Positions 1-38,531 of a stretch of 38,531 bases of DNA are shown here, piece after piece. Position numbers and translations under genes: made by a program. Below the pieces are notes generated by a model. That model saw nothing but the letters and a program-made list of their open reading frames with translations, did no database searches and was not told where the DNA came from. The DNA comes from a virus. The stretch lies in IMG/VR virus record IMGVR_UViG_3300044797_000271, positions 1 to 38,531 of that record. One strand, 5' to 3'. How positions within the stretch are numbered: position 1 is the stretch's first letter; each line of letters starts with the position of its first letter.

Positions 1-636
1 AGCGGGGCCGAAGGACTGTACGCTGGTATTTTGGACGCTATTACTGGTGCAGTTATTTAGGACAACATTGTTTCCGAGAAGATAATCTCCGCTATTACTG
101 CTGTTTTGATAAATCCAAACTGGCTCGTATGTTGGAATCCATGGCCATGGATTGGTTGGCGATGGTGGCGTATATTTAGGATAATGGTGGTGATGATGTT
201 CTTCTACCCTGACTGGTGGATTGATCCTAATGGGCTCCACATGTCCTTCGACAAAGACAGCGGCAGCAATGATACCACGGTTAGACAGATCGCCGTGAGT
301 ATGGATCGCCACACTGTTATCGGCACTGGTAAAAACGAAACCAGCTCCTCCATTATTGTTTTCCGGCCAAGCTTTGAGAGATAGAGTATCATAGCCATTG
401 ACTACCCACATATCTTTGGATGGAATGGTATCGGCTGGCTTGCCAGTCAGAACATCAGTGCCATCGACACTTATGATAACCTGAACTTTTTGCCAAGTGT
501 GGTTCTTGAAACGGACCTCAAAGGGCTCATCGCCCCAAGCTCCAACCGTTTCGATCCCTTCTACGTAGTATTTTTTCAATGACTTGCCGTTGAATTTAGG
601 GTGGTGCGAAATGATTTCTAAGGTGTAATTTGACAT
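1..636 (-). CDS. Partial phage protein of unknown function, possibly virion-associated
   Basis: An open frame runs from an ATG at 636 to the window edge without a stop, so the C-terminus lies outside. The start is supported by an AGGAGA Shine-Dalgarno about 6 nt upstream and by a GATATATAA motif at 673-681. The roughly 212 visible residues are rich in beta-forming and aromatic residues (for example GAWGDEPFEVRFKN and NNGGAGFVFTSADN). They are followed by a His run, a Pro/Trp-rich stretch and an Asn/Ser-rich repetitive tail near the window edge. There is no signal peptide or membrane segment. The sequence style suits an extracellular or virion surface protein, and the next genes are sugar-modifying enzymes, but I recognise no family and the function is not established. 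Confidence 0.75.
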   Translation of the reverse strand, partial: MSNYTLEIISHHPKFNGKSLKKYYVEGIETVGAWGDEPFEVRFKNHTWQKVQVIISVDGTDVLTGKPADTIPSKDMWVVNGYDTLSLKAWPENNNGGAGFVFTSADNSVAIHTHGDLSNRGIIAAAVFVEGHVEPIRINPPVRVEEHHHHHYPKYTPPSPTNPWPWIPTYEPVWIYQNSSNSGDYLLGNNVVLNNCTSNSVQNTSVQSFGPA

Positions 637-672
637 TTTTCTTCTCCTGGTTAGTGTTGGATGTCAATTACC

Positions 673-681
673 TTATATATC
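673..681 (-). promoter_or_regulatory. Candidate phage promoter element GATATATAA
   Basis: The minus strand reads CGATATATAAGG about 37 nt upstream of the ATG at 636. The same GATATAT core recurs upstream of many other genes and tRNAs in this window, which is the only evidence for promoter function. Confidence 0.45.
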
Positions 682-719
682 GTTTATTTCATAGATCACA
701 TCGTTTTTTATCAGTAAAT

Positions 720-2006
720 TCATTTTTCCAATACCGCCACATATTGTTTGGCGATATTGGCCCAGGAATTATCGGCAATGAATTGATTTTGCTGGACAAT
801 TTGTTGTTTGTACAACTTCTCATTGCAAAACAATTTATCTAATTCTTCTGCTATACGTTCGGGGGTATCTGCTTTGATAGTCGGTAAATCGCTAAAATGC
901 GGCAAACTAGAACTGATAATAGGAACGCCAGCCGTCATAGCCAAACGAGCAGCGCCCGAAGCTCCAAACACCTCATGACCAGGCACAGATAAATAGGGAA
1001 ATACGGCCACTTGATTACTTCGTAGGTAGGCGTCTACTACATGATCGGGCTGAAATCCTCTAATGATAGCCACATTTTCTTGTATTCCCAATTCTCTTAC
1101 TAACCTTAACAGATCATTGTAATACATCTGATGATCCATTTTAGCATGTGGCGACTCGGAAAATAAAGCGGTAAAGAAAACATCGGGATACTTTTCTTTC
1201 AAGAGAGCGGTGGCCCTAATGGAAGAAGCAAAATTTTTATAACCAAATCCAAAACCCTGTTGCATAAAAGTGTATTGTGATTTGTAATTATTCCATAATT
1301 TTTTTTGATCGCCAGCTTGATAGCAGCCATGAGGTATGACATGCACTTTGGCGTTAATTTTTTTGACATTTTCCAAATTATTTTTAGCGCCTTCTAAATG
1401 GACAATTATCTCTGGCATAGCGGCCTCAAAAATAATTTTGTCTTGGTGCTCCGGAAAAACAGAATGCATCACCACAATAATTCTATAATCGGATAACTCA
1501 GTCATCATAGCTAGCCAGTGACGTGCGTTCGACCATAGACCAAATTCGTGTTGTATTAGGATGACATCTGGATCATAATCCTGTAATCCCTTGACTAAAT
1601 CTTGCAAGGGCTCACCACGCTTCCAGCAAACACTCACTTGATTTTCGGATAAAATTTGATCGCCCAGTTGATAAATGTTGCCAGTGCTAATGTCATTATG
1701 TTCAATGAACAGTTTTACTTCGCCAATATGTTTAGCAATCTCTGGCCATAAATGTTCTGAATAGGTAGCAATCCCACATCTCATTTTCCAATTGCCTACT
1801 AATGCTACCTTTAATTCTTTTGCAGGCTTTTGTAAATTCTTATATTTTATCTGCCCGTTTCTAATACAACAATTAGCGATAAGTTCTGCTGGACTAATAT
1901 GTGATAACTCGGATGGAATTTCAACGATATCCAGTCCGTCATTATTGAATAAATTGTCCGACACAACACAAATTCGATCGTGTTTTATTCCGACAAATTT
2001 CGCCAT
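720..2006 (-). CDS. GT-B fold glycosyltransferase (GT4-like)
   Basis: A 428-residue protein with the two-domain layout of GT-B glycosyltransferases, which transfer sugars from nucleotide-sugar donors. The N-terminal Rossmann-like domain begins near residue 65 (KVALVGNW, then GIATYSEHL, like the glycine-rich acceptor loop). The C-terminal donor domain has VAVFPYLSVPGHEVFGASG, in which the Glu before VFG matches the E of the GT4 nucleotide-sugar site, and GVPIISSSLPHF. The first 60 residues are not part of the core and I do not recognise them. It ends 84 nt before the partial gene at 636 and lies just downstream of a pyruvyl-transferase-like gene. The pair suggests modification of a surface glycan or of virion proteins. 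Donor and acceptor cannot be told from sequence. Confidence 0.85.
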   Translation of the reverse strand: MAKFVGIKHDRICVVSDNLFNNDGLDIVEIPSELSHISPAELIANCCIRNGQIKYKNLQKPAKELKVALVGNWKMRCGIATYSEHLWPEIAKHIGEVKLFIEHNDISTGNIYQLGDQILSENQVSVCWKRGEPLQDLVKGLQDYDPDVILIQHEFGLWSNARHWLAMMTELSDYRIIVVMHSVFPEHQDKIIFEAAMPEIIVHLEGAKNNLENVKKINAKVHVIPHGCYQAGDQKKLWNNYKSQYTFMQQGFGFGYKNFASSIRATALLKEKYPDVFFTALFSESPHAKMDHQMYYNDLLRLVRELGIQENVAIIRGFQPDHVVDAYLRSNQVAVFPYLSVPGHEVFGASGAARLAMTAGVPIISSSLPHFSDLPTIKADTPERIAEELDKLFCNEKLYKQQIVQQNQFIADNSWANIAKQYVAVLEK

Positions 2007-2018
2007 CCTCCACCACCA

Positions 2019-2987
2019 TTATAAGAGATCAATAACTTCTTTACTGAATGTCTCATAGGTAGCTGTTTCGATAGGTAAAGGTTGAACAAATTTCATTTTG
2101 ATGGTTTTTTGGAATGCATCAATGAAAGATTGCTTGGAGCTATTATAATAAGAAAGAAAAGTTCCTTCATTAGGCCGGCTAAATTTCAACTTATCATGGT
2201 GGTATAGGGCTATGTATGGGGTTCGGGTCATTTCTGATAATACAATGCCATGAAAACGTTGCGTAATAACTATACTATATTTAGATACCAACTCTGTTAG
2301 CTGAGAAATATTGAGATTATCTGTATAAGTATACAGATACTTTTCATTTCTATTTACCATGTGTCCCATCAGCTCGGCCGAAACCCAAGCATCGTTTTCC
2401 TTGGGAGACTGGCACATTGGGAATAAGGTAGGATGATACTCGTTTTCTACCAGCCAATCTAAAAATTGAGCAAATTCTGACTTGAAATGTCCCCAAGACG
2501 CATGTTTCCAATGAGGATCGGAGTTGCGTGGCACTACATTGATATTAGGCATAATCAACACAGAATGATGAGACTTGGTAGATAATTTAGTCAAAGTTTG
2601 CAAGGCATATACTAAATCGGGGGCAGTTGAAACATTCTTATTGAGAAGCCTTAATTTATCTATTTGATCTGGGGAACGGGTCACAATCATTATGGCACGC
2701 CTCATCAAATCAATATGCACCGGATGAATTTCCGTTTCAACCCCCACCCCCAAATAAAATATTTTTTTGAGCTTAACTTCTTCCAGGGCATCTTCCGAAA
2801 TCAAAGGCGCCCCAAAAAGAAAAGATCCTCCCCCAAAAAATACGGCATCTATGTGTCGTAATTTGGCGAGAGAAATAGTATCTGTAAATATTAATTCCAA
2901 ATTTGGAAATAAATATCGGAACGCCTCAATGAATAAGTTATCCCCTAAATTATTTTTCCCATAGAAACCATATACAAGAACTTTCAA
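2019..2987 (-). CDS. Polysaccharide pyruvyl transferase family protein
   Basis: A 322-residue protein that fits the polysaccharide pyruvyl transferase family (PF04230; CsaB and WcaK are members). The N-terminus has VYGFYGKNNLGDNL, matching the family's G-x-x-x-x-N-x-G-D start. The C-terminal half has the hallmark RFHGIVLSEMTRTPYIAL with the conserved R-x-H-G. Such enzymes transfer a pyruvyl ketal, or in some relatives a sugar, onto cell-wall or capsular polysaccharide. The gene lies 12 nt upstream of the glycosyltransferase gene and is probably co-transcribed with it. The true substrate is unknown, and a glycosyltransferase-like activity is also possible for this fold. Confidence 0.8.
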   Translation of the reverse strand: MKVLVYGFYGKNNLGDNLFIEAFRYLFPNLELIFTDTISLAKLRHIDAVFFGGGSFLFGAPLISEDALEEVKLKKIFYLGVGVETEIHPVHIDLMRRAIMIVTRSPDQIDKLRLLNKNVSTAPDLVYALQTLTKLSTKSHHSVLIMPNINVVPRNSDPHWKHASWGHFKSEFAQFLDWLVENEYHPTLFPMCQSPKENDAWVSAELMGHMVNRNEKYLYTYTDNLNISQLTELVSKYSIVITQRFHGIVLSEMTRTPYIALYHHDKLKFSRPNEGTFLSYYNSSKQSFIDAFQKTIKMKFVQPLPIETATYETFSKEVIDLL

Positions 2988-2999
2988 TTTGGCTCCAAC

Positions 3000-3278
3000 T
3001 TAGGTTATCACATACCACACAATTTCTCTAATACCAGAAACATTCCATTTGATGAGCAAAAAGAATTGTCGGTCATGGTGATGATGGCCTGGCTTGTGGT
3101 GCTGTTTGGGATCTTCATCTACACCAATAACTTCATATTCTAACTCATCAGGATGATGTGGATGACAAGGCACCTGGGTAGGTTCACCCTTGAAATACAC
3201 CTTTACTTCACGAGGCCATCTCACTAGTGGGATACGAGTAGAATTTTTTCCGGTTACGGTAAGCTCACCTGACTGCAT
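3000..3278 (-). CDS. Small beta-rich protein, tandem paralog A
   Basis: A 92-residue protein starting MQSGELTVTGKNS, preceded by a good AGGAAG ribosome site. It is clearly paralogous to the next gene upstream (3303-3545). The two share the MQSGEL.VTGKNS start, a PREVK/PSEVK motif, a central LEYE and the closing WxVxGxREIxW. This copy carries an extra His-rich insert (KQHHKPGHHHHD) near residue 65 that could bind metal. No signal peptide, membrane segment or known domain is visible. The pair lies between the sugar-modification genes and the AAA+ gene. The function is unknown; a small virion or adaptor protein is only a guess. Confidence 0.75.
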   Translation of the reverse strand: MQSGELTVTGKNSTRIPLVRWPREVKVYFKGEPTQVPCHPHHPDELEYEVIGVDEDPKQHHKPGHHHHDRQFFLLIKWNVSGIREIVWYVIT

Positions 3279-3302
3279 TTTCTTCCTTGTTCTTTTTTAT
3301 TC

Positions 3303-3545
3303 TTAGTAAGCAACTTCCCATTTAATCTCACGAACACCAGTTACCTTCCAGTTGATGAACAAGGTAAAAGTAGTAGGCGTAGTAGTGCTGACAATAATTT
3401 CATATTCCAACCGATCCGCATCGTCTGGATTGCACGGAATTGTTGCAAACTCGTCCTTAAAACGACACTTAACTTCACTTGGAAACTTATTTATTGGGAT
3501 GTGAATGGAATTCTTTCCTGTTACTATTAGTTCTCCTGATTGCAT
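3303..3545 (-). CDS. Small beta-rich protein, tandem paralog B
   Basis: An 80-residue protein with a strong AAGGAGG ribosome site 5 nt before the ATG. It is the shorter paralog of the 3000-3278 product and lacks that copy's His-rich insert. The shared framework is alternating hydrophobic strands, a CNPDD/CHPHH segment near residue 38, LEYE, and a conserved C-terminus GVREIKWEV. The 24-nt spacing between the two genes suggests tandem duplication and co-expression. The family is not recognised. Confidence 0.75.
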   Translation of the reverse strand: MQSGELIVTGKNSIHIPINKFPSEVKCRFKDEFATIPCNPDDADRLEYEIIVSTTTPTTFTLFINWKVTGVREIKWEVAY

Positions 3546-3603
3546 ATTCCTCCTTGGGATATTTTTATTCTACTAGATTGTCCCAATATGCCTAAAAAAA
3601 TTA

Positions 3604-4770
3604 TCAGTCAAAGTCAGGCTCGTCCGACTTTGTTTTCTTCACTTTGCGCGATTTGGGCAACCAACCACTATCACGAGCTAACCCATAAACATCTGCTAAA
3701 GTCATCTCGAACTTGTTTTTATTTTTGACGGGAGGAATTAGCGCATCTGGTAATTTTTTGTTTGGACACAAGCTCTTGAACCTATTCTGAGCCGTCACCA
3801 AATCCAGAGGACCAACTTCTAACATTTTGCTTAAACGACCTTTACGGGTCAGCGCCTCTTCCATATGTAGCTCGTGTGCATTAGTGGTGGCAATGATACG
3901 CAAGTCCAACATAGAACCCAAGATCCCATCGCCCAAATTAAGAAGAGACTGGATGGAATTCATATTGTTTTTATCTCGTTTGACTAAGCACCTATCAGCA
4001 TCTTCTAAAACCAAAATGATGGGACCAGTTCTATTTCCGCGATAAGCTAACAGCAGTGGTAATAGTTCGGGTCCGGCTAATTTGATTACTATGTCAGGAG
4101 AGATAAGGACAAACATAGCATCAGGAACTTCTAATAGCATAGCTCGGATCAAATGGGTCTTACCAGTACCAGGGGCACCTCTCATAATAGTAATGCGGCC
4201 GGAGGGAGATTCTGCCTGTAAATCTTTGATAACAAATTTGTAATCTTCCATCACCTTAGGGGTATAGTTGTCCTCTATCAGAGGGATGCTGGCATTACCC
4301 AACGAGCTGAGGCCCAAGTTCATCCCCTGATTAGTGATAACATAAATATGTCCTGATTGTTCTGGAACTACTATCTGCTGATCGAAATGTTCTTTGATCT
4401 TCCGAGTAAAAACTTCATTTTGGGAAACGGCATTAATACTGAGATAGTTATTGCCAACACTGAAATCAATTATTCCATCATCCCAGATAAAAATAAAAGT
4501 GCCACCATCATTAACCAAATCTTTGTGAATGAGACGGCCACCTTGTTGGATTAGGTAATCAACATATTTCTGAGTGACAGCGGTCGCTTGCTGATCACTT
4601 GGCGCCTCTTCTTCAATCATTCCATTTTTAGAATATTCAGTTAGATAACCAACATCCCTATTTAGAATATCTTTTAGTAAAGGTAATACACCAATAAATT
4701 GGCTAGTCAGATTGACGCCCTCACCACTATGAACCACATGACTAAAATCTAATTTTTTCCATAATTGCAT
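3604..4770 (-). CDS. AAA+ ATPase with unknown N-terminal domain
   Basis: A 388-residue protein. Residues 1-175 are a phage-specific domain I do not recognise. A AAA+ module follows: Walker A GAPGTGKT (about 198-205), Walker B IILVLEDADR (about 251-260), sensor-1 region RIIATTNAHE (about 287-296) and an Arg-containing ALTRKGRL segment like the arginine finger region. The overall layout resembles BCS1/Cdc48-type remodelling ATPases, but the partner is unknown. The C-terminus is Lys-rich. The gene lies between an RNA ligase gene upstream and the small paralogs downstream, all on the minus strand. Likely cytosolic, since no membrane segment is seen. Confidence 0.85.
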   Translation of the reverse strand: MQLWKKLDFSHVVHSGEGVNLTSQFIGVLPLLKDILNRDVGYLTEYSKNGMIEEEAPSDQQATAVTQKYVDYLIQQGGRLIHKDLVNDGGTFIFIWDDGIIDFSVGNNYLSINAVSQNEVFTRKIKEHFDQQIVVPEQSGHIYVITNQGMNLGLSSLGNASIPLIEDNYTPKVMEDYKFVIKDLQAESPSGRITIMRGAPGTGKTHLIRAMLLEVPDAMFVLISPDIVIKLAGPELLPLLLAYRGNRTGPIILVLEDADRCLVKRDKNNMNSIQSLLNLGDGILGSMLDLRIIATTNAHELHMEEALTRKGRLSKMLEVGPLDLVTAQNRFKSLCPNKKLPDALIPPVKNKNKFEMTLADVYGLARDSGWLPKSRKVKKTKSDEPDFD

Positions 4771-4782
4771 TTGTATTTTCTT

Positions 4783-5400
4783 TCAGGAAAGTTTCTCAAA
4801 CAACTTGTCATCACCCTTGCAATGCTCTTTCAATTTATCAAACCAGGCTCTGGATTTGATCTTGAACATAATGGGCATTCTGGTTAGTTTATCATTAGCC
4901 CCTTTACAAACTACACCTTCATAGGTCATCCCCGGAAGGGTAGATTGTTTTACTCTATCAAATAAATCTGTGGTCACATGGCCCTCATAACAAACTTTGG
5001 GTATATCCAAATGTCTAAACAGCTTGATAAACTCGGTCGGAACTAATATACCCTCTTTATATGGATTGACATCAATCAAAGTGATATCCATTTTTTCATC
5101 GAAATTATGATTGCCAGCAAAAGAACTTGGGCCCCAATACTCGAAAAAACACAGGGCATCCTTCCACTTTTGCTCTCGAAAGACCATTGCCAAATCTTCT
5201 TCATACTTTTCTTTGAGTAAAGGGATAGCTCGCCCAAATGGCATAGTCTTCTCATCTGTCAATTGATTGCGAGTGCCAAATTTATAGAACCCGCGTTTGG
5301 AATTCCATTCCGCACGAATATTGGATCCATCTAACTTATCGAAAGCATAAATGTAAATATCGTGTCTAATTTCTTTGGTAATAGAGGGGTATGATTTCAT
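4783..5400 (-). CDS. RNA ligase (Rnl2-like nucleotidyltransferase)
   Basis: About 205 residues, the size of a bare ligase catalytic domain. Motif I is DKLDGSN, with Lys22 the expected adenylated residue. RGFYKFGTRN, CFFEYWGPSSFAG, YEGVVCKG (motif IV) and MFKIKS (motif V) follow in the normal order. Enzymes of this type seal 5'-phosphate/3'-OH nicks in RNA, and T4 Rnl2 is the reference. There is no C-terminal extension. I chose the ATG at 5400; an in-frame GTG lies 6 nt upstream. No clear Shine-Dalgarno is visible, and the start abuts the T-run of a terminator-like hairpin. A second, diverged ligase lies at 29827-30507. The likely role is RNA (tRNA) repair, which is inference. Confidence 0.85.
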   Translation of the reverse strand: MKSYPSITKEIRHDIYIYAFDKLDGSNIRAEWNSKRGFYKFGTRNQLTDEKTMPFGRAIPLLKEKYEEDLAMVFREQKWKDALCFFEYWGPSSFAGNHNFDEKMDITLIDVNPYKEGILVPTEFIKLFRHLDIPKVCYEGHVTTDLFDRVKQSTLPGMTYEGVVCKGANDKLTRMPIMFKIKSRAWFDKLKEHCKGDDKLFEKLS

Positions 5401-5404
5401 CAAC

Positions 5405-5429
5405 ACAAAAAGCCATCTTATAAGACGGC
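5405..5429 (-). terminator. Intrinsic terminator-like hairpin after groES
   Basis: The minus strand reads GCCGTCT-TATA-AGATGGC followed by TTTTTG. That is a 7-bp stem with one G-U pair, a tetraloop and a U-run. It lies between the GroES stop (5455) and the RNA ligase start (5400). Confidence 0.7.
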
Positions 5430-5454
5430 CCTCGCAAATTGCATAAAGTTAGTA

Positions 5455-5745
5455 TTACTGAATAACGCTGAGGACATGCTCTTCACGTAGAAGGAAGAAC
5501 GTCTCACCTTGATGCTTAACTTCCACCGACATTTGTTTGTTGAACAAGACGGTATCGCCAGCTTGAACATCCAATGGAACCACGGCCCCGCCATCTGTCA
5601 AGTAGCCAGTACCTGTGGATAGCACGGTGCCAGTCACAATCTTTTCCTCCACTATGGATGGTTTATACAGCAATCCGCTGGCAGTCTTTTCGTCACTCTT
5701 GATGACGGATACAACAATAAAATCACGTAATGGTCTGAGGCTCAT
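5455..5745 (-). CDS. groES: GroES-like co-chaperonin
   Basis: About 96 residues from the ATG at 5745, which has AAGGAG 8 nt upstream; a longer in-frame start exists but is less likely. Family features are the N-terminal LRPLRDFIVV, the mobile-loop region after EKTASGLLY, a VLSTGTGYL core, and the closing GDTVLFNKQ...FFLLREEHVLSVI. GroES caps the GroEL barrel during protein folding. Phage co-chaperonins (T4 gp31 is the classic case) adapt host GroEL for phage proteins such as the capsid. No groEL is in the window, so it probably works with the host chaperonin. A GATATAT motif lies 20 nt upstream, and a terminator-like hairpin follows the gene. Confidence 0.9.
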   Translation of the reverse strand: MSLRPLRDFIVVSVIKSDEKTASGLLYKPSIVEEKIVTGTVLSTGTGYLTDGGAVVPLDVQAGDTVLFNKQMSVEVKHQGETFFLLREEHVLSVIQ

Positions 5746-5764
5746 AATAAACTCCTTGGTCAAT

Positions 5765-5772
5765 AATATATC
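5765..5772 (-). promoter_or_regulatory. Candidate phage promoter element upstream of groES
   Basis: The minus strand reads GTGATATATTATTG about 20 nt before the GroES ATG. It matches the recurring GATATAT motif of the window and overlaps the end of the HNH gene. Confidence 0.4.
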
Positions 5773-6289
5773 ACTTGCTGTCGGCTTCAATAATTCTAAT
5801 CAATTGCTCGAAGGTAAATTTGATTTTTTTACGGTCGCATACTTCATCAAATCGAATATCAAAAGAATAAACTTTCTCATAATCAGAAAAATCCATCCCT
5901 TTGATTTTGAGGACTTGACAGGCACGCTTGATAATAGAAATTGGAACTACCTCATCCTCGTGCAAACATTCTTCTTTGGCAATATTTAGAACCTTGATTT
6001 TTAGATTATTGAAATATAATCTTTTATACTTATCTAATTTTGAGGGATCCCAATTATATTGCTTACAATACTCAAAGAAAGGTTTATTACCTCTTCGATT
6101 ATTACAATCTGCACACGAAACGGTTAGATTAGTAGTGTTGAAGGTTCCCCTTTTACTATCAGGAAGAATATGTTCCATAGTGACGGTATCAGTTGTCAAT
6201 ACTTTATCGCAATAGCAGCAAAGCATTCCATCTCGGTCGATGACATACTCCTTGATGCGTTTTTGTCTTTTGCGTTCGGGGGCACCCAT
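5771..6289 (-). CDS. HNH endonuclease
   Basis: A 172-residue protein with a zinc-type HNH module: CCYC near residue 24, MEHILPDSKRG (catalytic His) near 44-54, and CADCNNRRGNKPF near 65. The C-terminal 90 residues show no known domain. The N-terminus is strongly basic (RKRQKRIKEY), as in DNA-binding endonucleases. It sits between groES and the phosphatase gene and may be a free-standing homing endonuclease, one of at least six HNH genes here. The weak ribosome site leaves the exact start slightly uncertain. Confidence 0.85.
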   Translation of the reverse strand: MGAPERKRQKRIKEYVIDRDGMLCCYCDKVLTTDTVTMEHILPDSKRGTFNTTNLTVSCADCNNRRGNKPFFEYCKQYNWDPSKLDKYKRLYFNNLKIKVLNIAKEECLHEDEVVPISIIKRACQVLKIKGMDFSDYEKVYSFDIRFDEVCDRKKIKFTFEQLIRIIEADSK

Positions 6290-6306
6290 ATGATCTCGTT
6301 TATCGA

Positions 6307-6978
6307 TTAGCGTAAATGTGCATAATCATTTACGGTGAGTAAACGCCAGCCTTGTGGGCCAAAATGAAGTTTACTAATTGAAGTGTTTTCCAAGGTCAAT
6401 TTCCAAATAAAACTCTGGTCAAATCCCATAATATAATGTAGCAAACATTTGATAGTCATTCCGTGAGAAAAAACGAAAAGCTTCATCGGTTTGAGGCCGG
6501 CAGCATTTCTATCTGTGGCTTCTTTGATGATATCCTTATTATAAAGAATACTATCTTCCAGCCACTGAGAAGCTCGGCGCTCTACCATGTGCATGGATTC
6601 GCCATTGGGCGGAACGAACCCACTGGTCATAGCAGCCATACGTAATAACGTAGGCATATTATGAACTTCGCTACGCTTAGCTTCGTTCCAATCACCCGCA
6701 CTGTATTCCCTCAATTCAGAATGAAAGGTGGGATGTATACTCAATTTAGGGCCTTGTGATAAAGCAATGATGCAAGTCTCCGATGCTCTCAGCAAGTCCG
6801 AGGAATAAACGTGAGCAATCTCTTTCTTTGTTATTCTCTCTCCCAAAAGGCGCGCCTGGTTCATACCTTTCAGTGTTAGCTTAGTATCACCTCTCTGGCC
6901 TACCATATCTGGTATCACATTTACTTCTGACTGTCCATGACGACAGAGATACAAATGGAATTCATTATATTCTAGCAT
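6307..6978 (-). CDS. Histidine phosphatase (phosphoglycerate mutase-like)
   Basis: About 223 residues, starting at ATG 6978 with GAGGT upstream. The catalytic RHG motif is LCRHGQSEVN near residue 14, followed by the second Arg region YSSDLLRASET, the Glu region HSELREYSAGDWNE and the second catalytic His in FSHGMTIKCLL. These are the four elements of the histidine phosphatase superfamily, which acts through a phospho-His intermediate. The substrate is unknown; sugar phosphates or nucleotides are possible. The upstream neighbour was originally the small membrane protein at 8146-8520, from which it is now separated by TnpB copy 1. Confidence 0.88.
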   Translation of the reverse strand: MLEYNEFHLYLCRHGQSEVNVIPDMVGQRGDTKLTLKGMNQARLLGERITKKEIAHVYSSDLLRASETCIIALSQGPKLSIHPTFHSELREYSAGDWNEAKRSEVHNMPTLLRMAAMTSGFVPPNGESMHMVERRASQWLEDSILYNKDIIKEATDRNAAGLKPMKLFVFSHGMTIKCLLHYIMGFDQSFIWKLTLENTSISKLHFGPQGWRLLTVNDYAHLR

Positions 6979-7083
6979 TTTTACCTCACGATCTGATAGC
7001 AGGAAGCCCACGGCTTTAGCCGTGGGAGGAATGCGTCATAAGAAATCTTTTTAATTCTTATTGAAGAAATCTGTCAATAAGCC

Positions 7084-7092
7084 GATATATAT
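7084..7092 (+). promoter_or_regulatory. GATATATAT element upstream of tnpB copy 1
   Basis: CGATATATATTC lies 5 nt before the tnpB ATG on the plus strand. The same sequence precedes tnpB copy 2, so it belongs to the mobile element. Confidence 0.4.
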
Positions 7093-7097
7093 TCAGT

Positions 7098-8201
7098 ATG
7101 CTTCTAACAACCTCCATTAAACTGCTTGCTACCGATAACCAGAAGAAAAGTCTTCTGAAGTCTATGTATCAGTTTAATGCAGCTTGCAACTGGATTAGTG
7201 AGTTTGCTTTTGCAAACTCAATGTTTAGCAAAGTCAAGTTGCAAAAAGCGATCTACTATGAGTTAAGAGAGAAGTTTTCTCTGCCATCTCAGTTTGCTAT
7301 TAGGATTATTAGTAGGGTTGCAGAAAGCTATAAAGTAGATAAGAAAATTCAGCATTTTTTCAAAAAGACTTCTTCTGTAGAATACGATCAGCGTATTCTC
7401 AACTGGAAGAAATTAGATACCATTAGTATTCTTTCGTTGGATGGCAGGCTAACCATTCCAATTGTCTTCGGTTCCTATGCTAAACTAACCGAGAGAGTTA
7501 TTCGCAACTCTGCCAAACTTGTTTATCGACAAGGTCAGTTCTATCTACAAGCGGTAGTAGAGGTGCCAGAGGCTAATCTGCAAGAGACACAAGACTTTCT
7601 GGGGGTGGATCTGGGTATCGTCAATCTGGCTACTACTTCGGAAGGTCAATCGTATAGTGGAAAACAAGTAGATAATAACCGAGAACGATATACGGGTCTC
7701 AAGGCAAAGTTGCAGTCGGTAGGCACAAAATCAGCTAATAGGCATCTCAAAAAGATTTCAGGTCAGGAGAAAAGGTTCAAAAGAAATACTAATCATATTA
7801 TTAGCAAACAAATTGTTTCGGCGGCAAAGGCACTTGGAAAAAGTATAGCTTTAGAAGATCTATCTGGTTTCAAGAGAACGGTTCGCAAAGCACAACGAGA
7901 ACGATTTGGCAAGTGGGCATTCGGTCAGTTAGCGGCATACATAGAATATAAGGCTGCTATTGCAGGTATTGAGGTGGTCAAGGTTGACCCCAGAAATACC
8001 AGCAGAACTTGTTTTGAATGCGGTCATTGCGAAAAACTAAACCGCAAAAGTCAAGCGGTTTTCAAGTGTAGGTCGTGCAACTTCTTCGGAAATGCCGATC
8101 TCAATGCTGCGAAAAACATTGCAGCAAGAGCCTTTGTCAATAGGCTTATTGTTTCGGGACAGCCCAGGAACAAGCCGACGACTTTAGTCGTCGGTCATTG
8201 A
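7098..8201 (+). CDS. tnpB: TnpB RNA-guided nuclease, copy 1
   Basis: A 367-residue TnpB (IS605 OrfB), the compact ancestor of Cas12. The RuvC catalytic residues are all present: D171 in FLGVDLGIVNLATTS, E253 in IALEDLSGF and D334 in GNADLNAAKN. The zinc finger cysteines C305, C308, C324 and C327 are intact (TCFECGHCE... FKCRSC). TnpB uses an omega-RNA from the element's right end to cut DNA next to a TAM, which retains the element at its empty donor site. The reading frame runs through the right-end hairpin and stops at the element boundary. It is roughly 85% identical to copy 2 by eye. The gene looks functional. Confidence 0.95.
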   Translation: MLLTTSIKLLATDNQKKSLLKSMYQFNAACNWISEFAFANSMFSKVKLQKAIYYELREKFSLPSQFAIRIISRVAESYKVDKKIQHFFKKTSSVEYDQRILNWKKLDTISILSLDGRLTIPIVFGSYAKLTERVIRNSAKLVYRQGQFYLQAVVEVPEANLQETQDFLGVDLGIVNLATTSEGQSYSGKQVDNNRERYTGLKAKLQSVGTKSANRHLKKISGQEKRFKRNTNHIISKQIVSAAKALGKSIALEDLSGFKRTVRKAQRERFGKWAFGQLAAYIEYKAAIAGIEVVKVDPRNTSRTCFECGHCEKLNRKSQAVFKCRSCNFFGNADLNAAKNIAARAFVNRLIVSGQPRNKPTTLVVGH

Positions 8202-8520
8202 CACTCATGAGCACTATACCGATGATTACGAAAGGTAGTGCGAAGAGAGCGAATAAAAGTAAACGCTTGTTCTTTCGTTCATTGACGAAATGATTACCCC
8301 ACCATTCCTTTGCATAAACCGCGTTGCGGGAGTGTAGTTCGCAATTCTCACTACAAAACCACGGATCAGCTCCTGGGCCAAAAACGTGTCTTCTCCAACC
8401 ATCTTTTTTAAGTAGTTCGGTTTGATAATTGCTATCTTCGTAATCATGATAACCACGGGTCACACTTTTATTGCAACCCCAGCATGATATAGTAAAGTGT
8501 GCGGTATATGTGTTATCCAT
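8146..8520 (-). CDS. Zinc-finger-like single-pass membrane protein, C-terminus replaced by TnpB element
   Basis: Begins at ATG 8520, directly after the stop of the 33-aa gene. The N-terminal half has CWGC and WFCSENC cysteine pairs that could bind zinc. A basic stretch (NERKNKR) then precedes one hydrophobic helix (LLLFALFALPFVIIGIVLM) near the C-terminus. The frame then enters the right end of TnpB copy 1, so the last 19 residues or so are read antisense from the mobile element. If the element is removed the protein ends LMSIRS-stop, with the stop 7 nt before the phosphatase ATG. The original function is unknown. Confidence 0.8.
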   Translation of the reverse strand: MDNTYTAHFTISCWGCNKSVTRGYHDYEDSNYQTELLKKDGWRRHVFGPGADPWFCSENCELHSRNAVYAKEWWGNHFVNERKNKRLLLFALFALPFVIIGIVLMSVNDRRLKSSACSWAVPKQ

Positions 8521-8521
8521 A

Positions 8522-8623
8522 TTATCTCTTGATGATGAGAAAAATAATGGTACCAAGTAAAAGCACCAGGGCAATAATTTCCACCGCCCTAATCTCTACT
8601 TTTTTTAGTTCTTCTTTATTCAT
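8522..8623 (-). CDS. 33-residue single-helix membrane peptide
   Basis: A short ORF, MNKEELKKVEIRAVEI followed by the hydrophobic stretch IALVLLLGTIIFLII and ending KR. The predicted form is a one-pass membrane peptide with a charged N-terminal helix. Its ATG overlaps the stop of the upstream 2H phosphoesterase gene (ATGA), and its TAA lies 1 nt before the ATG of the next gene. This tight packing supports real, translationally coupled expression. Confidence 0.65.
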   Translation of the reverse strand: MNKEELKKVEIRAVEIIALVLLLGTIIFLIIKR

Positions 8624-9024
8624 TGTGTTGTTCTTCCTATTGTCAAATGCAATCCCAATCTGGGCTCACGAGAAAGGCCATATTTTTCCCGCAGGTTCAA
8701 GAGATAAGGACAGCGAACTTTTAGCCAGTAATACTCGCCGTTGTCTAACACGCCACCCTCATACTCAAACTCCACGAGCTTATTTTCGTCCAGGTGCCAT
8801 AGTTTGATATTGGGTACAAATTCTCCTCGAATGATGGAAACATGGGCTCCCCACACCGGACGAGTTAGTTTGCCAGTTCTATTACCATTAAGATAGGGAT
8901 ATTCCTTAGTATATAGGTGGCGATAATATTTTGAGATCTCATCATCACACATCATAACTAGCCACCTTTCGCTCGAAGCTAAATGTGTGCGCGGGTTATA
9001 CACCAGCTTACCTATTGATTTCAT
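8620..9024 (-). CDS. 2H phosphoesterase-like RNA repair protein
   Basis: About 134 residues from ATG 9024. Two H-x-S/T motifs spaced as in the 2H phosphoesterase superfamily are visible: WGAHVSIIRGE (H61, S63) and LGLHLTIGRT (H126, T128). This family includes tRNA-splicing cyclic phosphodiesterases and 2'-5' RNA ligases, acting on 2',3'-cyclic or 2'-phosphate RNA ends. The short size and the fold around the second motif resemble phage proteins annotated as RNA-repair-like. With two RNA ligases and many tRNAs in the window, RNA end healing is a plausible role, but this is inference from motif and context. Confidence 0.75.
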   Translation of the reverse strand: MKSIGKLVYNPRTHLASSERWLVMMCDDEISKYYRHLYTKEYPYLNGNRTGKLTRPVWGAHVSIIRGEFVPNIKLWHLDENKLVEFEYEGGVLDNGEYYWLKVRCPYLLNLREKYGLSREPRLGLHLTIGRTTQ

Positions 9025-9045
9025 CAATATCAAATCTCAATTATA

Positions 9046-9121
9046 TGGTTCAGGGCGTAAGATTCGAACTTACATTAGGAACTTCGGGGGCACCTGTCCT
9101 GCCAGATTAGACGAGCCCTGA
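9046..9121 (-). tRNA. tRNA-like, predicted anticodon CCG (Arg), C33
   Basis: 76 nt with encoded CCA and a perfect acceptor stem (TCAGGGC with GCCCTGA). The D-arm is GTCT/GGAC and the T-arm is GTAAG-TTCGAAT-CTTAC. The anticodon arm is weak (one T-T mismatch), and the loop reads CCCCGAA, so position 33 is C instead of the near-universal U. Either a divergent tRNA-Arg(CCG) or a decaying gene. Confidence 0.6.
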
Positions 9122-9130
9122 ATACATTTT

Positions 9131-9140
9131 CACTATATCA
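9131..9140 (-). promoter_or_regulatory. Candidate promoter element TGATATAGTG before a tRNA
   Basis: The motif lies 10 nt upstream of the 5' end of the tRNA at 9121, the same arrangement as at tRNA-Gln (33355) and tRNA-Cys (23806). Confidence 0.4.
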
Positions 9141-9172
9141 GGGTCTCAATCTATTATAATTTTTACTATTTA

Positions 9173-9433
9173 TCAATCTTTCTTGAACGGACTGCCCACT
9201 GGCACTTGCCTGGAACGACAAAATCTTTTACAATTTTCCAGAAAAATATCTTCGGGAGGTAGTGTGGAGTCGTGCCCCTCAGCTCCCTCTGGCAACGCTT
9301 CATACAGTCTCAAATCATCAACCCAACATCGGTCATCGCCTTTTTGATCTCTATGATAACGAATCGCCTCTCGAAGTTTGATGACTTCGGCTTTCAGCCT
9401 AAGTTCGCTCATCTGTTCGAGATCTTTATCCAT
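9173..9433 (-). CDS. Conserved-looking small phage protein, coiled coil then loop
   Basis: An 86-residue charged protein. Residues 1-30 form a probable coiled coil (LEQMSELRLKAEVIKLREAI), followed by RYHRDQKGDDRCWVDDLRLYEALPEG. That D-D-R-C-W-x-D-D segment is a pattern I associate with a common short phage protein of unknown function. No catalytic motif is clear. It lies downstream of the 9460 gene and upstream of the 9121 tRNA. Confidence 0.7.
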   Translation of the reverse strand: MDKDLEQMSELRLKAEVIKLREAIRYHRDQKGDDRCWVDDLRLYEALPEGAEGHDSTLPPEDIFLENCKRFCRSRQVPVGSPFKKD

Positions 9434-9459
9434 GGCTTATCTTATTGTGTTTCATAATT

Positions 9460-9843
9460 TTATTTATATTCCAAGAAAGGGTGCCAACCTAGGGTTTCCT
9501 CCCAAAAAGCACAGAAATCATTATAATTCTGCGTCACTCTGTCTTCCACATACGCCTTTTTTAGTTGAGAGATTTCGTCGAAATAAGTTTCCTTATCTTC
9601 ACGTAAATCCTCGATCAGCAAAAATAGCATCGTGGAAGCTAATTTGGGTTCCCATTGAATAGCTAATGCCGCTTTGATATTAGCACCTCTAACACCCAGT
9701 GTTAGCTCATCAATACGATCAAAAAGCAAATCAAAAATATCCACCATCTTCTCAAAAAAGAAAATGGGCTCCTGAGTGCCAATGGTCTTCCTCATATCAG
9801 ACAGTATCTCTTCACGCTTTAAGTCTTGAAACTTCTTAGACAT
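9460..9843 (-). CDS. Hypothetical alpha-helical protein
   Basis: A 127-residue protein with no recognised domain. The sequence is mostly helical and acidic/basic mixed (for example FFFEKMVDIFDLLFDRIDELTLG). The start overlaps the stop of the 9836 gene by 8 nt, a sign of coupling. It has Trp and Phe near the C-terminus (FCAFWEETLGWHPFLEYK). The function is unknown. Confidence 0.7.
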   Translation of the reverse strand: MSKKFQDLKREEILSDMRKTIGTQEPIFFFEKMVDIFDLLFDRIDELTLGVRGANIKAALAIQWEPKLASTMLFLLIEDLREDKETYFDEISQLKKAYVEDRVTQNYNDFCAFWEETLGWHPFLEYK

Positions 9844-10147
9844 TGAGATCCTTTGCGGCCGCTGCCAAAGCTTGAAGTGGATCTAGTTGAGTATTAGCTA
9901 TTTTGAGGAAAGCTACGGTTACTTTCTCTACCGCACCCGCCAAGGTGCTATCCTCTGCCTTGCAAACTACTACCTTATCCTTATAAAAGTTTACGACAGA
10001 ACTACATGCGGGATAGCGCACCACAGAACAATAATAGGTATTTCTTTTGAGACGAGAGATGGTCAAGCCAGGAGAGGTAGCATCTTCCTTGAACTTGAAG
10101 GAGATGGCGTTAGTTAGTTTGTCAATCAATTCTTGCGTATTATCCAT
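9836..10147 (-). CDS. Hypothetical protein
   Basis: A 103-residue protein with no recognised family. The middle is beta-rich (TYYCSVVRYPACSSVVNFYKDKVVVC) between an N-terminal helix and a C-terminal Ala-rich helix (QALAAAAKDLNV). It overlaps the next gene by 8 nt and starts 11 nt after EF-Ts, so it is probably in the EF-Ts transcript. Confidence 0.7.
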   Translation of the reverse strand: MDNTQELIDKLTNAISFKFKEDATSPGLTISRLKRNTYYCSVVRYPACSSVVNFYKDKVVVCKAEDSTLAGAVEKVTVAFLKIANTQLDPLQALAAAAKDLNV

Positions 10148-10158
10148 TGTTTCTTTCC

Positions 10159-11067
10159 TTACATTAGTTTGGCAACTTCATCTGCCAAATTTTCTTTTTT
10201 CTTTTCAATACCTTCACCAACTTGATAGCGAGTGAAATTGAGAACTTGAACCTCCCCACCCAATTTAGATCCAACATTCTTGACGACTTGTTTGACCAAA
10301 GTTTTAGGAACCACTACCGACTCTTGTTCCAATAAACAAACTTCGGTATTCCATTTTCGGAACTTACCTTCCAGAATTCGATCCCACATCTTTGCAGGTT
10401 TGTTCTCCTCAGCCAATTGGGTGCGAAAAATGATCTCTTGACGAGACTTATCACCTTGACTAATATTTTCAGGAGAGACTGCCAATGGATTCATGGCGCA
10501 AACTTGCATTGCTAAATCATTACCCAGCTCATGGAAAGCAGGATCTTTGGATGCCTCAAAAGAAGGAGCTTTTAGCATCAGTAATACGCCAATTTTCAAG
10601 TTGGAGTGAAGATAAGGAAACACTAAGGTAGTAGCAGCATCCAGACTGTCCTCAACGTGCCAACGTCTTACAACCACATTTTCCTTGATCATAGCAACTA
10701 ATTCTTTACGAGAATTTTCAACAGAAGATACATCGAATGGCAACTTGGTTTTGTGAGCGTCAGCAATTTCGCTAAGAGTTTGCTGAACAAAACTACTGAA
10801 CTCTTTGCTGTTAGCAACGAAATCAGTCTGACAATTTATCTCCGCCATAATCTGAACAGGGGCAACATTATCAGGATTGTAAATCCCAATTTGACCTTCG
10901 GAAGCTACACGACCAGTACGACCGTTAGCAATGTTGAGGCCCTTTACCTTGATAACGTCAATAGCCTTCTGCAAATCCCAGCCAGTCTCTTCCAGAGCGT
11001 CTTTACAATCTTTCATACCAGCTGATGTTAGTGCTCGAAGCTCTCTGATTAGTTCGGTGTTACTCAT
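10159..11067 (-). CDS. tsf: Translation elongation factor EF-Ts
   Basis: About 302 residues from ATG 11067 (AGGGAT upstream), slightly longer than the roughly 283 residues of E. coli EF-Ts. The N-terminal UBA-like domain is clear: LIRELRALTSAGMKDCKDAL, with the LR..TGAGMMDCKKAL-type signature. The core motif INCQTDFVANSKEF (residues 78-90) contains the TDFVAN that contacts EF-Tu. EF-Ts recharges EF-Tu with GTP during elongation. A phage copy probably boosts or redirects host EF-Tu; Q-beta replicase also recruits the host EF-Tu/EF-Ts pair, so a replication role cannot be excluded. EF-Ts is known in some huge phages. Confidence 0.93.
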   Translation of the reverse strand: MSNTELIRELRALTSAGMKDCKDALEETGWDLQKAIDVIKVKGLNIANGRTGRVASEGQIGIYNPDNVAPVQIMAEINCQTDFVANSKEFSSFVQQTLSEIADAHKTKLPFDVSSVENSRKELVAMIKENVVVRRWHVEDSLDAATTLVFPYLHSNLKIGVLLMLKAPSFEASKDPAFHELGNDLAMQVCAMNPLAVSPENISQGDKSRQEIIFRTQLAEENKPAKMWDRILEGKFRKWNTEVCLLEQESVVVPKTLVKQVVKNVGSKLGGEVQVLNFTRYQVGEGIEKKKENLADEVAKLM

Positions 11068-11170
11068 AATATCCCTCATTCCCTAACAAGATAATTTCTC
11101 GAAAAGAAATGTCAAGTGCCGTTCTTTTTTACAAATTGAAAGGCGGCTCCCTGCTTCTATAACTTTCCCG

Positions 11171-11305
11171 TTAGGCATATTGCGGGGCAGCAAGATTTTT
11201 TCCAGCCTCCCACCATTCTTTTAGTTGATCAATTATCCATTGCAAAATTATGGTCTTACCAATATCCCACAAGAAAACTAACAGCAACTCTATTACTTTT
11301 TCCAT
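11171..11305 (-). CDS. 44-residue amphipathic peptide
   Basis: A short ORF with a strong GGAGGT ribosome site 3-4 nt before ATG 11305. The peptide MEKVIELLLVFLWDIGK continues with TIILQWIIDQLKEWWEAGKN. It is one hydrophobic or amphipathic helix rich in Trp. Too short for family assignment. It diverges from the 11363 plus-strand gene across a palindromic intergenic region. Membrane association is likely; a toxin-like or holin-like role is only a guess. Confidence 0.6.
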   Translation of the reverse strand: MEKVIELLLVFLWDIGKTIILQWIIDQLKEWWEAGKNLAAPQYA

Positions 11306-11323
11306 ATGACCTCCAATTACTAT

Positions 11324-11342
11324 ATGATGAATAATTCATCAT
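11324..11342. promoter_or_regulatory. Palindrome in divergent intergenic region (operator-like)
   Basis: ATGATGAAT-A-ATTCATCAT is a perfect 9-bp inverted repeat around one central base. It lies between the divergent starts at 11305 (minus) and 11363 (plus), where a dimeric repressor could act on both genes. Function is inferred from position only. Confidence 0.45.
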
Positions 11343-11362
11343 AGAATAAGAAGGAGATCAAT

Positions 11363-12094
11363 ATGCTTATTGCTGTTATCAACCAATCTACACTAGTTAG
11401 TAATGCTCAGGTAGCTACCATGTGTAAAGCTATTCAAGTCCAATTCAATTTACACTGCGCCCCCGCCTGGAATCAATACCCACCTACCGTAACATTTTAC
11501 GCCAATGCTGCCCAAGTTCCCGGTTATGCTTGGGTCACTTATGTCATTGACAATGATGCACAAGTTGCAGGCGCCCTCGGTTTTCATGAAGAGACCTCTG
11601 ATAAGGTAGTTGCTTACATTATGTGTGAACCTATCCTAACCAACGGCGGTGTACCTTTTGTTTACGATCCTGCCAATCTAACTCAATACACTGTTTCTGC
11701 TACACTCTCTCATGAGCTAATGGAAATGTTTGGCGATAGATTTGCCGGTGGATTTTCAACCGGCCCCGCTAATTCTTCTGGTAGCAACTTATACTGCCAA
11801 GAACTATGTGATCCAGTGGAAGACAATTCCTATGCTATTACCGTAGATGGTTATCAAGTAGCCGTCTCTAACTTCGTGTTCCCCTCTTGGTTCAACCCAG
11901 AGGCAACCACCGCTCTCAATGCGCCGTTTGATTATCTCAAACAACTAACCGCACCATTCACCATGACCGCTGGTGGATACATCATTACAGCCACTCTCGA
12001 TAATGAAGGAGAGGTAACGGCTCGTCATATTTTTGGTGAGAAGGTTCCACAATGGAAGAAAGATTATGTCAAGGGTGAAAATTACAGAAGATAA
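11363..12094 (+). CDS. HExxE-containing protein, possible metal-dependent hydrolase
   Basis: A 243-residue protein on the plus strand with AAGGAG 6 nt upstream. The central segment SATLSHELMEMFGD has H117, E118, E121 and D125, an HExxE pattern that could bind zinc. It is followed by YCQELCDPVEDNSY. The combination of SHE..EM..D with CDPVE is one I have seen in proteins of unknown function from phages and bacteria. HExxH would be the classical metallopeptidase motif, so peptidase activity is uncertain. There is no signal peptide. Codon use looks somewhat more GC-rich than neighbouring minus-strand genes, as in the other plus-strand gene at 13568, which may mean late, high expression or separate origin. 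Confidence 0.75.
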   Translation: MLIAVINQSTLVSNAQVATMCKAIQVQFNLHCAPAWNQYPPTVTFYANAAQVPGYAWVTYVIDNDAQVAGALGFHEETSDKVVAYIMCEPILTNGGVPFVYDPANLTQYTVSATLSHELMEMFGDRFAGGFSTGPANSSGSNLYCQELCDPVEDNSYAITVDGYQVAVSNFVFPSWFNPEATTALNAPFDYLKQLTAPFTMTAGGYIITATLDNEGEVTARHIFGEKVPQWKKDYVKGENYRR

Positions 12095-12100
12095 TTTTTG

Positions 12101-12448
12101 CTATTGAAATAAAACATAGGTTCGTAATTTTTTGACCCATTGGGCAGCCGCCTCGTGGGTCAATTCATTTAGTGGGAACGAATGGATAATTTTCTTATTG
12201 TCCCTATTTTTCTCTACCACATTAGCTTCGTTATAAGCCGCTAAAAATACTAAAAGATAATTATTGACAGTAAGGATTTCCGACTCCACAAAATCTTCCA
12301 TTTCTTCTTTTTTAGTATTACCATTATAAGTCAATTTAGTTTGCATCATAAATGAATACACATTGCAATTTGAGCAAATGTATTTCTTTGACATAAAATA
12401 CGGGTCTCGTCCCATAACTGACTGACAAACTTTACAATGGGTAATCAT
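12101..12448 (-). CDS. Zinc-ribbon protein of unknown function
   Basis: Starts at ATG 12448; the open frame continues upstream through two tRNA genes, which cannot be coding. The roughly 115-residue product has two CxxC pairs, HCKVCQSV and YICSNCNVY, forming a likely zinc ribbon in the first 35 residues. The rest is helical with no known motif. It could be a small nucleic-acid-binding protein. It converges on the 11363 gene, with 6 nt between stops. Confidence 0.7.
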   Translation of the reverse strand: MITHCKVCQSVMGRDPYFMSKKYICSNCNVYSFMMQTKLTYNGNTKKEEMEDFVESEILTVNNYLLVFLAAYNEANVVEKNRDNKKIIHSFPLNELTHEAAAQWVKKLRTYVLFQ

Positions 12449-12473
12449 TGGATTTGACTTATCTAATACTAAT

Positions 12474-12554
12474 TGGAGCGGATAATCGGACTCGAACCGA
12501 TGAGTTGTATGTCTGGTTGGAAACCAGATGCAGTCGCCACTGTGCCATACCCGC
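12474..12554 (-). tRNA. tRNA-Gly(UCC)
   Basis: The acceptor is GCGGGTA/TATCCGC with encoded CCA. The anticodon arm is TCTGG-TTTCCAA-CCAGA and the T-arm is ATCGG-TTCGAGT-CCGAT. The variable region is about 10 nt, longer than usual for Gly. Confidence 0.9.
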
Positions 12555-12566
12555 TTATTATTCTTG

Positions 12567-12642
12567 AGCGGGTGATGGGACTCGAACCCATGGTGAAATC
12601 TACCTTGGCAAGGTAGTGCAGTCGCCTCTGTGCCACACACGC
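12567..12642 (-). tRNA. tRNA-Gly(GCC)
   Basis: The anticodon arm is CTACC-TTGCCAA-GGTAG and the T-arm is ATGGG-TTCGAGT-CCCAT. The acceptor GCGTGTG/CACCCGC has one T-C mismatch. No CCA is encoded. It shares D-arm sequence with the adjacent tRNA-Gly(UCC), indicating duplication. Confidence 0.88.
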
Positions 12643-12647
12643 TTATA

Positions 12648-13472
12648 TTAGGATGCTGGGATATTGAATGATCTTATTGCATTTATATCGTCCAATATGA
12701 TAAGTTGAAAACTATTTCTTTTTTGGACATCTTGCATTTTATGCAGTACCTCTGGTGTCCAGACGCCCTTAACCTCTATGTATAGATCGTGATCTATGAG
12801 GTAGAAATCCGGATAATATCTTCTATTTATACCATAAATATCTTCATATAGAAAAAATCTGTCGATATTGCTACTCTCCCATTTTATAGATAGGGCATCT
12901 AATCGCCTTGCACACTCTACTTCCCAAAAACTATCTAGTTTGATATCACCATACATAAAGTTTCTTTTAGGACGCCACCCGCCCATTTTGCCAGTTCCCT
13001 TGACACGTAGAGAAAATAATTGAGCCCCGCATTTTCTACCACAAGTCTGCTGCTTATCAGCAGGTAAGCAATCAAAAAAATTTCCACATATTATACATGC
13101 TTTTTGACTACGCCCTACTTTCGGATTTGGAATAACTAATTCTCCACGCTCATACTTGTCTTTCATGGTTTTGGACACCTTCTCTTTATGAGATTGAGAT
13201 ACCTCATGAGAATTAGCGCACGTTTGACTACAAAATTCCTTAATATCTTTTCCAGTTTCTATTTCTCGCGCCCTCTTGAATTGCGAAAAAGTTTTACCAC
13301 ACTTGGGACAATTTTTTATTATCTCTATTCGTGGCTCGGTAAGTGCCTCGGAGATAGCCTTACCAATATCAGCGTGCTTTGGGTTAGCGACACAATTAGT
13401 GATATGGGCGCCCTTTTGCTGGTGCTTAATAAAATTAAATAATTGATGACAGTGCGGACATTCCCAATCCAT
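12648..13472 (-). CDS. Homing endonuclease with zinc fingers and PD-(D/E)xK nuclease domain
   Basis: A 274-residue protein. The N-terminal half has repeated cysteine modules suited to DNA binding: CPHCH, CPKCGKTF, CIICGNFF and CGRKC. The C-terminal domain has YYPDFYLIDHDLYIEVKG, the P-D...E-x-K core of the PD-(D/E)xK superfamily, after an upstream DSFWEVECARRLD segment carrying the supporting acidic residue. Free-standing endonucleases of this build are common in large phages, and the gene lies right next to tRNA-Gly genes, a usual insertion neighbourhood. A GATATAG motif lies 9 nt upstream. Recognition site unknown. Confidence 0.82.
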   Translation of the reverse strand: MDWECPHCHQLFNFIKHQQKGAHITNCVANPKHADIGKAISEALTEPRIEIIKNCPKCGKTFSQFKRAREIETGKDIKEFCSQTCANSHEVSQSHKEKVSKTMKDKYERGELVIPNPKVGRSQKACIICGNFFDCLPADKQQTCGRKCGAQLFSLRVKGTGKMGGWRPKRNFMYGDIKLDSFWEVECARRLDALSIKWESSNIDRFFLYEDIYGINRRYYPDFYLIDHDLYIEVKGVWTPEVLHKMQDVQKRNSFQLIILDDINAIRSFNIPAS

Positions 13473-13567
13473 ATGCTATCCTATATCGACGTGTTTATTA
13501 TCTATCAATTTCTATGTATTCTTGCACATTAGATAAAGAGAAAACCTCTTATTATCGGAGATATCAC

Positions 13568-14563
13568 ATGCCAGGAACTAATCCACTTCGTACATCCCTA
13601 TCTACCATGGTTTACAATGGTACCGTCATCCTATTGTTGGACGCCGGAAACTACCCTGGTCAGTCAAACTTCTTGAACCTCTCCTACACTTGGAGCGGCA
13701 ATAGCACCACAGGCAACTGGACTAATGCATCCACTGATTCTAGTGGTGGCATTGATCCACTTGGCCCACTACCACTCCGTCTAAGAGAAGGTATGGCTCT
13801 TGATGGTTCCAGCACTGAGATTGTTCTATTCGGTGGTGAAGGTCAAAGCAGCGAGGCTGGTGTCCTGTTCGACACTTGGACCTGGAACACTAACGTGAAT
13901 CCAGCCGGCGCTTGGACCCTACAAACCCCAGGTACTTCTCCTCCAGGTCGTTTCCGTCACCAAATGGCCGTCCTACATGGAGTTGGTGCTTTGATGTTTG
14001 GTGGATGCAACGTCCTTTATCCTTTCGAAGACACTTGGCTTTGGTCAGGTGGCAATGGCGGTAACTGGACTCAATTGACCCCAGGTGTTACTCCCCCAGC
14101 CAGAATGGACTTTGCTATGGCTGGTAGTACTGATGCTGCCAACGTACTAATGTTCGGTGGTGTGCAAAACGGAGACTCTCTCCTAGATGATACTTGGATG
14201 TGGGTAGGTAGCGCAAGCGGTGATTGGGTGAAACAAACCCCAGCTGTCTCTCCTCCTGCCATGTCTCTCTCTGTTATGTGCTACGATCATTCTAACAGCA
14301 GCTATGTTTTATTCGGTGGTGCCGGTACTGAAGGACTAATTGGTCCTCAGACTTGGGTTTGGACTGGTGGCAACGGCGGTAACTGGGCTTTGTGTCAGCC
14401 AGCTGTAACTCCACCAGCCAGAGTGGGTGCTCAAATGGCTTTCGACGGTACCAACGTCATCATGTTCGGTGGCTACGGAACAGCTTCTAACGTCTTTGAT
14501 GAAACTTGGATGTGGGTTGGTGGTGGTTCTCCAGCTACTACTGGAAACTGGGTGCAACTCTAA
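13568..14563 (+). CDS. Kelch-like repeat beta-propeller protein
   Basis: About 331 residues from ATG 13568 with CGGAG upstream; an earlier in-frame ATG at 13514 looks less likely. The sequence is 5-6 repeats of about 50 residues, each with a hydrophobic strand ending in FGG (VLFGGEG, LMFGGCN, LMFGGVQ, VLFGGAG, IMFGGYG). Each is followed by a D/E-T-W-x-W strand and a GNW..L.P turn with a PP(A/G)R tail. This is the kelch propeller pattern. It probably binds protein or glycan partners, and a virion or secreted role is possible. No signal peptide is visible. A strong terminator follows. Base composition is richer in C and G than in neighbours. Confidence 0.85.
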   Translation: MPGTNPLRTSLSTMVYNGTVILLLDAGNYPGQSNFLNLSYTWSGNSTTGNWTNASTDSSGGIDPLGPLPLRLREGMALDGSSTEIVLFGGEGQSSEAGVLFDTWTWNTNVNPAGAWTLQTPGTSPPGRFRHQMAVLHGVGALMFGGCNVLYPFEDTWLWSGGNGGNWTQLTPGVTPPARMDFAMAGSTDAANVLMFGGVQNGDSLLDDTWMWVGSASGDWVKQTPAVSPPAMSLSVMCYDHSNSSYVLFGGAGTEGLIGPQTWVWTGGNGGNWALCQPAVTPPARVGAQMAFDGTNVIMFGGYGTASNVFDETWMWVGGGSPATTGNWVQL

Positions 14564-14588
14564 TCTTTCAATCAACTAAAAGCTCTAT

Positions 14589-14621
14589 GTGCGAGGTGAC
14601 CTCAAATCACTTCGCACTTTT
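14589..14621 (+). terminator. Intrinsic terminator after the kelch-like gene
   Basis: GTGCGAGGTGA-loop-TCACTTCGCAC forms an 11-bp stem with one G-U pair, followed by TTTTGCTTTT. It overlaps the stop of the convergent gene at 14607. Confidence 0.85.
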
Positions 14622-14942
14622 GCTTTTGCCCCATTGCAAAATATGGGCTCGGAGATTATCTAGCATCCCTGCATACTCGTGCTGGAAACCTGCTAAACAT
14701 TCTCCATTGGTAATGTCGCACAACAAAGCCATAGAGGCCCGAGGAGAATTGTCCATATCAAATGTATCTCCTCTATCGTGCCCAATGCTATCAGCTAATC
14801 GTTCCAAAAGGAAAGGTATAATCTCGTGTCCAACTGTTTTGAGTTGAACATAAGCAGGGTGGTCTTCCACGGCAGAAGAGGATAAAAACATAGTATCGTG
14901 TGAATACTGTTTGATTAGTTCGGCTACTTCTTCTTTATTCAT
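14607..14942 (-). CDS. Hypothetical helical protein
   Basis: About 111 residues from ATG 14942, which overlaps the upstream stop (TAATG), indicating translational coupling. It is helical, with the segments VGHEIIPFLLERLADSIGHDRGD and PRASMALLCDITNGECLAG. The ARM/HEAT-like helix pair is suggestive but short. No known family. Confidence 0.7.
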   Translation of the reverse strand: MNKEEVAELIKQYSHDTMFLSSSAVEDHPAYVQLKTVGHEIIPFLLERLADSIGHDRGDTFDMDNSPRASMALLCDITNGECLAGFQHEYAGMLDNLRAHILQWGKSKSAK

Positions 14943-15250
14943 TACTTCTCCGAAGGACAAACAGCTACATCATGTGAACGACAAGCACCAGTAGAAGTGC
15001 AACTATCTATCACGTGCTGGACAACACAATCTTGCCCATTGATAAGAATATGATGGACATGGTTAGTATGTCGGTTTACGATCACACCAAACCAAATTAC
15101 CACAATCACAGCCGCTACTACCATAATTGCCCAAGTAATTTGTTCCCACAATTCCCAAGAGGAGCCGCTGGGTTGATGACATTCACAAGAACCACCACAT
15201 GGGCATGGTTTTGCCGGCCCTCTACTTCTAGATCTCATAGCTGCAAACAT
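14942..15250 (-). CDS. Single-pass membrane protein with Cys-rich N-terminus
   Basis: A 102-residue protein. A basic start (MRSRSRGPAK) and a Cys cluster (CPCGGSCECH) precede one transmembrane helix (ITWAIMVVAAVIVVIWFGVIV). The C-terminal part has five more Cys and several His (HTNHVHHILINGQDC...CTSTGAC). The topology is probably Cys-rich domains on both sides of the membrane. The function is unknown. It is coupled to the next gene by a 1-nt stop/start overlap. Confidence 0.7.
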   Translation of the reverse strand: MFAAMRSRSRGPAKPCPCGGSCECHQPSGSSWELWEQITWAIMVVAAVIVVIWFGVIVNRHTNHVHHILINGQDCVVQHVIDSCTSTGACRSHDVAVCPSEK

Positions 15251-15272
15251 AAATAACTTTCAATAAAAATGA

Positions 15273-15346
15273 TGGTAGGGGCTGATGGAGTTGAACCAAC
15301 GAATTCGCCGTGTAAAAGCGACATTTTACCGTTAAATTAAGCCCCC
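15273..15346 (-). tRNA. tRNA-Val(UAC)
   Basis: The acceptor is GGGGGCT/AGCCCCT with encoded CCA. The anticodon arm is TCGCT-TTTACAC-GGCGA. The T-loop is TCAACTC-like in a TTGGT/... stem, slightly divergent. Confidence 0.85.
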
Positions 15347-15359
15347 ATTATTATGGGTT

Positions 15360-15434
15360 TGGTAGCGGATGTGGGTTACGATCCCACGACTTCCACCTTG
15401 TCGAGATGGCACTCTACCACTGAGTTAATCCGCT
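15360..15434 (-). tRNA. tRNA, predicted anticodon GAC (Val), C33
   Basis: A perfect acceptor (AGCGGAT/ATCCGCT) and encoded CCA. The D-stem is ACTC/GAGT and the T-arm is GTGGG-ATCGTAA-CCCAC. The anticodon arm CCATC-TCGACAA-GGTGG has C at position 33 instead of U. The T-loop ATCGTAA is also unusual and is shared with tRNA-Lys(UUU) at 36658. Confidence 0.7.
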
Positions 15435-15472
15435 ATATACAGCTGATATACCACTAAATACATATAACAAGT

Positions 15473-15868
15473 ATGAAAAACGTTCAACAGCATCTTATTA
15501 GGCTCGGTGCTTTGATGGGTGCTAAGTACGCCAGCATCGATGCCAATATTATCAAAAATGATGTCAAGGATGCCATTTGGACGGCTCTCGCTAATGCCGC
15601 TACCGGTCATCAGGGTATCATACCGTTTATCAAAATGCTACAAGCAGATGATGCAGCAATGAATATCAATATTACTAGAAATGACAATACTGTTACTGTC
15701 TCTGCCCCATCCCTAGATAAACCAGAACTGGCTAGTAAATATGTAGCCCTACCTAATGAAATCAAGACTTATCTAGAAAGATATTTAGATTTGTTTCCTA
15801 GTCAAAGAAATGGGCAACCAGTAGATTATAATAATTTTACGATAATGCTAACTTATCCAAATCAATAA
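15473..15868 (+). CDS. Hypothetical protein
   Basis: A 131-residue protein, the only plus-strand gene within this tRNA group. The N-terminal half is helical and Ala-rich (KDAIWTALANAATGHQGIIPFIKML); the C-terminal half is mixed. A TGATATACC element lies about 21 nt upstream of the ATG, the same motif seen upstream of minus-strand genes. The stop is 1 nt from the 3' end of the oppositely oriented tRNA-Met. No family recognised. Confidence 0.7.
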   Translation: MKNVQQHLIRLGALMGAKYASIDANIIKNDVKDAIWTALANAATGHQGIIPFIKMLQADDAAMNINITRNDNTVTVSAPSLDKPELASKYVALPNEIKTYLERYLDLFPSQRNGQPVDYNNFTIMLTYPNQ

Positions 15869-15869
15869 G

Positions 15870-15944
15870 TGGTCGCGGTAATGGGAATCGAACCCATTCA
15901 AGGTCGCTTATGAAACGACTGCACATCCAATATGCTACACCGCG
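15870..15944 (-). tRNA. tRNA with anticodon CAU (elongator Met or Ile2)
   Basis: The acceptor is CGCGGTG/TACCGCG with encoded CCA. The anticodon arm is GTCGT-TTCATAA-GCGAC and the T-arm is ATGGG-TTCGATT-CCCAT. The anticodon stem lacks the three G:C pairs of initiators, so it is an elongator Met or a lysidine-type Ile. Confidence 0.88.
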
Positions 15945-15970
15945 ATTGGCGTACTGTATATGTTGAAATA

Positions 15971-16267
15971 TTATGTGCTAGTCTTCCCTGATTCAATAAT
16001 AATTTGAGCGTTGTCAGGATCGTGTCTAATAACCCATTCTTCGGGGTTAGATGATCTAAAATCCATAAAATATTCTCTCATCAACGTTTGGAATTCATCC
16101 TGAGTATAACCAGTTGCCTCTGCCATCACAGATTGTTTATTTTCCAAAATAACAAAAGCGTTATCGAGCTGGTCAAGATCTAAGCTCTTATCATTGGCCA
16201 CGGTCTGAAACTCAGCACGGTGAGCTATCCTCATCTCTTTGATTAGTTGCGCAAAATCTTTCTTCAT
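15971..16267 (-). CDS. Hypothetical helical protein
   Basis: A 98-residue protein with a CAGGAAAAG ribosome region. It is mostly helical and acidic, with a Trp-containing C-terminal strand (PEEWVIRHDPDNAQIIIE). No known domain. It lies directly downstream of RNase HII, whose last codons (GAT ATA TAA) form the recurring GATATATAA motif 19 nt before this start. Confidence 0.7.
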   Translation of the reverse strand: MKKDFAQLIKEMRIAHRAEFQTVANDKSLDLDQLDNAFVILENKQSVMAEATGYTQDEFQTLMREYFMDFRSSNPEEWVIRHDPDNAQIIIESGKTST

Positions 16268-16285
16268 TTCTTTTCCTGTATTTTA

Positions 16286-16933
16286 TTATATATCGACCTC
16301 TGTTTGATCGTAGAATTTTAGAGGTGCATAAGAAAAACGATGTAAAGGAGTTGGTCCGTATTCCATTATAGCCTTTATATGTTTTCTACTACCATAGCCA
16401 ACATTGAATAGCCAGTCATAATTAGGATAGCTATAATGTAATTGATGCATTTTGTCATCCCTCCACACCTTGGCAATGATGCTAGCTGCCATGACGGCTG
16501 GGAACTTGCTGTCCGCTTTGATCACGGAAACTTTATCATAACCATCCACCCCCAGCTTGTCAAATTTTAGAATACCGTCGCTAATGATCAAAGAATCTGG
16601 CTGATACAAAGCGTGAAAACATTCTACATAAGCATCCTTCAAGGCGACCGCCACCCCTTGTTGGTCGATGATAGTATTGCTGCGTTCTGCCAGGTGATAA
16701 CTTATTTCTTTATTCTGCACCAGTTTCATCAGCGGGAGGAGTAGAGCCTCCCGTTTCTTGGCGGATAATTTCTTGGAATCGTTGAGGTCCGGCAATGACC
16801 AATCTTTGGGAGCTCTGACGCCCACCACTACCAAAGGGCCGGCTAATGACCCATATCCGCACTCATCACATCCCACGATATGAGTTTTATCAATCAAGAG
16901 ACTTTCAAGTTCTGTATGTTGTATTTGAGACAT
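16286..16933 (-). CDS. rnhB: Ribonuclease HII
   Basis: A 215-residue protein with all family blocks: HIVGCDECGYGSLAGPLVV (D23, E24), LNDSKKLSAKKRE, LIISDG (D119), VIKADSKFPAVMAASIIAKV (D141) and HRFSYAPL. RNase HII removes RNA from RNA:DNA hybrids, such as replication primers and misincorporated ribonucleotides. All four acidic catalytic residues are present. Its start overlaps the end of the upstream Vsr-like endonuclease gene by 40 nt, which suggests the endonuclease gene inserted immediately before it. The ribosome site is weak. Confidence 0.93.
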   Translation of the reverse strand: MSQIQHTELESLLIDKTHIVGCDECGYGSLAGPLVVVGVRAPKDWSLPDLNDSKKLSAKKREALLLPLMKLVQNKEISYHLAERSNTIIDQQGVAVALKDAYVECFHALYQPDSLIISDGILKFDKLGVDGYDKVSVIKADSKFPAVMAASIIAKVWRDDKMHQLHYSYPNYDWLFNVGYGSRKHIKAIMEYGPTPLHRFSYAPLKFYDQTEVDI

Positions 16934-17586
16934 ATGGTTTTTATTACCTCATCTAATTTTTCTTTAATATCGTGTTCCCAAATAATCTCGACATTGTATC
17001 CGCACTTTGTCAAGTAAGGAATCCTTGCGTTGTCATAGCCGGGCTTTTTAGCATTAGGGAAATGTATAGGGCAAGCATGCCAATAACATCCATCAATGTA
17101 GATGATGAGATTATAATCAGGAACAAACACATCGACACAAAATTTGTCATTGACAAGATGTTCTGAATCGAATGCTACGCCCAATTTAGTTAGCTCATTA
17201 TGAATTGCTTTTTCTGGTTTAGTAGGTAGTATTGGGGCCAATGATCTATATTTGGCATTATTGATTCTAATTAACTCTTTCGTTGCTTCAGTATGATGTT
17301 TCCCGTAAAATGGATTGCCCTCGCCAAGAAAAATGATTTTCCTTATCTCAGACATTTTCTTTTTAGATTCGTCTGTATGCTCTCGACCTATCCACCAATC
17401 TGTTCCTTGTTCTTTACGAACATCGGATATCTTCTTTTTCAATTCGTTATCCATTACGATGCCAAATCGAGAATTATTCTCTCCACGGGCCTGATGACCC
17501 GCAATAAACTTACGAGGTTTACCGCGATAAATGTTTGTTAATTCCCCACAACCACATTCACAATAACCGTCTAAAATATCACTCAT
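16894..17586 (-). CDS. Vsr-like homing endonuclease with NUMOD3-type repeats
   Basis: A 230-residue protein. The N-terminus has a CECGCGEL knuckle. Residues 50-120 hold NUMOD3-like DNA-binding repeats (REHTDESKKKMSEIRK, GKHHTEATKELIR with GNPFYGK). The C-terminal domain has VDVFVPDYNLIIYIDGCYWHACP, then R..YL...GYNVEIIWEHDI, which is the catalytic core of very-short-patch-repair-type (Vsr/EDxHD) nucleases found in phage homing endonucleases such as I-Bth0305I. It overlaps rnhB by 40 nt and may target that locus in phages lacking it. A TGATATATACG motif lies about 5 nt upstream of the start. Confidence 0.88.
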   Translation of the reverse strand: MSDILDGYCECGCGELTNIYRGKPRKFIAGHQARGENNSRFGIVMDNELKKKISDVRKEQGTDWWIGREHTDESKKKMSEIRKIIFLGEGNPFYGKHHTEATKELIRINNAKYRSLAPILPTKPEKAIHNELTKLGVAFDSEHLVNDKFCVDVFVPDYNLIIYIDGCYWHACPIHFPNAKKPGYDNARIPYLTKCGYNVEIIWEHDIKEKLDEVIKTICLKYNIQNLKVS

Positions 17587-17620
17587 ACAGCGTATATATC
17601 AAGCCTACCTCATGGATACA

Positions 17621-17836
17621 TCATAGAAACGCCCTATTCTCCCACAATCTATCACAAATGTTCCGAACATTCTCGGTAATAAGCCTTTCCGTATCATACC
17701 ATAAAATTTTATTATCCTCTATAACCCTAATAAGAGAGGTTCCATTTTCTGTCTGAACTTCAATCCACACCCATTGATCACTAAATAAAATCCAAAAGAA
17801 ATATTTGTGGCCATCACACTCAAAATTTACCTTCAT
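17621..17836 (-). CDS. Small hypothetical protein
   Basis: About 71 residues from ATG 17836 with AAGGAT upstream. Aromatic-rich strands (KYFFWILFSDQWVWIEVQ) are followed by a C-terminal helix ending WENRAFL. The ending resembles the LKAFW/LKAFI tails of three other small proteins here (18198, 24059, 36375). It diverges from the 17859 gene with only 22 nt between starts. The function is unknown. Confidence 0.6.
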   Translation of the reverse strand: MKVNFECDGHKYFFWILFSDQWVWIEVQTENGTSLIRVIEDNKILWYDTERLITENVRNICDRLWENRAFL

Positions 17837-17858
17837 ATTACTATCCTTGTATTTGTGT

Positions 17859-18197
17859 ATGAGTTTTGATAAAGTAGCTGCATTAGCCGAACAATTTGTC
17901 ATCAAGATTGCCGAGCACCAATATGCGGAGACGGCCCCCAATGATGTAAAGGCTGAGGATTTGGATTGGATTGATGAGGAAACTCGTCGAGAAATCCAAG
18001 AGAATGGTAAGAAGGAAGAGTATAAGCCATTCGATAAGTCTCATAACCCACCAGGCGCCATTGCCAGCGAAAAGACTTGGGATCGAGCCAAGAAAGCCGT
18101 CAAGCCCTATTGGAAAAAATACGAGGAACCTTGGGCAACCGTTTTTCATGTTTACAAAATGATGGGTGGTAAAGTAAAGAAATCAAAGAAGAAGTAA
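17859..18197 (+). CDS. Hypothetical basic protein
   Basis: About 112 residues on the plus strand, with no clear ribosome site. The segments SFDKVAALAEQFVIKIAE and KAEDLDWIDEETRREIQ are helical. The C-terminus is strongly basic (MMGGKVKKSKKK), suggesting nucleic-acid binding. The stop abuts that of the convergent 18198 gene. No family recognised. Confidence 0.6.
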   Translation: MSFDKVAALAEQFVIKIAEHQYAETAPNDVKAEDLDWIDEETRREIQENGKKEEYKPFDKSHNPPGAIASEKTWDRAKKAVKPYWKKYEEPWATVFHVYKMMGGKVKKSKKK

Positions 18198-18452
18198 TTA
18201 CCAAAAAGCTTTCAGTTTTATCATTTTATTGATGTAATTCTTGACTTCGGGTGTTATTTTTAGAAAAGACTCATCGTCTTCTCTCCAAATAATTTCATTG
18301 TTGAAAACACGAAGAATTGCACCATTCTTCACACCAAATCCAACTTCTTGAAATCTGACGGTAATATTTATATTCCCGCTCGGCGTAAGGTAAAAAACAT
18401 ACTTCATAGAAGTATTTCTATCATCAAAGGTAAATCGCAATTTAGTAATCAT
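18198..18452 (-). CDS. Small protein with C-terminal LKAFW tail
   Basis: An 84-residue protein with beta strands (KLRFTFDDRN, YVFYLTPSGNINITVRF) followed by a C-terminal helix ending KMIKLKAFW. The last seven codons and stop are identical in DNA to the end of the 36375 gene. It starts 4 nt after the transporter gene. No known domain; see the finding on shared tails. Confidence 0.65.
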   Translation of the reverse strand: MITKLRFTFDDRNTSMKYVFYLTPSGNINITVRFQEVGFGVKNGAILRVFNNEIIWREDDESFLKITPEVKNYINKMIKLKAFW

Positions 18453-18456
18453 ATTA

Positions 18457-18888
18457 TCAATAGTAGGTTAGTAAAAACGCACCGACAATCATCGTCAAAA
18501 TACCAATAATTTTACCAGTTGAGAATTGTTCATGCAAAAAGATAGCTGACAATAATAGGGTGACTACCGGGTATAGAGAGACCAACATCATCGAAGAGCC
18601 GGTATTTTTATTGTTGCTGAGCGCTGTGTACATCATAATATTAGCAGTAATAGAAAAAATAGCTGCCACAAAAGTAATAATGATACTGGTCGCATTCCAT
18701 TTGAGATGGCCTAAACCACCCTCCACTCTGATAAAAAATGGAATGAGAAAAATAAAAACTGTGCCGACTACTATTTGCATCAAGAAGGGAGACATCTTAT
18801 CAGACGCTAACTTCTGCATGAAAGTAGTTAGTCCCCAAATACAAGCACAAAGTATCAACAATACATTATTGCTCACTCTGCATCCCAA
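18457..18888 (-). CDS. Half-size EamA/DMT-type membrane transporter
   Basis: A 143-residue integral membrane protein with four to five hydrophobic helices. NVLLILCACIWGLTTFMQKLA at the start and LYPVVTLLLSAIFLHEQFS..KIIGILTMIVGAFLL at the end are typical of the EamA/drug-metabolite transporter superfamily, where a single five-helix unit functions as a dimer. The substrate is unknown. It overlaps the upstream hydroxylase-like gene by 16 nt, so the two are probably expressed together. Confidence 0.8.
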   Translation of the reverse strand: MGCRVSNNVLLILCACIWGLTTFMQKLASDKMSPFLMQIVVGTVFIFLIPFFIRVEGGLGHLKWNATSIIITFVAAIFSITANIMMYTALSNNKNTGSSMMLVSLYPVVTLLLSAIFLHEQFSTGKIIGILTMIVGAFLLTYY

Positions 18889-19391
18889 AAGGTTCCAAAT
18901 GCCTTGTCAAGAAAGAAAGTAAAGATACCGAAATTCGTTTGCATATTCACATGATGTAAATAGTGCAACCGACCCCAACGAGCAAATAACTGCCTGAATA
19001 CTGGTATTTTGGTCAGAAAATGATGTCTGATATGAAAAGCATCATGCAGATAATCGTGCAGTAAACTCATAACTGCCATCACAACTATGGAGATAATAAC
19101 CAAACTCAAGGGTAAAATATGTAATATTCCTAATATAATGGGGGTGGCCACTACTGGTATCGCAAGGGCTCCAAAGATAAAAACGGTGTTGTCTTTTCCT
19201 GGTTGCCTATACTTATCGGACAAATAATCAGTCGGAGGATACAGAGACAGGTGGTGCGTCATATGTTTTTTATTGAGGCGCCCGCTCCATGACTGGTGGA
19301 GCGAGCGGTGCACTACATAACCGAATAGGCTAGAAACTAGGAAAGAAATGAAAGCGGTGATAAAAATGGCAACCATAATAACTATGCCCAA
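18873..19391 (-). CDS. Fatty acid hydroxylase / sterol desaturase superfamily membrane protein
   Basis: A 172-residue membrane protein with the histidine clusters of the family (PF04116), which bind a di-iron centre: VHRSLHQ, HMTHHLSLYPP, HDYLHDAFHIRHHF and HYLHHVNMQTNFG. Hydrophobic helices lie at the N-terminus (IVIMVAIFITAFISFLVSSL) and in the middle. The family oxidises lipids or carotenoids in the membrane. In a phage this suggests modification of host membrane lipids together with the adjacent transporter, but the substrate cannot be read from sequence. Confidence 0.85.
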   Translation of the reverse strand: MGIVIMVAIFITAFISFLVSSLFGYVVHRSLHQSWSGRLNKKHMTHHLSLYPPTDYLSDKYRQPGKDNTVFIFGALAIPVVATPIILGILHILPLSLVIISIVVMAVMSLLHDYLHDAFHIRHHFLTKIPVFRQLFARWGRLHYLHHVNMQTNFGIFTFFLDKAFGTFWDAE

Positions 19392-19586
19392 TCATTCACC
19401 GAGCGTCTCATCTACTTTTTGTAAAACATCAGAAAGTTCGGCTTGGGCAACGGCTCGTTCTTTGAGCCCAAGGTCTGACATTTGATCGGCTGATAATCGT
19501 AAGGCCTGAATAAAAAGCTTCAAGGCATCACGAGCGCCATAAGCATTGACCATGTTTTGAATTTGTTGAATATCTTTCTCAAGCAT
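19392..19586 (-). CDS. Small helical protein
   Basis: About 64 residues from ATG 19586 with GAGGTG upstream; a longer in-frame start lacks a ribosome site. Entirely helical (MLEKDIQQIQNMVNAYGARD, LKERAVAQAELSDVLQKVDE), probably a short helical bundle or coiled coil. The stop abuts the start of the hydroxylase-like gene. The function is unknown. Confidence 0.65.
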   Translation of the reverse strand: MLEKDIQQIQNMVNAYGARDALKLFIQALRLSADQMSDLGLKERAVAQAELSDVLQKVDETLGE

Positions 19587-19658
19587 AGCGCACCTCGCAA
19601 ACAAATTTAGATGGCATAAAAAATCGGGAGGCTGCAAATGCAATCTTCCGATAAGATC

Positions 19659-20021
19659 TTAGTTGGATTTAGAAGTATATCTTATTTTATATTTATCTTC
19701 ATACTCTTGGATCAAAGCCAAACAGTCTTGTGCTTGGCTAGCAGCATCACCAAAGTATACGTTGCTAACGATTTTCTGCAAAAAGTATTTGACACGAGGC
19801 AAAGATTCCAGTTTGACATTACCGCTGGTCACTGATTGTTCTACGCCAATTTCTAAAATATTCTCTATCTGATTTTGTATTTGCCAACCGAGACTGCTAT
19901 AGTCTCTGCAAATGCTAATGATGTCATCCATACATAATGGAATGGAAAAAGATTCGTCTTCATTGGTTGTGTCTGATTGACACTGTTCATCAAACATGGG
20001 GCAAGTATGATCTATTTTCAT
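19659..20021 (-). CDS. Hypothetical acidic protein
   Basis: A 120-residue protein with a very strong AAGGAGATG ribosome region. The acidic N-terminus carries Cys and Met (HTCPMFDEQCQSDTTNEDES), and helices follow (CMDDIISICRDYSSLGWQIQ, SQAQDCLALIQEYEDKYKI). No recognised domain. Confidence 0.7.
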   Translation of the reverse strand: MKIDHTCPMFDEQCQSDTTNEDESFSIPLCMDDIISICRDYSSLGWQIQNQIENILEIGVEQSVTSGNVKLESLPRVKYFLQKIVSNVYFGDAASQAQDCLALIQEYEDKYKIRYTSKSN

Positions 20022-20078
20022 AACTCATCTCCTTATTTAGAAGTAGTCTCTGTAAAACATTACGTTGTTGCACCTCCG

Positions 20079-20762
20079 TTATTTGTTATGTCTTACTTTT
20101 GTGAGACCATCTAATAAATTTTGTTTAGAAGATAGTGGTCGTAGATTACTAAGTGCCCAGCACTTCTTGAAGTTATCATCAGTCATCGACTGATATAGTA
20201 GTTCACTTTGAGGAATAATATGATCGATATTCCAAGTCCAGGTTGATTGATCATCGTCTTTCCAAGTTCTAGCATTATATTTGCCGTAATTATTCCAATC
20301 CATCCACGGCTCGAATTGTTTTTCAAGATGAGATCGGAGCTCATCAATAGAATAATCTACAAATTTCAAGTAAGAATCTGTTTTGGATGATCCAACTATT
20401 TTTAGTTTTTGCCTAATCGATTTACTAAAAATATCCCTCAATCTAAATGATATGTCATCGGAATACCTTTTTCTTCTATTTAGAGAAATATTTTTCTTGT
20501 TATCTTGAAACCAATTTGCCTTATATTCCGTGATTTTAGTTTTATTATCTAATACATAATTGTTGTGTTTCTCGTCCAAAACAGATTTATTATTTTGATA
20601 ATATCCAGATTTTTCCTCTAAAATCTCTGCTCGATTATTTTTATAATAATCGGATTTATATTCTTTTCTACAGAGAGGACAAAGAGATTGTGTGCGTATC
20701 TTGCCACCAGTAGTCCAAGTTAGGGTCTTGAATTCACAATTATGTTTTTCACATATTTTCAT
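20079..20762 (-). CDS. HNH-type homing endonuclease with N-terminal zinc finger
   Basis: A 227-residue protein. The N-terminal CEKHNC...LCPLC pairs form a zinc finger. The middle is long, basic and repetitive, with recurring Y-x-x-N-x-x motifs (YYKNNRAEILEEK, YYQNNKSVLDEK, WFQDNKKNI) suited to DNA tracking. The C-terminal TWNIDHIIPQSELL...NLRPLSSKQNLLDG is the HNH-like core (DH...N...N) found in many phage endonucleases. Probably a mobile intergenic endonuclease; target unknown. Confidence 0.85.
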   Translation of the reverse strand: MKICEKHNCEFKTLTWTTGGKIRTQSLCPLCRKEYKSDYYKNNRAEILEEKSGYYQNNKSVLDEKHNNYVLDNKTKITEYKANWFQDNKKNISLNRRKRYSDDISFRLRDIFSKSIRQKLKIVGSSKTDSYLKFVDYSIDELRSHLEKQFEPWMDWNNYGKYNARTWKDDDQSTWTWNIDHIIPQSELLYQSMTDDNFKKCWALSNLRPLSSKQNLLDGLTKVRHNK

Positions 20763-20809
20763 AACAAAACCAATCTACATACAATACAATCTTATTAGAA
20801 GATCGCTTA

Positions 20810-21142
20810 TCACAAGCCTAGTTTTTCGCTTGCTGCAACTGCTTTTTCGTAACTGGAATTTATTTTCTTATACAAATCTTCTGGCGAATATCCCTCCACC
20901 GCTACTCCCGTGGAATGAAACACTTCCGCCTTTTCATGGCAAGAACTACACAATGAGATACCATTTTCTTTTACATAACCACCGTTCGGCATCTCTTTTC
21001 TGTTTATGACATGATGGACATCAAGCTCTTGCTGAGCCTTCTCCTGTGAAGATTTCATTCCACACATAGCACAACGAAAGCCATCGCGCTTATAGCAGAC
21101 ATCTCGAAAGAGGGAACGAACTTGTTTTTTATTGTTGACCAT
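20810..21142 (-). CDS. HNH endonuclease
   Basis: About 110 residues from ATG 21142 (the frame is open slightly further upstream from a TTG). The HNH module is complete: CAMCGMK, LDVHHVINRKEMPNGG, NGISLCSSCHEKAE. It is compact and resembles terminase-linked and general phage HNH nucleases. A weak ribosome site makes the start uncertain. It lies between another HNH gene and the 173-residue protein. Confidence 0.83.
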   Translation of the reverse strand: MVNNKKQVRSLFRDVCYKRDGFRCAMCGMKSSQEKAQQELDVHHVINRKEMPNGGYVKENGISLCSSCHEKAEVFHSTGVAVEGYSPEDLYKKINSSYEKAVAASEKLGL

Positions 21143-21162
21143 AGTATTTATTTCAATAAATT

Positions 21163-21684
21163 TCAACCATCGATCTCTTCATAGATCACATCAAATCCAT
21201 ACTGCTCATATAATTTTTCCATACCACTTCTCACGTTGGGGTATCGAACAGACATATTGGTAACAGCATTTTTCCCATCTTTTATTTCATAGAAGATGTG
21301 TTGGAGGGTGCCGCTGCCACAAATTTTCTCCATTCTCTCTAATTCATTTTGGAGGTGCAGCAAGCTTTTTTCTTCCTCTTCGGGCCCAACCACATCATCT
21401 ATGTCATCCGGCTCAACAGCTTCATCTGGGACATATGCTTTGAGAGTGGCGCCAGGAGCGTTAGGCTGGCTGACAAATTGATCTCGAGTAGCCGTCTTGC
21501 TGGCAGCAAAGTGGAGCAAGACTTGATGCCCTTCCAACTGAGTGGGGACTAAGGGATAGATATCTTTATTCAGCCAGTTAGCATAAACAACAATTCTTCC
21601 ATATTTATCCAAGCCAGTATCATAGAACCAATCTTGGCCCTTGAACATCTGGTTTAGTTGATTTATTGCTTCGTTGCGGTTCAT
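21163..21684 (-). CDS. Hypothetical protein
   Basis: A 173-residue protein with an N-terminal alpha/beta part (WFYDTGLDKYGRIVVYANWLN), a central acidic linker (DEAVEPDDIDDVVGPEEEEK) and a C-terminal helical region (LLHLQNELERMEKICGSG). No catalytic motif recognised. It could be an adaptor protein; that is a guess. Confidence 0.72.
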   Translation of the reverse strand: MNRNEAINQLNQMFKGQDWFYDTGLDKYGRIVVYANWLNKDIYPLVPTQLEGHQVLLHFAASKTATRDQFVSQPNAPGATLKAYVPDEAVEPDDIDDVVGPEEEEKSLLHLQNELERMEKICGSGTLQHIFYEIKDGKNAVTNMSVRYPNVRSGMEKLYEQYGFDVIYEEIDG

Positions 21685-21695
21685 TGGTTATTCTC

Positions 21696-21980
21696 TTATA
21701 GGTGAAGTTTTTCGGGGTTGTGTGGGTCAAAAACCCGTTCATTATTGAGAAACAAACACTCATCAATCTCGTGGGTAACGGATTCAATGAGTGCGGTTCT
21801 AATAGCCTCTAATTCAGAGTATTGATCTTTGTGATAAGAATAGTATTGGAAAAGCTGCATCGGATGGCCATTATCCCTATCTTGGGTAGGGAAAACTATC
21901 TGAATGCGATAGACGGTCTCGAACTCCTCTACGAAATATTCCAGAGGAATCGGAAATCCTTTTAGCTGTATAGTGGACAT
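21696..21980 (-). CDS. Hypothetical protein
   Basis: A 94-residue alpha/beta protein with strands around IQLKGFPIPLEYFVEEFETV and YRIQIVFPT, then a helix LEAIRTALIESVTHEIDECL. No family recognised. It lies in a run of small minus-strand genes before the tRNA cluster. Confidence 0.7.
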   Translation of the reverse strand: MSTIQLKGFPIPLEYFVEEFETVYRIQIVFPTQDRDNGHPMQLFQYYSYHKDQYSELEAIRTALIESVTHEIDECLFLNNERVFDPHNPEKLHL

Positions 21981-21997
21981 GTGAATATAAAATTCAA

Positions 21998-22231
21998 TTA
22001 GCTGTGGGCAGTATCATCTGTCCAGGCTTGGAGATTGCAATCTAGATGCTCACCTTCATGTCCAGCTCTTTTTACACAAGAAGACATGAAATGATTCCTA
22101 TTACATAGACGATAATGCTTAGCACACTTGAAACAAAAACCACTGGTATAACCATGGCCATCTTCATCTACCAGGTGTTCTAATCTTAGTTCATCACCGT
22201 GTTCTGAGCAAATAGCAATAACTTTTTTCAT
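21998..22231 (-). CDS. Small Cys/His-rich protein, likely zinc-binding
   Basis: A 77-residue protein with CSEHGDELRLEHL, GFCFKCAKHYRLC, SSCVKRAGHEGEH and LDC. The Cys and His spacing suggests one or two zinc sites. The ATG begins 2 nt after the tRNA-Trp 3' end, leaving no room for its own leader, so its mRNA must come from cleavage of the tRNA transcript. The function is unknown. Confidence 0.68.
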   Translation of the reverse strand: MKKVIAICSEHGDELRLEHLVDEDGHGYTSGFCFKCAKHYRLCNRNHFMSSCVKRAGHEGEHLDCNLQAWTDDTAHS

Positions 22232-22232
22232 G

Positions 22233-22306
22233 TGGCAGGGGCAGAAGGAATCGAACCCTCATTATCCGTTTTGGAGACGGTAATCCTACCATTGGACGAT
22301 ACCCCT
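22233..22306 (-). tRNA. tRNA-Trp(CCA)
   Basis: The acceptor is AGGGGTA/TGCCCCT with encoded CCA and discriminator G. The D-stem is GTCC/GGAT and the anticodon loop is CTCCAAA with U33. The T-arm is GAGGG-TTCGATT-CCTTC. Confidence 0.9.
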
Positions 22307-22309
22307 ATA

Positions 22310-22399
22310 TGGAGGAATAGAAGGGATTTGAACCCTTGAAACCCTTACGAGCTTCCCTGTTTTCGAGACAGGTCGTTTCAACCACTCACGCACTATTCC
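22310..22399 (-). tRNA. tRNA-Ser(CGA)
   Basis: 90 nt with a long variable arm. The acceptor is GGAATAG/CTATTCC with encoded CCA. The anticodon arm is CCTGT-CTCGAAA-ACAGG. Discriminator U, as in two of the other Ser tRNAs nearby. Confidence 0.92.
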
Positions 22400-22403
22400 A
22401 AGT

Positions 22404-22490
22404 CTATAAAACGTGGGACTCGAACCCAATAGTAAAAACTATCAACCCTACCCGGATTGGTAGCCTTCCAGCGGCTACGGCAATTTATAG
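22404..22490 (-). tRNA. Degenerate class II tRNA-like element
   Basis: It has a strong D-arm-like hairpin (GTAGCC/GGCTAC), a variable-arm hairpin (ATAG-TTTTT-CTAT-like) and a T-arm (TGGG-TTCGAGT-CCCA). The acceptor pairing (CTATAAA/TTTATAG) is AT-only and out of register with the T-arm. The anticodon loop cannot be assigned (candidate loop CGGGTAG, without U33). Probably a decaying Leu- or Ser-type tRNA. Confidence 0.45.
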
Positions 22491-22582
22491 TGGCGGAAGG
22501 TGAGGGATTCGAACCCCCGGAGGGCTTTTATACCCCCAACAATTTAGCAAACTGTCGCGATCGGCCTCTCTGCCAACCTTCC
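22491..22582 (-). tRNA. tRNA-Ser(GCU)
   Basis: 92 nt, acceptor GGAAGGT/ACCTTCC, discriminator G and encoded CCA. The anticodon arm is ACAGT-TTGCTAA-ATTGT. The variable arm is long. Confidence 0.92.
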
Positions 22583-22590
22583 ATACTTGG

Positions 22591-22600
22591 ATTTATATCT
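22591..22600 (-). promoter_or_regulatory. Candidate promoter element AGATATAAAT before the tRNA-Ser cluster
   Basis: A variant of the recurring GATATA motif, 8-9 nt upstream of the tRNA-Ser(GCU) 5' end. Weaker match than others. Confidence 0.3.
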
Positions 22601-23513
22601 AGTTATTGATAAGTTCGTCGGTCAAAGCTTGCAGCAACTCAAAATTCTCTACACCCTTATATTCCTCTGGGATATCATCTAAACCATAATACGTCCCAGC
22701 TAAGGCTCCCACTATCGCAGCAGTGGTATCAGTATCTCCACCCGCTTTGACAGCCATCACCACAGCATCCTTGAAGGAATTGGTCGCTCTCAAACAGTAG
22801 AAAGCTGCACCTACCGTCTCAGGAACATAGCCACTGACTCCGATGTTGGCAAGGGCCGCTGAATGTTCCGTGCCATTTAGCCATTCATTCTTAGCCAATT
22901 CTAATTTTTGTTTGACAACACAGTCGGGTAAAACTTCTAACACTTCTGCCCAAACAGATGAAGGAGGATCTCCATAGGATAATAGTGCCGTTGCCAGAGC
23001 CACTGCCACAGAACCCATTTTTGGCTCATCGGAGTTATGGGTAATAGAAGCATCAGCAACAACTACCTCTATAATCTTCGATAAATCTTTACGATAAAAG
23101 AGGCCGATAGGAGAAGCTCTCATGGCCGTTCCATTACCACCAGCTGGCCTGCCATCAAAGCTGTGAGTCAGGCCGCTCTCTTGCCAGGTAGCTCCCATTT
23201 TGAGACGAGCAATAGCGGTAGCAGTGGTAGCACCTATACCACGAGTGTTGCCCGAGTCATACCAAGCCAGATACTTCTTGGCCACATCCTCTGGGTCAAA
23301 TCCGTTCTTTTCTAAGAGAGAGGCGGAGAGACATAAGCTCATCAGAGTATCATCAGTATATTGGCCAGGATTGCCTTTCCAAAAGGTTCCGCCCGCCTTG
23401 AAGAGGCCGTCCCACTCAATCAATCGGGGACTGATAGCTGACTTCATCTCAAAAGGGTTTCCTAGTGCGTCACCAATGGCACAGCCTACAAGGGTTGCTA
23501 TTTTGTTAGTCAT
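22599..23513 (-). CDS. ADP-ribosylglycohydrolase family protein
   Basis: About 304 residues from ATG 23513 (GGAAAG upstream); the frame is open further upstream through a tRNA gene, which is not coding. Family motifs are GCAIGDALGNPFE near the start, QYTDDTLMSL (metal-binding T-D-D), and the C-terminal KAGGDTDTTAAIVGALAGTYYG, all in place. These DraG/ARH-like enzymes remove ADP-ribose from proteins or nucleic acids using Mg ions. In a phage it could reverse host ADP-ribosylation used for defence or reset phage-directed modification, but this is inference. It is embedded within the tRNA cluster. Confidence 0.92.
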   Translation of the reverse strand: MTNKIATLVGCAIGDALGNPFEMKSAISPRLIEWDGLFKAGGTFWKGNPGQYTDDTLMSLCLSASLLEKNGFDPEDVAKKYLAWYDSGNTRGIGATTATAIARLKMGATWQESGLTHSFDGRPAGGNGTAMRASPIGLFYRKDLSKIIEVVVADASITHNSDEPKMGSVAVALATALLSYGDPPSSVWAEVLEVLPDCVVKQKLELAKNEWLNGTEHSAALANIGVSGYVPETVGAAFYCLRATNSFKDAVVMAVKAGGDTDTTAAIVGALAGTYYGLDDIPEEYKGVENFELLQALTDELINN

Positions 23514-23533
23514 TGTCTTTCCTAATAATGAAA

Positions 23534-23621
23534 TGGAGGAAGCGGTGGGATTCGAACCCACGGAAGTATTACCCCCTTCGATTTTCAAGACCGACCGTTT
23601 CAGCCGCTCACGCACGCTTCC
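23534..23621 (-). tRNA. tRNA-Ser(UGA)
   Basis: 88 nt, acceptor GGAAGCG/CGCTTCC, encoded CCA, discriminator U. The anticodon arm is TCGGT-CTTGAAA-ATCGA. The T-arm is GTGGG-TTCGAAT-CCCAC. Confidence 0.92.
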
Positions 23622-23631
23622 CTATTTTACT

Positions 23632-23721
23632 TGGAGGAGACTATGGGATTCGAACCCATGGAACCCTTGCGAGCCCACAACCTTTCCAGGGTTGCTGTTT
23701 CAACCACTCACACAAGTCTCC
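23632..23721 (-). tRNA. tRNA-Ser(GGA)
   Basis: 90 nt, acceptor GGAGACT/AGTCTCC, encoded CCA. The anticodon arm is CAACC-CTGGAAA-GGTTG and the variable arm is long. Confidence 0.92.
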
Positions 23722-23730
23722 TTAGTGGTA

Positions 23731-23806
23731 TGGAGTCGTTGGTTGGAGTCGAACCAACTAATAACAGTTTTGCAGACTGCCCCCTTATCCGATTGGGTAC
23801 AACGAC
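23731..23806 (-). tRNA. tRNA-Cys(GCA)
   Basis: 76 nt, acceptor GTCGTTG/CAACGAC, discriminator U, encoded CCA. The anticodon arm is GCAGT-CTGCAAA-ACTGT. The T-arm is GTTGG-TTCGACT-CCAAC. Confidence 0.92.
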
Positions 23807-23815
23807 TTATTCTTT

Positions 23816-23824
23816 GTATATATC
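23816..23824 (-). promoter_or_regulatory. Candidate promoter element GATATATAC before tRNA-Cys
   Basis: The minus strand reads CTGATATATACAAAG, ending 10 nt before the tRNA-Cys 5' end. It could drive the tRNA-Cys/Ser cluster. Confidence 0.45.
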
Positions 23825-24047
23825 AGTTTATTACCCTGTCATCTTGAAGGAGGGTAGCCTCCGTGGAAACTACGGTCTCTACGGCCTCTTGCAGGACAAA
23901 AAGAACATCTTCGTCATTTAGATTAGAGGAAATACCTATATCATCCCCGTTGAGATCTTCCATAATAAGAACGAAACCAACATCTTCTGGGAAGAAATCT
24001 TGGATTGCTGCTTGTATTTTTAGTGCTAAATCTTTCAAGTCTGCCAT
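23823..24047 (-). CDS. Small acidic hypothetical protein
   Basis: A 74-residue acidic alpha/beta protein (MADLKDLALKIQAAIQDFFP, then VGFVLIMEDLNGDDIGISSN). Its 3' end overlaps the GATATATAC motif. No family recognised. Confidence 0.65.
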   Translation of the reverse strand: MADLKDLALKIQAAIQDFFPEDVGFVLIMEDLNGDDIGISSNLNDEDVLFVLQEAVETVVSTEATLLQDDRVIN

Positions 24048-24058
24048 TTTATTTTCCT

Positions 24059-24307
24059 TTATATGAAGGCTTTCAGTCTAACTATTCTCAACATTTGATC
24101 TTGGTCATATGAAGAGCCTAATAAGAAATACTGTTTACCAAAACCACTTATTATACAAACTACATCTTCTTTGAAAGGGGGTGGCGGACCACCCTGATCA
24201 TAATAGGAAGGGTTTGAATAGATAAACCAAATACTAACAGTGGAGAAATTATATGCATGGATCTCCTTGCCACTTTTCTCCCAAAACTTCTTGATCTCAG
24301 GATGCAT
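24059..24307 (-). CDS. Small protein with C-terminal LKAFI tail
   Basis: An 82-residue protein. Aromatic strands (TVSIWFIYSNPSYY) and a Gly/Pro loop (GGPPPPF) are followed by VCIISGFGKQYFLLGSS and a C-terminal RIVRLKAFI. The ending matches the LKAFW tails of the 18198 and 36375 products. The start overlaps the end of the upstream GIY-YIG gene by 11 nt. Function unknown. Confidence 0.62.
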   Translation of the reverse strand: MHPEIKKFWEKSGKEIHAYNFSTVSIWFIYSNPSYYDQGGPPPPFKEDVVCIISGFGKQYFLLGSSYDQDQMLRIVRLKAFI

Positions 24308-25166
24308 TGTCCTTAGATATCCTTATTATTGTCTGCTTGCAGACACCATACTTCTTTATTAGCTTTTTTATTGGAACCCTGTTCTTTCTTTGTTCGATTA
24401 TCTCTAACCTTTGACTATCGAACAACTTAGCATTTGGCCCCTTCTCACCCCTCAGGGAAGCAGATATTTTGCGCCTTGTTTCTTCTGAAACAACAGATCC
24501 AGTTTTAGATTTCGACATTTTGTTCTTAGACTCTTCCGTATGCCTCTTTCCCTTATTCGCTTCCGATATTCTTTTTCGGGTTTCTTCTGGTCGCACTTTA
24601 CCGAACCACGGATTATTACTCCCACTTTTACTTTTACCAATATTGGCTTTGTGCTCTGCTGAGCATATTTTACCCATTTTAGTATCTGACATTTTCTTTT
24701 TAGTTGTTTCGGAATGTTCGCCCCAAGGCACGCCCAATTTAGATAAAGAAATAGCTCGTTTAGCCTCTTCTGAGTGATGTTTCCCATACATAGGGTGCTT
24801 CTCTCCTGAAAAAGCTTCTGACAATTTCTTCTTCGTCTCCTCTGAAAGTTTGTCACCTTTCAGATGTCCGTCTCCACCTCGGGTGCCATTTGTAAGCTCC
24901 ACTCCCAAATATTTAAAGTATTCTACCATTTCAATTTCAGCTTGAGGTAATTGTTCTGCTGAATCATACTCTTCGATAATAATAAAATCTGCTTTTTGTC
25001 CTTGTGCCAATAAGGATTTTATCCAATTGTTTTTATGACTTTTGATTTTCAGATAAATTGGTCGATGATGATCTTTAATTCTTCTTTCAATGTCTGATGA
25101 ATAACCGATATACCTCAACTCATGGGAGTTAGGATCGATCAAACCGTACACGATATGTTGTTTCAT
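24297..25166 (-). CDS. GIY-YIG homing endonuclease with NUMOD3 repeats
   Basis: A 289-residue protein. Residues 1-85 form the GIY-YIG nuclease domain (IVYGLIDPNSHELRYIGYSS with the two Tyr strands, and a catalytic Glu in AEIEMVEYF). Residues 100-250 hold at least six NUMOD3-type DNA-binding repeats (for example SEETKKKLSEAFSGEKHPMYG, HSEEAKRAISLSK, TEESKNKMSKSKTG). The C-terminus has a helix-turn-helix-like segment (VPIKKLIKKYGVCKQTIIRI). This is a typical phage segregation-distorting endonuclease. A TGATATATAATA motif overlapping the CYTH stop lies just upstream. Confidence 0.93.
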   Translation of the reverse strand: MKQHIVYGLIDPNSHELRYIGYSSDIERRIKDHHRPIYLKIKSHKNNWIKSLLAQGQKADFIIIEEYDSAEQLPQAEIEMVEYFKYLGVELTNGTRGGDGHLKGDKLSEETKKKLSEAFSGEKHPMYGKHHSEEAKRAISLSKLGVPWGEHSETTKKKMSDTKMGKICSAEHKANIGKSKSGSNNPWFGKVRPEETRKRISEANKGKRHTEESKNKMSKSKTGSVVSEETRRKISASLRGEKGPNAKLFDSQRLEIIEQRKNRVPIKKLIKKYGVCKQTIIRISKDNAS

Positions 25167-25172
25167 ACACTA

Positions 25173-25712
25173 TTATATATCAGAGGTGCCACGTATTTCT
25201 TTCGAAGCAAGATTATAATTACTAAATCTCTTATCCTTGGTTACTTCTTTGATAACTTTGAGGAAGGGAGGTAGTTCTACTTTATCATTGATGTCTTCTA
25301 GCTCAATCTCCATAATAGCTAGTCCTTTGAGATGCCCCTTGAAGAGATCTAGCTCAAAAACTTGATCATGCCACTTGAAAACGAAACGAGTTTTTTCCAC
25401 CGAACATTTATCAGGATTAGAGTGCTTGAGGTACTCACCATACTTCTTTTCCGAGATGGTATGCTCCTTCTCCTCATGCACGCCAGTCTCCACCGGCTTC
25501 TTTTGGTTGAAGTGAAACTCGGTTTCTGTCTCCCCAGTTAGCCCTTTGATGGTCTTTCGGACACGGGCGGCCTGTTCACCTGGGTTTGGTTTCAAGTATG
25601 TTTGATTGATCCTTTTGACATCAATGATACCGTCAAAAAGCTCTGCCAAGTCTGACCAAGACTTTGGAAATTTGACTAAAAATTTACGTTCGCTTTCTAA
25701 TTTGGTTGGCAT
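25173..25712 (-). CDS. CYTH domain protein (triphosphate tunnel enzyme)
   Basis: A 179-residue protein with the N-terminal ExExK signature LESERKFLV (E6, E8, K10). Alternating charged strands of the tunnel barrel follow: ARVRKTI, TETEFHFNQKK, KTRFVFKW, FELDLFKGHLKGLAIMEIELED and the late KDKRFSNYNLA. CYTH enzymes hydrolyse or cyclise triphosphates (inorganic triphosphatase, thiamine triphosphatase, RNA triphosphatase, class IV adenylyl cyclase). With RNA ligases in the same genome an RNA 5'-triphosphatase role is attractive, but the substrate is unproven. Its upstream neighbour is TnpB copy 2. Confidence 0.88.
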   Translation of the reverse strand: MPTKLESERKFLVKFPKSWSDLAELFDGIIDVKRINQTYLKPNPGEQAARVRKTIKGLTGETETEFHFNQKKPVETGVHEEKEHTISEKKYGEYLKHSNPDKCSVEKTRFVFKWHDQVFELDLFKGHLKGLAIMEIELEDINDKVELPPFLKVIKEVTKDKRFSNYNLASKEIRGTSDI

Positions 25713-25759
25713 TATACTTGCTTATCTATTTAGTAATAGGATTGGGCACCGTCATATCG

Positions 25760-26866
25760 TCAATGACCAACGGCTAAAGCCGTTGGCTTGCTGCTCGAAG
25801 ACTTCTCGGCTGCAATAAGCCTATTGACTAAGGCTCTTTCGGCAATATTGATTGCCGCATTGAGGTCTGCATTCATACTATGATAGCAGCTCCTACATTT
25901 GAAAACCGCTTGACTTTTGCGGTTTAGTTTTTCGCAATGACCGCATTCAGAACAAGTTCTACTAGTATTGCGTGGATCAACTTTGACCACCTCAACTCCA
26001 GCAATAGCTGCCTTATAGATAATATAAGTTGCTAACTGATTGAATGCCCATTTGCCAAAACGTTCTCTCTGACTCTTCCTAACGGTTTTCCTGAAACCAT
26101 GCAATTCTTCTAATGCGATGGCTTTCTGGTGCCTTTGAGCAGATTGAACAATTTGTTTGCTAATAATATGATTAGCGTTTCTCTTGAATCTTCCTTCTTG
26201 TCCTGATATTTTTTTCAGATGTCGTTTTGCATTTTTGCTACCGTTAGATTGTAATCTAGCTTTGAGTCCTGCATATCTTTCTCTAACTGTATCCACTTTC
26301 TTACCAGAATAAGTATCGCCTAATGAAGTGGTAGCTAAATTGACGATACCTAAATCAACTCCGAGAAAGTCTTGAGCCTCTTGCAATTTAGATTCAGGCA
26401 CTTCTACGGCTGCTTGCAAGTAGAAACAGCCTTGACGATAGATAAGTTTGGCAGAATTGCGGATAACTCTTTCATCAAGTTTGGCATATGATCCAAAGAT
26501 AATCGGAATAAGAAGCCTACCATCTAAAGAAAGAATGCTAATTTGATCTAATTTTTTCCAGTTAAGAATACGAGCATCATATTCCACAGATGATGTTTTC
26601 TTGAATTGATGCTGTATCTTCTTATCAAGTTTGTAACTATCAGCTACACGAGATAAGGCACGAATAGCAAACTGAGCTGGCAAAGAAAACTTTTCTCGTA
26701 GTTCATAATAGATAGCTTTTTGTAGCTTGACCTTGCTAAACATAGAGTTAGCAACTGCATATTGACTAATCCAGTTGCAAGCCGCATTGAATTGATACAT
26801 TGACTTCAAAAGACTTTTCTTTTGGTCATCGGTAGTCAAAAGTTTGATGGAAGTAGTTAGAAGCAT
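25760..26866 (-). CDS. tnpB: TnpB RNA-guided nuclease, copy 2
   Basis: A 368-residue TnpB closely similar to copy 1. The catalytic residues are intact: Asp in FLGVDLGIVNLATTS, Glu in IALEELHGF and Asp in MNADLNAAIN. The zinc finger is TCSECGHCE...FKCRSC. Differences from copy 1 are spread over the protein and mostly conservative, as expected for two functional paralogs. The gene ends inside the right-end hairpin, which differs from copy 1 by compensatory base changes. A CGATATATAACC element precedes the start. Confidence 0.95.
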   Translation of the reverse strand: MLLTTSIKLLTTDDQKKSLLKSMYQFNAACNWISQYAVANSMFSKVKLQKAIYYELREKFSLPAQFAIRALSRVADSYKLDKKIQHQFKKTSSVEYDARILNWKKLDQISILSLDGRLLIPIIFGSYAKLDERVIRNSAKLIYRQGCFYLQAAVEVPESKLQEAQDFLGVDLGIVNLATTSLGDTYSGKKVDTVRERYAGLKARLQSNGSKNAKRHLKKISGQEGRFKRNANHIISKQIVQSAQRHQKAIALEELHGFRKTVRKSQRERFGKWAFNQLATYIIYKAAIAGVEVVKVDPRNTSRTCSECGHCEKLNRKSQAVFKCRSCYHSMNADLNAAINIAERALVNRLIAAEKSSSSKPTALAVGH

Positions 26867-26870
26867 CGTT

Positions 26871-26882
26871 GGTTATATATCG
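26871..26882 (-). promoter_or_regulatory. CGATATATAACC element upstream of tnpB copy 2
   Basis: Lies 5 nt before the tnpB ATG, equivalent to the element at 7084-7092 in copy 1. Confidence 0.4.
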
Positions 26883-26907
26883 ACTTATTGATCGTTTTCG
26901 TCAATAA

Positions 26908-27255
26908 CTAATTATTTTTCTTATGACGCATTCCTAAAGCCGTGGGCTTCCTGCTATTAAGATCGTGAATTTTCAACCCTAACGGAGCTAATCCTAACCA
27001 CGAACAAAGTTGCATCAAGGGATGTCCCACAAGATTATGAACAGCCCAAGCATGTCTCTCGTATTGAGCTTGTTCACCTTCCAAGGCTTCAGGACACAAC
27101 CGCATTACCACATCAAAAGCTTGTGGCCCTTCCACCAAGAAGATTTCATTTGCCTTATTACAGACCCTAATGTAGTCCTTTTCAACCAAATTAGAGTAAT
27201 CTACCCACCTAATCGTGTCCGCATTGACTAGTTTACCAAGGAAATGCACAAACAT
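26908..27255 (-). CDS. VHN..AHPL family protein, C-terminus replaced by TnpB element
   Basis: A 115-residue protein with the C-terminal motif AWAVHNLVGHPLMQLCSWLG...IHDLN, which matches the 36739 protein (WWFVHNCVAHPLIGLAP...LHDWT). The last 15 residues (from SRKPTALGM) are encoded by the left end of TnpB copy 2. Joining the flanks across the element gives IHDLNDMTVPNPITK-stop, about the length of the paralog tail. The VHN-x-x-AHPL motif is one I know from small phage proteins of unknown function. The start overlaps the upstream stop by 1 nt. Confidence 0.75.
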   Translation of the reverse strand: MFVHFLGKLVNADTIRWVDYSNLVEKDYIRVCNKANEIFLVEGPQAFDVVMRLCPEALEGEQAQYERHAWAVHNLVGHPLMQLCSWLGLAPLGLKIHDLNSRKPTALGMRHKKNN

Positions 27256-28544
27256 TATTGTACCTGCATTAGATTGCGATCTACCTGATCAGTCGATTTG
27301 GAAAGGTCAAAATTTTGATCGATGAACTCAATAATCTCTTTGGGATTGGTCTTATGGTTGAAAACAATATTAGGCCCATGGTTGTCTAAATAAACACATT
27401 TGACACCCGGAATGACCTCTTTGAGACCATCACTGGTGTTCTTGCCACACTCATGACTACCACACTCATGGTACAGTTGCGGCCTAACCGAAAGCTCCGT
27501 CAGCACCGCTTTGGGCGGACAGTGAAAGTGAACGATGCAGTCCATGCCAGGATGTTCTTTGAAGATAATCCTCTGTGACTGACCACCCACGGAAGGCTTA
27601 GCACCGTAGGCAGTGACCTCATTATCACCCTCAGAGTGACATAGGACCATGCCAGTCTCTGGCAGCTGGTTGAAGTCTGTCTTACGCCTAGAAGTGATGA
27701 AAGAGTTATTGTTAACCCTGAAAGCAAAATGCCCAACAGTGGATCCATTGAATGGCTTATAGGCTCCTTTGGCAATACAGTGTTCTACTACTGTCTTCAA
27801 AGAGTGCGGAATTGTCTCCATATCCCATGGAACAGGCTTGCCTGGGACCACTGTGGAGTGAGTAAAGGTACCACTAGCTCGAGAGAGTGTCATCTCTACT
27901 AAGAACTGTAGGGTATCCTCTCGGTCAGTGCTAATAGCGTAACGCGCTTGTTCGGGAGTGATGATCATGTTGGTTCTGGTCTTAGTATCGTTGGCTAAAA
28001 CAAGGTTGGAGGAGTTGGTTTTGAGCAAGTGCAGTCCAGTTAAAAACTGCTCATCCAGGGTAGCGCCACAGGTTGTCTTGAAGGCTATCAGGAAAATGTC
28101 CTTGCGCTCTTTACGAATTTTACTAAGGACTTTCTGAGCAGGCCACAGCAACATAGACTGTTCGCCTTCCGAAGTCTTGAGTCTAGTTTGGTACTTACCG
28201 CTAGGGGTAACTAGGTAATTCGACCATTCATAGCCTACTGGGCCAGAGGTAGTGATGCTACCTTCATAGTCTACCAGGGCTGGATTGAAAAAGATAATCT
28301 TGGTATTAGGGTTGACAATCAACTCGTCAACCAACTTAGAAATGTCATCATTGGTCTCTAGGTGACTACGACGATCTGCCATCTTAGTTAGATGAAGATT
28401 GATACCATAGTCGAGAGCCTCATCGCTGTCTAGGAGAATATCCTCTAATCTACGGGCTGTGGTGCCATAGGCTGGGGCACATAACGCCAAATGATTACGG
28501 ACATGAAAGACCGTACCGCCGCCAATAATCTCAATATTCTTCAT
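27255..28544 (-). CDS. CoaB-like domain fused to class II aldolase-like domain
   Basis: About 429 residues from ATG 28544. Residues 1-215 resemble phosphopantothenoylcysteine synthetase (CoaB/DFP C-terminal domain): IEIIGGGTVFHVRNHLALCAP, a KIIFFNPALVDYEG segment, FKTTCG, and SSNLVLANDTKTRTNMIITP, like the LVAND...N-x-M motif. Residues about 235-415 resemble class II aldolase/adducin proteins: STVVPGKPVPW, GHFAFRV, SFITSRRKT and the metal-binding DCIVHFHCPP with further His and Cys (HECGSHECG). CoaB ligates cysteine to phosphopantothenate, and class II aldolases cleave sugar phosphates. The joint role is unknown. Domain calls are by motif only. Confidence 0.7.
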   Translation of the reverse strand: MKNIEIIGGGTVFHVRNHLALCAPAYGTTARRLEDILLDSDEALDYGINLHLTKMADRRSHLETNDDISKLVDELIVNPNTKIIFFNPALVDYEGSITTSGPVGYEWSNYLVTPSGKYQTRLKTSEGEQSMLLWPAQKVLSKIRKERKDIFLIAFKTTCGATLDEQFLTGLHLLKTNSSNLVLANDTKTRTNMIITPEQARYAISTDREDTLQFLVEMTLSRASGTFTHSTVVPGKPVPWDMETIPHSLKTVVEHCIAKGAYKPFNGSTVGHFAFRVNNNSFITSRRKTDFNQLPETGMVLCHSEGDNEVTAYGAKPSVGGQSQRIIFKEHPGMDCIVHFHCPPKAVLTELSVRPQLYHECGSHECGKNTSDGLKEVIPGVKCVYLDNHGPNIVFNHKTNPKEIIEFIDQNFDLSKSTDQVDRNLMQVQ

Positions 28545-28558
28545 AATACTCTCATTAG

Positions 28559-28918
28559 TCAAATCACACAAACATCATCAGTTCCACCATCGGTAGTTGA
28601 AACTAAACAAGACGATGTTTGATCAAAAGGTAATTTTGTTTTCTTGCCAGCCTTGATTATTTTGGCCCGCTTAGTGCCCTTAACAATACCACCATGCTTA
28701 CCACGAGTAACATAGGCCAGAGTAGTGTGATGGGCATAATGAGTAACAAACCCCAAAATATCCTTAGGATCTTTAGCTACTACCAATCCAACTGTTTGAG
28801 CAAGTTGCTTGATTTGGATACGGTCGCCATCCCGCATAGTTTCGATAACATACTGGGCGGCCTCGAAAACTTGCTTAGAAAAAGCAGTCATACGTTCAAT
28901 ATCGGTGGTTGTGCTCAT
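28559..28918 (-). CDS. Hypothetical protein
   Basis: A 119-residue protein with a GGAG ribosome site. The N-terminal helices (AFSKQVFEAAQYVIETMRDG and RIQIKQLAQTVGLVVAKD) and a basic stretch (KGTKRAKIIKAGKKTKLPF) suggest a small winged-helix-like nucleic-acid-binding protein. This is only a fold guess. It lies 14 nt upstream of the CoaB-like fusion gene. Confidence 0.68.
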   Translation of the reverse strand: MSTTTDIERMTAFSKQVFEAAQYVIETMRDGDRIQIKQLAQTVGLVVAKDPKDILGFVTHYAHHTTLAYVTRGKHGGIVKGTKRAKIIKAGKKTKLPFDQTSSCLVSTTDGGTDDVCVI

Positions 28919-29004
28919 AGTAATTCTCCAAAATTGTGAGGCTTCTCATACCTCTATATACACGCCATGCTGGATGTCAATGCCGCGATGAAATAAAAAA
29001 TAAT

Positions 29005-29079
29005 TCACTCCCAATAATTTTTCCAGTTACCCTTGAATTGCACTTTCAGGCGCTCCATATAGGCATCAATTATTTTTAT
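29005..29079 (-). pseudogene. Remnant of an RNA ligase C-terminus
   Basis: A 24-codon open stretch ending in TGA encodes IIDAYMERLKVQFKGNWKN-YWE. It aligns with the C-terminus of the intact RNA ligase at 29827 (EYLKRLKEYHPDKWADYWE), sharing Y, RLK, W and the final YWE. The upstream frame is closed. It appears to be the tail of a second ligase copy left after rearrangement, next to a GIY-YIG gene. Confidence 0.5.
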
Positions 29080-29100
29080 TTACAAGTCCTCGACTTTATT

Positions 29101-29109
29101 GATATATTA
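29101..29109 (+). promoter_or_regulatory. Candidate promoter element GATATATTA on the plus strand
   Basis: TTGATATATTATATGAGGAGG places the recurring motif 17 nt before the ATG of the plus-strand GIY-YIG gene, followed by its GAGGAGG ribosome site. Confidence 0.45.
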
Positions 29110-29126
29110 TATGAGGAGGCAAAATA

Positions 29127-29839
29127 ATGTCTGAACGACACATAATTTATGGACTTTTAGATCCAATTACTAAAATAATACATTATGTAGGCTACTCTTC
29201 CAACGAAAAGAAAAGAAAAGACTTTACGATCATTGCTATCACAAAAACGGCACCAAAGAAAAACGTATTTGGATCTCGCGTCTTAAAAAACAAGGACTAC
29301 AACCAATTATGGAAGTAATTCAAGAATACTTAACTGCCGAGGAATTGCCAGAGGCAGAAAGATTCTGGTTCGAATACTTCAAATTAGTTGGCGCAGAACT
29401 ATACAACGACCCTCATTATGTTGGCGGCGGCTCAATGAAAGGCAGAACACATACGGAAGAAACTAAACTCAAACTACGAATAAAACGCACAGGCAAGACG
29501 CCTATGAAGGGGAGGACACATACCAAAGAATCTAAACAAAAGATAAGTCATTCAAATAAAGGTAGAACATCGCCCAATAAAGGAAAGTCTCCTACCAACG
29601 AGGTTAGATTGAAAATTAGTAATTCATTGAAAGGAAAACCATCAACAAGAAATGGTAAAACTTGGAAAATGATTGAGGGTAAAATAATTTGGTTTAATAA
29701 ACCAAATGCCACAGAAGGACAACAACAATGTAATAAGTGTGCAAAAATAAAACTATTAGAAGAATTTTATTTCACAAACGCAACACATACAAAACGAAAG
29801 GGAATGTGCAAAATATGTTGCAAATCTCATTCCCAATAA
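29127..29839 (+). pseudogene. Frameshifted GIY-YIG homing endonuclease
   Basis: The first frame (ATG 29127) encodes the GIY-YIG start, RHIIYGLLDPITKIIHYVGYSS, then goes out of frame in the A-rich stretch near 29205-29222. The second frame continues the domain as LYDHCYHKNGTKEKRIWISR, then EVIQEYLTAEELPEAERFWFEY (catalytic Glu) and NUMOD3-type repeats (GRTHTEETKLKLR, GRTHTKESKQKIS). It ends in a CNKCAK...CKICC zinc finger. One missing A would restore KKRKRLYDHCYHK. So this is a single-base frameshift: a dead gene, a sequencing error or a slippage site. It is on the opposite strand to most genes. Confidence 0.82.
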
Positions 29840-30507
29840 TCTGCCCACTTATCAGGATGATATTCTTTTAATCGTTTTAAATATTCATTCGTCTTGACTT
29901 TACACATATAAACTTCGCCATCCACTACGCCTTTGATGACAACACCCTCATCGACATTATAGTGGCCTTTACGCACTTTTTCTACAAAACCTCCGTAGAA
30001 CTTACCGTTGTAAACAAGGTTAGGCATCCAGTCGCTGATACCATAAAAATCCCAGCGTAGTTTTCCTGGGAACAACATTTTACCATCTACTTGAACATCA
30101 ATTAGGTAATGAGTTTTCTTATCTTCTCTCTGATGTTGACCAGCAAAAGAATGAGGCCCCCGAAACTCCGTAAAAAGAATAATCTCTGAGATTGAATCTG
30201 ATTTATTTAGATTTAGAAAATATCGCCCATACTCTTTCATCAAAACATCATCTAGTTTTTCAATAATTGGGTCGCCGAGAAAAGTAGAGACAACTTCTTC
30301 TAAACCGGGGTGCGCTACGTTGAAGTCTCTCTCGCCATCCGCAGTTAGTGGAAACCTATCACGACGAGTTCCAAAAGCATAGAACTTGTCTTTTTGATTC
30401 CAGCACCAATGGATATTAGTGCCGTCTAGTTTCTCATAAGCCCAACATTTTTTGAGCGGACAGTTTTTACTGTCGGTCATTTTAGGATAAACAAGAGGCA
30501 TTTTCAT
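29827..30507 (-). CDS. RNA ligase, second copy (Rnl2-like)
   Basis: A 226-residue protein. The motif I lysine is in YEKLDGTN (K26). It is followed by FYAFGTRRDRF, LFTEFRGPHSFAGQHQ (motif III region), VDEGVVIKG (motif IV) and YMCKVKTNEYL (motif V). The order and spacing match the 4783 ligase, but sequence similarity is modest, so the two are old paralogs or were acquired separately. It seals RNA nicks by adenylyl transfer. The gene lies immediately downstream of the RNase P RNA (12 nt from its 3' end to the start codon). The 3' end overlaps the convergent GIY-YIG pseudogene by 13 nt. Confidence 0.88.
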   Translation of the reverse strand: MKMPLVYPKMTDSKNCPLKKCWAYEKLDGTNIHWCWNQKDKFYAFGTRRDRFPLTADGERDFNVAHPGLEEVVSTFLGDPIIEKLDDVLMKEYGRYFLNLNKSDSISEIILFTEFRGPHSFAGQHQREDKKTHYLIDVQVDGKMLFPGKLRWDFYGISDWMPNLVYNGKFYGGFVEKVRKGHYNVDEGVVIKGVVDGEVYMCKVKTNEYLKRLKEYHPDKWADYWE

Positions 30508-30518
30508 AGTTGAAACCT

Positions 30519-31023
30519 GGAAGAAGTAGCTTTATAAGCGGAGTCCTGTCTATAAAGCGAGACAATCATTAATCTGGACCAACAATTACTTGTTGGTTCA
30601 AGCACTAACCCGAGAGTATCGACCACACAAGTCACTCTCTGTTTAGCTTGCAGCACCTGGGGTTTGCCTAGCCATCAATGTCACCATTGATGCGGTAGTC
30701 TATTACACTGCCATTTCACCCTTACCGAGTTCAAGAATGCGGCAAGATAAAAAGAACAATAATTGCTCCCACTATCAAAACCGTTCGAAAAAAGTATTTA
30801 CGAAAGTAAGACGACTCTAATAACAAGGGTAACAACACTAGTGTTATTATCATTGCCAAACAGGCGCCTATCATAAGACTTAATATATTCATTCTCAAAC
30901 TCGGCGGTATCTTTCTGTTGCACTTTCCATCGCATCACTGCGTCTGGCCGTTAGCCAGCAGGTCGTGTTATGCTGCTCCGACTTTCCTCTCCTTACGGAG
31001 CGATTGCCCAAGCTGCTTCTTCC
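30519..31023 (-). ncRNA. rnpB: RNase P RNA (bacterial type A-like) with ORF in P12
   Basis: The minus strand carries the conserved blocks of bacterial RNase P RNA in order. These are GAGAGGAAAGTC (CR-I), GCTGGCTAACGGCCAG (P7-P10 region), GTGCAACAGAAAGATACCGCC (CR-II/III), GGTAAGGGTGAAATGGC (CR-IV start), GGCAAACCCC, GTGCTTGAACC...GGTCCAGATTAATGATTG (CR-V region) and ACAGGACTCCGCTTAT near the 3' end. P1 pairs GGAAGAAG-c-AGCTT at 31023 with AAGCT-a-CTTCTTCC ending at 30519. RNase P removes tRNA 5' leaders. P12 is enlarged by about 160 nt and holds an ORF; without it the RNA is about 345 nt, a normal size. The 5' end overlaps the 3' end of the 30993 gene. Confidence 0.95.
30731..30892 (-). CDS. 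Two-helix membrane protein encoded within the RNase P RNA P12 loop
   Basis: A 53-codon ORF. The predicted protein has two transmembrane helices, ILSLMIGACLAMIITLVL and TVLIVGAIIVLFIL, joined by a charged turn (ESSYFRKYFFR). The start codon lies at the end of the 5' strand of P12 (30890-30904) and the TGA stop in the 3' strand (30725-30739), so the ORF fills the P12 apex exactly. The only ribosome-site candidate is a weak TTGAGA 3 nt upstream. The clear membrane-protein pattern argues against chance. A small holin- or spanin-like or regulatory peptide is possible, but the function is unknown. Confidence 0.65.
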   Translation of the reverse strand: MNILSLMIGACLAMIITLVLLPLLLESSYFRKYFFRTVLIVGAIIVLFILPHS

Positions 31024-31343
31024 AAGTATCTTCGGTAGTGATGATTAATCACATTCCTCGTAAGGGACTTAACTTTTTCATCGTAAGTCCATTTCTCAAT
31101 GCGAGCATATATATCGTCTCGCATAAGTGTCATAGTGCGGTATTTCACACCAAACTCTGGTATTATTGACAGCCACTTAAAGTTGTAGGTGGCGGAAGCG
31201 ATGAGCGATAAAATCCTGCGCTTTTCAAATGGTGGAACTACATTAGCATTCATCATATCAACTAAGTGATGGCACGCCTTCGTTCCACCGAAGGTGCCGG
31301 GATTAAGAATGCAATCTGGTTTGCGTGATCTAACTGTGCTCAT
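30993..31343 (-). CDS. Hypothetical protein overlapping the RNase P RNA 5' end
   Basis: A 116-residue basic, helical protein (EKRRILSLIASATYNFKWLSI, YRTMTLMRDDIYARIEKW, RNVINHHYRRYLEEA). The last 10 codons are shared with the RNase P RNA P1 and following segment, so the RNA gene must be processed from, or initiated within, this gene. The ATG is 11 nt downstream of the closing stem of the structured RNA at 31354-31661. No family recognised; the basic character suggests nucleic-acid binding. Confidence 0.65.
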   Translation of the reverse strand: MSTVRSRKPDCILNPGTFGGTKACHHLVDMMNANVVPPFEKRRILSLIASATYNFKWLSIIPEFGVKYRTMTLMRDDIYARIEKWTYDEKVKSLTRNVINHHYRRYLEEAAWAIAP

Positions 31344-31353
31344 GATAAAACAA

Positions 31354-31661
31354 TAGGGTAGGAAATTTCTTAAAGAGGAAGCTGATTTGAATAATGCTAT
31401 TTGCTTAGGGCAGCCCAGTAATTGTAATACTAGGTTTTTATACAGCTCATGGCTTAGAGCAAAGTGCTAAGGATGCTATAAAGGCTAACTGCTAATCAGC
31501 TTGTAGGCGCTGAGCGTTGGTATCGGCATCTGAAGCGATTGGCGTCCTTTCTAAAGGGACTATCCGTTGTATTTGCTTGTAGGCAAAATATTCATTAAGC
31601 CCGAGGGCTTCCTAGAACGAGGGATCACCAGTTTCCACATTTAGTACGTTTCCGTACCCTA
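31354..31661 (-). ncRNA. Structured RNA region of unknown class
   Basis: The roughly 300 nt between two genes have no convincing ORF but many stems. The ends pair as TAGGGTA (31655-31661) with TACCCTA (31354-31360). Internal hairpins are GTACG-GAAA-CGTAC (31644-31657, a GNRA-type loop competing with the closing stem), AAGCCC/GGGCTT (31597-31610), TTTGC/GCAAA (31572-31587), GTCC/GGAC (31544-31560) and CAGC/GCTG (31497-31512). The last and the third share the loop sequence GCCTACAAGC. A leader RNA, small ribozyme or phage ornate RNA is possible. The strand is inferred from neighbours. Confidence 0.55.
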
Positions 31662-32003
31662 GTCTTGCGTCCTTATGGACAAATCTTTGCTCAGACCGAT
31701 TTTAAGGAAGGCAATCTCTCCTTTAATCTCTTGCAAACGACGAATAGCCTCTGCATGAGTAATAACATCTTCCCCATCTAAAATGGTAGCCTTAGCATTA
31801 GCCACAGCTACACGAGACTGCAAGTCAACCAATTCTAGTTGAGCTGCCTTCATTAAGAGCATTTCTTCTCCGAAGCTGAAAGCAGGAACCTTGTCTTTTT
31901 CATAAGAGACAGAAGCCTGAGCACGTTGAGTATGCTCTGCAATTTGTCCCTTGAGCTTTTTGATACGACGCAACGCTTGCGCAATAGTAATCTTATCTAA
32001 CAT
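31659..32003 (-). CDS. DIP1984-like septicolysin-family protein, C-terminally short
   Basis: About 114 residues from ATG 32003 with GGAGA at good distance. The pattern AQALRRIKKLKGQIAEHTQRA, LVDLQSRVAVANAKATILDGE, and THAEAIRRLQEIKGEIAFLK resembles the DIP1984 family (helical, with a central I-x-x-x-N-x-x-T-x-L-x-D-G motif). Family members usually continue with a roughly 40-residue segment beginning near RYSRSEIK. Here the protein stops at LSIRTQD, immediately before the structured RNA. Either a natural short version or a truncated gene. Function unknown. Confidence 0.65.
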   Translation of the reverse strand: MLDKITIAQALRRIKKLKGQIAEHTQRAQASVSYEKDKVPAFSFGEEMLLMKAAQLELVDLQSRVAVANAKATILDGEDVITHAEAIRRLQEIKGEIAFLKIGLSKDLSIRTQD

Positions 32004-32024
32004 CTTCATTCTCCATTATAAATC

Positions 32025-32399
32025 TCAATGATCGCCGAGCGACACAAATGAGCAAAAATTAGTAACTATATTACAAGTGGCACCCTCGACATAACACTTA
32101 CAAGTAGTATTAGCAGTAGCCTGATCGAGATTGGGATCTCCACACCAACCAGGGTCTCCAGTAGAAACTGGAACACAATAATGTATGGCTGGATTAGCCC
32201 AACTACAAACCATAGTCCCGCACGTTTCGCCACCATTAGCACAATCTACGTCGTTGGTGCAGCCCTCAAAATTATGAACAAAGCCATTGATGGTAAAGCT
32301 AGAATCATCTACTCCGGCATCTTGTATTGGTTGATTTATATCAGCCGTACACCCAACAAACAGTGCGCATAACATTACAGTCAGAATTACATTTTTCAT
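32025..32399 (-). CDS. Putative lipoprotein, Cys-rich
   Basis: About 124 residues from ATG 32399. The N-terminus MKNVILTVMLCALFVGC is a lipoprotein signal peptide with lipobox LFVGC, predicting lipidation at Cys17 and export. The mature part has more than ten Cys (CTNDVDCANGGETCGTMVC, CKCYVEGATC), resembling disulfide-rich extracellular modules. Such phage lipoproteins can block superinfection or act at the outer membrane. This role is inference. It suggests a Gram-negative-type or at least lipoprotein-exporting host. Confidence 0.75.
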   Translation of the reverse strand: MKNVILTVMLCALFVGCTADINQPIQDAGVDDSSFTINGFVHNFEGCTNDVDCANGGETCGTMVCSWANPAIHYCVPVSTGDPGWCGDPNLDQATANTTCKCYVEGATCNIVTNFCSFVSLGDH

Positions 32400-32453
32400 A
32401 CCACCCAATGTAACTACGAGTAAAACGGCGTCAAGGGGAGATAATTATAAAAA

Positions 32454-32984
32454 TTATTCGTCCCAAACATCACACAAATAGTCGATCAGATCATCACTGG
32501 ATATGATAGAACCGAAGGCTTTGACATACTTTTTCTTGTAGTATTCGCTGTCAATAACTGGTTGCACATCGAATTTATCAATCAATTTAAGCTGAAGCTT
32601 GCGACTATATTGACCAGCACATTTTCTAGAACAGAAAGGACCAGCCTTATTTTTACGAGCTTTGTCCCTTACTAAACGAGGGGAACGTTCGAATTCTGCT
32701 TTGCACCAAGCACAGTTGAACTTGACCGGTTTGACACGCCTGGTATCCTCACGGGAGTGTTCATTGCGCGGCATAATTCTTAGATTGTCAAGATTATTGT
32801 TATCAAAATTGCTATCGATATGATCTACGGTTTCTAAATTGGGATCCAATCTACGACCTAATTGCAATTCTAATAGCCATTTAGGATAAGAAACGGTACG
32901 AGTGCTTCCATCGTCATCTACAACGATAACTATTTGTCTCCCATCTTTTCTCTTGTAAGGTCCGTGGACTTTGGCTACTGGCAT
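32454..32984 (-). CDS. HNH homing endonuclease
   Basis: A 176-residue protein. N-terminal beta strands (GRQIVIVVDDDGSTRTVSYPKWLLE) are of the type that precede HNH_3 modules in phages. The core is ETVDHIDSNFDNNNLDNLRIMPRNEHSR, with the catalytic DH and two N. A zinc finger FNCAWCKAEFE...FCSRKCAGQYSRK follows. The C-terminal 40 residues are unassigned. A typical free-standing phage endonuclease. Confidence 0.88.
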   Translation of the reverse strand: MPVAKVHGPYKRKDGRQIVIVVDDDGSTRTVSYPKWLLELQLGRRLDPNLETVDHIDSNFDNNNLDNLRIMPRNEHSREDTRRVKPVKFNCAWCKAEFERSPRLVRDKARKNKAGPFCSRKCAGQYSRKLQLKLIDKFDVQPVIDSEYYKKKYVKAFGSIISSDDLIDYLCDVWDE

Positions 32985-33061
32985 ACCTAAGATACAAAAA
33001 TATTGGCTATGAAATGCGACGGCCCCAATAATCGTATTTGGAATGATACAAAACTAGCAAT

Positions 33062-33199
33062 TTAATAATTAATTTTGATGAGAAGTTCTTGGATAATGTC
33101 TTCTAATAGACAACCCATAGTAGCCATACCAACATAATGAGCTAGTCTAATTATATTGGGAGGATGTACTTTCTTCAAAACAGCTACACTGATATACAT
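33062..33199 (-). CDS. Possible 45-residue protein
   Basis: A short ORF between the HNH genes and the tRNA pair, starting 6 nt after the tRNA-Met 3' end and without a clear ribosome site. The peptide (MYISVAVLKKVHPPNIIRL, then AHYVGMATMGCLLEDIIQEL) looks protein-like and helical. It would have to be translated from processed tRNA transcript. Moderate to low certainty. Confidence 0.35.
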   Translation of the reverse strand: MYISVAVLKKVHPPNIIRLAHYVGMATMGCLLEDIIQELLIKINY

Positions 33200-33204
33200 T
33201 TAAG

Positions 33205-33281
33205 TGGGAGCGGAACTAGGAGTCGAACCTAGTGTCTCGTGGGATATGAACCCAGAATGGAAGCCGTTTCACTCTTCCGCA
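33205..33281 (-). tRNA. tRNA-Met(CAU), initiator-like
   Basis: 77 nt with encoded CCA. The acceptor is TGCGGAA/TTCCGCT: the 1-72 pair is a mismatch (T-T) and the remaining six pair. The anticodon stem carries three consecutive G:C pairs (TGGG-TTCATAT-CCCA). Both are initiator tRNA hallmarks. The T-arm is CTAGG-TTCGACT-CCTAG. The D-arm does not fold well. It abuts tRNA-Gln with no spacer. Confidence 0.75.
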
Positions 33282-33355
33282 TGGTTGGGGAACTTGGTAT
33301 CGATCCAAGGTGATCGCTTTCAGAGAGCGACATAATGCCATTATATGATTCCCCA
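33282..33355 (-). tRNA. tRNA-Gln(CUG)
   Basis: 74 nt, acceptor TGGGGAA/TTCCCCA with encoded CCA. The anticodon arm is TCGCT-CTCTGAA-AGCGA. The T-arm CTTGG-ATCGATA-CCAAG has an A at the first T-loop position. Its CCA end is directly followed by nucleotide 1 of the next tRNA. Confidence 0.88.
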
Positions 33356-33362
33356 ATGATTT

Positions 33363-33373
33363 CTACTATATCA
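33363..33373 (-). promoter_or_regulatory. Candidate promoter element TGATATAGTAG before tRNA-Gln
   Basis: The motif ends 8 nt upstream of the tRNA-Gln 5' end; same class as the elements at 9131 and 23816. Confidence 0.45.
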
Positions 33374-33381
33374 AACATTGC

Positions 33382-33897
33382 CTAAGTTTTATAAGCTTTA
33401 TTTCTGCCCGAAAAACTTTCCGTTTGTGAATGACAGTTAGGGCATAACAGCCTTAAATTACTTATCCTATGATCATCAGATACACCATTAATATGATCCA
33501 GTTGAAGAGACAATGGCATATTATTCCACTGCGCGGATAAACCACAAATATAGCAGTGATTAGTTATTAAACCTTCTTTTATAAGCCTCTTTTTAAGACG
33601 AGACCTATTATCGTAAGTGGAATGCTCTATCAAAATCTCTGATAGGGGCTGACCTTTTATTCCGAAAGAGCGCCCTTTATTAGCCCCTACCCCTAAACGG
33701 ATATGTGTTATATCTATACCATCTTCTGCGAGGCGAGCTTTCAAAATCTTATACATGCCAGCCTGATTGCAAAATCCAAAATGTGTCAAGATAGCATTTA
33801 GCGATTGACTGACAGCAGCCACTTGCACTAACTCTTCTTTAGAAATTTTCCAGATTCTGCTTCGCTTTTTTCGAAGCTTAACGATAACATCGCTCAT
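33382..33897 (-). CDS. HNH homing endonuclease
   Basis: A 171-residue protein. N-terminal basic helices (KLRKKRSRIWKISKEELVQV) resemble a helix-turn-helix DNA-binding domain. The core is CYICGLS...LQLDHINGVSDDHRISNLRLLCPNCHSQTESF, a complete zinc HNH. The late FSGRNKAYKT ending is typical of this phage endonuclease group. It is flanked by tRNA genes on both sides, a common niche for such elements. Confidence 0.92.
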   Translation of the reverse strand: MSDVIVKLRKKRSRIWKISKEELVQVAAVSQSLNAILTHFGFCNQAGMYKILKARLAEDGIDITHIRLGVGANKGRSFGIKGQPLSEILIEHSTYDNRSRLKKRLIKEGLITNHCYICGLSAQWNNMPLSLQLDHINGVSDDHRISNLRLLCPNCHSQTESFSGRNKAYKT

Positions 33898-33932
33898 ACG
33901 AGTACATATAACCTACCATTAATATCTTTATC

Positions 33933-34032
33933 TGGTCCGGGTATACAGATTCGAACTGTAATTCACGGATTCATTTGTGCGAGCAATATGCTCCTGCAAA
34001 AGTCCGCTGTCCTGCCTTTGGACGATACCCGA
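33933..34032 (-). tRNA. tRNA with 26-nt insert in the anticodon loop (Gln UUG or Lys UUU)
   Basis: 100 nt. All arms are in standard register: acceptor TCGGGTA/TACCCGG with encoded CCA, D-stem GTCC/GGAC, anticodon stem GCGGA/TCCGT, variable GAAT, T-arm TACAG-TTCGAAT-CTGTA. The anticodon loop is 33 nt instead of 7. Removing 26 nt gives CTTTGAA (Gln UUG) or CTTTTAA (Lys UUU), depending on the cut sites. The insert holds a hairpin GAGCA-TAT-TGCTC. It is far too short for a group I or II intron. Confidence 0.7.
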
Positions 34033-34072
34033 ATATATCTTGCTAACTACTATATCTACTTATTACTATGTT

Positions 34073-34174
34073 TGGTACCTCGCTAAGGAATCGCACCTTA
34101 TTCTCTGTCCGTGCCAACTTTGTTTTCAGCGCCACAGTAAGACAGCCAGCAGAGATTATTTCGAGTTGCGAGGT
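34073..34174 (-). tRNA. tRNA-like element with enlarged body
   Basis: 102 nt with a perfect 7-bp acceptor (ACCTCGC/GCGAGGT), encoded CCA and a T-arm (TAAGG-TGCGATT-CCTTA). A 5-bp stem CTGTC/GACAG at the right distance from the T-arm could be the anticodon stem, enclosing a 31-nt loop. The D-arm is not canonical. Either a disrupted or intron-bearing tRNA, or a decaying one. Amino acid not assigned. Confidence 0.45.
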
Positions 34175-34235
34175 ATAAAAATTTACTCAATCGGCAAAAC
34201 CAACTAGATGCATCCTATTGCGGTTTGCCGTGAGT
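34175..34235 (-). terminator. Terminator-like hairpin after tRNA-Ala genes
   Basis: The minus strand pairs ACTCA-c-GGCAAACC with GGTTTTGCC-gat-TGAGT around a loop containing GATGCATC, followed by AAATTTTTA. It lies 5 nt downstream of tRNA-Ala(GGC). Confidence 0.6.
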
Positions 34236-34240
34236 TATTG

Positions 34241-34311
34241 TGGATCTATTGGGAGTCGAACCCAAACTTGCACACTGCCGGTGTGCTGTGTTCCCATTAC
34301 ACTATAAACCC
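34241..34311 (-). tRNA. tRNA-Ala(GGC), C33
   Basis: 71 nt without encoded CCA. The acceptor is GGGTTTA/TAGATCC with two G-U pairs. The anticodon arm GCACA-CCGGCAG-TGTGC is perfect but has C at position 33. The T-arm is TTGGG-TTCGACT-CCCAA. Confidence 0.75.
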
Positions 34312-34320
34312 ATATTTACT

Positions 34321-34394
34321 TGGTGGAAGCGGAGGGAGTCCAACCCTCGTGAAAACCGTGCAAAGGTCCCATAATCGCGTTATATGACGCCCCC
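34321..34394 (-). tRNA. tRNA-Ala(UGC)
   Basis: 74 nt with encoded CCA. The acceptor is GGGGGCG/CGCTTCC with two G-U pairs. The anticodon arm is GGACC-TTTGCAC-GGTTT. The T-loop is TTGGACT, with G replacing the usual C56. Confidence 0.82.
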
Positions 34395-34406
34395 ATAACA
34401 CTTAAT

Positions 34407-34434
34407 AATATAGCGTTTTATTACTATATGTCAA
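34407..34434 (-). promoter_or_regulatory. Sigma70-type promoter for the tRNA-Ala pair
   Basis: The minus strand has TTGACA at 34434-34429, a 16-nt spacer and TATATT at 34412-34407. The tRNA-Ala(UGC) 5' end is 12 nt further on. A near-consensus host promoter, unlike the GATATAT elements. Confidence 0.65.
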
Positions 34435-34449
34435 GTGTTTTATTTTTAT

Positions 34450-34467
34450 AAAAAGTTATAACTTTTT
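34450..34467 (-). terminator. Palindrome at a stop codon, possible terminator
   Basis: AAAAAGTTATAACTTTTT is a perfect palindrome overlapping the stop of the 34456 gene. It may act as a terminator in either direction, but it is AT-rich and weak. Confidence 0.35.
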
Positions 34468-34641
34468 GAAAAGAGAAACAATCGCGGCAAAAACATTGCC
34501 GAAAAAGGCTTCTACGGAGTGTTCGGCCACAGCTACGCCGGAAACTTTGGCAACAACATTAGCGTAAACACTCAAAAAGAAATTCAAAAAGGTGTGCACA
34601 AAAATACATGCGACCATCACAAACAATAGAAAGCTTGACAT
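34456..34641 (-). CDS. Small membrane protein
   Basis: A 61-residue protein with TAGGAGATA upstream. A hydrophobic N-terminal helix (FLLFVMVACIFVHTFLNFFL) and an amphipathic second helix (FFGNVFAAIVSLFKKL) predict one firm and one weaker membrane segment. No family recognised. A GATATATAATGGAG element lies 40 nt upstream. Confidence 0.65.
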   Translation of the reverse strand: MSSFLLFVMVACIFVHTFLNFFLSVYANVVAKVSGVAVAEHSVEAFFGNVFAAIVSLFKKL

Positions 34642-34680
34642 ATTATCTCCTAGTTGGTATGAAACGACTTACCTAACTTA

Positions 34681-34695
34681 CTCCATTATATATCA
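34681..34695 (-). promoter_or_regulatory. Candidate promoter element TGATATATAATGGAG
   Basis: The best full-length version of the recurring motif, 40 nt before the ATG at 34641. Confidence 0.5.
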
Positions 34696-34707
34696 AATTA
34701 TTCCCGT

Positions 34708-35112
34708 TTATGCGTGGACTTGAGCAAAAGCATGGCGAATTTTACCACTTAACCCAATAAAAACAAAGCCTTTCAGAATATCTCCATCATCCACAGCTTG
34801 GTTATCAAACATCAGTTCCATTAGTTCGCCTTTGATGTCAATCCAGCTAATTTTCCAATTCTCCGGCTTAACGGCCTCTTCTTTGAGGAAGGACAGAATT
34901 TGCTCGGGATCTTCCGTTACCTTGGCATAATCACCATAAGGGGCTATATTTAGCAGCTCCCCCACCAATTCCTCGGCTCGTTCCAATAGAGATTGGGAGA
35001 GGACTTGACCACACTCAGCAAAACTAATTCCCAAATTATCTTGGACTACTTTCTCGATTTCCTCAGGAGTTTTAGCCCCTTCAAAAGAAATATCTGTTAG
35101 TTTTTCGACCAT
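34708..35112 (-). CDS. Hypothetical acidic protein
   Basis: About 134 residues from ATG 35112 with GCAGGT upstream. Helical acidic segments (KTPEEIEKVVQDNLGISFAE, LERAEELVGELLNIAPYG) precede a C-terminal beta-rich part (GDILKGFVFIGLSGKIRHAF). No known motif. It lies 42 nt downstream of the P-loop kinase gene. Confidence 0.7.
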   Translation of the reverse strand: MVEKLTDISFEGAKTPEEIEKVVQDNLGISFAECGQVLSQSLLERAEELVGELLNIAPYGDYAKVTEDPEQILSFLKEEAVKPENWKISWIDIKGELMELMFDNQAVDDGDILKGFVFIGLSGKIRHAFAQVHA

Positions 35113-35154
35113 AATTACCTGCTCTCTAACATTATAAATCATAAAAAATGGGCG

Positions 35155-35721
35155 TCAAGGCCCGTCTGATACATTTTCTTTTTTGAGGCGTTCCCACAAG
35201 TTTTTCAAGGATTGCTCATCAGAATTGCAATGAATTACATTGGGAACTTCCATTTGCAACATCATTTTCTGAACACCATCATCAATGGATAAGGCTTCCT
35301 GTTCGTTCTGGTAACGACCTTCTTGGGCATATGGCGTAGTGCGATGTAGCAAAATATGATAATGTTTGAGCCCATCCTCTGTTGCCTGCTGATAAAAAGC
35401 TTCTGCTTCAGCTAAAACACCCTTAGCTAAAATGGGGCCACAATGAATGCGAGCATAATACGCAGTCATATAAACTGGAGCGTCCGTAACAATCCAATTT
35501 ACTTTACCAAACAACATGCTTTCATGTCGAACCTGTTTACCCATAAAATAAATTTCGTCATAAGCAGAAAACTTACGTGCTTCATAAACCCAATCTTTGA
35601 CATATTCTCTAACTAATTCAACATTTTGTTGATCACACTTTAATAGATAGAAAAGGTAAGCAGCAGAGGTACTTTTTCCACAGCCAGGCCCGCCATACAA
35701 ATTAATGATTGTCGTTTTCAT
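35155..35721 (-). CDS. P-loop nucleoside/nucleotide kinase-like ATPase
   Basis: A 188-residue protein with N-terminal Walker A LYGGPGCGKST (residues 8-18). A REYVKDWVYE segment near 38-47 and a VTDAPVYM (Asp-containing Walker B-like) near 78-85 follow. The later LLHRTTPYAQEGRYQ resembles the lid region with Arg residues. This matches small phage AAA/NadR-like ATPases thought to be kinases. The substrate is unknown. The stop is 1 nt before the next downstream intergenic segment, and its start abuts the HNH gene stop (35722). Confidence 0.82.
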   Translation of the reverse strand: MKTTIINLYGGPGCGKSTSAAYLFYLLKCDQQNVELVREYVKDWVYEARKFSAYDEIYFMGKQVRHESMLFGKVNWIVTDAPVYMTAYYARIHCGPILAKGVLAEAEAFYQQATEDGLKHYHILLHRTTPYAQEGRYQNEQEALSIDDGVQKMMLQMEVPNVIHCNSDEQSLKNLWERLKKENVSDGP

Positions 35722-36297
35722 TTATAAAACCATAGGATGATTGTGGGCAATGCGGTTTACTAATAATATAAAATCATTTTGAGACATAGTCAATTTAGCT
35801 CTATTACAATTTTCACAGCATGACACAACATTAGATATAATATATCCTACATCGTTATCTGCCCTATCTAAACCATTATAAATATATGTGCCATTTTCAA
35901 CAGCAGCCGTACTTGCTATAGATAATGTATTGGGTTGTGAGATTGCTTGTGGCTTGGCACCACAATAATAACAATTTATCTTTGTCATCCTCGCAAAATC
36001 CTCTTTAGAAAGATCGAAAACAAGACCTCTCTCTTTTGCATTTCCTTTATATTTGCGAAACAATTGATTCAACCCATATTCACCAGGTGGAAGGCGAAGT
36101 GTCTTACTGAAATCATCAAATAAACATCCACAAGATCTGATGCGACTACCCACCAGATCTGCGGTAATTTTATAACAAAAATTACCGCAATCGCACAAAC
36201 ATTTCCAAACTATATTTTTACGTTTGCGCTCAGCAGTAGCTTCAACAACAAGAAGCCTACCAAATTTTTGATCAACAATATTTATTTTCTTGGGCAT
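35722..36297 (-). CDS. HNH homing endonuclease with AP2-like N-terminus
   Basis: A 191-residue protein. The N-terminal FGRLLVVEATAERKRKNIVWKC-LCDCG...RSCGC is the common phage AP2/zinc-type DNA-binding segment. The nuclease part has YCGAKP, then YNGLDRADNDVGYIISNVVSCCENCNRAKLTMS, the DR(A)DN...N..SCC..CN version of the HNH motif. A GTGATATATC element lies just upstream of the ATG. Confidence 0.88.
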   Translation of the reverse strand: MPKKINIVDQKFGRLLVVEATAERKRKNIVWKCLCDCGNFCYKITADLVGSRIRSCGCLFDDFSKTLRLPPGEYGLNQLFRKYKGNAKERGLVFDLSKEDFARMTKINCYYCGAKPQAISQPNTLSIASTAAVENGTYIYNGLDRADNDVGYIISNVVSCCENCNRAKLTMSQNDFILLVNRIAHNHPMVL

Positions 36298-36300
36298 ACT

Positions 36301-36313
36301 TATAGATATATCA
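36301..36313 (-). promoter_or_regulatory. Candidate promoter element GTGATATATCTATA
   Basis: Recurring motif ending 4 nt before the HNH ATG at 36297; so close that a leaderless transcript or an overlap with the ribosome site would be needed. Confidence 0.3.
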
Positions 36314-36374
36314 CGCCCTAACTTTTATTATGTGCTTGACCCGTACAATAAAAACTAATCTTTTACACACCTTC

Positions 36375-36629
36375 TTACCAAAAAGCTTTCAGTTTCAGTC
36401 GAGATAATAATTCTTTGAGCTTGGTTTCATCAGACAGGATTTCCCAAAGATCTCTAATTAGAACGGCAGGTTCTCCTTTCAATCTATCAGAATGACCATT
36501 CCCCCATAACATACAAGGGATTTTTAGCTGCTCAGCTATTCGTAATAACTTTTTACGCTCTTCTTTTTCTTGGTTCATGCGGAGATATAATTCTAATTCC
36601 TCCGGAGAAAGATCCTCATCATCACTCAT
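36375..36629 (-). CDS. Small helical protein with C-terminal LKAFW tail
   Basis: About 84 residues from ATG 36629 with AGGAGA upstream. Acidic N-terminus (MSDDEDLSPEELELYLRMNQ), a basic helix (EKEERKKLLRIAEQLKIP) and a C-terminal helix ending SRLKLKAFW. The tail and its DNA are shared with the 18198 gene. No domain recognised. Confidence 0.68.
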   Translation of the reverse strand: MSDDEDLSPEELELYLRMNQEKEERKKLLRIAEQLKIPCMLWGNGHSDRLKGEPAVLIRDLWEILSDETKLKELLSRLKLKAFW

Positions 36630-36657
36630 ATCTTCTCCTATAATCAAAATACAAATT

Positions 36658-36732
36658 TGGTGGGGTCGGCCGGTTACGATCCGACGTTTCAGTGCTTAAA
36701 AGGCAAGATTCTTCCAATTGAATTACGACCCC
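36658..36732 (-). tRNA. tRNA-Lys(UUU)
   Basis: 75 nt, perfect acceptor GGGGTCG/CGACCCC with encoded CCA. The D-stem is ATTC/GAAT. The anticodon loop CTTTTAA is canonical, but the stem is weak (three pairs). The T-loop ATCGTAA is the same as in the tRNA at 15360. Confidence 0.82.
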
Positions 36733-36738
36733 GTGATT

Positions 36739-36996
36739 TTACTTACCATTGATCTTTTTGGAAGTCCAGTCGTGCAAATTAAAAGTGGACTTGCAAGGAG
36801 CCAATCCGATCAATGGATGCGCTACACAGTTATGAACAAACCACCAGAAATGGTGTTTATAAACTGGCTTACCTTCATTCTTGAAAACTTGCAAGCGATT
36901 TTCGAAACGTTCTTCCGCACCAGTTTCATCAGAGTTGATGTATTCCTCTGGTTGCTTCTGAACTATCTCGCCTTCTTCATCCATTTTCCAAAACAT
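36739..36996 (-). CDS. VHN..AHPL family protein
   Basis: An 85-residue protein with GAGGTAAG upstream. An acidic N-terminus (EEGEIVQKQPEEYINSDETG) precedes HFWWFVHNCVAHPLIGLAPC and FNLHDWTSKKING. Paralog of the 26908 protein, and a guide to that protein's lost C-terminus. Function unknown. Confidence 0.72.
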   Translation of the reverse strand: MFWKMDEEGEIVQKQPEEYINSDETGAEERFENRLQVFKNEGKPVYKHHFWWFVHNCVAHPLIGLAPCKSTFNLHDWTSKKINGK

Positions 36997-37019
36997 AACT
37001 TACCTCGTTTGGTTAATTC

Positions 37020-37096
37020 TGGTGGGTTCGGAGGGAGTCGAACCCTCATCTTTCTGTTTAAGAGACAGATGTAATCATCCGTTATACTACGAACCC
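37020..37096 (-). tRNA. tRNA-Lys(CUU)
   Basis: 77 nt, perfect acceptor GGGTTCG/CGAACCC with encoded CCA. The anticodon arm is TCTGT-CTCTTAA-ACAGA. The T-arm is GAGGG-TTCGACT-CCCTC. Confidence 0.92.
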
Positions 37097-37143
37097 AAAG
37101 GAGTCGAGCTTGGCTGTCAAGGCCGCCCTAACTTCTGGACACC

Positions 37144-37201
37144 ACTGTTTCTGGTTTCCATATCAAGTGGTTAGAGAAACAGTCCAACCATTCTTTCTCC
37201 T
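37144..37201 (-). promoter_or_regulatory. Leader-like mini-ORF overlapping a stable hairpin
   Basis: A strong AGGAGA (37196-37201) precedes a six-codon ORF MVGLFL-stop (37171-37191). The inverted repeat ACTGTTTCT/AGAAACAGT (37144-37152 with 37175-37183) overlaps it. The arrangement resembles a leader peptide with attenuator between the 37211 gene and tRNA-Lys(CUU). Function not shown. Confidence 0.3.
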
Positions 37202-37210
37202 AGTTTAATA

Positions 37211-37774
37211 TTATTTTATTAGTTCTTTATTGAAAGTCCACATCGGGAAAAGCATTTGCATATTTAATTGACAACACTCATGGTCTTTCATATTTTGCAA
37301 AAACCCGAATTGACTTTCGCAATTTTCATCGCGTCCTTGATGGATTTTATAAACTATTTGTTTAGCGTAATCGGGAAGGAACCATCCCATCAAACGAAAA
37401 TGTGGGCTCTTACCAGTTCCCAAAATCATCGGCACTTTACCTTGATCTCGGTTGGTAATAATCATTCCATAACCAGGATTGAAAGTATAGCGTGCGTTTA
37501 CTTGACCTACATCAGGGAAATCGTGGAACTCATTAACTTGTACTACACGAGCGGTGCCTCCACCATATTCTCGAATTGCGCACTCAAATTGTTTAGCAGT
37601 AATGGAACGAATTAAACTCTCTCCCTCGTCTCCTGAGAAAGAACGATCATTTAGTCCGCGCCTTTTGGATTCTTCTTCTTGTAGAGTTCCCAACTCAATG
37701 CCGTACTGAACGTCTTGTGCTGAAATAGTAACGTCTACCCAATCGGCCTCAGAAGTTAATCTGATGCCCTTCAT
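37211..37774 (-). CDS. PD-(D/E)xK nuclease-like phage protein
   Basis: About 187 residues from ATG 37774 (an in-frame GTG lies at 37807). The segment FHDFPDVGQVNARYTFNPGYG...ITNRDQGKVPMILGTGKSPHFRLMGWFLPDYAK follows the pattern of restriction-nuclease-like phage proteins (Asp-Val-Gly, strand, Asp, then VLxTGxSPxFxxxGW). The N-terminal part has an SAQDVQYGIELG helix. The catalytic assignment is by pattern only. Substrate unknown. Confidence 0.6.
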   Translation of the reverse strand: MKGIRLTSEADWVDVTISAQDVQYGIELGTLQEEESKRRGLNDRSFSGDEGESLIRSITAKQFECAIREYGGGTARVVQVNEFHDFPDVGQVNARYTFNPGYGMIITNRDQGKVPMILGTGKSPHFRLMGWFLPDYAKQIVYKIHQGRDENCESQFGFLQNMKDHECCQLNMQMLFPMWTFNKELIK

Positions 37775-37850
37775 ATTCAATCTTTTTATTTTGTCCACTG
37801 GGACCACCTTATATGTTCGGACGTGGCTAAAAATTAGCTCACCATTAAGG

Positions 37851-37863
37851 GTCTATATATCAT
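37851..37863 (-). promoter_or_regulatory. Candidate promoter element ATGATATATAGAC
   Basis: Recurring motif 44 nt upstream of the in-frame GTG at 37807, just after the CCA end of the tRNA-Phe-like gene. Confidence 0.4.
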
Positions 37864-37986
37864 TGGGGCCCCAATTAGGAATCGAACCTACGACCTCCCG
37901 ATTTTCGACGGGCGCTCTACCTTCGGCTACCTCCTAACGCGCGTTTTGGCATATGGTGGCTTACTTAGTTGCTGAGCTATTGGGGC
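37864..37986 (-). tRNA. tRNA-Phe(GAA)-like with about 45-nt D-loop insertion
   Basis: The acceptor GCCCCAA/TTGGGGC is perfect, with encoded CCA. The D-stem GCTC/GAGC is perfect, but its loop is about 56 nt (AGC...CCGAAGGTA) instead of about 10. The junctions carry a repeated AGC. The anticodon loop TCGAAAA reads GAA with C33, on a 4-bp CCCG/CGGG stem that lacks one nucleotide. The T-arm is TAGG-TTCGATT-CCTA. Intron-bearing or decaying. Confidence 0.55.
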
Positions 37987-37995
37987 ATAAAAAAT

Positions 37996-38139
37996 GAAGC
38001 AACAAAAATTGAAAAGTTGTTAGCCTTGCGGCACAATTGCGTCTACCAGTTCCGCCATAATAACCTTAGGAGTTATTAGTGAGACTCGAACTCACATATC
38101 TTTTGGATGATTGATGTATACCTTTCGGGCATTTGCTTC
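37996..38139 (-). tRNA. Candidate circularly permuted class II (Leu-type) tRNA
   Basis: The order on the minus strand is GAAGCAA (38139-38133), then the T-arm GTGAG-TTCGAGT-CTCAC, the 3' acceptor strand TAATAAC, T, and the linker CCTAAG. Next come the 5' acceptor strand GTTATTA, TG and the Leu-type D-arm GCGGAACTGGTAGACGC. A stem TTGT/ACAA around GCCGCAAGGCTA follows, and then TTGCTTC (38002-37996). The two acceptor strands are perfectly complementary, and the outer GAAGCAA/TTGCTTC pair would close the ends, perhaps as the variable arm. Anticodon uncertain (CAA possible). Confidence 0.5.
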
Positions 38140-38143
38140 TTGA

Positions 38144-38215
38144 GAATCATTACGGGATTCGAACCCGTATCTTGCGGCATTAAGCCACCTGCTCGGCCAG
38201 TTGAGCTAAATGTTC
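38144..38215 (-). tRNA. tRNA-like, predicted anticodon UAA, imperfect
   Basis: The D-arm is GCTC/GAGC, the T-arm ACGGG-TTCGAAT-CCCGT, and the anticodon stem GTGG/CCGC with loop CTTAATG (UAA at 34-36). The acceptor GAACATT/AATGATT has an A-A mismatch and a G-U end; the 3' end reads C-TCA rather than CCA. It lacks the long variable arm expected of tRNA-Leu. Possibly a remnant. Confidence 0.45.
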
Positions 38216-38218
38216 TTT

Positions 38219-38311
38219 CCACAGTTTCCAACCATGTGGGCAGGCTTGCCATTTTACTACTCGGTTCAGAAAAGAACCGAGATGGCGCCACAGTTTCCAG
38301 CGATGTGGGCA
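38219..38311. repeat. Direct repeat pair flanking a hairpin between tRNAs
   Basis: Two 24-nt copies (38219-38242 and 38288-38311) differ at two positions and share CCACAGTTTCCA...ATGTGGGCA, each self-complementary as CCACA/TGTGG. Between them is a perfect 8-bp hairpin CTCGGTTC-AGAAAA-GAACCGAG (38260-38281). No ORF is seen here. Confidence 0.6.
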
Positions 38312-38314
38312 CGT

Positions 38315-38389
38315 TGGTCGGTCGTGATGGTAACGCTCCATCTTTTCCACCGTATCAGAGTGGCGCCTTTACTTCTGGGCTAACGACCG
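38315..38389 (-). tRNA. tRNA-Ile(GAU)
   Basis: 75 nt, acceptor CGGTCGT/ACGACCG perfect, encoded CCA. The anticodon arm is CCACT-CTGATAC-GGTGG. The T-arm GATGG-AGCGTTA-CCATC has an unusual T-loop. Confidence 0.82.
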
Positions 38390-38413
38390 ATTGTATTTGT
38401 TATCGTGAACTAC

Positions 38414-38531
38414 TCATCGCCTAAAGGCGAGAGCTTCTTGGATCGTCATTGATCCAACATATGACGGTTGAGCCATCATAGCCTGTCCCAGGCAAAAAAC
38501 ATTATCTGCTGCATTCTCATCTCGATCATAT
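38414..38531 (-). CDS. tnpB: C-terminus of a third TnpB (partial)
   Basis: 39 codons up to the window edge encode DRDENAADNVFCLGQ, containing the third RuvC Asp (DRDxNAA) of TnpB, and end EALAFRR-stop. The last codons form the right-end hairpin TCGCC-TTTA-GGCGA, as usual for IS605-type elements. The sequence differs from copies 1 and 2, so this is another subfamily. The element's right end lies about 25 nt from tRNA-Ile(GAU). Confidence 0.75.
   Translation of the reverse strand, partial: YDRDENAADNVFCLGQAMMAQPSYVGSMTIQEALAFRR

Follow-up and report, generated by a model that had tools for sequence, protein, structure and literature searches.

How can a tRNA gene with an anticodon loop of 33 nt give rise to a functional tRNA? 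The question is raised by a gene at 33933..34032 on the minus strand of the virus record IMGVR_UViG_3300044797_000271. The record is linear, 38.5 kb long (38,531 nt; hereafter the window, which is the whole stretch of DNA that we analysed), represents a fragment and comes from an uncultivated large phage. Its minus strand carries about 20 tRNA genes. Here we describe the interrupted gene, its counterparts in related and other phages and a possible way in which the interruption is removed.

The interrupted tRNA gene and its neighbours

The RNA is read from 34032 to 33933. Its acceptor stem UCGGGUA/UACCCGG has a U-G wobble at the 1-72 pair and is followed by A73 and an encoded CCA. After the linker UC come the D-arm (GUCC/GGAC, loop AAAGGCA), a single A and the anticodon stem GCGGA/UCCGU, which encloses the 33-nt loop CUUUUGCAGGAGCAUAUUGCUCGCACAAAUGAA. 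The variable loop GAAU and the T-arm UACAG UUCGAAU CUGUA complete the molecule, and all stems pair. The Rfam tRNA model RF00005 matches over its full length (positions 1-71) with 44 bits (gathering 29; E=6.5e-10), and the minimum-energy fold is a full cloverleaf with an extra inserted hairpin (z -2.75). Hence, the initial annotation, which described arms in the standard register around a 33-nt loop, is borne out. Default ARAGORN makes no call at this site; with introns allowed it calls the tRNA with a 26-nt intron.

Removal of 26 nt after U34 or U35 leaves CUUUGAA, a Gln loop, and removal after position 36 leaves CUUUUAA, a Lys loop. With the cut after U35 the insert occupies 33973-33998 (-), and with the cut after U34 it occupies 33974-33999 (-). 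Inside it the minimum-energy fold forms the hairpin GAGCA-UAU-UGCUC (33981..33993, -) with 5 bp and a 3-nt loop. This fold and the 7-nt loop of the syntenic copy described below confirm a 26-nt insert with a hairpin of its own, as originally proposed.

Gene order is conserved between the window and two other records, IMGVR_UViG_3300045741_000433 (63 kb; G024) and IMGVR_UViG_3300036715_004471 (447 kb; G031), with protein identity of roughly 38-76% between matched genes; G024 is the closer one. The minus-strand order in G024 is Ala(UGC), Ala(GGC), Gln(UUG), Gln(CUG), then GCGGAAGAGTG and an HNH_3 gene. This order recurs in the window, except for an HNH gene between both Gln genes and the insert in Gln(UUG); its tRNA-Gln(CUG) (33282..33355, -) is intact, and its flank GCGGAAGAGTG is common to both records. 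In G024 the tRNA-Gln(UUG) is uninterrupted, with the 7-nt loop CUUUGAA that excision restores in the window, and the site between the two Gln genes has neither the insert nor the HNH gene. G031 likewise has an uninterrupted tRNA-Gln(UUG) with the loop CUUUGAA at the corresponding syntenic place. Because of these syntenic copies we identify the window tRNA as tRNA-Gln(UUG). When the anticodon is masked, Gln accounts for each of the four nearest tRNAs and for 19 of the top 50, compared with 6% of the set. Of the two identities considered initially, Gln or Lys, the former therefore stands, and Lys is rejected by synteny. The interruption is evidently of recent origin, and the perfect stems argue against decay of the gene over a long time.

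A strict screen for interrupted loops (four perfect stems, GG in the D-loop, U33 and a loop of 17-70 nt) over 4.8 Mb of loci returned 12 distinct cases including the window tRNA, and none in the reversed-sequence control. Neither near DNA matches nor exact patterns of the window tRNA were found in the phage and viral collections, and no second phage with its exact insert was found there. At the site Rfam gives the tRNA match only, with no group I or other ribozyme, in agreement with the earlier argument that 26 nt is too short for self-splicing and calls for enzymes.

The HNH gene (33382..33897, -) lies between tRNA-Gln(UUG) and tRNA-Gln(CUG) and starts 35 nt downstream of the interrupted tRNA. 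It encodes a homing endonuclease of 171 aa, which matches PF01844 above the cut-off (1.6e-6) and phrog_10822 (4.7e-43). Among 80 relatives of this protein, 51 have an adjacent tRNA, which is Gln(UUG) in 20 of the 51 and Leu(UAA) in 15 of the 51; the background shares of these tRNAs are 3.8% and 3.4%, respectively. Judged by these neighbourhoods, the family is one of tRNA-gene-associated homing endonucleases. It presumably cleaves within the anticodon loop. The empty site in G024 is consistent with an enzyme that would cut the uninterrupted tRNA-Gln gene but spare the interrupted one. In the phage locus L028 a member of the same family follows a tRNA-Gln(UUG), which is itself interrupted after U35 by a 45-nt mini-tRNA. 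The mini-tRNA lies exactly between CUUU and GGA and consists of the acceptor GCAAGAC/GUCUUGC, the T-arm UAUGG-UUCAACU-CCAUA and then GCCA. In L415:1597-2214 (+) a tRNA is split at the anticodon loop by an HNH gene together with a complete tRNA-Leu(UAA), and this HNH gene shares the signature CPNCHSQTETF with the family of the window.

Several other features of the window were observed. A tRNA-like RNA at 34072-34180 (-) has a 7-bp acceptor, the T-arm UAAGG-UGCGAUU-CCUUA and ACCA; it has no recognisable D-arm, a long stem-loop closed by 6 bp replaces the anticodon arm, and neither Rfam nor ARAGORN calls it. A gene for elongation factor Ts is present in the phage at 10159-11079 (-; Pfam 4.2e-47). 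Two OrfB/TnpB-like ORFs of near-equal length lie on opposite strands at 7098-8201 (+) and 25760-26866 (-). A search for relatives of the thymidylate-kinase-like protein neighbouring the window tRNA returned none.

tRNA-like and hairpin inserts in other viral tRNAs

Viral contigs were scanned for two T-arm/CCA units 12-22 nt apart, with figures from the listed matches taken as lower bounds, and loci were searched for an outer cloverleaf with an inner acceptor, an inner T-arm and NCCA. There are at least 26 distinct nested inserts, of which at least 25 are viral and one (L456) lies on a short contig binned as Methanobrevibacter, plus further variants. Among the matches listed, the inner acceptor pairs at 7 of 7 positions in 26 of 26 inserts, although the search required only 6 of 7. 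When the outer loop length is left free, 26 of the 30 tRNAs with any solution, among the matches listed, give exactly 7 nt, all with U33. Other solutions leave 5, 9 or 11 nt, and we take most of them to be these same tRNAs in a stem register shifted by one position. The restored anticodons include UUG, UAA, UUU, UAU, UUC, UAG, GUU, UCC, UCU, UGU, GAA and UGG.

An independent and complete scan for the mini-tRNA signature gave 23 stretches. In 13 of them the inner acceptor pairs 7/7, and each of these lies within an outer tRNA whose loop keeps 7 nt; the search yielded no outer tRNA for the remaining 10, several of which read as ordinary class II tRNAs. Five copies of a Glu-tRNA show a compensatory change in the anticodon stem across the insert, TTGGC/GCCAG versus CCGGC/GCCGG. 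One insert family is present in both Lys and Gln tRNAs, which suggests mobility. The edges of the tRNA-like inserts coincide with RNase P and CCA-end sites. We consider the genetic evidence for this class strong; splicing of its members, as of the window tRNA, is inferred. A blastn comparison of the nested tRNAs with isolate phages gave no match covering 80% of any query.

The inserts form a series of sizes. Minis of 44-50 nt consist of acceptor and T-arm only, and those of 58-63 nt add a D-arm-like stretch. Inserts of 67-78 nt are tRNA-sized, many with an anticodon arm that appears degenerate by eye, and the longest forms without an ORF have 115-123 nt. In three inserts of 465, 586 and 852 nt, ORFs take the place of the anticodon arm: the ORF in L419 is HNH_3 (Pfam 3.1e-9), that in L380 is GIY-YIG-like when read with TAG as Gln, and that in L352 is HNH-like as judged by eye. 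In L336:2123-2273 (+) a canonical complete tRNA-Gly(UCC) is nested in the anticodon loop of tRNA-Asn(GUU), so that two functional tRNAs possibly arise from one gene.

The first pattern scans returned mostly tRNAs with long variable arms, and we retained no candidate whose outer stems were imperfect. With a loose mini-tRNA detector the shuffle rate was high (17 seen, 9.5 expected), and the flush-boundary test took its place. The 93-nt tRNA-Ile of Vibrio phages was rejected as a short-insert candidate, as it has a long variable loop.

The window insert has no flush 7-bp acceptor, T-arm or NCCA, and the nested-tRNA tests do not detect it. It shares with the tRNA-like class the intact outer cloverleaf and the 7-nt loop with U33 that is left after excision. 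Thus it is not a proven member of that class and groups with a smaller number of simple hairpins inserted into tRNAs that otherwise pair well. A 32-nt hairpin insert in tRNA-Asn with perfect outer stems occurs on two separate contigs, L099 and L356. Probable further hairpin inserts lie in a tRNA-Thr of L028 (22 nt) and in a tRNA-Phe of the relative G024 (8 nt). The Asn tRNAs of L224 and L537 have inserts without CCA that look intermediate between the two kinds, and both kinds are present in the L028 and G024 phages. The hairpin kind may be a reduced tRNA-like form, a repair scar or a separate intron.

Unusual tRNA-related arrangements were also seen outside these two kinds. A family of tRNA-like RNAs in tRNA arrays (L117:1462-1581 (+), L185:564-682 (+), L193:4994-5113 (-), L200:3384-3503 (+) and L211:400-515 (+)) has an acceptor, a D-arm and a T-arm, and the conserved core ATCCTGATAAGGATA...TTCCA replaces the anticodon arm; no Rfam tRNA match was seen for them. 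In the array at L135:5500-6600 (-) several tRNAs seem to hold T-arm/acceptor pieces of others in permuted order. At L399:4585-4650 (+) and many similar viral loci there follows, within 12-22 nt of a complete tRNA, an orphan 3' half of a tRNA, for which no 5' half was found nearby. A phage tRNA array in L128 contains a ROOL RNA (323 bits) and an OLE-like fragment (5852-6477 (-) and 187-276 (-)). Several SAR86 genomes (L425, L431, L433, L444, L459, L472, L491 and L498) share a double T-arm/CCA arrangement of 60 nt, which may be a truncated tRNA conserved in tandem.

Proposed cut-and-seal mechanism and its rivals

We judge it moderately probable that the 26-nt hairpin inside the anticodon of the window tRNA-Gln(UUG) is a small tRNA intron, which is cut out and sealed by a ligase and was probably acquired with the neighbouring HNH gene. 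The HNH family would target tRNA genes and make a break in the anticodon loop. Repair of the break with an insert would leave a tRNA gene that the HNH enzyme could no longer cut. The transcript would then be cut at both edges of the insert, the tRNA halves would stay together through the intact cloverleaf, and an ATP-dependent (Rnl2-like) ligase of the phage would seal them to CUUUGAA. In the wider phage family the insert would usually be a tRNA-like module whose ends are sites of RNase P and CCA-end maturation, and the window insert would be a reduced or different hairpin version. Seen directly are the gene with its insert, the empty sites, the adjacent HNH gene, the RNase P RNA, the ligase-like genes and the wider family; the homing role, the cutting enzyme, the sealing and the decoding function we infer.

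The window encodes candidates for both activities. At tRNA-like inserts RNase P would cut before the acceptor and 3' tRNA maturation would cut after CCA, leaving 3'-OH and 5'-P ends, the substrate of ATP-dependent ligases. A phage-encoded class A RNase P RNA (30519..31019, -; RF00010, 251.6 bits) with a long insert of roughly 120 nt in the P12 region is the candidate cutting enzyme. The records of L028, L096, L030 and L074 contain it too, and RNase P RNA is above the cut-off in only 5 of 48 records. The gene of the candidate sealing enzyme, an Rnl2-like RNA ligase of 226 aa with the motif KLDGTN (29827..30507, -), starts 11 nt downstream of the RNase P RNA gene on the same strand; it matches phrog_548 RNA ligase (6.5e-8) and reaches 18.0 bits with PF09414, below the cut-off of 27. 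A second Rnl2-like ligase of 207 aa (4783..5406, -; phrog_548, 2.5e-10) is 72% identical to an ORF in G031 and scores 19.1 bits with PF09414, below the same cut-off of 27. A search of solved structures with the window ligase returned nothing. ORF listings of four further records with RNase P RNA show no ligase beside its gene, and the pairing in the window is only suggestive of a cut-and-seal kit.

None of the 29 insert-bearing records has RtcB, which is what 3'-OH and 5'-P ends would lead one to expect. Ligases of the Rnl1 or Rnl2 type are frequent in these records and about equally common in control large phages (19 of 30), so no enrichment was found. The cut-and-seal mechanism is weakest for the window's own hairpin insert, where, with T-arm, flush 7-bp acceptor and NCCA missing, excision by RNase P has no direct support. 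We put forward a broader proposal only tentatively. Phages may harbour mobile introns of an undescribed class, in which tRNA-like modules occupy the anticodon loops of other tRNAs; the modules are mini-tRNAs, D-arm-bearing tRNAs or full tRNAs, and in some of them homing-endonuclease-like ORFs replace the anticodon arm. RNase P and 3'-end maturation would excise the modules, phage RNA ligases would seal the gap, and the window hairpin would be a pared-down descendant that relies on RNase P RNA and ligase encoded by the phage itself.

The best surviving alternative, which we regard as unlikely, is that the gene is dead or dying. In this reading the HNH enzyme broke the anticodon loop and imprecise repair turned the break into a scar of 26 nt; the pseudogene persists only briefly, and the phage or host relies on a different tRNA-Gln. 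The single known copy of the exact insert, the adjacent HNH gene with the empty site in G024 and the absence of the tRNA-like ends of the main class all agree with this. However, all stems are perfect, CCA is encoded and the insert itself is a clean hairpin, and small hairpin inserts with perfect outer stems recur in other phages (L099 and L356), with probable 8-nt and 22-nt ones in relatives.

It is less probable still that the enlarged loop is never removed, its use being that of a regulatory RNA or of a decoy or shield that protects from the host's anticodon nucleases. The inserts are located exactly in the loop that such nucleases attack, and loop changes have been proposed to let phage tRNAs escape them (PMC10264068). 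A decoy needs no precision, whereas a loop of exactly 7 nt with U33, which the tRNA-like class leaves in 26 of 30 cases among the matches listed, is expected only if the insert is removed.

The fold of the insert bears on an intron of archaeal or eukaryal type, in which a tRNA splicing endonuclease would cleave a relaxed bulge-helix-bulge (BHB); we find this very improbable. The anticodon bases do pair with the insert in a 4-bp helix UUUG/CAAA that has internal loops on both sides. These loops are 2x4 and 3x3 rather than two opposed 3-nt bulges, cutting as the BHB rule prescribes would give a loop of 10 nt, and RtcB is found in 0 of 29 insert-bearing records; the search for a canonical BHB, suggested at the outset, thus ended negatively. 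An assembly or sequencing artefact is hardly credible, since the insert, known from a single metagenomic contig, is a clean hairpin exactly in the loop of a tRNA with perfect stems and analogous inserts occur in independent assemblies (L028 and L548; L099 and L356).

Relation to known systems and significance

Enzymatic splicing of short tRNA introns is regarded as an archaeal and eukaryal trait. The window tRNA resembles archaeal and eukaryal BHB introns in its short anticodon-loop insert, its intact outer cloverleaf and the need for cutting and ligation. However, it belongs to a bacterial virus, has no canonical BHB, and its insert lies inside the anticodon (34/35 or 35/36) and not at 37/38. 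The phage records also have ATP-dependent Rnl2-like ligases instead of RtcB, and many of the phage inserts are tRNA-like. Bacterial group I introns also interrupt the anticodon loop and are mobile, often with homing endonucleases, but a length of 26 nt (or, for inserts lacking an ORF, 44-123 nt) falls far short of a ribozyme.

In T4-like phages free-standing homing endonucleases are reportedly encoded beside their presumed target, with an empty site in a relative. The window HNH gene shows the same arrangement, while its target is apparently tRNA genes and the insert lies in the tRNA rather than at a simple flanking site. T4 Pnkp/Rnl1 repairs tRNAs cleaved in the anticodon loop. As in our proposal, a phage ligase seals an anticodon-loop break, but here the break would be programmed by the insert and not made by a host anticodon nuclease. 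mascRNA and other tRNA-like structures are released by RNase P and RNase Z through precise cuts at tRNA-like ends. The nested phage tRNAs would be cut in the same way, whereas the flanks of mascRNA are not rejoined into a tRNA; the comparison holds for the nested class and is not established for the window insert.

Within the open PMC library, no account was found of phage tRNAs that are nested or have short inserts in the anticodon loop. A huge-phage survey called tRNAs with tRNAscan-SE and does not mention introns in its text, a jumbo-phage review treats ligases as repair enzymes, and the text of the paper on phage tRNAs evading anticodon nucleases has no intron, insertion or splicing terms (PMC10264068). 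The whole or miniature tRNAs that interrupt viral tRNA genes are apparently a new kind of intron, one that would require enzymes for cutting and re-joining.

Phage tRNAs are undercounted by standard finders, because default ARAGORN missed the window tRNA and nested tRNAs are called only with introns allowed or only as the inner tRNA. If the interrupted tRNAs of phages work only when cut and re-joined, there would be a further splicing route, in which ordinary tRNA-processing enzymes act together with phage ligases. The RNA ligases that large phages encode, for which repair is usually the sole explanation, would then have another job, and the route by which homing endonucleases colonise tRNA genes would become visible.
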